Of a DNA stretch of 39,418 nucleotides, positions 1 to 39,418 are shown piece by piece. Under the pieces are notes generated by a model, which ran no database searches, was not told where the DNA came from, and saw nothing but the letters and a program-made list of their open reading frames with translations. This DNA is from Candidatus Thioglobus perditus (GTDB lineage: Bacteria; Pseudomonadota; Gammaproteobacteria; PS1; Pseudothioglobaceae): positions 1 to 39,418 of the forward strand of contig PNQY01000080.1 in the NCBI GenBank assembly GCA_002909145.1, read 5' to 3'. The position numbers and the translations under genes are program-made. Each line of letters starts with the position of its first letter. Positions within the stretch are counted from its first letter, which is position 1.

Positions 1-109
1 GTGTAATTAATTAGTGTTAGTATATGAGCCATTGGTATGATTGTGATGAATAACAAATGGTTATTCTTAAAAGGCAAAAACAAGGAAAGTGGGAAAAATA
101 TAGTTTCTA

Positions 110-865
110 ATGGGTTTAAGTTCAGAATTATTAATAGTCGCTGCATTTATATTCTTTTTTGCAGCCTTCATTCATGGGAGTATCGGATTTGGATTTCCGA
201 TGGTGGCAACACCCTTGTTAGCACTTGTTACTGATATTCACACAGCAATCATATTAACATTAATTCCAACACTTCTAGTTAATCTAGCTAGTATAGTAAG
301 TGAGGGAAATATACTTCATGCCTTGCGTTGTCACCTACCACTGGCATTATTGGCAATGGCCGGAAGTGCTATAGGGACTCTAGCATTAATATTCACTAAT
401 TCTCATGTATTTGAAGCTCTTCTTGGTTTAGTAATTATCGCTTATTTACTCTCTGAAAGGATAAAAATAGACCTTTCATGGGTCTGCATATATCCACGTC
501 TATCGAAGATTTTTTTTGGAATTTCAGCGGGAATACTGGGCGGGCTTACTAATGTTATGGCTCCAATTCTTATTATATATTCACTGGAATCTAAACATAC
601 AAAAAGTGAAATAATTCAGGCATCAAACTTCAGCTTTATGTTTGGAAAAACTGTCCAGTTGGTGTTATTTTCTATCTACGGTAAATACAATTTAAGCGAG
701 ATTTCGACTTCTTTGATAATGCTTGTCGTCGTTTCACTTGCGTTGTATATTGGTATTAAAATAAAAAATAATATTAATGTGAATACCTATAAAAGAGTTC
801 TAAGGATATTTTTATCAGTCTTGGCAATGACTCTAATTATTAAGGTAGTATATATTCAGGCATAA
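110..865 (+). CDS. TSUP family (TauE/SafE) membrane permease
   Basis: A 251-residue integral membrane protein of the sulfite exporter TauE/SafE (TSUP) type, a family that moves sulfur-containing or organic anions across the inner membrane. About eight hydrophobic segments run the length of the protein. The two family hallmarks are visible: GSIGFGFP near residue 24, ending the first helix, and GGLTNVMAP near residue 145, opening the second half. Length is normal for the family. The ATG at 110 has no strong ribosome site; a GGGAAA lies about 15 bases upstream. The gene stands alone, rightward, opposite the guaB operon, and its TAA stop (863-865) falls inside an attC-like palindrome, suggesting that it may be an integron cassette gene. 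The substrate cannot be told from sequence; sulfite or a sulfonate is possible given the inferred host. The family call is firm, the substrate is not. Confidence 0.85.
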   Translation: MGLSSELLIVAAFIFFFAAFIHGSIGFGFPMVATPLLALVTDIHTAIILTLIPTLLVNLASIVSEGNILHALRCHLPLALLAMAGSAIGTLALIFTNSHVFEALLGLVIIAYLLSERIKIDLSWVCIYPRLSKIFFGISAGILGGLTNVMAPILIIYSLESKHTKSEIIQASNFSFMFGKTVQLVLFSIYGKYNLSEISTSLIMLVVVSLALYIGIKIKNNINVNTYKRVLRIFLSVLAMTLIIKVVYIQA

Positions 866-922
866 CAATCACACCCAGTTGCCCCTTCGCTTCTTTGCGA
901 CAATTGATGCAGGGTGTTAGCC
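860..922 (+). repeat. attC-like imperfect palindrome (possible integron recombination site)
   Basis: A 63-bp element begins GCATAAC (860-866, resembling the R'' box RYYYAAC) and ends GTTAGCC (916-922, resembling the R' box GTTRRRY). Inside are the spacer AATCA, the paired arms CACCC (872-876) and GGGTG (912-916), AGTTG (877-881) pairing with CAATT (901-905), and TCGC/GCGA around a TTCTTT loop. Size, end boxes and the fact that the upstream gene's TAA lies in the R'' box all fit an attC. Against it: the L'' arm is only partly complementary to TTGATGC on the right side, and no integrase is in the window. Confidence 0.45.
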
Positions 923-995
923 AACAATAAGAATACAATCCCAATAGTGGTAGAATTTTTCCTAAATCAGGGTTTAAGATAAGAGAAAATTAGAA

Positions 996-1013
996 ATTTG
1001 TATAATTACAAAT
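996..1013 (-). terminator. weak AT-rich hairpin after guaB
   Basis: ATTTGTA (996-1002) and TACAAAT (1007-1013) form a 7-bp stem with a 4-base loop. Read leftward, as guaB is transcribed, it is followed by TTCTAATTTTC. It lies about 47 bases past the guaB stop. The stem has only one G-C pair per arm, so termination would be weak. Confidence 0.3.
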
Positions 1014-1059
1014 GACTACTTGATCTTATTGATAGCGCAGATATAAGGAAAATTAACCG

Positions 1060-3166
<2,107 letters not shown>

Positions 3167-3170
<4 letters not shown>

Positions 3171-5914
3171 AGTTTGGATATTTTTTCTAATTGTTCAGTA
3201 AGATCAGTAATTGCTGATAATGTCGATGTTAGTCGCTCACGCTCAACATTGACAATTTTTTCAGGAGCTCCAGATACAAACTTCTCATTGTTTAATTTAC
3301 CCTCAAACTGTATCTTCTGTTTGTCTAATTTTTCAATCTCTTTGTTAAGGCGTGCAATTTCTTGGTCTTTATCTATTAGTCCAGCTAGCGGAATAAATAT
3401 TTTCATATCACCTACTAGTGCGGTGGCAGATTCAGGCGCCTCAACGGTATTATCAAGTTTGGCAATATCTTCCATTTTGGCTAAAGCGCTTAAGATACTA
3501 CTGTTGTTGGATAAATATTGCTCGTCAGTATCACTAAAGTTTTGTACAAAGCAAGATAATGGCTTATTAGGCGATATATTCATTTCACCGCGAATTTGAC
3601 GAATTCCTAGAATAAAAGTTTGCAACCATTTGATTTGTTTTTCTGCCTCATTTGATGCTAAATCTTTTTCAACCTCTGGGTAAGCTTGTGTCATTAGACT
3701 ATTATTTTCATTGCCAGTGATTGCATTACATTGCTCAAAAATCTCTTCAGTAATAAATGGAACGATAGGGTGAAGCAAAGTTACAATTTCGTTAAGCACT
3801 TTGATTAAAGTGGCTTGTGTGCCCGCCTTGGTTTTATCGTCTTGTAATAGTGGCTTGGAAAGCTCAAGATACCAGTCACAATAGTCATGCCAAACAAATT
3901 CATATAACTCTTGACTCATTAAATCAAGTCGATAATCATTTAAGTGTTTTTCAACTTTAGTTTTAGTATTTTGTAGACGCGATAAAATCCATTTATCTGA
4001 TGTAGAGATTTGAGCGCTAGCATCAATGGTTTCACCTTCAAGCTTCATTAATACAAAACGAGAAGCGTTCCAAAGTTTATTACAGAAGTTTCTATAGCCC
4101 TCAACACGCTTTAAATCAAATTTAATGTCACGACCAAACGAGGCTAGAGCTGCAAAAGTAAAGCGTAGCGCGTCAGTACCAAAGGCTGGAATGCCATCTG
4201 CAAATTCTTTTTGAGTTTGTTTTTTGATTTTTGCTGCCATTTTTGGCTGCATCATGCCTTGAGTGCGTTTCTCAAGTAAATCTTTTAAAGAAATACCATC
4301 AATTAGATCAATAGGGTCAAGTACATTGCCTTTTGATTTGGACATTTTTTGCCCCTGTCCATCACGAATGAGGCCAGTAATATAAATGTCTTTAAATGGT
4401 ACATCACCTGCAAATTTAAGCCCAAACATAATCATTCTGGCAACCCAGAAAAAGATAATGTCAAATCCAGTTACTAAAACATCAGTAGGATAGAAGCGTG
4501 AAAGTTCGGGTGTTTTTTCAGGCCATCCTAGTGTTGAAAATGGCCATAGGGCAGATGAAAACCAAGTATCAAGAACATCATTATCTTGAGTTAGTTCGAC
4601 ATCCTTACCAGCTTGTTCTTGTGCTTCTTCTAGTGAGTTGGCAACAAAGATATTGCCATTGGTGTCGTACCAGGCAGGAATACGATGACCCCACCAAATT
4701 TGTCTTGATATGCACCAATCTTGAATGTTGTCCATCCAGTTAAAATAGGTCTTGTTCCAGTTTTCTGGAACAAAGCGAATATCACCATTTTTAACTGCAT
4801 CAATAGCAGGTTCGGCTAGAGGTGCTATTTTTACAAACCACTGGTCGGTCATATAAGGTTCAATCACCGCATTGGTTCTGTCACCCCTTGGCACCATTAA
4901 CTTGTGTGGCTCAATTTTTTCCAGTAAACCTTTCTCATTAAGATCCTTGACTATTTGTTTTCTTGCTTCAAAACGATCCATACCAATATAATCACTTTTT
5001 ACTGTGTCGTTAATTTTGGCATCATCAGTTAAGATGTTAATAATTTCTAAATCATGTCTCTGACCCATTTCATAGTCATTAAAGTCATGAGCAGGGGTAA
5101 TTTTCACACAACCTGTTCCAAACTCCATATCTACATAATCATCGGCGATAATCTTAATTTGACGATTGGTTAAGGGTAGGTCAATGGTTTTTCCGATAAG
5201 GTGTGTATAACGAGAGTCATCTGGGTGAACAGCTACTGCGCTATCACCTAACATTGTTTCAGGACGCGTTGTTGCAACCACCATTACCTCATTTGATTCA
5301 GTAATAGGGTAGCGCATATGCCATAGCGATCCTTGTTCTTCAGTGCTAATAACTTCAAGATCAGATACAGCAGTGTGTAGTACAGGATCCCAGTTGACTA
5401 GGCGTTTGCCACGATAGATTAAATCTTCTTTATAAAGCTGAATAAACACTTTTTTAACTGCATCAGATAGACCTTCATCCATTGTGAAACGCTCTCTTTC
5501 CCAGTCAACAGATGCACCGAGTCTGCGCATTTGTGAGGTGATAGTTCCACCTGATTGTTCTTTCCATTCCCAAATCTTATCAATGAAGGCATCACGACCT
5601 ACGTCGTGTCTAGTGATATCTTTTGCAGCTAGTTGGCGCTCAACCACCATTTGTGTTGCAATACCAGCATGGTCTGTGCCTGGTTGCCAAAGAGTTTGGT
5701 CGCCTTTGCCGCGATGATAGCGCGTAAGCACATCCATAATGGTGTGTTGGAATGCATGACCCATATGCAACGAGCCAGTAACGTTTGGCGGCGGCAACAT
5801 AATTGAGTAGGCGTTTTCGCTAGTAGAATTTGAATCTGATGAGAATAGATTTCTGTCTTCCCAAAGTGAGCGGTATTTGGCTTCAATTTGTTCAGGATTG
5901 TAGGTTTTTTCCAT
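3167..5914 (-). CDS. valS: Valyl-tRNA synthetase
   Basis: Charges tRNA-Val with valine and edits mischarged threonine; cytoplasmic class I synthetase. The 915-residue length is close to the usual 880-950. Visible parts are the HIGH-type motif HMGH at residues 50-53 (in [13 protein letters not shown]), the CP1 editing domain (about 200-400, with [10 protein letters not shown]), the KMSKS loop near 522-526, the anticodon-binding helical domain, and the C-terminal coiled-coil arm typical of ValRS (last ~70 residues, rich in K/E/L/I). First gene of the leftward operon. The start at 5914 matches the family N-terminus ([11 protein letters not shown]). A TATAAT lies about 30 bases upstream. Confidence 0.98.
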
Positions 5915-5943
5915 TAACGTATAAAGATGGATTAAACTTGTGA

Positions 5944-5949
5944 ATTATA
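5944..5949 (-). promoter_or_regulatory. Likely -10 element of the valS operon
   Basis: On the minus strand this reads TATAAT, a perfect sigma-70 -10 box, about 30 bases before the valS ATG. No clear -35 box is seen at 17 bases, so the assignment rests on the -10 match and its position in the valS/GIY-YIG divergent gap. Confidence 0.4.
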
Positions 5950-5968
5950 CAATATATCAAGGATTCAT

Positions 5969-6220
5969 TTGGATAATAAAAGCTACTTTGTGTATTTATT
6001 AAGATGTGCAAATAATTCTCTATATTGTGGAATTAGCAACAATCTTGCCAAGCGCATTAGACAGCATAACGGTGAAATTAAAGGTGGGGCTAAATATACT
6101 CAAGCTCATGGGCCTTGCACCTTGGTATATAAAGAGCTTACTGGTGATAAAAGTAGTGCCTTAAAGCGTGAATATGAGATTAAAAATATGAGTCGCACCG
6201 AAAAACTTAAATTATTATAG
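5969..6220 (+). CDS. GIY-YIG superfamily single-domain nuclease (YhbQ-like)
   Basis: An 83-residue stand-alone GIY-YIG domain. The two signature strands are VYLLRC (residues 8-13, for GIY) and LYCGISNN (about 18-25, for YIG). They are followed by the conserved Arg helix (LAKRIRQHN) and, near the C-terminus, the Glu-bearing helix (LKREYEIKNM). The family is predicted to cut DNA using one metal ion; the cellular role of these small YhbQ-like proteins is not settled. The start is TTG at 5969, chosen because a clear AAGGA ribosome site lies 6-10 bases before it and because the domain begins at once. It is divergent from valS and 7 bases before the fetB-like gene. Confidence 0.88.
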   Translation: MDNKSYFVYLLRCANNSLYCGISNNLAKRIRQHNGEIKGGAKYTQAHGPCTLVYKELTGDKSSALKREYEIKNMSRTEKLKLL

Positions 6221-6227
6221 ATACGTA

Positions 6228-6941
6228 ATGAGCGATGTTGTTTCTAGTATATCGTTAGCAAATCTAAGTTTAACTTTTATACCAGTTGTATTTGTTGTCT
6301 ATATTTTGTTTAAGTGGTCATTGCAAGCTGGTAATGCCATTTATGCATTGGCTCGAATGCTTTCACAATTATTGCTGGTTGGTTATTTTCTGGCATATAT
6401 TTTTGCATCAGATAGTGCGTGGATAGTATTTGGAATTATTTCTATAATGGTTTTTGCATCTAGCTGGATAGCACTTGATACAGTTAAAGACAAAAGATTG
6501 GTTTTATACAAACAATCATTACTGTCGATAGCCATTGGCGGTGGCGTGGTCTTTTTAATTGTTATATTGGTGGTGTTAGAGCTAGATAAATGGTATTTTC
6601 CAAAATATTCGATTCCAATTGCAGGAATGATATTTGCAAATAGTATGACTAGTGTATCTCTTGCAGCAGAAAGGCTTGCATCTGAGATTTCAAGAGGTGT
6701 CGATTATGTTAATGCTCGCAGGGTTGCATTACAAACAGCTTTAATTCCAGTTATTAATTCATTGTTTGCAGTAGGATTGGTGTCATTTCCAGGAATGATG
6801 ACTGGTCAGATTTTATCTGGAGTATCTCCACTTATTGCGGCGCGATATCAAATAATGGTAATGGCAATGATATTTGCATCAAGCGGAATATCAACAATTA
6901 TGTTTTTGTTATTTGCAGAGAAGTCAATAACTGAAAGGTAA
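6228..6941 (+). CDS. FetB-like ABC transporter permease (UPF0014)
   Basis: A 237-residue polytopic membrane protein with about seven hydrophobic segments, matching the UPF0014/FetB family by length and by sequences such as GNAIYALARMLSQLLLVG (about 35-52) and SLAAERLASEI (near 145). In E. coli FetB pairs with the ATPase FetA to export iron under oxidative stress. Here no ATP-binding partner is adjacent: upstream is the GIY-YIG gene, downstream the Rof-like gene, 7 bases away. Either the ATPase is encoded elsewhere or the permease uses a shared one. The family call is confident; iron export is inferred from the family. Confidence 0.82.
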   Translation: MSDVVSSISLANLSLTFIPVVFVVYILFKWSLQAGNAIYALARMLSQLLLVGYFLAYIFASDSAWIVFGIISIMVFASSWIALDTVKDKRLVLYKQSLLSIAIGGGVVFLIVILVVLELDKWYFPKYSIPIAGMIFANSMTSVSLAAERLASEISRGVDYVNARRVALQTALIPVINSLFAVGLVSFPGMMTGQILSGVSPLIAARYQIMVMAMIFASSGISTIMFLLFAEKSITER

Positions 6942-6948
6942 TAAATAT

Positions 6949-7167
6949 ATGAGCACATATTATCAAAAAATATCATGCGCAGACCACAGTACTTACGAAC
7001 TAGTTATTATGCGCGGACAGTCAATTAGGGTGGTTATAAATAAAGAATCACAAATTATCAAACCGTTGGACATTGTGACTAAATCCGGCGCAGAGTTTTT
7101 AATATTTTTGGATGAGAATAATACTAAGCAAGAGTTACGAGCAGATAAAGTTATTATTGAAAAATAA
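6949..7167 (+). CDS. Rof-like (YaeO) Rho-binding antiterminator
   Basis: A 72-residue protein with the layout of the Rof family (modulator of Rho-dependent termination). It has an N-terminal Y-x-x-I-x-C motif (YQKISCADH, residues 5-13), a short beta-rich core (GQSIRVVINKESQIIKPLDIVTK), and a C-terminal ELRADKV strand corresponding to the ELRLDKI of E. coli Rof as I recall it. Rof binds the Rho primary RNA site and blocks Rho loading. An AAGG ribosome site lies about 8 bases before the ATG. It follows fetB by 7 bases and is probably co-transcribed. The match is from memory of one family sequence and the protein is very small, so this is a moderate call. Confidence 0.6.
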   Translation: MSTYYQKISCADHSTYELVIMRGQSIRVVINKESQIIKPLDIVTKSGAEFLIFLDENNTKQELRADKVIIEK

Positions 7168-7185
7168 CAACTATTTGTATAAAAT
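7157..7185 (+). promoter_or_regulatory. Sigma-70-type promoter for the HIT gene
   Basis: TTGAAA (7157-7162) and TAAAAT (7180-7185) are separated by exactly 17 bases. The -35 box lies in the last codons of the Rof-like gene and the predicted start point is near 7192, about 22 bases before the HIT ATG. This would uncouple hit-yjbQ from the genes upstream. Confidence 0.45.
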
Positions 7186-7213
7186 TCCACCATTTTTGTA
7201 AATAGAGTAAATA

Positions 7214-7621
7214 ATGAGTGACAAGTGTATTTTTTGTAAATTAAGAGATGAGAGGGTTATTCTTGAGTGTGAATACACCATAACATTTATTGACACTTAT
7301 CCAGCATCTCCTGGGCATACCTTGGTTATTCCAAAGCGTCATTTCGCTACTTATTTTGAAGCTACAGAAAATGAAATTTTAGCTATTGGCAGGGCAATAC
7401 AAAAAGCCAAGAAAATTCTTGATGATGAATATTCACCTGATGCATATAATATTGGTATTAACAATGGCGAAGCCGCAGGGCAGAGCGTTAAACACTTGCA
7501 TGTGCATATTATTCCAAGATACAAAGGCGATGTTAAAGATCCAAAAGGTGGCGTGCGTTGGATTTTGAAAGACAAGGCTAATTATTGGGATGATAAAGAT
7601 AAGACCACAAGAGTTACTTAA
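7214..7621 (+). CDS. HIT family nucleotide hydrolase
   Basis: A 135-residue histidine-triad protein, a family that hydrolyses or transfers nucleotides from substrates such as AMP-lysine or Ap4A. The triad HLHVH occupies residues 94-98 and is followed by IIPR. An N-terminal CIFC (residues 5-8) is half of the zinc site found in many bacterial HIT proteins. Length is typical. It is followed by yjbQ with only 2 bases between stop and start. The exact substrate cannot be deduced. Confidence 0.92.
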   Translation: MSDKCIFCKLRDERVILECEYTITFIDTYPASPGHTLVIPKRHFATYFEATENEILAIGRAIQKAKKILDDEYSPDAYNIGINNGEAAGQSVKHLHVHIIPRYKGDVKDPKGGVRWILKDKANYWDDKDKTTRVT

Positions 7622-7623
7622 TA

Positions 7624-8043
7624 ATGCAAATTAAACAATGTGAAATTACTCTAGATGCCAAACCACGAGGATTTCATCTTGTTACTGATGAGATTATTAG
7701 GCAAATTCCATTTTTGTCAACAGCCAAACTTGGCACTTTAGAATTATTCATTAAACATTCGAGCGCGTCACTTAGTATTAATGAAAATGCTGATCCAAGT
7801 GTGCGCGTAGATATGGAAAGCTTCTTTACTGACTTGTGTGATGATAAGTCATATTATTTGCATACGTATGAAGGTGCAGACGATATGCCTGCACATATTA
7901 AATCGTCTATTATTGGTTCAAGTTTGAATGTACCAGTTACTTCTGGTAAGCTTAATATAGGCATTTGGCAGGGTATATATCTAAATGAACATCGTGATCG
8001 TAGTGGAGCCAGGTCAATTGTGGCAACGCTTATATTTGAGTAG
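7624..8043 (+). CDS. yjbQ: YjbQ family protein (UPF0047)
   Basis: A 139-residue protein of the YjbQ/UPF0047 family, a single compact domain. Family members in E. coli and archaea have weak thiamine phosphate synthase activity, but the true function is unsettled. Features seen are the LFIKHSSASLSINENADPS segment (about 40-58), the MPAHIKSSIIGSS segment with conserved His (about 89-101), and the C-terminal GIWQGIYLNEHRDRSGAR with its conserved Glu/His. Translation is probably coupled to the HIT gene (stop and start are 2 bases apart). It converges on a methyltransferase gene, with only 4 bases between the two stops. Confidence 0.88.
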   Translation: MQIKQCEITLDAKPRGFHLVTDEIIRQIPFLSTAKLGTLELFIKHSSASLSINENADPSVRVDMESFFTDLCDDKSYYLHTYEGADDMPAHIKSSIIGSSLNVPVTSGKLNIGIWQGIYLNEHRDRSGARSIVATLIFE

Positions 8044-8047
8044 TTTT

Positions 8048-8659
8048 TTATACTTTCTGTAAAAGAAAATAGTTAAAATTTTGTTTACTACCATTAGGGT
8101 GCTGGTGCATTTCAAATGTGGATTTAATAAGTTTGAATTTATCTCCTAGCAACTTGGTGATTTTATTGACGTCATATTGAACAATATTAAGATCAGAGCA
8201 TTCCTTAGGGCCATCTGGGGAGAATGTAGAAAGTAAGAAAAATCCATTATTATTAAGATGTTTATAAAGTTTTTCAATATATATTTGCTGGTCTTTATTA
8301 TTAGTTAAAAAATGGAAAACTGCACGATCATGCCAAAATTTAAATTTTTTACCAGTATTAAAATCTAATATATTTTTATTATAAAAAGTAAGTTTGTTAC
8401 TATGTTTTTTAAGCCTTGATTTTGTAGTATTAAGTGCGCTTGTAGAAAGTTCTAATAAAGATATATCTGTATAGCCTTTTTCTAGTAAATTATCTGTCAG
8501 TACTGACACACCGCAACCAACATCAATAATTGCATCATCTTGAGTGGCGATATCTAGTATCCAATCATACGATATGGTTGAATGTTGTTGATACCAGCTG
8601 GTTTTTTTATGATCTTTGGATTTATATATATCGTCCCAATGATTGAATAAATCAATCAT
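8048..8659 (-). CDS. Class I SAM-dependent methyltransferase
   Basis: A 203-residue cytoplasmic methyltransferase. The SAM-binding motif I, AIIDVGCGVS, is at about residues 43-52 of the chosen start and is followed by the acidic end of strand 2 (LLELS). A WHDRAVFHFL motif (about 103-112) is characteristic of a TPMT-like subgroup. The substrate is unknown. An in-frame ATG at 8689 exists, but the ATG at 8659 gives the usual N-terminus (MIDLFNHWDDIY) and an 8-base overlap with the recR stop, so I prefer it. It is the last gene of the dnaX - ybaB - recR run. The coding strand is notably AT-rich, with many AAA, ATT and TTA codons. Confidence 0.82.
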   Translation of the reverse strand: MIDLFNHWDDIYKSKDHKKTSWYQQHSTISYDWILDIATQDDAIIDVGCGVSVLTDNLLEKGYTDISLLELSTSALNTTKSRLKKHSNKLTFYNKNILDFNTGKKFKFWHDRAVFHFLTNNKDQQIYIEKLYKHLNNNGFFLLSTFSPDGPKECSDLNIVQYDVNKITKLLGDKFKLIKSTFEMHQHPNGSKQNFNYFLLQKV

Positions 8660-9236
8660 AATTTTTTCTACCCGATAATGCATGCGCAATTGTGTTTATA
8701 TCGGCATACTCTAACTCGCCACCAATAGGAATTCCATGTGCAATACGAGTAATTTGGATATCAAATTGTTTAGCCATGTTGCTTATATAATGCGCAGTCA
8801 CTTCACCTTCTACTGTGGCATTAGTTGCTAAAATAATTTCATTGATATTTTTATCTTGAAGTTTTTTCTCTAGATCATCCATTCCTAATTCTGCAGCCCC
8901 AATTCCGTCTATAGGTGAGAGGTAGCCACTAAGAACAAAATATTTGCCCTTATAAATGCCACTTTGCTCAATAGCATGAATATCGGTTGGAGTTTCTACG
9001 ACACATAATTGTGATGAGTCGCGTACTTCGTTAGCACAAATATTGCAAATATCTTTTTCACTAAGAGTTCTACATGATGAGCAATGTTTAACATGCTCCA
9101 TAGCATTCTCTAGTGCTTTAGCAAGCTCCATTCCTCCATCACGATTGCGCTCTAATAGATGATAAACAAAGCGTTGCGCGGTTTTACTACCAACTCCAGG
9201 TAGTGCACAAAAAGCTTTATTGAGTGATTCGATCAT
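8652..9236 (-). CDS. recR: Recombination mediator RecR
   Basis: Works with RecF/RecO to load RecA on gapped DNA. The 194 residues are slightly shorter than the usual 198-201. Helix-hairpin-helix (ALPGVGSKTAQR, about 11-22), a four-Cys zinc finger (C52, C55, C64, C67) and a Toprim domain (from CVVETPTDIHAIE at about 78 through GYLSPIDGIG) appear in the family order. Transcribed leftward in the conserved dnaX - ybaB - recR cluster, 31 bases after ybaB. Downstream, the methyltransferase start overlaps its stop. Confidence 0.97.
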   Translation of the reverse strand: MIESLNKAFCALPGVGSKTAQRFVYHLLERNRDGGMELAKALENAMEHVKHCSSCRTLSEKDICNICANEVRDSSQLCVVETPTDIHAIEQSGIYKGKYFVLSGYLSPIDGIGAAELGMDDLEKKLQDKNINEIILATNATVEGEVTAHYISNMAKQFDIQITRIAHGIPIGGELEYADINTIAHALSGRKNYD

Positions 9237-9267
9237 TATTAAGTTTGTATATTAACTATTCAAATTT

Positions 9268-9597
9268 TTAAAATGGCAGGTTCATTCCGCCTGGAATTTT
9301 CATACCTCCAGTGGCATCTTTCATTTTTACACTGGAAGTATTAGAGATTTGTTTAACTGCATCATTTACAGCGGTTAGAATTAAATCTTCAAGCATCTCT
9401 TTGTCACTCATAACACTATCATCAATTTTAATGTCAGTAGCATTATGCTCACCAGTAATAGTTATTTCGACAGCGCCACCAGCTGCCTTTCCAGTAGCAG
9501 TCATATTTTTGATTTCTTCTTGTGCCTTTTGCATGTTGTCCTGCATTTCCTGAGCTTTTTTCATCATTCCAGCCATTCCGCCTTTAAACATTTTCAA
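9268..9597 (-). CDS. ybaB: YbaB/EbfC nucleoid-associated protein
   Basis: A 109-residue DNA-binding protein of the YbaB/EbfC family, dimeric and nucleoid-associated. The N-terminus is an amphipathic helix rich in Met, Gln and Lys (GGMAGMMKKAQEMQDNMQ), followed by GAVEITITGEHNATDIKID and the acidic EMLEDLILTAVNDA segment, then a Gly/Met-rich tail (GGMKIPGGMNLPF). Length is standard. Its start overlaps the dnaX end by 14 bases, implying translational coupling, and recR follows, as in most gammaproteobacteria. Confidence 0.96.
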   Translation of the reverse strand: MKMFKGGMAGMMKKAQEMQDNMQKAQEEIKNMTATGKAAGGAVEITITGEHNATDIKIDDSVMSDKEMLEDLILTAVNDAVKQISNTSSVKMKDATGGMKIPGGMNLPF

Positions 9598-11194
9598 CCT
9601 CCTTTATTGATTTAATGTCAACTTTTGTATTAAAAGTTTGTTCTAATTTTTGTACTATTTTATCGCCTAAAAACTGTTTTTGTATTTTGGCAGTTCTTTC
9701 ATTTTGTATTCGCGCTTCTTTTTGTGCTAAAGTTTGAGTTTTCGGCTTGCCTATTTTGATTATTAGATTTAAGTTGGCAAAACTCTTTCTAAGCGTTGAA
9801 AGAATGCTTTTTTGTACATGATTGCTAAGTAAATTGGCAAACTGCTCATCAAGCGTGAGCGTAAGTGTTGATTCGTTAATGTTATCAAATATTGTATTTT
9901 TTATCAACACTTGGGCTCCACCATTGAATATTATGGTTTTACTTAACTCTTCCCATTGTTGTTGATTGCTAATACTAGGCAAACTAGAGACTTCTATTTT
10001 GTTCTTTGTATTTTTACTTGTTTCCTTGTTAGAGGGGGTTATCTTGCCCTTAGGTTTGATTTTTAGAGTTTTTTTTTCCGACTGGACTGTTGTTTGGTTC
10101 TGTTTAGATTGTGTTGCTATTTCACTATGGAATGCAATCATTCTTAGTAGTGTCATTTCAAATCCGATCTGCTCAGATGGTGCTAGGGCCATATCTTTTA
10201 CGCCGTTGATTGCCATTTGATAGAAAATTTGCAGATCTTGATTAGATATATTATTGGATAGAGTTTTTATGTCTTCAGAATCCTGCTCATTGTTTATAAT
10301 TTGAGCAATAGATACTTGATGAAATAAAGAGCTTAAATCTCTAAGTGCATTTGTGAGATTTTCACCTCGATGTGAAAGTTCTTTAATAAAATCTATAACA
10401 GCCGTTGCATCTTGATTAAACAAATGTTTTGCTAGAATGACAATGTCATCATGATGCACTAATCCGAGCATATTTTTAATATCTTTATTGGTAACAGAGC
10501 CGTTACCATAAGAGATGGACTGATCTAATAAACTTAGTGCATCACGCATTGATCCGTTACCGAAATCAGCAATTTGAGCAAGAGCAGATTCTTCATAAGT
10601 TAGTTTTTCCGCATCCATAATAAACTTTAGCTGACCTAGAATTTCATCATGAGTAAGCTTATTTAAGCTGAATTGCAAACAACGCGATAACACTGTAACT
10701 GGAAGTTTTTGTGGATCAGTTGTTGCCAATAGGAATTTAACATGTTCTGGCGGTTCTTCTAAAGTTTTAAGTAGAGCGTTAAAGCTACTTTTAGATAACA
10801 TGTGTACTTCGTCAATAAGATAGATCTTATAACGATTTTTAGTTGGCATATATTGTGCATTTTCTAAAATGTCACGCATGTTATCTACACCAGTGTGTGA
10901 TGCAGCATCAAGCTCAATTAAATCAACCGACTGACCTTTGTCAATTTCAATGCAAGTGGTACATTTTCCACATGGGGTTGAGCTTACACCAGCCTCACAG
11001 TTAATTGATTTAGCAAAGATTCTGGCAATAGTGGTTTTACCAACTCCACGAGTACCAGTAAATAAAAAACCATGATGCAAATTATTGGCATCAAGAGCGT
11101 TAATTAGAGTTTTTTTAGCGTGAGTTTGGCCTACCAATTCGCCAAACGTATGTGGACGATATTTGCGGGCTAGAACTTGATAATGCTCACTCAT
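9584..11194 (-). CDS. dnaX: DNA polymerase III subunits gamma/tau
   Basis: The clamp-loader ATPase that links the polymerase III cores (tau) and opens the beta clamp. A 536-residue full-length tau form, shorter than E. coli tau (643). Walker A GTRGVGKT is at residues 47-54, zinc cysteines at C66, C75, C78 and C81, Walker B YLIDEV at 125-130, and the SRC motif (LSRCLQF) near 170. A run of nine A covers codons 373-376. Slippage in either direction meets a stop within seven codons, so a gamma-like protein of about 380 residues (AAA+ domains only) is likely. The ATG has no Shine-Dalgarno, and only about 21 bases separate it from the 4.5S RNA. Confidence 0.97.
   Translation of the reverse strand: MSEHYQVLARKYRPHTFGELVGQTHAKKTLINALDANNLHHGFLFTGTRGVGKTTIARIFAKSINCEAGVSSTPCGKCTTCIEIDKGQSVDLIELDAASHTGVDNMRDILENAQYMPTKNRYKIYLIDEVHMLSKSSFNALLKTLEEPPEHVKFLLATTDPQKLPVTVLSRCLQFSLNKLTHDEILGQLKFIMDAEKLTYEESALAQIADFGNGSMRDALSLLDQSISYGNGSVTNKDIKNMLGLVHHDDIVILAKHLFNQDATAVIDFIKELSHRGENLTNALRDLSSLFHQVSIAQIINNEQDSEDIKTLSNNISNQDLQIFYQMAINGVKDMALAPSEQIGFEMTLLRMIAFHSEIATQSKQNQTTVQSEKKTLKIKPKGKITPSNKETSKNTKNKIEVSSLPSISNQQQWEELSKTIIFNGGAQVLIKNTIFDNINESTLTLTLDEQFANLLSNHVQKSILSTLRKSFANLNLIIKIGKPKTQTLAQKEARIQNERTAKIQKQFLGDKIVQKLEQTFNTKVDIKSIKEVENV
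10069..10077 (-). promoter_or_regulatory. A9 slippery run in dnaX (candidate frameshift or transcript slippage site)
   Basis: Nine consecutive A on the coding strand, in frame as GAA AAA AAA ACT (codons 373-376). In the -1 frame a TAA follows after six sense codons; in the +1 frame CTC TAA follows at once. Both truncate just after the clamp-loader domain III. Thermus dnaX makes gamma through transcriptional slippage on a run of A, and E. coli through a -1 frameshift at an A-rich heptamer. Confidence 0.5.
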
Positions 11195-11215
11195 ACTAAA
11201 AGAAATAAATTAAAA

Positions 11216-11327
11216 GTGGCAGCACCAAGAATAACATCCAACACATAAAAAAATTATTACCGTTGCTTCCTTCCGGACCTGGCGGGATTCATAACCATTC
11301 ATTGTAGGAGTACCCTTAGTACTACCA
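11216..11327 (-). ncRNA. ffs: 4.5S signal recognition particle RNA
   Basis: Read on the minus strand, the element contains the universal SRP tip: CAGGTCC, the GGAA tetraloop and GGAAGCA (about 11265-11285). The two ends pair as a long helix: GGTAGTACTAAGGG at the 5' end matches CTTGGTGCTGCC at the 3' end through about 15 pairs including G-U wobbles. The length of about 112 bases matches the small bacterial SRP RNA. It guides Ffh to signal peptides on nascent membrane and secreted proteins. It lies directly upstream of dnaX, a neighbour also seen in other gammaproteobacteria. Ends are set by the pairing and are good to a few bases. Confidence 0.93.
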
Positions 11328-11333
11328 GAATTT

Positions 11334-11339
11334 ATTTTA
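11334..11339 (-). promoter_or_regulatory. -10 element of the 4.5S RNA promoter
   Basis: On the minus strand this reads TAAAAT, seven bases before the paired 5' end of the SRP RNA, which is the correct spacing for a transcription start at 11326-11327. No convincing -35 box is seen. This promoter probably also serves dnaX by read-through. Confidence 0.4.
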
Positions 11340-11404
11340 CGCGAATTAAATGATTAGGTTTTTGATAAAAAGACATAATTTAGTTAATTTCTTTGTAGGC
11401 TGTT

Positions 11405-12067
11405 TTATGAGTTATTAGCTAACTCCAGGCGCTCTGGAGTGCCTACATCTTGCCAAATTCCATCAAAATACTCGCCACTAAGCTGAACATTGATAATAGC
11501 TTCTTTAAGAATGGGGTAAAGTGGAAGTTTGCCTTTGGTATTTTTATGTGTTTTGAACAAATTTGGATGATATATACCAATACCGGAAAAAGTATAACTT
11601 TTGGTTGTTGAATTTATTATTTGGTGTTCATTTGCAAGGGAAAAATCTCCATTCGGGTTATGCTTAGGGTTGTCAACTAGAACCAGGTGCGCTAATGACC
11701 CAATTGGCAGTTTTAGTTTGGATAAGTCATATTCACACAAAACATCACTATTTATAACTATAAATGGCTTATCTCCCAAAGATGGAAGTGCCTTAATAAT
11801 GCCACCAGCAGTTTCCAGAGCTCCTTCTGATTCGTCACTATAAGTGATGCTAACGCCAAATTTTTTACCATTACCAAGATACGATTTAATCTGTTCTCCA
11901 AGGTATGAAATATTTATAACTATATCGGTAATTTCAGCTTTTTTAAGTGCATTAATTGAGTGCTCGATAAGCTTTATGCCCTTTACCTCTATAAGAGGTT
12001 TTGGTGTATTTTTGGTTAGTGGCATCATTCTCTGACCAAGACCGGCTGCTAAGATCATAGCAATCAT
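11405..12067 (-). CDS. murU: N-acetylmuramate alpha-1-phosphate uridylyltransferase
   Basis: Makes UDP-MurNAc from MurNAc-1-phosphate and UTP, the last step of the MurNAc salvage route that bypasses MurA/MurB. A 220-residue nucleotidyltransferase: LAAGLGQRMMPLT (residues 6-18) is the nucleotide-binding signature, PKPLIEVKG (22-30) carries the conserved Lys, and INSDVLCE (about 105) the metal-binding Asp. Length matches Pseudomonas MurU (about 223). The start overlaps the amgK stop by 4 bases, the same order and coupling as the amgK-murU operon of Pseudomonas. It closes the leftward envelope operon; the ffs gene follows. Confidence 0.88.
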   Translation of the reverse strand: MIAMILAAGLGQRMMPLTKNTPKPLIEVKGIKLIEHSINALKKAEITDIVINISYLGEQIKSYLGNGKKFGVSITYSDESEGALETAGGIIKALPSLGDKPFIVINSDVLCEYDLSKLKLPIGSLAHLVLVDNPKHNPNGDFSLANEHQIINSTTKSYTFSGIGIYHPNLFKTHKNTKGKLPLYPILKEAIINVQLSGEYFDGIWQDVGTPERLELANNS

Positions 12068-12999
12068 AGGATTTCCTTAAGTATGGAAAATTCTGGGTAT
12101 TTATTGGCTATTTGTAAAGCGTATTTTTTAACTAGTGGTATATCTTCTAGGTACTGGTGTTTACCATCTCTAATTGATAAACGTTTAAAAATTCCAAGTA
12201 TTTTTAAATGTCGTTGTAATCCCATAAGTTCAAATTGTTTTATAAAGTCTGTAAATTTAGTAGAGATGTTTGATTTATTGTAAAAGTATTTAAGTAGTGT
12301 TTGTAATTGCTCTTGATTCAGTTCAAAGTATGCATCTTTTAATAGTGAACACAAGTCATAAGTATTTGATCCAATTACAGCATCTTGAAAATCGATCACC
12401 CCTAGGTCATTATCATTTATAAACATAAGATTGCGACAGTGATAGTCACGATGCACAAGCACTTGCCCGGAGTTCAGTGAGTTATCAATTAGTATTTTAA
12501 ATATTTTTTTAAGATTATTACTTTGTTTAGAGCTTAATTCTTTTGGCAAATACCAGTCAATTAGTAATTGCATTTCAGTATTTAGTATTTCAGAATTGTA
12601 GCTTGGAAGATTGATATTTTGAGTATCTATGGATTGAATTTCAATCAATATATCAATTGCTAATTTGTATAAGTTGGTGTTAAATTTTCCCTTTAAAGTG
12701 TCTAAAAATGTACTGGATCCAAGGTCTTCTAATAATAAAAATCCATCTGTTAAATCTGCCTGGATTATTTTTGGGGCATGTATATTGTTGTTGTTTAAAA
12801 GCTTAGCAATAAGTAAAAATTGTGAACTGTTCTCTTGTTTTGGCGGTGCATCCATAGCAATAAACGTTGAATTGCTGCGTTCAATTCTAAAGTAGCGACG
12901 AAAGCTAGCATCGTCACTGGCTTTTGATATGACAAAATTTTCATCACCAAAGAAATTTTCTAACCAGTCATTTAGTGAGTCCAGGCGCTTGTCAGGCAT
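12064..12999 (-). CDS. amgK: N-acetylmuramate/N-acetylglucosamine anomeric kinase
   Basis: Phosphorylates MurNAc (and GlcNAc) at the anomeric carbon, feeding MurU. A 311-residue aminoglycoside-phosphotransferase-fold kinase. The catalytic loop HRDYHCRN lies at about residues 181-188 and the metal-binding DFQDA at about 203. An RYFRIE element near residue 35 belongs to the N-lobe. Length fits AmgK (about 330), slightly short. It overlaps the aminotransferase upstream by 8 bases and murU downstream by 4, so the three are tightly coupled. The murU neighbour separates it from antibiotic-resistance APH enzymes. Confidence 0.87.
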   Translation of the reverse strand: MPDKRLDSLNDWLENFFGDENFVISKASDDASFRRYFRIERSNSTFIAMDAPPKQENSSQFLLIAKLLNNNNIHAPKIIQADLTDGFLLLEDLGSSTFLDTLKGKFNTNLYKLAIDILIEIQSIDTQNINLPSYNSEILNTEMQLLIDWYLPKELSSKQSNNLKKIFKILIDNSLNSGQVLVHRDYHCRNLMFINDNDLGVIDFQDAVIGSNTYDLCSLLKDAYFELNQEQLQTLLKYFYNKSNISTKFTDFIKQFELMGLQRHLKILGIFKRLSIRDGKHQYLEDIPLVKKYALQIANKYPEFSILKEIL

Positions 13000-13825
13000 T
13001 TTTTAACTTCTGATAATTATCATAAACACATTCCCAAGTATTGCCAACATTACCATTGTTTATCAAGTTGTTGTCAACTTTGACAATTGGCATAATCTCA
13101 CGAGTTGAGCTTGAAATCCACAACTCGTCAGCACTAAGCATGTCTTTTATTGAAAATGCAACTTCTTTAATGCTTATGTTGCAAGAGCTTGCACTCTCTA
13201 TAACTAAATCACGAGTAATTCCGGATAAAATATGATTATCTATTGGATGGGTGAATAAGGTTTTATTTTTAAGCATGAATACATTGGAAGTGGCACCTTC
13301 GGTTATTTGCTGGTTTTGATGCAGTATCACTTCCTCAACATTGTTTTCTTTTGCTTTTTGTGAATACATAATATTTGCAAGCAAGGATGTTGATTTGATA
13401 TCACATCTATTCCAGCGAATATCTTCACTGCTAATTGCGTTATAGCCACTTATTAACTCTTGCTTAGTTTTAGGTTTTAAAGAGCTTGATTGTATATATA
13501 CGGTTGGATTTAAGTCATTAAAGCTATGTTTACGCTCAACATCCACTCCACGAGTTATTTGCAAGTAAAGTGATTGAGGGTTGTTGCCATGTAGCTTGGT
13601 GAGCTTATTTAGGATTTCACCCCATTTTTTATCGTTATATGGGTTGTTAATTTTTACTGAGTCTAGGCTGTTTTGCAGGCGCTTTAGATGCTGATGAAGG
13701 CGAAAAATCTTACCGTTGTAAACAGGTATTACCTCATAAACACCATCTCCAAACAAAAAACCTCTATCCATAACGGAAATAGAGGCTTTGTCTTTTTCAA
13801 TGAACTTGCCGTTAAGAAAGACCAT
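12992..13825 (-). CDS. PLP-dependent class IV aminotransferase, D-amino-acid type
   Basis: A 277-residue fold-type IV aminotransferase related to D-alanine aminotransferase, branched-chain aminotransferase and 4-amino-4-deoxychorismate lyase. The N-terminus (VFLNGKFIEKDKASISVMDRGFLFGDGVYE) is close to D-amino-acid transaminases. The PLP Lys is near residue 143 in IKSTSLLAN, and EGATSNVF (about 174-181) carries the conserved Glu. Its start abuts the end of dacA and it overlaps amgK by 8 bases. In this operon a role in making or removing D-Ala/D-Glu for cell-wall peptides fits. The exact substrate is inferred from context, and a branched-chain role is not excluded. Confidence 0.8.
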   Translation of the reverse strand: MVFLNGKFIEKDKASISVMDRGFLFGDGVYEVIPVYNGKIFRLHQHLKRLQNSLDSVKINNPYNDKKWGEILNKLTKLHGNNPQSLYLQITRGVDVERKHSFNDLNPTVYIQSSSLKPKTKQELISGYNAISSEDIRWNRCDIKSTSLLANIMYSQKAKENNVEEVILHQNQQITEGATSNVFMLKNKTLFTHPIDNHILSGITRDLVIESASSCNISIKEVAFSIKDMLSADELWISSSTREIMPIVKVDNNLINNGNVGNTWECVYDNYQKLKNA

Positions 13826-14964
13826 TAAAGCCCTAATAATGACAATATCCAGTTCCAGATCTTAGCAAAAAAACCTGCCTCAGCAGTATCTTCAAGTGCA
13901 ATTATTGGTACTTTGGCTATAGTTTTCCCTTCAAATTTTATTAGCATCCTTCCTACTGCATCCCCCTTTTTTATTGGTGCAGAAAGCCCTTCATTAAGTT
14001 GAATTACCTTGTCTGAAAGCTTGTATTGTCCGCGTGCTAGAGTTATATTGCTAATACCTTTAGTTCCTACTTTTATAGTATCTTTTTTTGCTCCAGATAC
14101 AGCCACATCTTTAGTTATATTTTTAATTGTTTGGGTTTCAAAAAAGCGGAATCCATAATCAAGGATTTTTTGGGTCTGAGAGGTTCTTGCATCTACTCCA
14201 GTTGATCCAAGAACAACAGATACAAGACGCATATCCATACGATTGGCGCTTGCCACTAGGTTGTATCCTGCTTTTTTGGTAAAGCCGGTTTTAAGCCCGT
14301 CAACAGTGCTGTCACTCCACAATAATTTATTTCGATTGCGTTGTTTAATGCCGTTATAAGTAAATTCTTTTTGTGAGTACCATGGATAGAATTGCGGGAA
14401 GTCTCTAATAGATGCCGCTGCTAAAATAGCCATATCATACGCTGTCGTATGCTGATCTTTATGCGGTAAGCCTGATGCATTTTCAAAGCGTGAGTTTTTC
14501 ATGCCTAATTGTTGAGCATACTCATTCATATATGTAGCAAAAGTTCCTTCAGTTCCAGCAATGTGCTCAGCTAAAGCGACTGCTGAATCGTTGCCGGATT
14601 GAATAATCATGCCCTTAAGTAGAGCCTCTAGTTTTATATTTTTACCAACTTCTATAAAACTTTTTGATCCGCCAGTTTTCCAGGCTTTTTTACTAATACG
14701 CACATCATCTTCCAGGCTAGCACGTCCATCGTTGATTAGTTGAAATACAACATAGGCTGTCATTAGCTTGGTTAAACTTGCTGGAGCACGTTTGTCATGT
14801 TGATTGTTATTAGCAATAATTTCACCAGAATTGTAATCAAGTATGCTGTAGGCCGCTGCTTTAATATCGGGTGCTTTTGGGGTTATAAAAATTGCTGCTT
14901 GTGTGTTTAGACCTATAGTTATAATTGATATAACTATAGGTTTTATAAGTGATTGATAATTCAT
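13825..14964 (-). CDS. dacA: D-alanyl-D-alanine carboxypeptidase (PBP5/6 type)
   Basis: Removes the terminal D-Ala from peptidoglycan stem peptides in the periplasm. A 379-residue low-molecular-weight penicillin-binding protein. It has a signal peptide (1-23, ending TQA), the SxxK motif SLTK (63-66) with the nucleophile Ser63, SGN (122-124) and KTG (224-226), then the all-beta PBP5_C domain. A C-terminal amphipathic helix (AKIWNWILSLLGL) anchors it to the inner membrane, as in E. coli PBP5. It lies 18 bases after mltB and abuts the aminotransferase. The rodA - mltB - dacA order resembles the mrdA-rodA-mltB-rlpA-dacA cluster of other gammaproteobacteria, without mrdA and rlpA. Confidence 0.96.
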   Translation of the reverse strand: MNYQSLIKPIVISIITIGLNTQAAIFITPKAPDIKAAAYSILDYNSGEIIANNNQHDKRAPASLTKLMTAYVVFQLINDGRASLEDDVRISKKAWKTGGSKSFIEVGKNIKLEALLKGMIIQSGNDSAVALAEHIAGTEGTFATYMNEYAQQLGMKNSRFENASGLPHKDQHTTAYDMAILAAASIRDFPQFYPWYSQKEFTYNGIKQRNRNKLLWSDSTVDGLKTGFTKKAGYNLVASANRMDMRLVSVVLGSTGVDARTSQTQKILDYGFRFFETQTIKNITKDVAVSGAKKDTIKVGTKGISNITLARGQYKLSDKVIQLNEGLSAPIKKGDAVGRMLIKFEGKTIAKVPIIALEDTAEAGFFAKIWNWILSLLGL

Positions 14965-14982
14965 AATTTATTGATAATTTTA

Positions 14983-15972
14983 TTAGTTAAATTTTTGCTT
15001 TAATTTATCTGATAGTTGGTAAGCAACCATAGCATACCTGTTATCGTGATTATAACGAGTTAGTACGTAAAAATTCCAAAAAGTTAGCCAGGTTTCATTA
15101 ATAACGTCTTGCGGCAGACTGATAAATGCAATTTTGGTTTTATCTTGTATGTCTTTATCAATATTAAAACCTTTGTTACGCCAATACTTAGCATTTTTTT
15201 TAGGTTTATTAGTTGAATTTTTAGCAAATTTCTTCATTGCTTTGTTAATTGCAATAGGTCTTGCGAATTCACCGTCATTGTGCCATTGATGTTTGTCAAA
15301 ATAATTAGCAATTGATCCTATTGCATCTACCGGATCTGAGAATAGGTCAACCTTGCCATCAAGGTTAAAGTCAACTGCATAATAACGATACGAACTAGAT
15401 ATAAATTGTGGATATCCCATAGCACCAGCATATGATCCTTTAACAGCTAGAGGTGGCATATTATTTTCACGTGACATAAGTAAAAATTCTTCCAATTCTT
15501 TTTGATAGAAGTTTTTTCTACGGTAGTTGCCAAACGCACGTTTTGCTAGTGTTTCTAATGTTGGGTGCGTACCTTTTTTATTTCCATAGTTAGTTTCAAT
15601 ACCTAAAATTGCAACAATTATTTCTGCTGGTATGTGATACTTGTTTTCTGCACGTTTAAGTGTTGTTAAGTTGTCTTGCCAAAACTTAATTCCATCATTG
15701 ATACGCTGATCAGTAATAAATAAAGATTTATACTTATCCCAAGACATAGTTTTTGATTTTTTTGCTGGCTTCTTACTAGATTTCTTTGATTTTTTTTCTG
15801 CAACTTTAAGTTCAACTTTAGAGAAAATAAATAGCAGTTCATTCTTGTCAAATCTATGTTGCTTTACCATCTTATCAATAAAGTTGTGAGTAGTTTGAAA
15901 GTTGGTAGCTGGCAGAGTCTTAGCTAGTATGGAGCTTGAAAATACAGTTGCTATTATGATAAGAATACGCAT
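14983..15972 (-). CDS. mltB: Lytic murein transglycosylase B
   Basis: Cleaves the MurNAc-GlcNAc bond in peptidoglycan to give 1,6-anhydroMurNAc ends. A 329-residue SLT_2/MltB-type enzyme. The N-terminal signal is hydrophobic (residues 1-17, ending SSSILA) with no Cys, so it may be soluble or anchored by an uncleaved helix rather than a lipoprotein as in E. coli. The catalytic Glu is E126 in GIETNYG, and GAMGYPQF (about 182-190) and NYFDKHQW (near 227) are family motifs. An unusual stretch of 16 residues at 60-75 is almost all Lys and Ser. It starts at the base next to the rodA stop. Confidence 0.93.
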   Translation of the reverse strand: MRILIIIATVFSSSILAKTLPATNFQTTHNFIDKMVKQHRFDKNELLFIFSKVELKVAEKKSKKSSKKPAKKSKTMSWDKYKSLFITDQRINDGIKFWQDNLTTLKRAENKYHIPAEIIVAILGIETNYGNKKGTHPTLETLAKRAFGNYRRKNFYQKELEEFLLMSRENNMPPLAVKGSYAGAMGYPQFISSSYRYYAVDFNLDGKVDLFSDPVDAIGSIANYFDKHQWHNDGEFARPIAINKAMKKFAKNSTNKPKKNAKYWRNKGFNIDKDIQDKTKIAFISLPQDVINETWLTFWNFYVLTRYNHDNRYAMVAYQLSDKLKQKFN

Positions 15973-17112
15973 TTAAGTTTGTAAATATCTTGGAATTTTA
16001 TGCTTGCGAATTGACATAATAATGCCAAAACTAGACATTAGTGTTATGAGTGACGATCCTCCATAGCTTATAAGTGGCAATGGGACTCCGACCACTGGAA
16101 GGAGTCCAGAAACCATACCAATATTGACAAACACATAGGTGAAGAATATCAATGTAAGACTTGCACCTAATAGTTTTGAAAAGTTATCTTCTGATTCGAA
16201 AGAGATTACCAGGCATCGATAAATAATTAAGCCATATAAAATAAGTAAGAATATTACACCTATAAAACCTAATTCTTCAGCAATAACTGCAAAAATAAAG
16301 TCTGTTGTATGTTCAGGTAGAAAGTTTAGTTGAGATTGCGATCCTTGTTCTAGGCCTTTCCCTATAAGTCCTCCTGAGCCAATCGCTATTTTTGATTGTA
16401 AGATGTGATATCCAGAGCCCAAAGGATCAGAGCTTGGATCTATCATTGTTATAATGCGCTTTTTTTGATATGCTATTAGTAGGTAGTTCCAGGCAATGTA
16501 TGCACCACCAACAATAAATGAAAAAATTAGTGATAGATTTAAGTAGTTGTTTTGTACTATCTGAATTCTAATTCCAGAAAAAAACAACACATAAAATCCT
16601 GATGCACCAATAAGTAGTGATGTTCCTAAATCTGGTTGTCTGGCTATTAATAGTACGATAACAGCAATAGAGATTACTGATAGCAGTATAGGCAGTGGTT
16701 TTGGTGGCATGGTTTTCTCGCTAAGAATGGATGCAATGGCAATAGGAACAATAATTTTCATAATTTCAGATGGCTGAAAACGCACAAAACCAAGGTCTAG
16801 CCAGCGCTGAGCTCCACCACTTTTAGAGCCAAATAGCAGTACTAGTATTAATAAAAAAATACCAAACAACATTAAATATGGTGAGAAACGTTTAAATTGA
16901 TATGGAGGTATTTGTGCAATAATTAGCATGGCGCCTATTGCCAATGCAAAGTGAAATATTTGTTTATATAGTGTTTGCATTGATCCTGCTGATGCAGAAT
17001 AAAGCACTATAAGTCCAAAACTACTTATTGCTATTAGTAGTAGAAATAGTGGGGTGTCCATTTTGAAATAATGCCAATAGTGACGCACTTGTTTTATAGT
17101 TGGCGTTTTCAC
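15973..17112 (-). CDS. rodA: Rod-shape peptidoglycan glycosyltransferase RodA
   Basis: The SEDS-family polymerase that extends glycan strands during cell elongation with its partner PBP2. A 379-residue protein with about ten membrane helices. Key motifs are PPYQFKRFSPY, GGAQRWLDLG (about 93-102), ARQPDLGTSL (about 157-166), the periplasmic loop with LPEHTTDFIFAVIAEELGF (about 268-286) and the terminal GVPLPLISYGGSS. The conserved Asp of the PDLGTS and HTTDF motifs is present. Its start overlaps the Mth938-like gene by 4 bases. The usual partner gene mrdA (PBP2) is not upstream here. Confidence 0.97.
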   Translation of the reverse strand: MKTPTIKQVRHYWHYFKMDTPLFLLLIAISSFGLIVLYSASAGSMQTLYKQIFHFALAIGAMLIIAQIPPYQFKRFSPYLMLFGIFLLILVLLFGSKSGGAQRWLDLGFVRFQPSEIMKIIVPIAIASILSEKTMPPKPLPILLSVISIAVIVLLIARQPDLGTSLLIGASGFYVLFFSGIRIQIVQNNYLNLSLIFSFIVGGAYIAWNYLLIAYQKKRIITMIDPSSDPLGSGYHILQSKIAIGSGGLIGKGLEQGSQSQLNFLPEHTTDFIFAVIAEELGFIGVIFLLILYGLIIYRCLVISFESEDNFSKLLGASLTLIFFTYVFVNIGMVSGLLPVVGVPLPLISYGGSSLITLMSSFGIIMSIRKHKIPRYLQT

Positions 17113-17471
17113 AGTAGTATTATCCCAACTGGTCTTGCGTCTGATAGAAGCAAGTTAAAACTCCTACAGGCTGCTTCGCTGTTCATAGTTTCTGTACCAA
17201 TTCCCATTTGTTGAATTAACACTTGCTGCTTAGGGTGTAGAAATTTTGAAGTAGTTCCAGTTCCAATAATTAGCAGGTTTATATCATCTTTATTTGCTAG
17301 AGGAAATAAAGATATTTTGCTAATATCATCAAGGCTGTTTATATCAACTTCACAAAAATAATTATTAGAAATAAAACAAGGGGTATTTAATTTTGTATGC
17401 GCTAGTCTAACCGTGTTATTTTCTACAGAAATAATACTGTTTTGATTGTTTTCTTGCTGGTTGAATTCCAC
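17109..17471 (-). CDS. Mth938-like domain protein (DUF498 type)
   Basis: A 120-residue single-domain protein of the Mth938/DUF498 family, which includes the human complex I assembly factor NDUFAF3. Recognised by the core LLIIGTGTTSKFLHPKQQ (about 65-82), the MGIGTETMNSEAACRSFNLLLSD segment (about 89-111) and the C-terminal ARPVGIILL. The molecular function in bacteria is unknown. It is the first gene of the envelope operon and overlaps rodA by 4 bases. The promoter region upstream holds an 11-bp dyad with two TATAAT boxes on this strand. Confidence 0.82.
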   Translation of the reverse strand: MEFNQQENNQNSIISVENNTVRLAHTKLNTPCFISNNYFCEVDINSLDDISKISLFPLANKDDINLLIIGTGTTSKFLHPKQQVLIQQMGIGTETMNSEAACRSFNLLLSDARPVGIILL

Positions 17472-17498
17472 TTAAATAACAACGTTTGCTTAGTGATT

Positions 17499-17534
17499 AT
17501 TTGCTCAATTATACACAATCGTTATTGAGCAAAT
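17499..17534. promoter_or_regulatory. 11-bp dyad between divergent rodA operon and sel1 gene
   Basis: ATTTGCTCAAT (17499-17509) and ATTGAGCAAAT (17524-17534) are perfect inverted copies separated by 14 bases. The repeat lies in a gap between divergent genes, so it is not a terminator. On the minus strand perfect TATAAT boxes occur at 17508-17513 and 17533-17538, each touching one arm. This is the geometry of an operator covering the promoter of the envelope operon. Confidence 0.45.
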
Positions 17535-17551
17535 TATATGTGTGAGTCTGG

Positions 17552-17581
17552 CAAGTTGTTGTTATTACCGTGTAAAATTAT
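17552..17581 (+). promoter_or_regulatory. Possible promoter of the sel1-gltX run
   Basis: TGGCAA and TAAAAT are separated by about 18 bases in the gap before the Sel1 gene, with the ATG about 30 bases further on. The -35 match is only fair. Confidence 0.3.
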
Positions 17582-17605
17582 TTACTTTTTATATTGGAGA
17601 AATAT

Positions 17606-18058
17606 ATGTCAAATTCTGATAATACAGACATATATAATGCAGATTTATCGAGCGGTATAGCTGCATTTGATTCAAAAAATTTTACTATGGCATATGAATT
17701 GTTGTCACCATTGGCAACACAGGGAGATGCTGAATCTTTGTGGCGTGTTGGTATGATGCAAATGAATGGATTGGGTATGGTTGAAAATCAAGCTTTAGGG
17801 TTTGAAAATTTTATTCTAGCTGCTGAAAAGGGGCATGCATTTGCTCATCATATGATTGGTGTAGCATATATGACTGGAGAGGGTGTTAAAAAAGATATTG
17901 CTAAATCCATCAAGTGGTTTGAAAAAGGTGCAGAATTTAATATTCCTGGACCAATGTATACATTAGGAATGCTGTATGAAGATGGCAAAGAAATTGAGCA
18001 GGATTTAGAAAAAGCCCAATATTGGTATGACAAAGCTTCAGAAATTAACACTCCATAG
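17606..18058 (+). CDS. Sel1/TPR-like repeat protein
   Basis: A 150-residue protein made of Sel1-like repeats: LLSPLATQGDAESLWRVGMM, a second ALGFENFILAAEKGHAFAHH, a third SIKWFEKGAEFNIPGPMYTLG and a last partial AQYWYDKASE. Such repeats form helical solenoids that bind proteins. No signal peptide is present, so it is likely cytoplasmic. An in-frame TTG at 17594 would add four residues, but GGAGA (17596-17600) sits five bases before the ATG at 17606, which decides the start. It lies 15 bases upstream of gltX. Its partner and role are not predictable. Confidence 0.83.
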   Translation: MSNSDNTDIYNADLSSGIAAFDSKNFTMAYELLSPLATQGDAESLWRVGMMQMNGLGMVENQALGFENFILAAEKGHAFAHHMIGVAYMTGEGVKKDIAKSIKWFEKGAEFNIPGPMYTLGMLYEDGKEIEQDLEKAQYWYDKASEINTP

Positions 18059-18073
18059 AATAAAAATATTATT

Positions 18074-19462
18074 ATGAAATCAAGATTTGCCCCTTCCCCA
18101 ACAGGGTACTTACATATTGGCGGTGCTAGGACCGCATTATTTGCTTGGCTATGGGCTAGAAAACAAAATGGTAAGTTTGTACTACGCATCGAAGATACTG
18201 ATCTTGAGCGCTCAACCCAGGCATCAGTTGATGCAATTCTTGATGGTATGAGCTGGCTTGGTCTTGATAATGATGAAGGTCCATACTATCAAACTAAAAG
18301 ATTTGAAAGATATAGAAATATTGTTAATCAATTGCTAGATGAAGGCAAGGCCTATCATTGTGAGTGCTCAAAACAGCGCTTGCAAAGCTTACGCGAAGAT
18401 CTAATGGCAAAAGGTGAAAAAGCCAAATATGATGGATGCTGTCGAGATAAAAACCTGGATTCTGGAGTTGTACGCTTTAAAAATCCACAGGACTCATATG
18501 TAGTTTTTAATGATTTAGTGAAGGGAAAAATTTCAATCTCTAATCAAGAGTTAGATGATTTAATTATTGCTCGTAGTGATGGCACTCCAACTTATAATCT
18601 AACCGTTGTGGTTGATGATCACGATATGGAAATTGATTATGTAATTCGTGGAGATGATCATATTAATAACACCCCCAGACAGATTAATTTATATCAAGCT
18701 CTAGGATGGAATTTACCAGAATTTGCACATTTACCAATGATCCTTGGTGGTGACGGGGCTAGACTTTCAAAGCGTCATGGGGCTGTTAGTGTTATGGCTT
18801 ATAGGGATGATGGTTTTTTACCTGAGGCGCTGCTTAATTATTTAGTTAGGCTTGGTTGGTCGCACGGTGATCAAGAAATATTTTCAATTGAAGAAATGAT
18901 AGAGCTGTTTGATTTGAAAGACATAAATAAGTCTTCAGCAAGCTTTAATCAAGACAAGCTTATTTGGCTAAACCAAGAATATATTAAAAACTCTAGTATT
19001 GAGAATTTAGTTAGCCAATTAGAGTGGCATATAAATCAACAATCTATTGATGTTGATAATGGTCCTGATATTAATAAAGTTGTTAATTCTTTACAAGAGC
19101 GTAGTAAAACCTTAGTGGAAATGACTAATGGTATGAAAATGTTTTATCAAGACTTTAATGAATTTGATGAAAAACTAGCCAAAAAACAGTTTAAGCCAGA
19201 TTCTAAAAATATAATTGAAACACTTTTTAGTAAGTTGGATGATTTGGATGATTTCTCGGCTGAAAATATTCACAACGTTGTCAAAGAAATTTGCTCTGAA
19301 CTCAAAGTTGGTTTTGGCAAAGTTGGACAGCCATTTAGATTGGCATTAAGTGGCAATGGTAACGCTGGAAGTATTGATGTGGTTGCTGAGTTGGTTGGAA
19401 AAGAGAGGGTATTGATGCGACTAAATATGGCTCTTGATTATATTTCTCAAAAATACAGCTAA
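18074..19462 (+). CDS. gltX: Glutamyl-tRNA synthetase
   Basis: Charges tRNA-Glu with glutamate; cytoplasmic class I synthetase. The 462-residue length is standard. The HIGH-type motif HIGG is at residues 14-17 in PSPTGYLHIGGARTALF, the KMSKS-equivalent LSKRH near residue 232, and a Cys-bearing insertion (CECSKQ, then GCC) at about 96-118 corresponds to the zinc region of the E. coli enzyme. The C-terminal helical anticodon-binding half is complete. The start gives a canonical N-terminus (MKSRFAPSPTG). No Shine-Dalgarno is seen before it, so coupling to the sel1 gene 15 bases upstream is plausible. There is only one gltX-type gene in the window, so whether it is discriminating cannot be judged. 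Confidence 0.97.
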   Translation: MKSRFAPSPTGYLHIGGARTALFAWLWARKQNGKFVLRIEDTDLERSTQASVDAILDGMSWLGLDNDEGPYYQTKRFERYRNIVNQLLDEGKAYHCECSKQRLQSLREDLMAKGEKAKYDGCCRDKNLDSGVVRFKNPQDSYVVFNDLVKGKISISNQELDDLIIARSDGTPTYNLTVVVDDHDMEIDYVIRGDDHINNTPRQINLYQALGWNLPEFAHLPMILGGDGARLSKRHGAVSVMAYRDDGFLPEALLNYLVRLGWSHGDQEIFSIEEMIELFDLKDINKSSASFNQDKLIWLNQEYIKNSSIENLVSQLEWHINQQSIDVDNGPDINKVVNSLQERSKTLVEMTNGMKMFYQDFNEFDEKLAKKQFKPDSKNIIETLFSKLDDLDDFSAENIHNVVKEICSELKVGFGKVGQPFRLALSGNGNAGSIDVVAELVGKERVLMRLNMALDYISQKYS

Positions 19463-19480
19463 ATTGGTTATCATCTAACA

Positions 19481-21997
19481 ATGAATCTAGATGAGTTTAA
19501 AACTAGGTATAAAAAATTACAAGAGACATTAAAGGATGATTTTTTAAAATCCCCAGAATTAGTTGAAGACCTTGTTGTTTCCAGATCAAACAAAATAGAC
19601 AGCCTACTTAAAGATATCTGGCAAGGGTTCGATATGAGCTCTAGCATATGCTTAGTTGCAGTCGGTGGTTACGGTAGGTCTGAATTGCACTTGTATTCTG
19701 ATATTGACCTTTTAATACTTATTCCAAATAACTCTCATAATAAACACAAAGAAACTATATCTAAGTTTTTAACATTTCTATGGGATGTTGGACTTGAAGT
19801 TGGACACTCCACTAGAGATATTAAAGACTGCGTGTGTGAAATTAAAGATCTCAGTGTGGTTACTAATTTATTAGAGTCGCGCATAATCCTAGGCAAAGAA
19901 TCATTATTTTTAAAAATGAAAGCAATGATTAATTCAAGCGATTGGTCCTCACAGTCTTTTTTTGTAGAGAAACAAAAAGAGCAGCATAATCGTCATATTA
20001 GTTTTTCCAATACCGCATACAATTTAGAGCCAAATGTAAAAGAAAGCCCAGGAGGGCTTAGAGATTTTCAAACAGTTGCTTGGGTGGCAAAATGGTATTT
20101 TGATGTTAATACTCTATTCGAGCTTGTAGACAAGAATTATTTAACTACTAGCGAATATGATTTATTAAAAACAGCACAGCTGTTTTTATGGAAAATCAGA
20201 TTTGCATTGCATGTTGTTGCTAATCATCGAGAAGATAGATTATTGTTTCAATATCAAAAACAATTAGCTGATATGCTTGGATATGCTGATAGTGACTCTA
20301 TGGCAGTTGAAAGCCTAATGAAAGATTATTATCAAATTGTAACTAAAGTTTCACGTTTGAATGATATTTTATTACAACTATTAGAAGATAAAATTCTCAA
20401 CACTCAAAGCTTGAATGATCGTTTCATAATTAAATATGGATACATTCAAATTACAAATAACAGTGTATTTATTGACAATCCTTCTGCATTTATTGAGATA
20501 TTTTTATTAATTGCAAAGCATAATTATGTGCGTGGCGTTAGTGCTGGAACACTTAGGCGTATGCAAATAAACATTAATATAATTGATAATGATTATTTTA
20601 AAAAGCGTGATAACAATCGTTTGTTTATTGAATTATTACAACAAGAGCACGGTATTAATAAAGCTCTAAAGCTTATGAATCGCTATGGAGTTTTAGAGCG
20701 CTATATTCCAGCATTTGGAAAGATAATGGGACTTATGCAGTATGATTTATTTCACGCATATACTGTAGATCAACACACACTTTTTGTTATTCGTAACCTT
20801 AGAAGGTTTTTTATTCCTGAGTTTAACAAAGAGTTTGAATTGTGTAGTGAAATTGCACAGAAGGTGCACAAACCAGAGTTGCTATTACTAGCTGGACTGT
20901 TTCATGATATTGCTAAGGGTAGGGGTGGCGACCATGCTAAGCTAGGATCAAAAGATGTGAATGAGTTCTGTAGACACCATCAGTTAAATCCTAAAGATAC
21001 TGATTTGGTTTCTAATTTAGTTGCAAAGCATTTATTAATGTCTCATGTTGCTCAAAAAGAAGATATTGATGATCCTGAAGTCGTTGATGATTTTGTTGAT
21101 GAAGTTAAATCTATAGAATTTTTAGAATTTTTATATTTACTTACAGTTGCTGATATACGCGCCACTAAAAGTGATTTATGGAACAATTGGAAAGACTCTC
21201 TGCTGAAGAGGTTGTTTTATAAGGCTAAAAAACAACTAGAAGGAGGCAAGGGTAAGTCTCCTAGTATGAGTCAACAAATTAAGGCCGCAAAACAGATGGT
21301 TATAGAGGAGTCTATAGCTCATGGTTATCAAATGAGCGAAGTGGAAAGAATACTTGCAACTTTGCCAAAGGATTACTTCCTACGTTATGAGACTAATGAT
21401 ATTTTATGGCATTTATATCTAGTTACTAAGAATGCAAATAAAGACTCAGTAATTGCATCAAAATTATCAGAACATAATGTTGTCGATATTTTTGTATATA
21501 GTAATGACTCAAAAGGATTGTTTTTTAAAATTGTTAGTATTCTTGAGAGGTTAGGGCTTAATGTTGTAGATGCTAGGATTTTAACCACAAAGGACAAGAA
21601 AGCTTACAATACTATAAGCGTATTGCAAGATAGAGCACTTGATGGGATTAATATAAGTCAAGAAATAGAAGACGAACTAAACAATACAGATATAGACATT
21701 AAAGAGGTTAGCGATAAGTTTATTCATCGTCATTTTGATCATAAAACGAAGATTGACTTCTCTACTAATAGAAAATGGAACCTAACCCAGTTAAGTGTTA
21801 ATGTGATTGATAAACAAGGCATACTTTCAAATATTGCACACATTTTTTATAAACTTGACATTTTCTTAATTAATGCAAGAATTGCAACCGTGGGTGAAAG
21901 AGTTGAAGATGTTTTTTTTATTAGTAATAATAAAAATCAACCGTTAAGTAAGAAGCAAAAAATAGAACTTAAAGAGGAATTGGAAGAAAGGTTGTAA
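19481..21997 (+). CDS. glnD: [Protein-PII] uridylyltransferase / uridylyl-removing enzyme
   Basis: The nitrogen sensor that adds UMP to PII when glutamine is low and removes it when high. 838 residues, shorter than E. coli GlnD (890) but with all four parts. The nucleotidyltransferase signature GGYGRSELHLYSDIDLL is at 62-78. A GlnD PII-uridylyltransferase helical domain follows, then an HD domain with HD at 475-476 (LFHDIAKGRGGDH), and two C-terminal ACT domains (about 690-765 and 775-838). No glnB or amtB is adjacent. It begins 18 bases after gltX, with no clear ribosome site. Confidence 0.96.
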   Translation: MNLDEFKTRYKKLQETLKDDFLKSPELVEDLVVSRSNKIDSLLKDIWQGFDMSSSICLVAVGGYGRSELHLYSDIDLLILIPNNSHNKHKETISKFLTFLWDVGLEVGHSTRDIKDCVCEIKDLSVVTNLLESRIILGKESLFLKMKAMINSSDWSSQSFFVEKQKEQHNRHISFSNTAYNLEPNVKESPGGLRDFQTVAWVAKWYFDVNTLFELVDKNYLTTSEYDLLKTAQLFLWKIRFALHVVANHREDRLLFQYQKQLADMLGYADSDSMAVESLMKDYYQIVTKVSRLNDILLQLLEDKILNTQSLNDRFIIKYGYIQITNNSVFIDNPSAFIEIFLLIAKHNYVRGVSAGTLRRMQININIIDNDYFKKRDNNRLFIELLQQEHGINKALKLMNRYGVLERYIPAFGKIMGLMQYDLFHAYTVDQHTLFVIRNLRRFFIPEFNKEFELCSEIAQKVHKPELLLLAGLFHDIAKGRGGDHAKLGSKDVNEFCRHHQLNPKDTDLVSNLVAKHLLMSHVAQKEDIDDPEVVDDFVDEVKSIEFLEFLYLLTVADIRATKSDLWNNWKDSLLKRLFYKAKKQLEGGKGKSPSMSQQIKAAKQMVIEESIAHGYQMSEVERILATLPKDYFLRYETNDILWHLYLVTKNANKDSVIASKLSEHNVVDIFVYSNDSKGLFFKIVSILERLGLNVVDARILTTKDKKAYNTISVLQDRALDGINISQEIEDELNNTDIDIKEVSDKFIHRHFDHKTKIDFSTNRKWNLTQLSVNVIDKQGILSNIAHIFYKLDIFLINARIATVGERVEDVFFISNNKNQPLSKKQKIELKEELEERL

Positions 21998-22021
21998 AAA
22001 AATAGCACAAGGTTGAAAAAG

Positions 22022-22030
22022 TGATATAAT
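22022..22030 (+). promoter_or_regulatory. Extended -10 promoter of trxA
   Basis: TGATATAAT combines a TG extended element with a perfect TATAAT (22025-22030). The -35 region (ATAGCA at 22002-22007, 17 bases upstream) is poor, as expected for an extended -10 promoter. The predicted start is near 22037, giving a leader of about 55 bases before the trxA ATG. Confidence 0.55.
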
Positions 22031-22040
22031 TTACCCGCAT

Positions 22041-22056
22041 ACAGCAGTTCTGCTGT
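22041..22056 (+). terminator. Hairpin with T-rich tail at the 5' end of the trxA leader
   Basis: ACAGCA (22041-22046), loop GTTC and TGCTGT (22051-22056) form a perfect 6-bp stem followed by TTATTTCTATTT. It lies after the putative trxA -10 box, so it may end glnD transcripts, protect the 5' end of the trxA message, or attenuate it. Confidence 0.4.
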
Positions 22057-22091
22057 TTATTTCTATTTCAGATTAACTTTACAAAAAAAAT

Positions 22092-22418
22092 ATGAACGAT
22101 AAAATTAAAGTAGTTACTGATGCCTCTTTTGAGGATGATGTAATAAATTCATCACAAGTGGTTTTGGTGGATTTTTGGGCGCAGTGGTGTGGTCCATGTA
22201 AGGCCATAGCTCCAGTATTAGACGAAATTGCTGATGAGTACGATGGCAAAGTATTAATTGCAAAAATTAATGTAGATGACAATGATCAGACCCCGCCAAA
22301 GTATGGCATACGTGGAATCCCAACTATGTTGTTATTTTCTGCTGGTGCTGTTGTTGCAACTAAAATGGGCGCACTTTCAAAGGCTGAGTTAAGTGCATTT
22401 ATTGACGCAAATATTTAA
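22092..22418 (+). CDS. trxA: Thioredoxin
   Basis: Cytoplasmic disulfide reductase that supplies reducing power to ribonucleotide reductase, Msr and others. The 108-residue length is exact for Trx1. The active site WCGPC is at residues 32-36, the cis-Pro loop GIRGIPTM near 76-83, and the buried Asp (VDFWA) at 27. The start ATG at 22092 follows a run of A and lacks a Shine-Dalgarno. rho follows, the same trxA-rho order as in E. coli. Confidence 0.98.
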
Positions 22419-22432
22419 TATAACAAATTAAC

Positions 22433-22459
22433 AACTAGTCATTTTCTTGATGGCTAGTT
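22433..22459 (+). terminator. Hairpin between trxA and rho
   Basis: AACTAGTCA (22433-22441) pairs with TGGCTAGTT (22451-22459) through nine pairs including one G-T, with a 9-base loop. It is followed by TAAATAAAAT rather than a pure T tract, so it is a weak terminator or a 3'-end stabiliser for the trxA message. Confidence 0.4.
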
Positions 22460-22475
22460 TAAATAAAATCTTACG

Positions 22476-22499
22476 GCGCTGCTTTAAGCGCTTCTTTAT
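22476..22499 (+). terminator. Intrinsic-terminator-like hairpin in the rho leader
   Basis: GCGCT (22476-22480) and AGCGC (22487-22491) form a G+C-rich stem, rare in this AT-rich gap, with a 6-base loop followed by TTCTTTATT. It lies about 36 bases before the rho ATG. It could end trxA transcripts or act as an attenuator of rho, whose E. coli counterpart is autoregulated in its leader. Confidence 0.45.
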
Positions 22500-22534
22500 T
22501 GGCAATAATTACCAATTATCATTTGGATGAATTC

Positions 22535-23797
22535 ATGAAATTATCAGAACTAAAAAAACTATCACCAGAAGAGTTACTAGAACTAGCTCAATCTCTAGGC
22601 GCAGAAAACATTTCTCGTGCAAAAAAACAAACATTAATTTTTATTATCCTAAAAGCTAAAGCGGCAAATGATGAAGAAGTTTTGGGAGATGGTGTTTTAG
22701 ATGTATTGCAAGATGGCTACGGTTTCTTACGTTCGAGCGATGATTCTTACACATCAGGCGCCGATGATATTTATATTTCACCTAATCAAATTAGAAGATT
22801 TAACCTTTCAACTGGTGATCTGGTTACTGGAAAGATTAGGGCCCCTAAAAAAGGTGAGAAGTACTTTGCGCTGGTTCAAGTATCTGAAGTAAATGGTGAA
22901 AATCCAGACAATGTAAGGAATAGAGTTCCATTTGCCTCATTAACCCCTATCCATCCTAATGAAAGATTAACGCTTGAAATTGGTAATGGAGGCACTGAGG
23001 ATATTACTGCAAGAGTTATTGATTTGGTTTCACCTTTTGGTAAAGGCCAAAGGGGGTTGTTGGTTGCTCCTCCTAAAGCTGGTAAAACTATGATTGTGCA
23101 AAATATTGCTGCTTCTATTGCACGCAATAATCCTGAATGTGAACTCATTGTATTGCTAATTGATGAACGCCCAGAAGAGGTAACTGAGATGGCCAGAACT
23201 GTTCGTGGTGAGGTTATTGCATCTACATTTGATGAGCCGGCAAAGCGTCATGTACAAGTGGCTGAAATGGTTATTCAAAAAGCCAAGAGGCGTGCAGAGC
23301 AGGGTAAAGATGTTATTATTTTGTTGGATTCAATTACACGTTTAGCGCGCGCCTATAATACAGTGGCACCTTCTTCAGGCAAGGTGTTAACCGGTGGTGT
23401 AGATGCAAACGCACTACAACGACCAAAACGTTTTTTTGGTGCTGCAAGGAATATTGAAAATGGTGGCAGTGTAACAATTATTGCTACAGCTCTTATTGAT
23501 ACTGGCTCAAAAATGGATGAGGTTATTTATCAAGAGTTCAAAGGTACTGGTAATATGGAATTGCATTTAGAAAGACGTTTGAGTGAAAAACGTATTTTCC
23601 CAGCTATAAATATTAACGCTTCTGGCACACGTCGTGAAGAACTTATTACCGATGAAAAAGAGTTGCAAAAAATGTGGATTCTTAGGAAGATTCTACACCC
23701 TATGGATACTGTTGAGGCAGCAGAGTTCTTGATTGACCGCTTAAAGCTTACCAAGACAAACGATGAGTTCTTTGCTTCTATGTCACAAAAGAAATAA
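22535..23797 (+). CDS. rho: Transcription termination factor Rho
   Basis: The hexameric RNA helicase that ends transcription at Rho-dependent sites. 420 residues from the ATG at 22535, matching E. coli Rho (419) and starting [14 protein letters not shown]. An upstream in-frame TTG at 22499 would add 12 non-conserved residues and falls in the leader hairpin, so it is rejected. Visible parts are the N-terminal helix bundle, the cold-shock RNA-binding domain (GYGFLRS ... [13 protein letters not shown]), Walker A PPKAGKT near 176-182, Walker [17 protein letters not shown], and the Q-loop/R-loop region ([25 protein letters not shown]). Its leader carries two hairpins. A Rof-like antagonist is encoded at 6949-7167. 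Confidence 0.98.
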
Positions 23798-23825
23798 ACA
23801 ACATAATTTGGTTTATACTTAACGC

Positions 23826-24956
23826 ATGAGTTCAGTATTAGCCAAAGCTTTAAAACTTCAAAATAGTACCATATCAAAGTATTTAATGCGCAATGTGCTG
23901 GTGCTTCTAGCAGCAGTTTTTATTGTAATTGGTCTGGTTGTTTTTGGTAATCAATTAGTTTTGGTAGTTAAAGAAAGCTTAAAACAAGGCATACTTACCG
24001 AAGACCTGTTTTCAATTATTGGCTTTAAGATGATTAGAGATGTACCTTTAATCCTATCTTTATCTCTATTTTTGGCAATTATTTTAGCCATTAGTAGGTC
24101 TTATAAAAATTCAGAAGCCATAGTTATGAACTCTCTAGGTATTGGTGATAAGCACTTTATGGTGTTTATTCAACCTATAGTGATTATTATTTTTATTTTC
24201 ATTTTGTTTTTAAGCACCATTGCTGTACCTTGGTCAAAACAACAAAGAGGCATGATCATGGATCGAACCGAAAATGCATCTGAGTTTTCATTTATTAAAG
24301 AGGGTGAGTTTCAAGAATTTAAAAATGGCGATATAGTTTTTTACGCATCGAAAGTAGAAAATGCGGATAATTCTGAGCAGGATATGGAAGAAATATTTAT
24401 TTATGCTGTTGCTGGGGATGAGCCAGTTATAACTCTAGCCGAACAAGCAAATAAATATACAGATTCAAGCACTAATAGTGTTTATTTGCGCCTTAGAAAT
24501 GGCATACGTTATCATGGATTCCCTGCAGATAAAAATAAAAAAATCCTAGATTTTGACCTGTATGACCTGCAGATTATTAACGGAGAGGATCAAAAATCAG
24601 TAAATAAAATCACAAAAATAGAAGCTAAAAAAACTACTGATTTAATATTTTCTAATAATCTTAAAGAAAACGCAGAATTACAGTGGCGTATATCTCAACC
24701 TTTGAGCGTATTAATATTGTCAATTTTAGGTGTATTGTTAGGTAAAGCATCTCCAAGAGGAGGTAAAAATCTTGGTGTTCTAATTGGCGTGGTTATATTT
24801 ATTTTGTACAACAACGCACTTCTTATTGCCAAATCAACTCTGGAGCATGGAGATTCTAGTCCGATTGTCGGTCTTTGGTGGGTGCATTTGGTTATGCTGT
24901 TATTTATTTTTATTTTTTATGGTTTTAGACATGGAAAGTTTGTAAGGCACGTTTGA
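23826..24956 (+). CDS. lptF: LPS export ABC transporter permease LptF
   Basis: An inner-membrane subunit of the LptB2FG machine that extracts lipopolysaccharide and passes it to LptC/LptA. 376 residues (E. coli 366). Three N-terminal helices (about 24-45, 68-95, 112-138), a periplasmic beta-jellyroll domain (about 145-275) and three C-terminal helices (about 290-372) give the YjgP/YjgQ layout. LptF rather than LptG is chosen from the N-terminal segment ending ALKLQNSTISKYLMRNVL and the short cytoplasmic loop. lptG, which normally follows directly, is absent: queF is next. The gene starts 28 bases after rho. Confidence 0.85.
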   Translation: MSSVLAKALKLQNSTISKYLMRNVLVLLAAVFIVIGLVVFGNQLVLVVKESLKQGILTEDLFSIIGFKMIRDVPLILSLSLFLAIILAISRSYKNSEAIVMNSLGIGDKHFMVFIQPIVIIIFIFILFLSTIAVPWSKQQRGMIMDRTENASEFSFIKEGEFQEFKNGDIVFYASKVENADNSEQDMEEIFIYAVAGDEPVITLAEQANKYTDSSTNSVYLRLRNGIRYHGFPADKNKKILDFDLYDLQIINGEDQKSVNKITKIEAKKTTDLIFSNNLKENAELQWRISQPLSVLILSILGVLLGKASPRGGKNLGVLIGVVIFILYNNALLIAKSTLEHGDSSPIVGLWWVHLVMLLFIFIFYGFRHGKFVRHV

Positions 24957-25018
24957 GGCTATTCAGAAGCCTTATAGGGGTGTAAAATACCCTCACATTT
25001 TTTAAAGGAAGTAATTTA

Positions 25019-25417
25019 ATGTCGTCCAAGCCTAGTAAAGAGTTAGAAGTATTTGACAATCCAAATTCTGAGCGTGATTTTGTTATTCAAATTGATGTGC
25101 CAGAATTTACATGTCTTTGTCCAAAAACAGGTCAACCTGATTTTGCCACACTGCATTTAGAATATATTGCTGATAAAGCTTGTGTTGAGCTTAAATCTTT
25201 AAAAATGTATATATGGTCTTTTCGTGATGAAGGTGCTTTTCATGAAGCGGTAACTAATCAAATTCTTGATGATTTAGTTAAGGCCACTAATCCTAGATTT
25301 ATGCGTCTTAAGGCGATATTTAATGTTCGTGGCGGTGTTTACACAACAGTTGTAGCCGAACATCAGCAAAGCGGATGGACTCCTAATCCAGTAGTAAGTT
25401 TATCTCACTTAAAGTAA
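25019..25417 (+). CDS. queF: NADPH-dependent 7-cyano-7-deazaguanine reductase (unimodular)
   Basis: Reduces preQ0 to preQ1, the precursor of the tRNA base queuosine. The 132 residues mark the short, single-domain QueF class of Bacillus type, not the duplicated E. coli type (282). The nucleophile Cys34 and catalytic Asp41 lie in [11 protein letters not shown], and the substrate-binding FHE Glu is at 76. ESLK-type NADPH motif [13 protein letters not shown] spans about 57-69. A strong AAAGGAAG ribosome site precedes the ATG. A TAAAAT about 34 bases upstream may be its -10 box. pcnB follows after 7 bases. Confidence 0.93.
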
Positions 25418-25424
25418 ATAATTT

Positions 25425-26621
25425 ATGGAAGTTGTTAGTCAAAGCGTTAAATTTGACAAAAAATTACTCGACAAGGATGCATTAAAAGTAGTTAGCACTA
25501 TTAGAAAGGCCGGATTTGAAGTGTATTTGGTAGGTGGGTGTGTAAGGGATCTGTTATTGGGTTTAGAGCCTAAAGATTTTGACATTGCTACTAACGCCAA
25601 ACCCGAAAAAGTGCACAAACTGTTTAAACGCTCTCGTTTAATTGGCAGACGTTTTCGTTTGGTGCATGTTATGTTTTCAGCGCGAAAGTTCATTGAAGTT
25701 GCAACCTTCAGATCTGGCAAAGTACAAACCGCCAAAAGTGGTGTTATTGTTAGGGATAACTGCTATGGCGATATTGAAGATGACGTGGTTCGTAGAGATT
25801 TTAATATTAACGCACTGTATTATGATGTTGAGCAGCAAAAGGTTATTGATTATGTTGGTGGATTAAAAGACATATCTACCAAGGAAATACATATTATTGG
25901 TGATCCTAAATTACGTTTTGAGCAGGATCCTGTGCGTATGATTAGGGCTGTTAGATTCCAATCAAAATTAAGATTTGTTTTGAGTAGTGAGATTGAGTCT
26001 GCAATCTATGAACAGTCATCACTACTTAGTAATATTTCTCCAGCACGTTTATATGAAGAGTGTATTAAATTATTTCATAATAAGTACAGTTTTGAGGTTT
26101 ATGAAAGTTTGGAAAAATTTGGATTGTTGAAGCACCTATTCAAACAAACACATAAGAATGATTTTATTAAAAAGGCTCTACTTAATACTTCATCTAGAAT
26201 TAGTAAAAATAAGCCAGTCACACCAGTTTTCCTTTTTGCAGTATTTTTATGGCAGGCCCAAAATGAGCGTTTTGCCATTATAAAAAAACGACAAAAATCT
26301 TTCTATTTGGCTATGAATCAAGCTTCAGAAGAGGTTATTATTAATCAAATTAAGCAAGTATCTTTACCAAAATGGCTTACTGCTAGAATTAAAGATATTT
26401 GGATGATGCAGTCAAGATTGGAAAAAATGCATCCTAAAAAAACGCGTGAAACACTAAAAAATCCACGCTTTAGGATGGCGTATGATTTTTTACTCTTGCG
26501 TTCACAAAGTATTAATCCAGAATTAAAGGAAACGGCCGATTTTTGGACCAAAATACAAGTTACACACAAAGATTCACAAGGGAAAGTAGCGCATAGTGAT
26601 AATCATAAAAAGAAACAATGA
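25425..26621 (+). CDS. pcnB: Poly(A) polymerase I
   Basis: Adds 3' poly(A) tails that promote RNA decay. The 398 residues are shorter than E. coli PcnB (about 465), mainly in the C-terminal tail. Class II nucleotidyltransferase core: YLVGGCVRDLL (35-45), catalytic DFD (51-53) in PKDFDIATNA, and the PAP-specific segment RSRLIGRRFRLVHV (about 69-82), which separates PAP from CCA-adding enzymes, followed by RRDFNINALYYD. The end is basic (HKKKQ), as in other PcnB proteins. It overlaps the SDR gene downstream by 4 bases. folK, its usual neighbour, is not here. Confidence 0.92.
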   Translation: MEVVSQSVKFDKKLLDKDALKVVSTIRKAGFEVYLVGGCVRDLLLGLEPKDFDIATNAKPEKVHKLFKRSRLIGRRFRLVHVMFSARKFIEVATFRSGKVQTAKSGVIVRDNCYGDIEDDVVRRDFNINALYYDVEQQKVIDYVGGLKDISTKEIHIIGDPKLRFEQDPVRMIRAVRFQSKLRFVLSSEIESAIYEQSSLLSNISPARLYEECIKLFHNKYSFEVYESLEKFGLLKHLFKQTHKNDFIKKALLNTSSRISKNKPVTPVFLFAVFLWQAQNERFAIIKKRQKSFYLAMNQASEEVIINQIKQVSLPKWLTARIKDIWMMQSRLEKMHPKKTRETLKNPRFRMAYDFLLLRSQSINPELKETADFWTKIQVTHKDSQGKVAHSDNHKKKQ

Positions 26622-27451
26622 AATCCGTATTAATTACAGGCTGTTCAAGTGGCATTGGACTTTGTTTGGCGCATGGCTTAAAGCAAAAAGGCTATATGGT
26701 GTTTGCTACAGCTAGAGATGATGCTGATGTTAAAAATCTTAAGAACATAGGGTTTGATGCCTGTAAATTAGATTTATCTTCTTCAGATTCTATTAATGAG
26801 GCAGTAAGTTATATTTATTCAAAAGTTGATAGTTTGTACGCTCTTATTAACAATGGAGCATACGGTCAAGTAGGGGCGTTAGAAGATATTTCAAGGGGAG
26901 TATTAGAGAGTCAGTTTCAAACAAATGTTTTTGGATGGCATGAGCTGACCAATCTGATTTTGCCACAAATGAAAATCAATAATACTGGCAGAATAATCTA
27001 CCTTAGCTCAGTATTGGGTTTTGTAGCAATGCCATTTAGAGGCGCCTACAATAGCTCTAAATTCGCAATAGAAGGATTGGTTGATACTTTAAGATTAGAA
27101 CTAGCAAGCACCAACATTCAGTTATCACTCATTCAGCCTGGTCCAATTGAATCAGAGTTTAGAGCTAATGCATATAAAGCATTTGTTAAGAACGTTGATA
27201 TGAATAGTAGTGATTATCAAAAAAGTTACGAAAAAATGATAAAACGTCTAAACTCTGATGAATTAGCTGATTTTACTTTGCCTGCTGAAGCAGTACTTAA
27301 GTGTACGATACATGCATTGGAGGCAAAAACAGCAAAAATTCATTATTTCGTTACTTTCCCGACAAAATTATTTGCTGCGCTGAAAAGAATATTGCCACCT
27401 ATATTAATGGATAAAATATTAAACAAAGCCGGTGGTGGCGGAGCAAGGTAA
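26618..27451 (+). CDS. Short-chain dehydrogenase/reductase
   Basis: A 277-residue classical SDR using NAD(P)H. The cofactor-binding TGCSSGIG is at residues 7-14, the NNG motif of strand 4 (INNGAYG) near 86, the catalytic Ser in YLSSVLG near 131, and the YxxxK pair Y144/K148 in YNSSKFAIEG. The C-terminal extension (about 240-277) has an FPTKLFAALKRILPPILMDKIL hydrophobic segment, seen in some membrane-associated SDRs that act on lipid or retinol-like substrates. The substrate is not predictable. ATG overlaps the pcnB stop by 4 bases, and xseB follows after 5. Confidence 0.85.
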   Translation: MKSVLITGCSSGIGLCLAHGLKQKGYMVFATARDDADVKNLKNIGFDACKLDLSSSDSINEAVSYIYSKVDSLYALINNGAYGQVGALEDISRGVLESQFQTNVFGWHELTNLILPQMKINNTGRIIYLSSVLGFVAMPFRGAYNSSKFAIEGLVDTLRLELASTNIQLSLIQPGPIESEFRANAYKAFVKNVDMNSSDYQKSYEKMIKRLNSDELADFTLPAEAVLKCTIHALEAKTAKIHYFVTFPTKLFAALKRILPPILMDKILNKAGGGGAR

Positions 27452-27456
27452 ATATT

Positions 27457-27681
27457 ATGAAAAAATTTGATTTTAATAAAGGTTTAGAGGATCTTGAAGA
27501 AATAGTAAAAACTATGGAGTCTGGAGATTTGAGTCTTGAAGATTCGCTAGAATACTTCTCTCGTGGTGTTGAGCTTACAAAGCAGTGCCAAAGTGCCTTA
27601 ACAGAGGCTGAACAAAAGATTTTACTGCTTAGTGATCAAGACAACTATTCGAGTGAAAGCCCATTAGAGGATTTAGATTGA
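27457..27681 (+). CDS. xseB: Exodeoxyribonuclease VII small subunit
   Basis: Small subunit of the single-strand exonuclease Exo VII, several copies binding each XseA. The 74-residue length is typical. The family core is present: FNKGLEDLEEIVKTMESGDLSLEDSLEYFSRG (about residues 6-37), then a second helix with CQSALTEAEQKI. It is followed after 9 bases by ispA, a pairing conserved in proteobacteria. xseA is not in the window. Confidence 0.95.
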   Translation: MKKFDFNKGLEDLEEIVKTMESGDLSLEDSLEYFSRGVELTKQCQSALTEAEQKILLLSDQDNYSSESPLEDLD

Positions 27682-27690
27682 TTTTTAATT

Positions 27691-28545
27691 ATGGGTTTTG
27701 ATAACTACACTACAAGGGTTAACAGTAAACTTAATGAGTATTTATCAGCTCAGAGCTCTCTTAGTGAGGCTATGCGTTATAGTGTTCTTTGTGGTGGTAA
27801 GCGCTTTAGGCCGATACTAACTTATTGTGTTGCTAATACATTTAATACCAGCCTTGACTTGGCGGATTCAAGCGCGTGTGCAGTTGAGCTTATCCATGCT
27901 TATTCTTTAATTCATGATGATCTTCCAGCAATGGATGATGATGATATTCGTCATAATCAGCCATCATGTCATGTGCGTTTTGGTGAGGCTCAGGCAATAT
28001 TAGCTGGTGATGGCTTGCAAGCTTTAGCGTTTGAAGTTCTAGTAAGTGATAAAAATATAGCAGCAGAAATTAAGATTAATTTGTTAGAAAACCTAACTCA
28101 CGCTTCATTTGAGATGGCTGAAGGTCAGGCTATTGATTTATCAATTGTTGCAAAAGATGTGGATATTAATTTATTGGAAAATATGCACAAAAAGAAAACC
28201 GGATCCCTGCTTAGCTGTGCGGTTAATTTAGGAGCTATTGTTTCTGGTAGTTGTAATAACAATGATGCAGATTTACTGGATTCATTTTCTAAAGATATAG
28301 GCTTAGCCTATCAGATTCAAGATGATGTGCTAGATGTAGAAACTCCTGGCAGCGTACTAGGAAAGAAGCAAAACTCCGATATGGATAAAAATAAGCCAAC
28401 ATACCCGTCTCTATTGGGGCTAGAAGAATCGAAACTGGCTTATAAAAAACTTTATGAAAGGGCTAATGATAAATTGGGCTCGTTGAGTGTAGATGCGAGT
28501 GAATTAATGCAATTAAGTATTAAATTGCAATCTAGAGGGTTTTAG
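27691..28545 (+). CDS. ispA: Farnesyl diphosphate synthase
   Basis: Condenses IPP with DMAPP and GPP to make farnesyl diphosphate for quinones and undecaprenyl phosphate. 284 residues, slightly below E. coli IspA (299). The first Asp-rich motif begins at D76 (HDDLPAMDDDD), the second is DDVLD near 211-215, and GGKRFRP (35-41) is the IPP-binding site. The two residues inserted in the first motif are the mark of bacterial FPP synthases. dxs, which often follows, is missing; instead fabH converges and the two stop codons overlap. Confidence 0.94.
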   Translation: MGFDNYTTRVNSKLNEYLSAQSSLSEAMRYSVLCGGKRFRPILTYCVANTFNTSLDLADSSACAVELIHAYSLIHDDLPAMDDDDIRHNQPSCHVRFGEAQAILAGDGLQALAFEVLVSDKNIAAEIKINLLENLTHASFEMAEGQAIDLSIVAKDVDINLLENMHKKKTGSLLSCAVNLGAIVSGSCNNNDADLLDSFSKDIGLAYQIQDDVLDVETPGSVLGKKQNSDMDKNKPTYPSLLGLEESKLAYKKLYERANDKLGSLSVDASELMQLSIKLQSRGF

Positions 28546-29486
28546 AGTTGCGCTAAAACACCGCCCCAGCTAAATCCGCCACCAATACCTTCCATTAGTA
28601 AGTTGTCGCCTTTCTTAATACGCCCATCCCTAATTGCCGTATCAAGTGCTAGTGGGATTGATGCTGCTGAAGTGTTTCCTTGATTCTCCAAAGTTACTAT
28701 AACTTTACTCATTGGAGTTTTAATTCTTTTAGCTACTGCAGAAATAATACGTATGTTGGCTTGGTGTGGAACCATCCAATCAAGGTCATCTGAGCTCATA
28801 TTTGCCTTTTTAAGAGTCTCTTCGGCTAAAGATGATAGACGGCTTACGGCGATTTTAAACACTTCGTTGCCAGACATCTCAATAAAGCCAGTTTCATTAA
28901 TGTAGTTGTTGTTCACTTGTAGTGATGATACGTAGGATCCATCACTAAATAAACTTGAGTGCAAAATTCCAGTTTCTTCACTGCCGCTTAATACTACAGC
29001 TCCAGCTCCATCACCAAATAAAATAGCAGTAGATCTGTCTTTCCAATCAACAATTCTTGACATTGTTTCACTACCAACTACCAAAACATTTTTAGCCATT
29101 CCAGTTTTTATGTATTGTTCTGCAGTTGTAAGTGCAAATATAAATCCAGCACACACAGACTGAATATCAAACGCTGGACATGAAGCTCCAATTGCATTTT
29201 GTAGCATGGTTGCAGTTGCAGGGAAAATCTTATCTGGAGTTGTGGTGGCAAGAATAATTAAATCAAGATCTTTAGCATCTATACCAGCCATATCAAGTGC
29301 ATTTTTGGAGGCTATTTCTGCTAAGTCACATGTTGTTTCTTTGTCTACTTTATGTCTTTGTTTAATACCAGTTCTAGTGGTAATCCACTCATCAGATGTG
29401 TTAATAGTTTTTGACAAGTCATCATTACTAACAATGCCTGGTGGTAGGTAACTACCTGTACCTATAATTCTTGCAAATTTACTCAT
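28542..29486 (-). CDS. fabH: 3-oxoacyl-ACP synthase III
   Basis: Starts fatty acid synthesis by joining acetyl-CoA to malonyl-ACP. 314 residues from the ATG at 29486. A longer reading from 29540 would add 18 residues unlike any FabH, while 29486 gives MSKFARIIGTGSYLPP, the family start, and an 8-base overlap with plsX. The catalytic triad is visible: Cys112 in SVCAGF, His near 241 in VPHQAN, Asn near 271 in NQGNTSA. A glycine-rich GGGFSWGG lies near the C-terminus. It is last in the yceD - rpmF - plsX - fabH operon; fabD does not follow. Confidence 0.96.
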   Translation of the reverse strand: MSKFARIIGTGSYLPPGIVSNDDLSKTINTSDEWITTRTGIKQRHKVDKETTCDLAEIASKNALDMAGIDAKDLDLIILATTTPDKIFPATATMLQNAIGASCPAFDIQSVCAGFIFALTTAEQYIKTGMAKNVLVVGSETMSRIVDWKDRSTAILFGDGAGAVVLSGSEETGILHSSLFSDGSYVSSLQVNNNYINETGFIEMSGNEVFKIAVSRLSSLAEETLKKANMSSDDLDWMVPHQANIRIISAVAKRIKTPMSKVIVTLENQGNTSAASIPLALDTAIRDGRIKKGDNLLMEGIGGGFSWGGVLAQL

Positions 29487-30501
29487 TGTTTTCCAATCTT
29501 TTTGAAACTTGAAGTGATATTTTTTCAGCAATTTTAGCACGCGCTTCAGTATGCGCCTCAGTAATTGCCGCCAGAAATGAATCTATATTTGCACCACCGT
29601 GACTTTTTACCACTATGCCCTTTAGGCCTAGCAAACTAGCTCCGTTGTATTTACCAGGATTAAGGCTAGATTTAAAATCTTTCAAAACTGGGCTAGCTAT
29701 AAGTGCAACCATTTTAGTGAAGATATTTTTAGTAAAAGCTTGCTTTAAATAATGCCCCATCATTGATGCAACACCTTCACTGGCCTTTAAGGCGATATTG
29801 CCTTCAAATCCATCACACACTACTAAATCAACACTTCCTTTATAAATATCATCACCCTCAATAAACCCATAGTAATTTAAACCAGAGTTTTTTAATAGTT
29901 CAGAAGTTTTTTTGATTTTGTCGTTGCCCTTCATATCTTCTTCGCCAATATTAAGCAAACCTACGGTTGGTGAGCTTATACCCTCAGTATGCTGAACAGC
30001 AACAGACCCCATAATGGCAAATTCAAGCAATGATTCAGGACTAGAGTCAACATTTGCACCCAAATCAAGCATATGTGTATGACCATCCATAGTTGGCATG
30101 CGTCCCATAATTGCAGGACGGTCAATACCTTTAATGGTCTTAAGAACAAAACGTGAGATAGCCATAAGTGCGCCAGTATTTCCAGCGCTTACACAGGCAT
30201 CTGTAGTATTGTCTTTTACTAGGTTAATTGCAACACGCATAGAAGAGTCTTTCTTTTTACGTAGAGCAATAGCAGGGGATTCATTCATTGCCACCACTTC
30301 ACTAGCGTGAACAATGCTAAATCTATCAGTTAGTTTTTTTGAAAGCGAGTATTTGTCTATTTCAGTTTTTACACTAGACTCATCACCCACAAAATATATG
30401 TGCAGGTCTTTATAAATACCCAGAGCTTTAATTCCTGCAGCTATTGTTACAGGAATTCCATGATCTCCCCCTGAGGCATCTATTGATACCTTCGTTGTCA
30501 T
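29479..30501 (-). CDS. plsX: Phosphate acyltransferase PlsX
   Basis: Converts acyl-ACP to acyl phosphate, the acyl donor for the first step of phospholipid synthesis by PlsY. A 340-residue cytoplasmic, membrane-associated enzyme. Family motifs: SIDASGGDHGIPV at the N-terminus (about 6-18), SAGNTGALMA (about 107-116), IDRPAIMGRMP (about 127-137) and the C-terminal HGGANIDSFLAAI. It lies 6 bases after rpmF and overlaps fabH by 8 bases. Confidence 0.97.
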   Translation of the reverse strand: MTTKVSIDASGGDHGIPVTIAAGIKALGIYKDLHIYFVGDESSVKTEIDKYSLSKKLTDRFSIVHASEVVAMNESPAIALRKKKDSSMRVAINLVKDNTTDACVSAGNTGALMAISRFVLKTIKGIDRPAIMGRMPTMDGHTHMLDLGANVDSSPESLLEFAIMGSVAVQHTEGISSPTVGLLNIGEEDMKGNDKIKKTSELLKNSGLNYYGFIEGDDIYKGSVDLVVCDGFEGNIALKASEGVASMMGHYLKQAFTKNIFTKMVALIASPVLKDFKSSLNPGKYNGASLLGLKGIVVKSHGGANIDSFLAAITEAHTEARAKIAEKISLQVSKRLENNE

Positions 30502-30507
30502 GGATTA

Positions 30508-30705
30508 TTAAGCTTCTACTTCTTGGATATCTTGATCTTTGTTGATTACTTTTTTGCCACGATAGTAACCATCAGCAGTAACGTGGTGACGTAAGTGAGT
30601 TTCACCAGTCTCTTGATCTTCTGATAATGCAGGGCTTGTTAGCGCATTATGTGAACGACGCATACCTCTTTTTGAAGGTGTTTTTCTACTTTTTTGTACA
30701 GCCAT
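30508..30705 (-). CDS. rpmF: 50S ribosomal protein L32
   Basis: A 65-residue ribosomal protein, basic at the N-terminus ([18 protein letters not shown]), followed by [19 protein letters not shown]. It has no zinc cysteines, so it is the Cys-free form common in gammaproteobacteria. The unusually acidic tail QDIQEVEA ends the protein. It sits between yceD and plsX, the classic order that ties ribosome and lipid synthesis. Confidence 0.98.
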
Positions 30706-30709
30706 TTTT

Positions 30710-31216
30710 TTACTCCCTATTTGATTTTTTTAATTGTTCTAATATTGCAAAAGGATTTTCACGCTTTTGTTCTTCTATTGGTTGTTTATCCTTGTACGAT
30801 ACACATTCATGTGAATGCATCGGTATCATAGGTATGGATATCAACACTTCATCCGTTATAAATTCAATTGTAGAAAACTCTTCATTTTCATTCAAAATTG
30901 TCTCAAAGCTAGAGTCTAAACCTTCGCCTTGTTGTTCATTTTTTAAAAAAGCAAGATTAAAACTAGGATTTAGGTGAAGACTAACCTCATCTAAACAGCG
31001 TTGACAATCAAGTGCAACCTTAAGTTCTATTTTGCCTTTAATGCATGGAATATTATTATCTTCCATATAAAAACTTAGCTCTACTTTTACTTCATCATTA
31101 ATATTGGTAACAATATCTCTAATTCTAGGAAAGTCCTTCACCTTATAAATATGTGAAAAAATCAATCCTTTTTTAGCAAAACTAAATAGTTTTATATTTT
31201 CAGGTATCCCTTGCAT
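30710..31216 (-). CDS. yceD: YceD (DUF177) protein
   Basis: A 168-residue protein of the YceD/DUF177 family, found upstream of rpmF in most bacteria and linked to 23S rRNA or ribosome maturation. It shows the CQRCL motif (about residue 71) preceded by a Cys-free ELKVALD strand, the [14 protein letters not shown] segment and the C-terminal [11 protein letters not shown]. The start ATG has no ribosome site and overlaps the likely promoter gap with the TolC-like gene. First gene of the lipid operon. Confidence 0.9.
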
Positions 31217-31237
31217 TTACAATGCTCAAAAAATAAC

Positions 31238-31268
31238 TTGACAATTTTACCAAAAATAGCACTATAAA
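31238..31268 (+). promoter_or_regulatory. Promoter of the TolC-like gene
   Basis: A perfect TTGACA (31238-31243) and TATAAA (31263-31268) are separated by 19 bases, a little long. The predicted start lies about 18 bases before the ATG at 31293. The same stretch must also hold the promoter of yceD on the other strand. Confidence 0.4.
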
Positions 31269-31292
31269 TAAACATTTATATAGAAAAAAATC

Positions 31293-32759
31293 ATGAATAT
31301 AATAGGCTCATTTCAACCCATAAAAAAACTGCCAATGTATTTATTTATTTTATTTCTATTAAGCTCTTCTGTTAATGCTTTAACTGAGTCTGAATTTGTT
31401 GAATTGTTACTTGATAATGCTTTTTTTGAAAAAGAGCAGATTAACCTTGCTATTAAACAAATTGAAATGCAGGGTGATAGGGATAATTATGGTAACTGGG
31501 AGTTTGAAATTGGCGGTGAAATTGGTCGTATAAATAAAAGTAAAAATAAATTTGATTACACGTCTAGCACTGATTACGCCAAGTCAACCAATCAAAACGT
31601 TAGGAAAATATCTACTGACTTAACCAAGAAATTTTTTAGCAATGGCTCAGAGCTCAATATCTCTTACGACAAATCTTTGCCAGTTAAAAACGAAGAAATG
31701 CATGACAAGAATGGCTATCAATTGGACAAAGACACTACTGAATATTTAGATGATATTGAAGTTAGTTGGACTTTGCCACTACTTAAGAATAAAAACGGAG
31801 TAGTTGATCAAAAAACCTATGATTTGGCAGTTTTAGACTATAAAGATGAAAAGTTGTTATTGGCTGAAGTTAAAGAGGATTTTATTGAAGACAAACTTAT
31901 GATTTTTCTTGATTGGGTAGGCTACAAAGAACAAATTAGAATTGTTAAAAACAGATTAAATGTTTCAAAAGATATACTATTTAAAATTAAACAAGCGGAT
32001 GTTAATAAAGGCAGTATATTAGCAATGAAACGCTCTATTGATAAAAGTACAAGGATAATTTTAAAGCTTGAATCTAAACTAAAAGCCGAACAAAAATCTC
32101 TATCTATTTTATTAAAGTCTATAGATATAAACAAAAACCCATTGGTTGTTAATTGGGATATGAAACCTAATTTAATCAATGATCTTAATGCCTATTGTCA
32201 AACAAATGTACGTGATATTCAGCGTATAGAAATTGAAAAGATACAAAATAATCGCTATATAAAAACATACGATAATTCACAATTACCAGATCTTGATTTC
32301 ACAATAACAGCATCAAAAGATGACAACAAGGGTAATTATTCTACTTATTCCAAATCTAGTGAAACAGAATACGAGGCAAAAATTGAATTTTCATATCCGT
32401 TAACTGGAGATATTTCAAATGAGGTTTATTTAAGCAAGTATCGATTAAAAAGTAGACAATTAGAACTCAAATACCAAGATAAATTTGATGATGTTCTTTC
32501 TGCTGCTAAAAAACTAAACACTGAAATAAAACAAGGAATAAAGCGCCTTGAATTGTACAAATCTCAGATAAACTCAATAGACGTGCAAAGCGCAGAACTT
32601 AAAGAGTTTCTAAGTGGCAATGGCAATATCCATTTTGTTATTGGTGAGCTTAATGATAATCAGGATTTATCAATTGAATATGTTATTGCAGCAATTGACT
32701 TTCATAAGAGCAGAGTTAAATATGACAGCTTGTTGGATAGATTATTTGTTAGTAATTAG
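31293..32759 (+). CDS. TolC-like outer membrane efflux protein (orphan)
   Basis: A 488-residue exported protein with a signal peptide (1-29, ending SSSVNA). The mature part alternates long Lys/Glu-rich helices with beta segments and is built as two halves: beta-prone segments around 68-85, 105-140 and 150-165, helices at 180-275, then a second beta pair near 330-385 and helices to the end. This is the layout of TolC-type outer membrane channels. Sequence similarity to TolC is only faint, and no membrane-fusion protein or transporter gene is adjacent. It lies alone between the yceD operon and plsC, and its last 11 bases overlap plsC. A distant or divergent member, moderate confidence. Confidence 0.55.
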   Translation: MNIIGSFQPIKKLPMYLFILFLLSSSVNALTESEFVELLLDNAFFEKEQINLAIKQIEMQGDRDNYGNWEFEIGGEIGRINKSKNKFDYTSSTDYAKSTNQNVRKISTDLTKKFFSNGSELNISYDKSLPVKNEEMHDKNGYQLDKDTTEYLDDIEVSWTLPLLKNKNGVVDQKTYDLAVLDYKDEKLLLAEVKEDFIEDKLMIFLDWVGYKEQIRIVKNRLNVSKDILFKIKQADVNKGSILAMKRSIDKSTRIILKLESKLKAEQKSLSILLKSIDINKNPLVVNWDMKPNLINDLNAYCQTNVRDIQRIEIEKIQNNRYIKTYDNSQLPDLDFTITASKDDNKGNYSTYSKSSETEYEAKIEFSYPLTGDISNEVYLSKYRLKSRQLELKYQDKFDDVLSAAKKLNTEIKQGIKRLELYKSQINSIDVQSAELKEFLSGNGNIHFVIGELNDNQDLSIEYVIAAIDFHKSRVKYDSLLDRLFVSN

Positions 32760-33450
32760 CAGCCTGAGCTTGCGTCCAATCCCTAATCTCTTTAGTAAGC
32801 ACTGAAGCAGACTTGCCTTCTGGGCTAATTGGTTTGCCGATTATTACACTAATGGTTCCAGGATGTTTAATAAAGCTACCTTTTGGCCAAACTTTGCCAG
32901 CGTTATGATAAACAGGAGATATGTCACAGCCAGTTTTTTTTGCAATTGCGACACCGCCATTTTGATACTCTCCTAGATGCCCATAAGGCTGTCTAGTTCC
33001 CTCTGGAAAAATAACTACAAAAGTACCTTCTTTAATCCTTTCAGAGCCTTGCTTTATTACTTTTTTGAGTGCTTTTAGTTTTTCGCCACGATTAATAACA
33101 ATAGGTTTTAATAACGCCAACCCCCAGCCAAAAATCGGTATCCACAGCAATTCTTGTTTTAAAACCCAAGTTTGCTGTGGAAATACTTGTTGAAGTCCAA
33201 GCGTTTCCCAGGTTGATTGATGGTTGGAAACAATCACACACGTTTTACTTGGTATATTTTCTCTACCAGTAATTTCAAGTTTTATATTAAGAGTTATACG
33301 CAACCACCACATGCAAAACATTGACCATTTTGATAAAATTGCGTAGCGTATTTTTAACGGAGAAAACGACATAATTAGTGCTAAAGCAACTAGTGTTGAT
33401 AATACAATTGTTGAGCCTAAAAAATAAAGTAGTGATCTTAAAAACAGCAT
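32749..33450 (-). CDS. plsC: 1-acyl-sn-glycerol-3-phosphate acyltransferase
   Basis: Adds the second acyl chain to lysophosphatidic acid at the inner membrane. 233 residues. An N-terminal membrane helix (about 6-28) is followed by the acyltransferase motif I NHQSTWE (76-82), which has Glu at the position of the usual HX4D Asp; this HQSTWE form is common in proteobacterial PlsC proteins. Motif III FPEGTR is near 147. A basic stretch (QGSERIK) and a C-terminal motif with HPGTISVIIGKP complete the family pattern. Divergent from the HAD phosphatase gene, convergent with the TolC-like gene. Confidence 0.92.
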   Translation of the reverse strand: MLFLRSLLYFLGSTIVLSTLVALALIMSFSPLKIRYAILSKWSMFCMWWLRITLNIKLEITGRENIPSKTCVIVSNHQSTWETLGLQQVFPQQTWVLKQELLWIPIFGWGLALLKPIVINRGEKLKALKKVIKQGSERIKEGTFVVIFPEGTRQPYGHLGEYQNGGVAIAKKTGCDISPVYHNAGKVWPKGSFIKHPGTISVIIGKPISPEGKSASVLTKEIRDWTQAQAANY

Positions 33451-33472
33451 AAGAAATTGCAGATGTAAACGT

Positions 33473-33478
33473 TATAAT
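33473..33478 (+). promoter_or_regulatory. -10 element before the HAD phosphatase gene
   Basis: A perfect TATAAT in the 66-base gap between plsC and the phosphatase gene, about 38 bases before the ATG at 33517. No good -35 is seen. Confidence 0.35.
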
Positions 33479-33516
33479 TCATAGACTTGAGATTTTAACT
33501 GATAGAAGACTTTTAT

Positions 33517-34164
33517 ATGAGTATTAACACCATTCTTTTTGATTTGGACGGAACATTGATTGATACCGCGCCAGATTTGGCTTATGCGCTTAATACTTTA
33601 CTAATTGAAAATAATTTAAAAGAAAAGCCGTATGAGCAAATAAAACCACTGGTCGCTTTCGGTGGTAAGGCCTTAATTAAATTTGGTTTTGATTGTAATG
33701 AGGAGCACTCTGATTTTATTGACAGGCATCAAAGAATTTTGAGTATTTATGTAGATAATATTAATAAATTTTCAAAGGCATTTGACGGTATTGATGAGCT
33801 TATAAAGGCTATTAAAAAAAGAGATATGTTTTGGGGTGTTGTTACTAATAAACCTGAAAATTTGACGCATTTGTTATTTGAAAAATTAGGCATTAATCCA
33901 GATGTGGTAGTGTGTGGAGATACTCTTGAGTACAATAAGCCACATCCTGCTCCGCTACTCTATGCGTGTGCACAATTATCAATCTTGCCACAAAATTGTA
34001 TATTTGTTGGTGACGATAAAAATGATATGGTTGCAGGTAAAAATGCCAACATTAAAACCGTAGCGGTTAATTATGGTTATGGTAAGGTTGAAAAGAATTG
34101 GAATTATGATTATCTTATTAATCATCCACAAGAATTATTGGAGATTTTAAATGGAAATAGTTAA
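33517..34164 (+). CDS. mupP: HAD phosphatase, probable MurNAc-6-phosphate phosphatase MupP (Gph-like)
   Basis: A 215-residue HAD-family phosphatase. The nucleophile motif FDLDGTLIDTAPD has Asp9 and Asp11, motif II is VVTNKP (near 109), and motif III/IV is KPHPAPLLYAC ... FVGDDKNDMVAG (about 142-175). It would ordinarily be called phosphoglycolate phosphatase. Three features favour MupP: the VGDD and YGYG ... NW ... HPQEL tail resembles Pseudomonas MupP as I remember it, the gene lies upstream of a yciK homologue as Pseudomonas mupP does, and the window also encodes AmgK and MurU, with which MupP acts. MupP removes the 6-phosphate of MurNAc-6-P before AmgK. The HAD phosphatase call is certain; MupP over Gph is inference. 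Confidence 0.6.
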   Translation: MSINTILFDLDGTLIDTAPDLAYALNTLLIENNLKEKPYEQIKPLVAFGGKALIKFGFDCNEEHSDFIDRHQRILSIYVDNINKFSKAFDGIDELIKAIKKRDMFWGVVTNKPENLTHLLFEKLGINPDVVVCGDTLEYNKPHPAPLLYACAQLSILPQNCIFVGDDKNDMVAGKNANIKTVAVNYGYGKVEKNWNYDYLINHPQELLEILNGNS

Positions 34165-35287
34165 TTTATTATTAGGTCTTCTTATTGGTGCGATTGGTGT
34201 TTATGTATATTTAAATGCCAAATTACAAGGCTTGAGAACGGAAAAAATTCATCTTGAGGTTAGTCTTGATGAAAAGATTAAATCTTATGAAAACCAGATT
34301 GATTTAATAAATATTGCCAAAGAGCAAATGAGCAAGGACTTTAAAGAGGTTGCTAATGATATTTTAGAAAAAGATCGTGTAAATTTACAAACTAAAAATT
34401 CTGAATTGCTAACACCACTACAATCACAGCTAAAAGACTTTAAAGATAGGATCGAGTCAATTACATCTGAGCAAGTTAAAGAGCGTGCAACACTAGCTGC
34501 ACAAATTGAAAATTTGAAAAAAACCAGTATAGAGGCACAAGAAACTACACAAAACCTTACCGAAGCGCTAACTTACGATAATAAAAAGCAAGGCGATTGG
34601 GGTGAAATGATCTTAAGCTCTATTTTGTCTAGTTCTGGTCTGCGTGAAGGCTATGAGTTTGACACTCAAAAACAATTAAAAAATGAACAGGGCGAAGCTT
34701 TTAAGCCAGATGTAATTCTCCATCTTCCTGAAGATAAAGATATTATTATCGATTCAAAGGTTTCACTTAGGGCTTACAAAGATTACATTATTACCCAAAC
34801 TGATAGCGAGTTGTTAAAGTCACACGTGGCTTCGGTTGAATCTCACATTAATGGCATTAGCATTAAAGAATACGAAAACCTAGAAGGAGTGCGCACTCTT
34901 GATTTTATCTTTGTATTTATTCCAATTGAATCAGCACTCTTAGTAGCGCTTGACCACAAGCCTGATTTATTTACATCAGCACTGAAGAAAAATATTGTTT
35001 TAGTATCTCCATCAACTTTAATGATGAGTCTTAAAACTGTGCATCATATTTGGCAAACTGAGCGTCAGAATCAAAACTCTGAGGAAATTGCGCGTCAAGC
35101 AGGAGCCATGTATGACAAGCTATTTGGCTTTATTAAATCAATGGATGACATTGAAAAGCACCTTGATAAGGCGCAAAATAGTTATAAAGAAGCCAGAGGC
35201 AAATTGTCTGACGGCAGGGGGAATTTAATTGGCCGAGCGGAAAAATTAAAAGAGCTTGGGGTTCAGTCAAAAAAGGAATTAATGTAA
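34151..35287 (+). CDS. rmuC: DNA recombination protein RmuC
   Basis: A 378-residue member of the RmuC family, which limits DNA inversion and is predicted to be a membrane-tethered nuclease of the PD-(D/E)xK type. It has an N-terminal membrane helix (about 2-20), a long coiled coil (about 25-140), and the RmuC domain from about 145 with GDWGEMILSSILSSSGLREG and KPDVILHLPEDKDIIIDSKVSLRAY, which contains the D...DSK nuclease core. Shorter than E. coli RmuC (475), lacking part of the coil and tail. Its start overlaps the phosphatase gene by 14 bases and its stop overlaps yciK by one. Confidence 0.94.
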   Translation: MEIVNLLLGLLIGAIGVYVYLNAKLQGLRTEKIHLEVSLDEKIKSYENQIDLINIAKEQMSKDFKEVANDILEKDRVNLQTKNSELLTPLQSQLKDFKDRIESITSEQVKERATLAAQIENLKKTSIEAQETTQNLTEALTYDNKKQGDWGEMILSSILSSSGLREGYEFDTQKQLKNEQGEAFKPDVILHLPEDKDIIIDSKVSLRAYKDYIITQTDSELLKSHVASVESHINGISIKEYENLEGVRTLDFIFVFIPIESALLVALDHKPDLFTSALKKNIVLVSPSTLMMSLKTVHHIWQTERQNQNSEEIARQAGAMYDKLFGFIKSMDDIEKHLDKAQNSYKEARGKLSDGRGNLIGRAEKLKELGVQSKKELM

Positions 35288-36039
35288 TGAATATTTCTAC
35301 TAACTACGACATTACTAAAGATGAATTGAAAGGCAAGGTTATTCTTGTTACTGGAGCAAACCGAGGATTTGGCAAAGCGCTAACTTTGGATCTTGCAAAG
35401 GCTGGAGCAACAGTTATTATGCTTGGTCGTGATCTTGGCTCTTTAGAGACGGCTTATGATGAAGTTGTGAATAATAATTTTGCAGAGCCAATTTTGTATC
35501 CAATGGATCTTGAGGGTGCAACTCCAGAGCATTATCAACAGCTACAAAAAGATATACTGGATAATTTTGGCAAGCTTGATGGTCTTATACACAATGCATC
35601 TACCATTGGCACAATGATGCCAATTGATCAATACGATATCAAAATCTGGTATTCAACTATGCAGATCAATGTTAACGCACCATTTATGCTTACCCAGTTT
35701 TTAATACCAGTACTAAATAAATCTGACGATTCACGAGTAATATTCCTATCCTCATCAGTAGGGCGTACAGCTCGTGCCTATTGGGGCGCTTATGGTGTGA
35801 GTAAGTTTGCTATTGAAGGTTTAAGCAAAACCCTGTCTGAGGAATTAGAAAAAACCAATATTAAAGTCAATTCTCTTGATCCGAGACGTATGCGTACTGA
35901 AATGAGAAGAACGGCCTATCCTGCAGAGAATGCAGAAAAAAACCCGTTGCCAGAAAGCATGTCCCCAGCTATTGTTTATTTAATGAGCGATGCTGCTAAA
36001 AATATAAATGGTGAGCAGTTAACTTTAGAGCTAGATTAG
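35287..36039 (+). CDS. yciK: YciK-type short-chain dehydrogenase
   Basis: A 250-residue classical SDR of the YciK type, substrate unknown. The TGANRGFG cofactor loop is at about 22-29, NAS (HNASTIG) near 99-104, the catalytic Ser in FLSSSVGR, and Y/K in YGVSK. The C-terminus PRRMRTEMRRTAYPAENAE matches the YciK family, which has a long conserved tail with arginine pairs. In Pseudomonas and E. coli-like genomes yciK sits beside gph or mupP; here rmuC lies between. Its stop shares bases with the suhB stop on the other strand. Confidence 0.9.
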   Translation: MNISTNYDITKDELKGKVILVTGANRGFGKALTLDLAKAGATVIMLGRDLGSLETAYDEVVNNNFAEPILYPMDLEGATPEHYQQLQKDILDNFGKLDGLIHNASTIGTMMPIDQYDIKIWYSTMQINVNAPFMLTQFLIPVLNKSDDSRVIFLSSSVGRTARAYWGAYGVSKFAIEGLSKTLSEELEKTNIKVNSLDPRRMRTEMRRTAYPAENAEKNPLPESMSPAIVYLMSDAAKNINGEQLTLELD

Positions 36040-36839
36040 CGCTGTAATTCTTTGGTTAGATGCGGATGTATAGTCTTTAAAATTTCTTTAAATACTTTTT
36101 CATTACCGGCAACAACATTTCCAGTTGTTAAAAATTTGTCTCTACCTGAAAAATCACCAATATATCCTCCTGCCTCTTTAACTAAAAGAGCACCTGCGGC
36201 AATATCCCAGATGTTAAGCTCAATCTCCCAAAAACCATCCATACGTCCAGCAGCTAAATAAGCCAAATCAAGTGCAGCCGAGCCAGCTCTACGAATGCCA
36301 GCAACTTGCGGATGAATAGCCTTAAACATCGCTAGATAAGCGTCTAGGTGCTGCGGGGCTTTAAATGGAAAACCTGTACCAATCAATGTGCCTTCAAATC
36401 CTTGGGTTTGAGTAACCCTAAGTCTTTGCTCATTCAAGTATGCGCCTTCACCTTTTGAAGCGGTAAACATTTCTTCTTTAAAGGGGTCGTATACAACAGC
36501 GTGTGTAGGTTCGTCATTCTCATATAAGGCAATCGACACTGAGTATTGTGGAAATCCGTGCAGATAGTTAGTAGTGCCATCAAGCGGGTCAAGAATCCAA
36601 ACAAAGCGTTTATCTTTGCCTACAATTTCGCCATTTTCTTCACCTAGAATACAATGATCAGGGAAGGCATATTTCAATTCATCTATAATAGCATCTTCAG
36701 CGGCCTTATCCACTTCTGAAACAAAGTCATTTGCCGCTTTGTTCTCAATGGTTAATCGGTCAATTTGATTGTGATATCTTAGAATGATATCGCCAGCTTT
36801 ACGCGCTGCTTTAATGGCAATATTTAATGTAGGATGCAT
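36036..36839 (-). CDS. suhB: Inositol-1-monophosphatase SuhB
   Basis: A Mg-dependent inositol phosphatase that in E. coli also takes part in rRNA antitermination. 267 residues from the ATG at 36839, which gives MHPTLNIAIKAARKAG, the family start; another ATG at 36848 would add three residues. Metal-binding motifs: GEENGE (about 65), DPLDGTTNYLHGFP (about 82-95) and the WDIAAGALLVKEAGG motif near 215-229. Divergent from trmJ with no gap, a gene pair that is also adjacent and divergent in E. coli and Pseudomonas. Confidence 0.96.
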   Translation of the reverse strand: MHPTLNIAIKAARKAGDIILRYHNQIDRLTIENKAANDFVSEVDKAAEDAIIDELKYAFPDHCILGEENGEIVGKDKRFVWILDPLDGTTNYLHGFPQYSVSIALYENDEPTHAVVYDPFKEEMFTASKGEGAYLNEQRLRVTQTQGFEGTLIGTGFPFKAPQHLDAYLAMFKAIHPQVAGIRRAGSAALDLAYLAAGRMDGFWEIELNIWDIAAGALLVKEAGGYIGDFSGRDKFLTTGNVVAGNEKVFKEILKTIHPHLTKELQR

Positions 36840-36846
36840 TAGCGTC

Positions 36847-37593
36847 ATGAATAAAAATAAAGAAATGAATTATACCTTCGATAGTGTACGTGTGGTTATG
36901 GTTAATACTACTGAGCCTGGCAATATTGGTGCAGCAGCACGCGCAATGAAAAATATGAATCTATCAAGACTTTATTTGGTGAATCCAAAAGGTTATCCGT
37001 CAGCTACAGCTACAGCTAGAGCCAGTGGTGCAGATGATGTACTTTCAAGTGCTGTTGTATGCAAAACACTAGAAGAGGCTTTAACAGGAACACATTTAGT
37101 GATTGGCGCTAGCGCACGTCAGCGCAATATAAAGTGGAAGCAAATGGACGTGGTTGGTGCCTGTAGTGAGATTCAAAAAACCACATCGGTTGATAGTCAA
37201 GAGGTGGCTGTAGTATTTGGTACAGAAAAATATGGTCTTACTAATGAAGAGCTGGATTTATGTCAAATACTTATGACTATTCCTGGAAATCCTAATTATT
37301 TCTCTTTAAATGTGGCATCAGCTATTCAGGTGTTTTCCTATCAAAATTATGTTTACAACACCACAACAGAGTTTGAAAAAAGCTCTAACGAGTTAGCAAG
37401 TTTTAATGAATTAGAGGGTTTTTACTCTCACCTTGCTCAAGTGCTTGAGCATATTGAATACTTCGAAGATAAGCGCCCTAAAGAGTTACTAATGCGTCGT
37501 TTAAGACGGTTTTTTGGTAGAGCTGAGCCTGAAAAGGAAGAGGTGGCTATTTTTAGAGGTATTTTAAGAAACATTCAACCCTTTAAAAAATAG
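36847..37593 (+). CDS. trmJ: tRNA (cytidine/uridine-2'-O-)-methyltransferase TrmJ
   Basis: Methylates the 2'-OH at tRNA position 32 using SAM. A SPOUT-fold enzyme of 248 residues from the ATG at 36847; a second ATG at 36865, just before MNYTFDSVRVVMVN, is also plausible. The longer frame reaching back to 36784 runs inside suhB and is rejected. Motif 1 is TTEPGNIGAAARAMKNM, motif 2 VVFGTEKYGLTNEEL and motif 3 MTIPGNPNYFSLNVASAIQVFSY, giving the SPOUT knot. iscR, often next in gammaproteobacteria, does not follow. Confidence 0.95.
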   Translation: MNKNKEMNYTFDSVRVVMVNTTEPGNIGAAARAMKNMNLSRLYLVNPKGYPSATATARASGADDVLSSAVVCKTLEEALTGTHLVIGASARQRNIKWKQMDVVGACSEIQKTTSVDSQEVAVVFGTEKYGLTNEELDLCQILMTIPGNPNYFSLNVASAIQVFSYQNYVYNTTTEFEKSSNELASFNELEGFYSHLAQVLEHIEYFEDKRPKELLMRRLRRFFGRAEPEKEEVAIFRGILRNIQPFKK

Positions 37594-37613
37594 CAAATTT
37601 TACAAATGATTAG

Positions 37614-37629
37614 TTTTTAGTGTTAAAAA
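37614..37629. terminator. AT-only hairpin between convergent trmJ and pilD
   Basis: TTTTTA (37614-37619), loop GTGT and TAAAAA (37624-37629). A perfect 6-bp stem in a 55-base gap between convergent genes, but with no G-C pair; it may end transcripts from both sides only weakly. Confidence 0.25.
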
Positions 37630-37648
37630 TAATAACAAAATTCTGTAT

Positions 37649-38416
37649 CTAAACCACTAAGGCGAATAAATTAAACCCAGTAATTAAAGCAATAAACAGC
37701 CCTAAAGATAAGAAAGGGATAAATGGAGTTTCTATTTCTTTTTTGATTACTAGTCCATAAATTGCAGGAATAAGTGCCAATATAGCCGCCAGAAATATTG
37801 CCGATATACCTAATTGAATGCCAAGCAGGCCGCCAATTACTCCAGCAATTGGTATGTCACCCTCACCAAGCGCTCTTTGGCTTTCTAATTCCTTGTTTTT
37901 AGTCATTTTTGCCTTAATAGTTTGAATGTAGAAGGTAAGAATAAGCTCCAATAAAACAAAGCCTCCCATAAAGATTAAAGTATTTTTCCAGTCACCAATT
38001 GCCAGTGTGAGGAGTACGGCAATGATTAATAAATAGTCCGGTACCGCCTTGTATTTAAAATCAATAAATGAAAGAACAATCAAGTTGTAGAAGAGTGCAG
38101 CTGTGAGTATCAAATCTAAATCAAACAATTGCTGATTGTATAGTAGCACTGTCACTATTCCGGTTGTTAGCTCGACTACAGGATAGACAGCAGATATTGG
38201 CTTGGAGCAACTGGAACACTTGCCTTTTAAAAACAAATATGACAACAAAGGAATGTTTTCATACCAACTAATTTTATGTTGACAGTGTGGACACTCAGAA
38301 CCAATAGGATTAAATAGAGAAATACCTAAAGGTAGTCGGTGAATCAGAACATTTAAGAATGAACCAAAGACCAGCCCAATAAAAAATACAATTAAATAGA
38401 TACCCATATGAACCAT
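37649..38416 (-). CDS. pilD: Prepilin peptidase / N-methyltransferase PilD
   Basis: An inner-membrane aspartyl protease that cuts prepilins after their Gly and methylates the new N-terminus. 255 residues with about eight hydrophobic segments. The N-terminal GSFLNVLIHRLP (18-29) and the four-Cys zinc domain (C42, C45, C67, C70) are followed by catalytic Asp in FIDFKYKAVPD (near 118) and in GEGDIP (near 190, the GxGD motif). Slightly short against Pseudomonas PilD (290). A second ATG at 38407 is possible. Divergent from pilT, so two type IV pilus genes share a control region. Confidence 0.95.
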   Translation of the reverse strand: MVHMGIYLIVFFIGLVFGSFLNVLIHRLPLGISLFNPIGSECPHCQHKISWYENIPLLSYLFLKGKCSSCSKPISAVYPVVELTTGIVTVLLYNQQLFDLDLILTAALFYNLIVLSFIDFKYKAVPDYLLIIAVLLTLAIGDWKNTLIFMGGFVLLELILTFYIQTIKAKMTKNKELESQRALGEGDIPIAGVIGGLLGIQLGISAIFLAAILALIPAIYGLVIKKEIETPFIPFLSLGLFIALITGFNLFALVV

Positions 38417-38495
38417 TTTAGCTTAATAACCTTGTATTTAATGCTACAATAAAATTCTATATGGAAGGGTGTTTATTAATTTTTGGAGAAAATTA

Positions 38496-39418
38496 ATGTT
38501 CGAAATTATAGAAAGATACGCAAATGAGTACAAATTTTCTGATATTCATATCAAGGAGAATCAGCCGTTAATCTTGCGCATCAATGGTGAGATGACCAAA
38601 CCTAGTGAAGATGTTATATCTGCACGAGCACTAAAAGAATTCGCTAACGAAGCACTCACAGAAGACCAAAAAAACCACCTGGAAGAGATTCGCGACGTTG
38701 ATTTAGCTATTGAGACTGGTGCCTATCGTTTTCGTGTTAATTTTTTCTACACATCAGACGGTCTTTCAGCAGTTTTGCGTAAGATTGAAACTGAAATCCC
38801 CACTATGGAGCAACTCAATCTGCCGTACGTAATGCAAGAGATGAGTGAAAAGCCGAACGGACTTATCTTAGTGACGGGTCCAACGGGTTCGGGTAAGTCC
38901 ACTTCACTTGCTGCCCTTATAGGTGAGATTAATGCCACTAGAAAAGGTCATATTCTTACTGTAGAAGATCCTATTGAGTACATTCATCATTCTAAAGAGT
39001 GTACCGTTTCTCAGCGTGAAGTAGGGCGTGATGCGCACTCATTTGCTAGCGCACTTCGAGCCTCACTTCGTGAAGACCCTGATGTGATTTTAGTGGGTGA
39101 GATGCGTGATCGTGAAACTATTCAGCTCGCCCTCACCGCTGCAGAAACAGGGCATTTAGTTTTTGGTACTCTCCATACCTCAGGCGCACCCAACACCATT
39201 AACCGTATTATTGATGTGTTCCCTGCCGAGCAACAAAGTCAAGTTAGAGCGCAACTCTCACAATCTTTGCAAATGGTAGTTACACAGCGCTTATTTAGAA
39301 CGGCAGATGGCGAAAGCAGGGTGGCGGCATTTGAAATTATGGTATGTAACCATGCGGTACGCAATCTTATTCGTGAAAATAAAATTTTCCAAATTGAATC
39401 AATCATGCAAACAGCCAG
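38496..39418 (+). CDS. pilT: Twitching motility ATPase PilT (3' end beyond window)
   Basis: The retraction ATPase of type IV pili. 307 codons are visible and the frame is still open at the window end, against about 345 in full. The start is ATG 38496, with GGAGA six bases upstream. The N-terminal PAS-like domain (SDIHI ... RINGEM) is followed by Walker A GPTGSGKST (about 128-136), the Asp box VEDPIEYI, the Walker B with GEMRDRETIQLAL and the His box TAAETGHLVFGTLHT. The AIRNLIRE-type region (AVRNLIRE) is near the visible end. G+C is near 50 percent in its second half, well above its neighbours. Confidence 0.95.
   Translation, partial: MFEIIERYANEYKFSDIHIKENQPLILRINGEMTKPSEDVISARALKEFANEALTEDQKNHLEEIRDVDLAIETGAYRFRVNFFYTSDGLSAVLRKIETEIPTMEQLNLPYVMQEMSEKPNGLILVTGPTGSGKSTSLAALIGEINATRKGHILTVEDPIEYIHHSKECTVSQREVGRDAHSFASALRASLREDPDVILVGEMRDRETIQLALTAAETGHLVFGTLHTSGAPNTINRIIDVFPAEQQSQVRAQLSQSLQMVVTQRLFRTADGESRVAAFEIMVCNHAVRNLIRENKIFQIESIMQTA

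Follow-up and report, generated by a model that had tools for sequence, protein, structure and literature searches.

The run of nine A residues in the dnaX gene of Candidatus Thioglobus perditus is very probably a programmed transcriptional slippage site similar to that of Thermus thermophilus, yielding a gamma subunit of approximately 42 kDa beside the 60 kDa tau subunit; the slippage with its rate, and likewise the gamma product, are inferred here. The nucleotide-level evidence shows that selection keeps both the run and a stop codon in the +1 frame behind it. Transcriptional slippage in dnaX, best documented in Thermus, would with this be extended to a family of marine bacteria with SUP05/Thioglobus and the symbionts of vent mussels and clams among its members.

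The dnaX gene and its predicted short product

Within the window (the whole stretch of 39,418 nucleotides that was analyzed), dnaX, encoding DNA polymerase III gamma/tau, occupies positions 9,584 to 11,194 of the reverse strand as an open reading frame for a tau of 536 aa with a calculated mass of 60.0 kDa. The product matches the NCBIfam models PRK07994 (648 bits) and TIGR02397 (442 bits). Clamp-loader domains I-III (residues 5-360; 10,115 to 11,182, reverse strand), delimited by phmmer against E. coli DnaX chains and by Pfam, are common to gamma and tau, and the Pol III alpha-binding domain V (residues 409-530; 9,605 to 9,970, reverse strand; PF12170, E 1.8e-7) is found in tau only. The gene therefore holds both the clamp-loader and the tau tail domains, as in dnaX genes of the Thermus type. 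A 4.5S SRP RNA gene (11,223 to 11,318, reverse strand; RF00169, 67.9 bits) lies directly upstream of dnaX, a neighborhood that was seen in all 11 family loci tested.

The candidate slippage run lies at 10,069 to 10,077 on the reverse strand (T9 on the forward strand) and covers codons 373-376 (GAA AAA AAA ACT), as the initial annotation had read it; embedded in it at 10,070 to 10,076 (reverse strand) is an A_AAA_AAA heptamer, a possible -1 ribosomal slippery site. Past the run, the -1 frame reads N-S-K-N-Q-T before a TAA at 10,050 to 10,052 (reverse strand), and the +1 frame reads a single L before a TAA at 10,063 to 10,065 (reverse strand), in agreement with the six codons and one codon originally counted. 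The first of these stops is the predicted end of a gamma of 381 aa and 42.5 kDa translated from an A10-type mRNA, and the second would end a gamma of 376 aa from an A8-type or 377 aa from an A11-type mRNA, the masses calculated from the window sequence being 42.0-42.5 kDa. Both stops were also said to lie just beyond the clamp-loader domains, which the domain limits bear out: domain III spans residues 234-356 (Pfam), the similarity to the E. coli clamp-loader subunit stops at residue 360 (phmmer), and the gamma constructs from E. coli that have been crystallized comprise 368-373 aa. The run thus sits just after the clamp-loader part, and the short product would nearly coincide with the minimal clamp loader. 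The nearness of the two stops was itself considered as evidence and rejected, as an AT-rich gene will commonly have stops this close.

In the proposed mechanism, an all-A:T RNA-DNA hybrid within RNA polymerase would permit the nascent RNA to realign, giving mRNAs with 8, 9, 10, 11 or more A residues. The A9 and A12 mRNAs would be translated into a tau of 536-537 aa comprising the clamp loader and the polymerase-binding tail, and the other A counts would lead into the nearby -1 or +1 stop and to a gamma of 376-381 aa that stops immediately behind domain III.

Long A runs are scarce in the window genome: a pattern search, together with 20 stretches of the genome, returned only about 25 runs of at least nine A on both strands of 1.59 Mb, mostly intergenic, and about six in the sense direction within plausible genes. 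Synonymous-codon resampling predicts about 100 sense coding A9 runs genome-wide, a rough figure scaled from 39 window genes. Baranov et al. read a depletion of nine-A runs in coding DNA as indicating that such runs are prone to slippage (PMC1088944). The earlier proposition that a coding homopolymer of this length is rare unless useful therefore holds as to the rarity, but where the linker is rich in AT and Lys, the presence of a long stretch of A is no strong evidence by itself; its conservation throughout the family is. As a control, the A9 run at the RKKN codons of serS (seryl-tRNA synthetase; L160:433-1740, reverse strand) in the same genome is retained in only 8 of 25 family members. Another A9 run was noted at the N-terminus (MSEKKI) of an OmpR-type response regulator (L170:222-926, forward strand); the small number of homologues retrieved lack it.

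Conservation of the run and of the +1 stop

The window genome (G000) was grouped with species named Thioglobus, Ruthia, Ruthturnera, Vesicomyosocius and Thiodubiliella and with the sulfur-oxidizing symbionts of Bathymodiolus; from these member names we infer that the family is Thioglobaceae (SUP05 clade). Of 83 family genomes searched, 78 gave a dnaX match and 75 a readable linker. The homologous site holds A9 in 60 genomes, A10 in 13 and A12 in one, i.e., at least nine A in 74 of the 75 and in all 11 genera, and it falls at one and the same alignment column in all 67 readable in-frame genes. The initial annotation had named synonymous interruption in relatives as the observation that would speak against its proposal; neither AAG nor GAG occurs inside any run, and the proposal withstands this check.

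Because the sequences are related, genome counts are not independent events, and the run is fairly judged only against the remaining columns within the alignment. At its GAA, AAA and AAA positions, G-ending codons number 0 of 63, 0 of 67 and 0 of 67. Every one of the other 34 conserved Lys/Glu columns in the 67-sequence alignment has them, in 2-56 sequences each, and their share across dnaX overall is 21% for Lys and 31% for Glu. The run columns are therefore the three lowest of 37, which by rank, ignoring relatedness, has a chance of 1 in 7770. The first run codon varies among Glu, Lys and Gln with its A bases retained, the ninth A is kept while its codon varies among Thr, Asn, Ser and Met, and conservation of the linker bases on either side is mostly 30-65%. 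In the Thiodubiliella genus the run remains at least nine A long through changes of codon phase. Collectively, this pattern indicates that the constraint on the run acts on nucleotides and that the length of the run is under selection.

Tau is in frame with the run in 68 of the 74 run-bearing genomes. The A10 forms outside the Thiodubiliella genus preserve the frame, as is expected where the next base has been substituted rather than a base inserted or deleted. Among these 68 genomes, the +1 frame is closed within six codons in every case and the -1 frame within eight codons in 64. At the Leu column after the run, CTA makes up 79% of codons vs. 17% in the gene overall, and CTT or CTC, 34% of Leu codons overall, occur in none of the 47 sequences; the +1 stop is retained in 47 of 47 because this choice of Leu codon avoids CTT and CTC. 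Unlike the distance to the stops, a codon choice that preserves the +1 stop is unusual.

Frame-switched relatives, exceptions and rival explanations

In three related mussel symbionts (G022, G004 and G114), the A9 run stands in another phase such that gamma is what the zero frame encodes (K-K-K-H-L-N-stop), with the tail of tau placed in the -1 frame and free of internal stops. In a tree of the DnaX N-terminal part, these three and their sister G031 are grouped with a support of 1.0 for all four; the three alone have no support as a clade. Their out-of-frame tau tails have dN/dS values of 0.17-0.32 at dS 0.9-1.1, similar to the 0.13-0.28 of the in-frame species of the genus, and the tail is under purifying selection at a dS of about 1. 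Provided that the A counts are correct, tau could be made in these species only via a frame change at the run, and they offer a natural test in which no tau is possible without such a change. The switch could instead reflect an A10 run miscounted as A9; the sequencing platforms argue otherwise for G022, the B. septemdierum symbiont (1,469,434 bp; 454, Sanger, PacBio and Illumina; PMC5486853), and for G114, also from B. septemdierum, which by our assignment was probably assembled as in PMC7473567, from Nanopore reads with Illumina polishing. Coding coverage in the G022 and G004 assemblies is 0.81-0.98 over 19-kb stretches, a measure of quality that does not prove run length. Additionally, a single MAG (G051) carries an A12 run with tau in the +1 frame, the opposite direction, and mixed shift direction among orthologues is a published criterion for transcriptional realignment (PMC3711429). 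The chances are evenly divided for a broader scenario in which slippage in dnaX was kept throughout the history of the family, the roles of the products were switched in one mussel-symbiont lineage by a one-base change that leaves tau to slipped transcripts only, and another species shifts in the opposite direction. Such a switch of arrangement inside a family would be unusual if the A counts are right and needs confirmation at the read level.

A small number of genomes depart from the pattern. The clam symbiont G038 (Ca. Ruthia, Cpac) has lost the run along with part of the linker; as its tau frame is still intact, the short form would be dispensable there, and this natural gamma-minus line bears on the need for gamma. 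In G015, an in-frame TAA stands immediately 5' of an A10 run in an otherwise open tau frame; this counts against slippage, which cannot bypass a stop located 5' of the run, and may be a MAG error. G115, likewise a MAG that may hold errors, has a frame break further on in dnaX. In other families of the class, A9 occurs in the dnaX linker of 1 of 31 genomes (L148, a reduced genome), and among the named outgroup loci besides, one Neisseriaceae (L092, PsAf) has A11; separate, independent origins of the same device are possible for both.

The alternative closest to the E. coli precedent is programmed -1 ribosomal frameshifting, with the run serving merely as a slippery heptamer from which gamma is made. 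An in-frame A_AAA_AAA makes -1 ribosomal slippage possible in the window, and such a shift could also supply the -1-frame tau of the three frame-switched species. We nevertheless regard this explanation as improbable. A heptamer needs seven A and at least nine are retained; the more slippery AAG is absent, the second Lys codon ending in A in 67 of 67 genes, so that the E. coli-type A_AAA_AAG is not present in any of them and A_AAA_AAA is the only form. Tau in the +1 frame of G051 runs counter to a -1 shift, and the conserved +1 stop is of no use to one; as only a +1-type shift needs such a stop, its conservation favors slippage by the polymerase. Stimulatory elements are also not conserved: a Shine-Dalgarno-like match of at least four bases was found upstream in none of 67 of the 74 genomes, the window included, a conserved downstream stem-loop was not found (mean z +1.18, i.e., less structure than the gene average), and the Rfam search gave no frameshift element even at E 10, with only the SRP RNA above threshold. 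The downstream GGG/CCC stem was considered as a stimulator and rejected, being weak and not conserved in the family; the initial annotation had judged it too distant to stimulate strongly. The view taken there, that the polymerase slipping is likelier than a ribosomal frameshift, is accordingly strengthened by the length of the run, the conserved +1 stop, the missing stimulators, the depletion of sense A9 runs and the +1-frame tau of G051.

Two further readings were considered. The run might simply be how an AT-rich genome spells a conserved Glu-Lys-Lys motif, with no recoding; Glu-Lys-Lys are indeed the usual residues at the site, and elsewhere in the gene AAA accounts for 79% of Lys codons and GAA for 69% of Glu codons. 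This explanation is very unlikely, given that G-ending codons are missing at exactly the run columns and present in all 34 comparable ones, that the A bases stay unchanged where the first codon specifies Gln or Lys instead and through the Thr, Asn, Ser and Met variants of the fourth, and that the run persists through changes of phase. Slightly less credible still, and hardly to be entertained, is phase variation at a contingency locus, in which replication slippage would toggle populations between a tau and a gamma state of DnaX. Run lengths of 9, 10 and 12 and phase-switched forms within one genus are what such a locus could produce, but tau is in frame in the great majority of run-bearing genomes, A10 forms outside that genus preserve the frame, and the frame-switched state is grouped in the tree and old (dS about 1) rather than toggling. 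In E. coli the loss of tau is lethal, and the same would be expected here. Transcriptional slippage at the run thus continues to be the preferred reading.

Comparison with known slippage and frameshift systems

According to the descriptions of Larsen et al. 2000 given in PMC1088944 and PMC5009743, the dnaX gene of Thermus thermophilus has a sense A9 run at which transcriptional slippage takes place, and mRNA heterogeneity and the product ratio were shown. As far as these accounts describe it, that gene resembles the one in the window in its sense A9 run, one open tau frame, stops that follow soon in both other frames and a gamma comprising the N-terminal clamp-loader part. The two differ in that the window host belongs to the Gammaproteobacteria, another phylum, in the position of the run (at about 70% of the gene in the window vs. 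seven-eighths in Thermus as described) and in the kind of evidence, slippage in the present family being predicted from genome sequence.

The dnaX gene of E. coli, with its -1 ribosomal frameshift, is the same gene with the same two products, and a slippery A heptamer is present in the window as well; unlike in E. coli, the window lacks A_AAA_AAG, the Shine-Dalgarno stimulator and the downstream stem-loop. E. coli gamma ends near residue 431, whereas the gamma predicted here would end just after domain III.

Reversed dnaX genes consisting of two ORFs have been described in other bacteria, including Chlorobium and relatives, and form a GeneTack cluster (PMC3711429). G022, G004 and G114 are like these in having a zero-frame gamma and a tau reached after a -1 shift at the A run, unlike the window gene, in which the tau frame is open. 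No Thioglobaceae member is named in the main text of PMC3711429 for the terms searched, and our literature search found no paper covering dnaX together with Thioglobus. In contrast to the two-ORF GeneTack set, both arrangements occur inside one family and even one genus. Lastly, A runs are known in the symbiont genes of Buchnera and Blochmannia, dnaX included, where transcription may restore the frame; the dnaX frameshift there is located downstream of the gamma site, in the region found in tau only, and resembles tolerated damage (PMC3017870). The run of the type seen in the window differs from these in being conserved family-wide, free-living members included.
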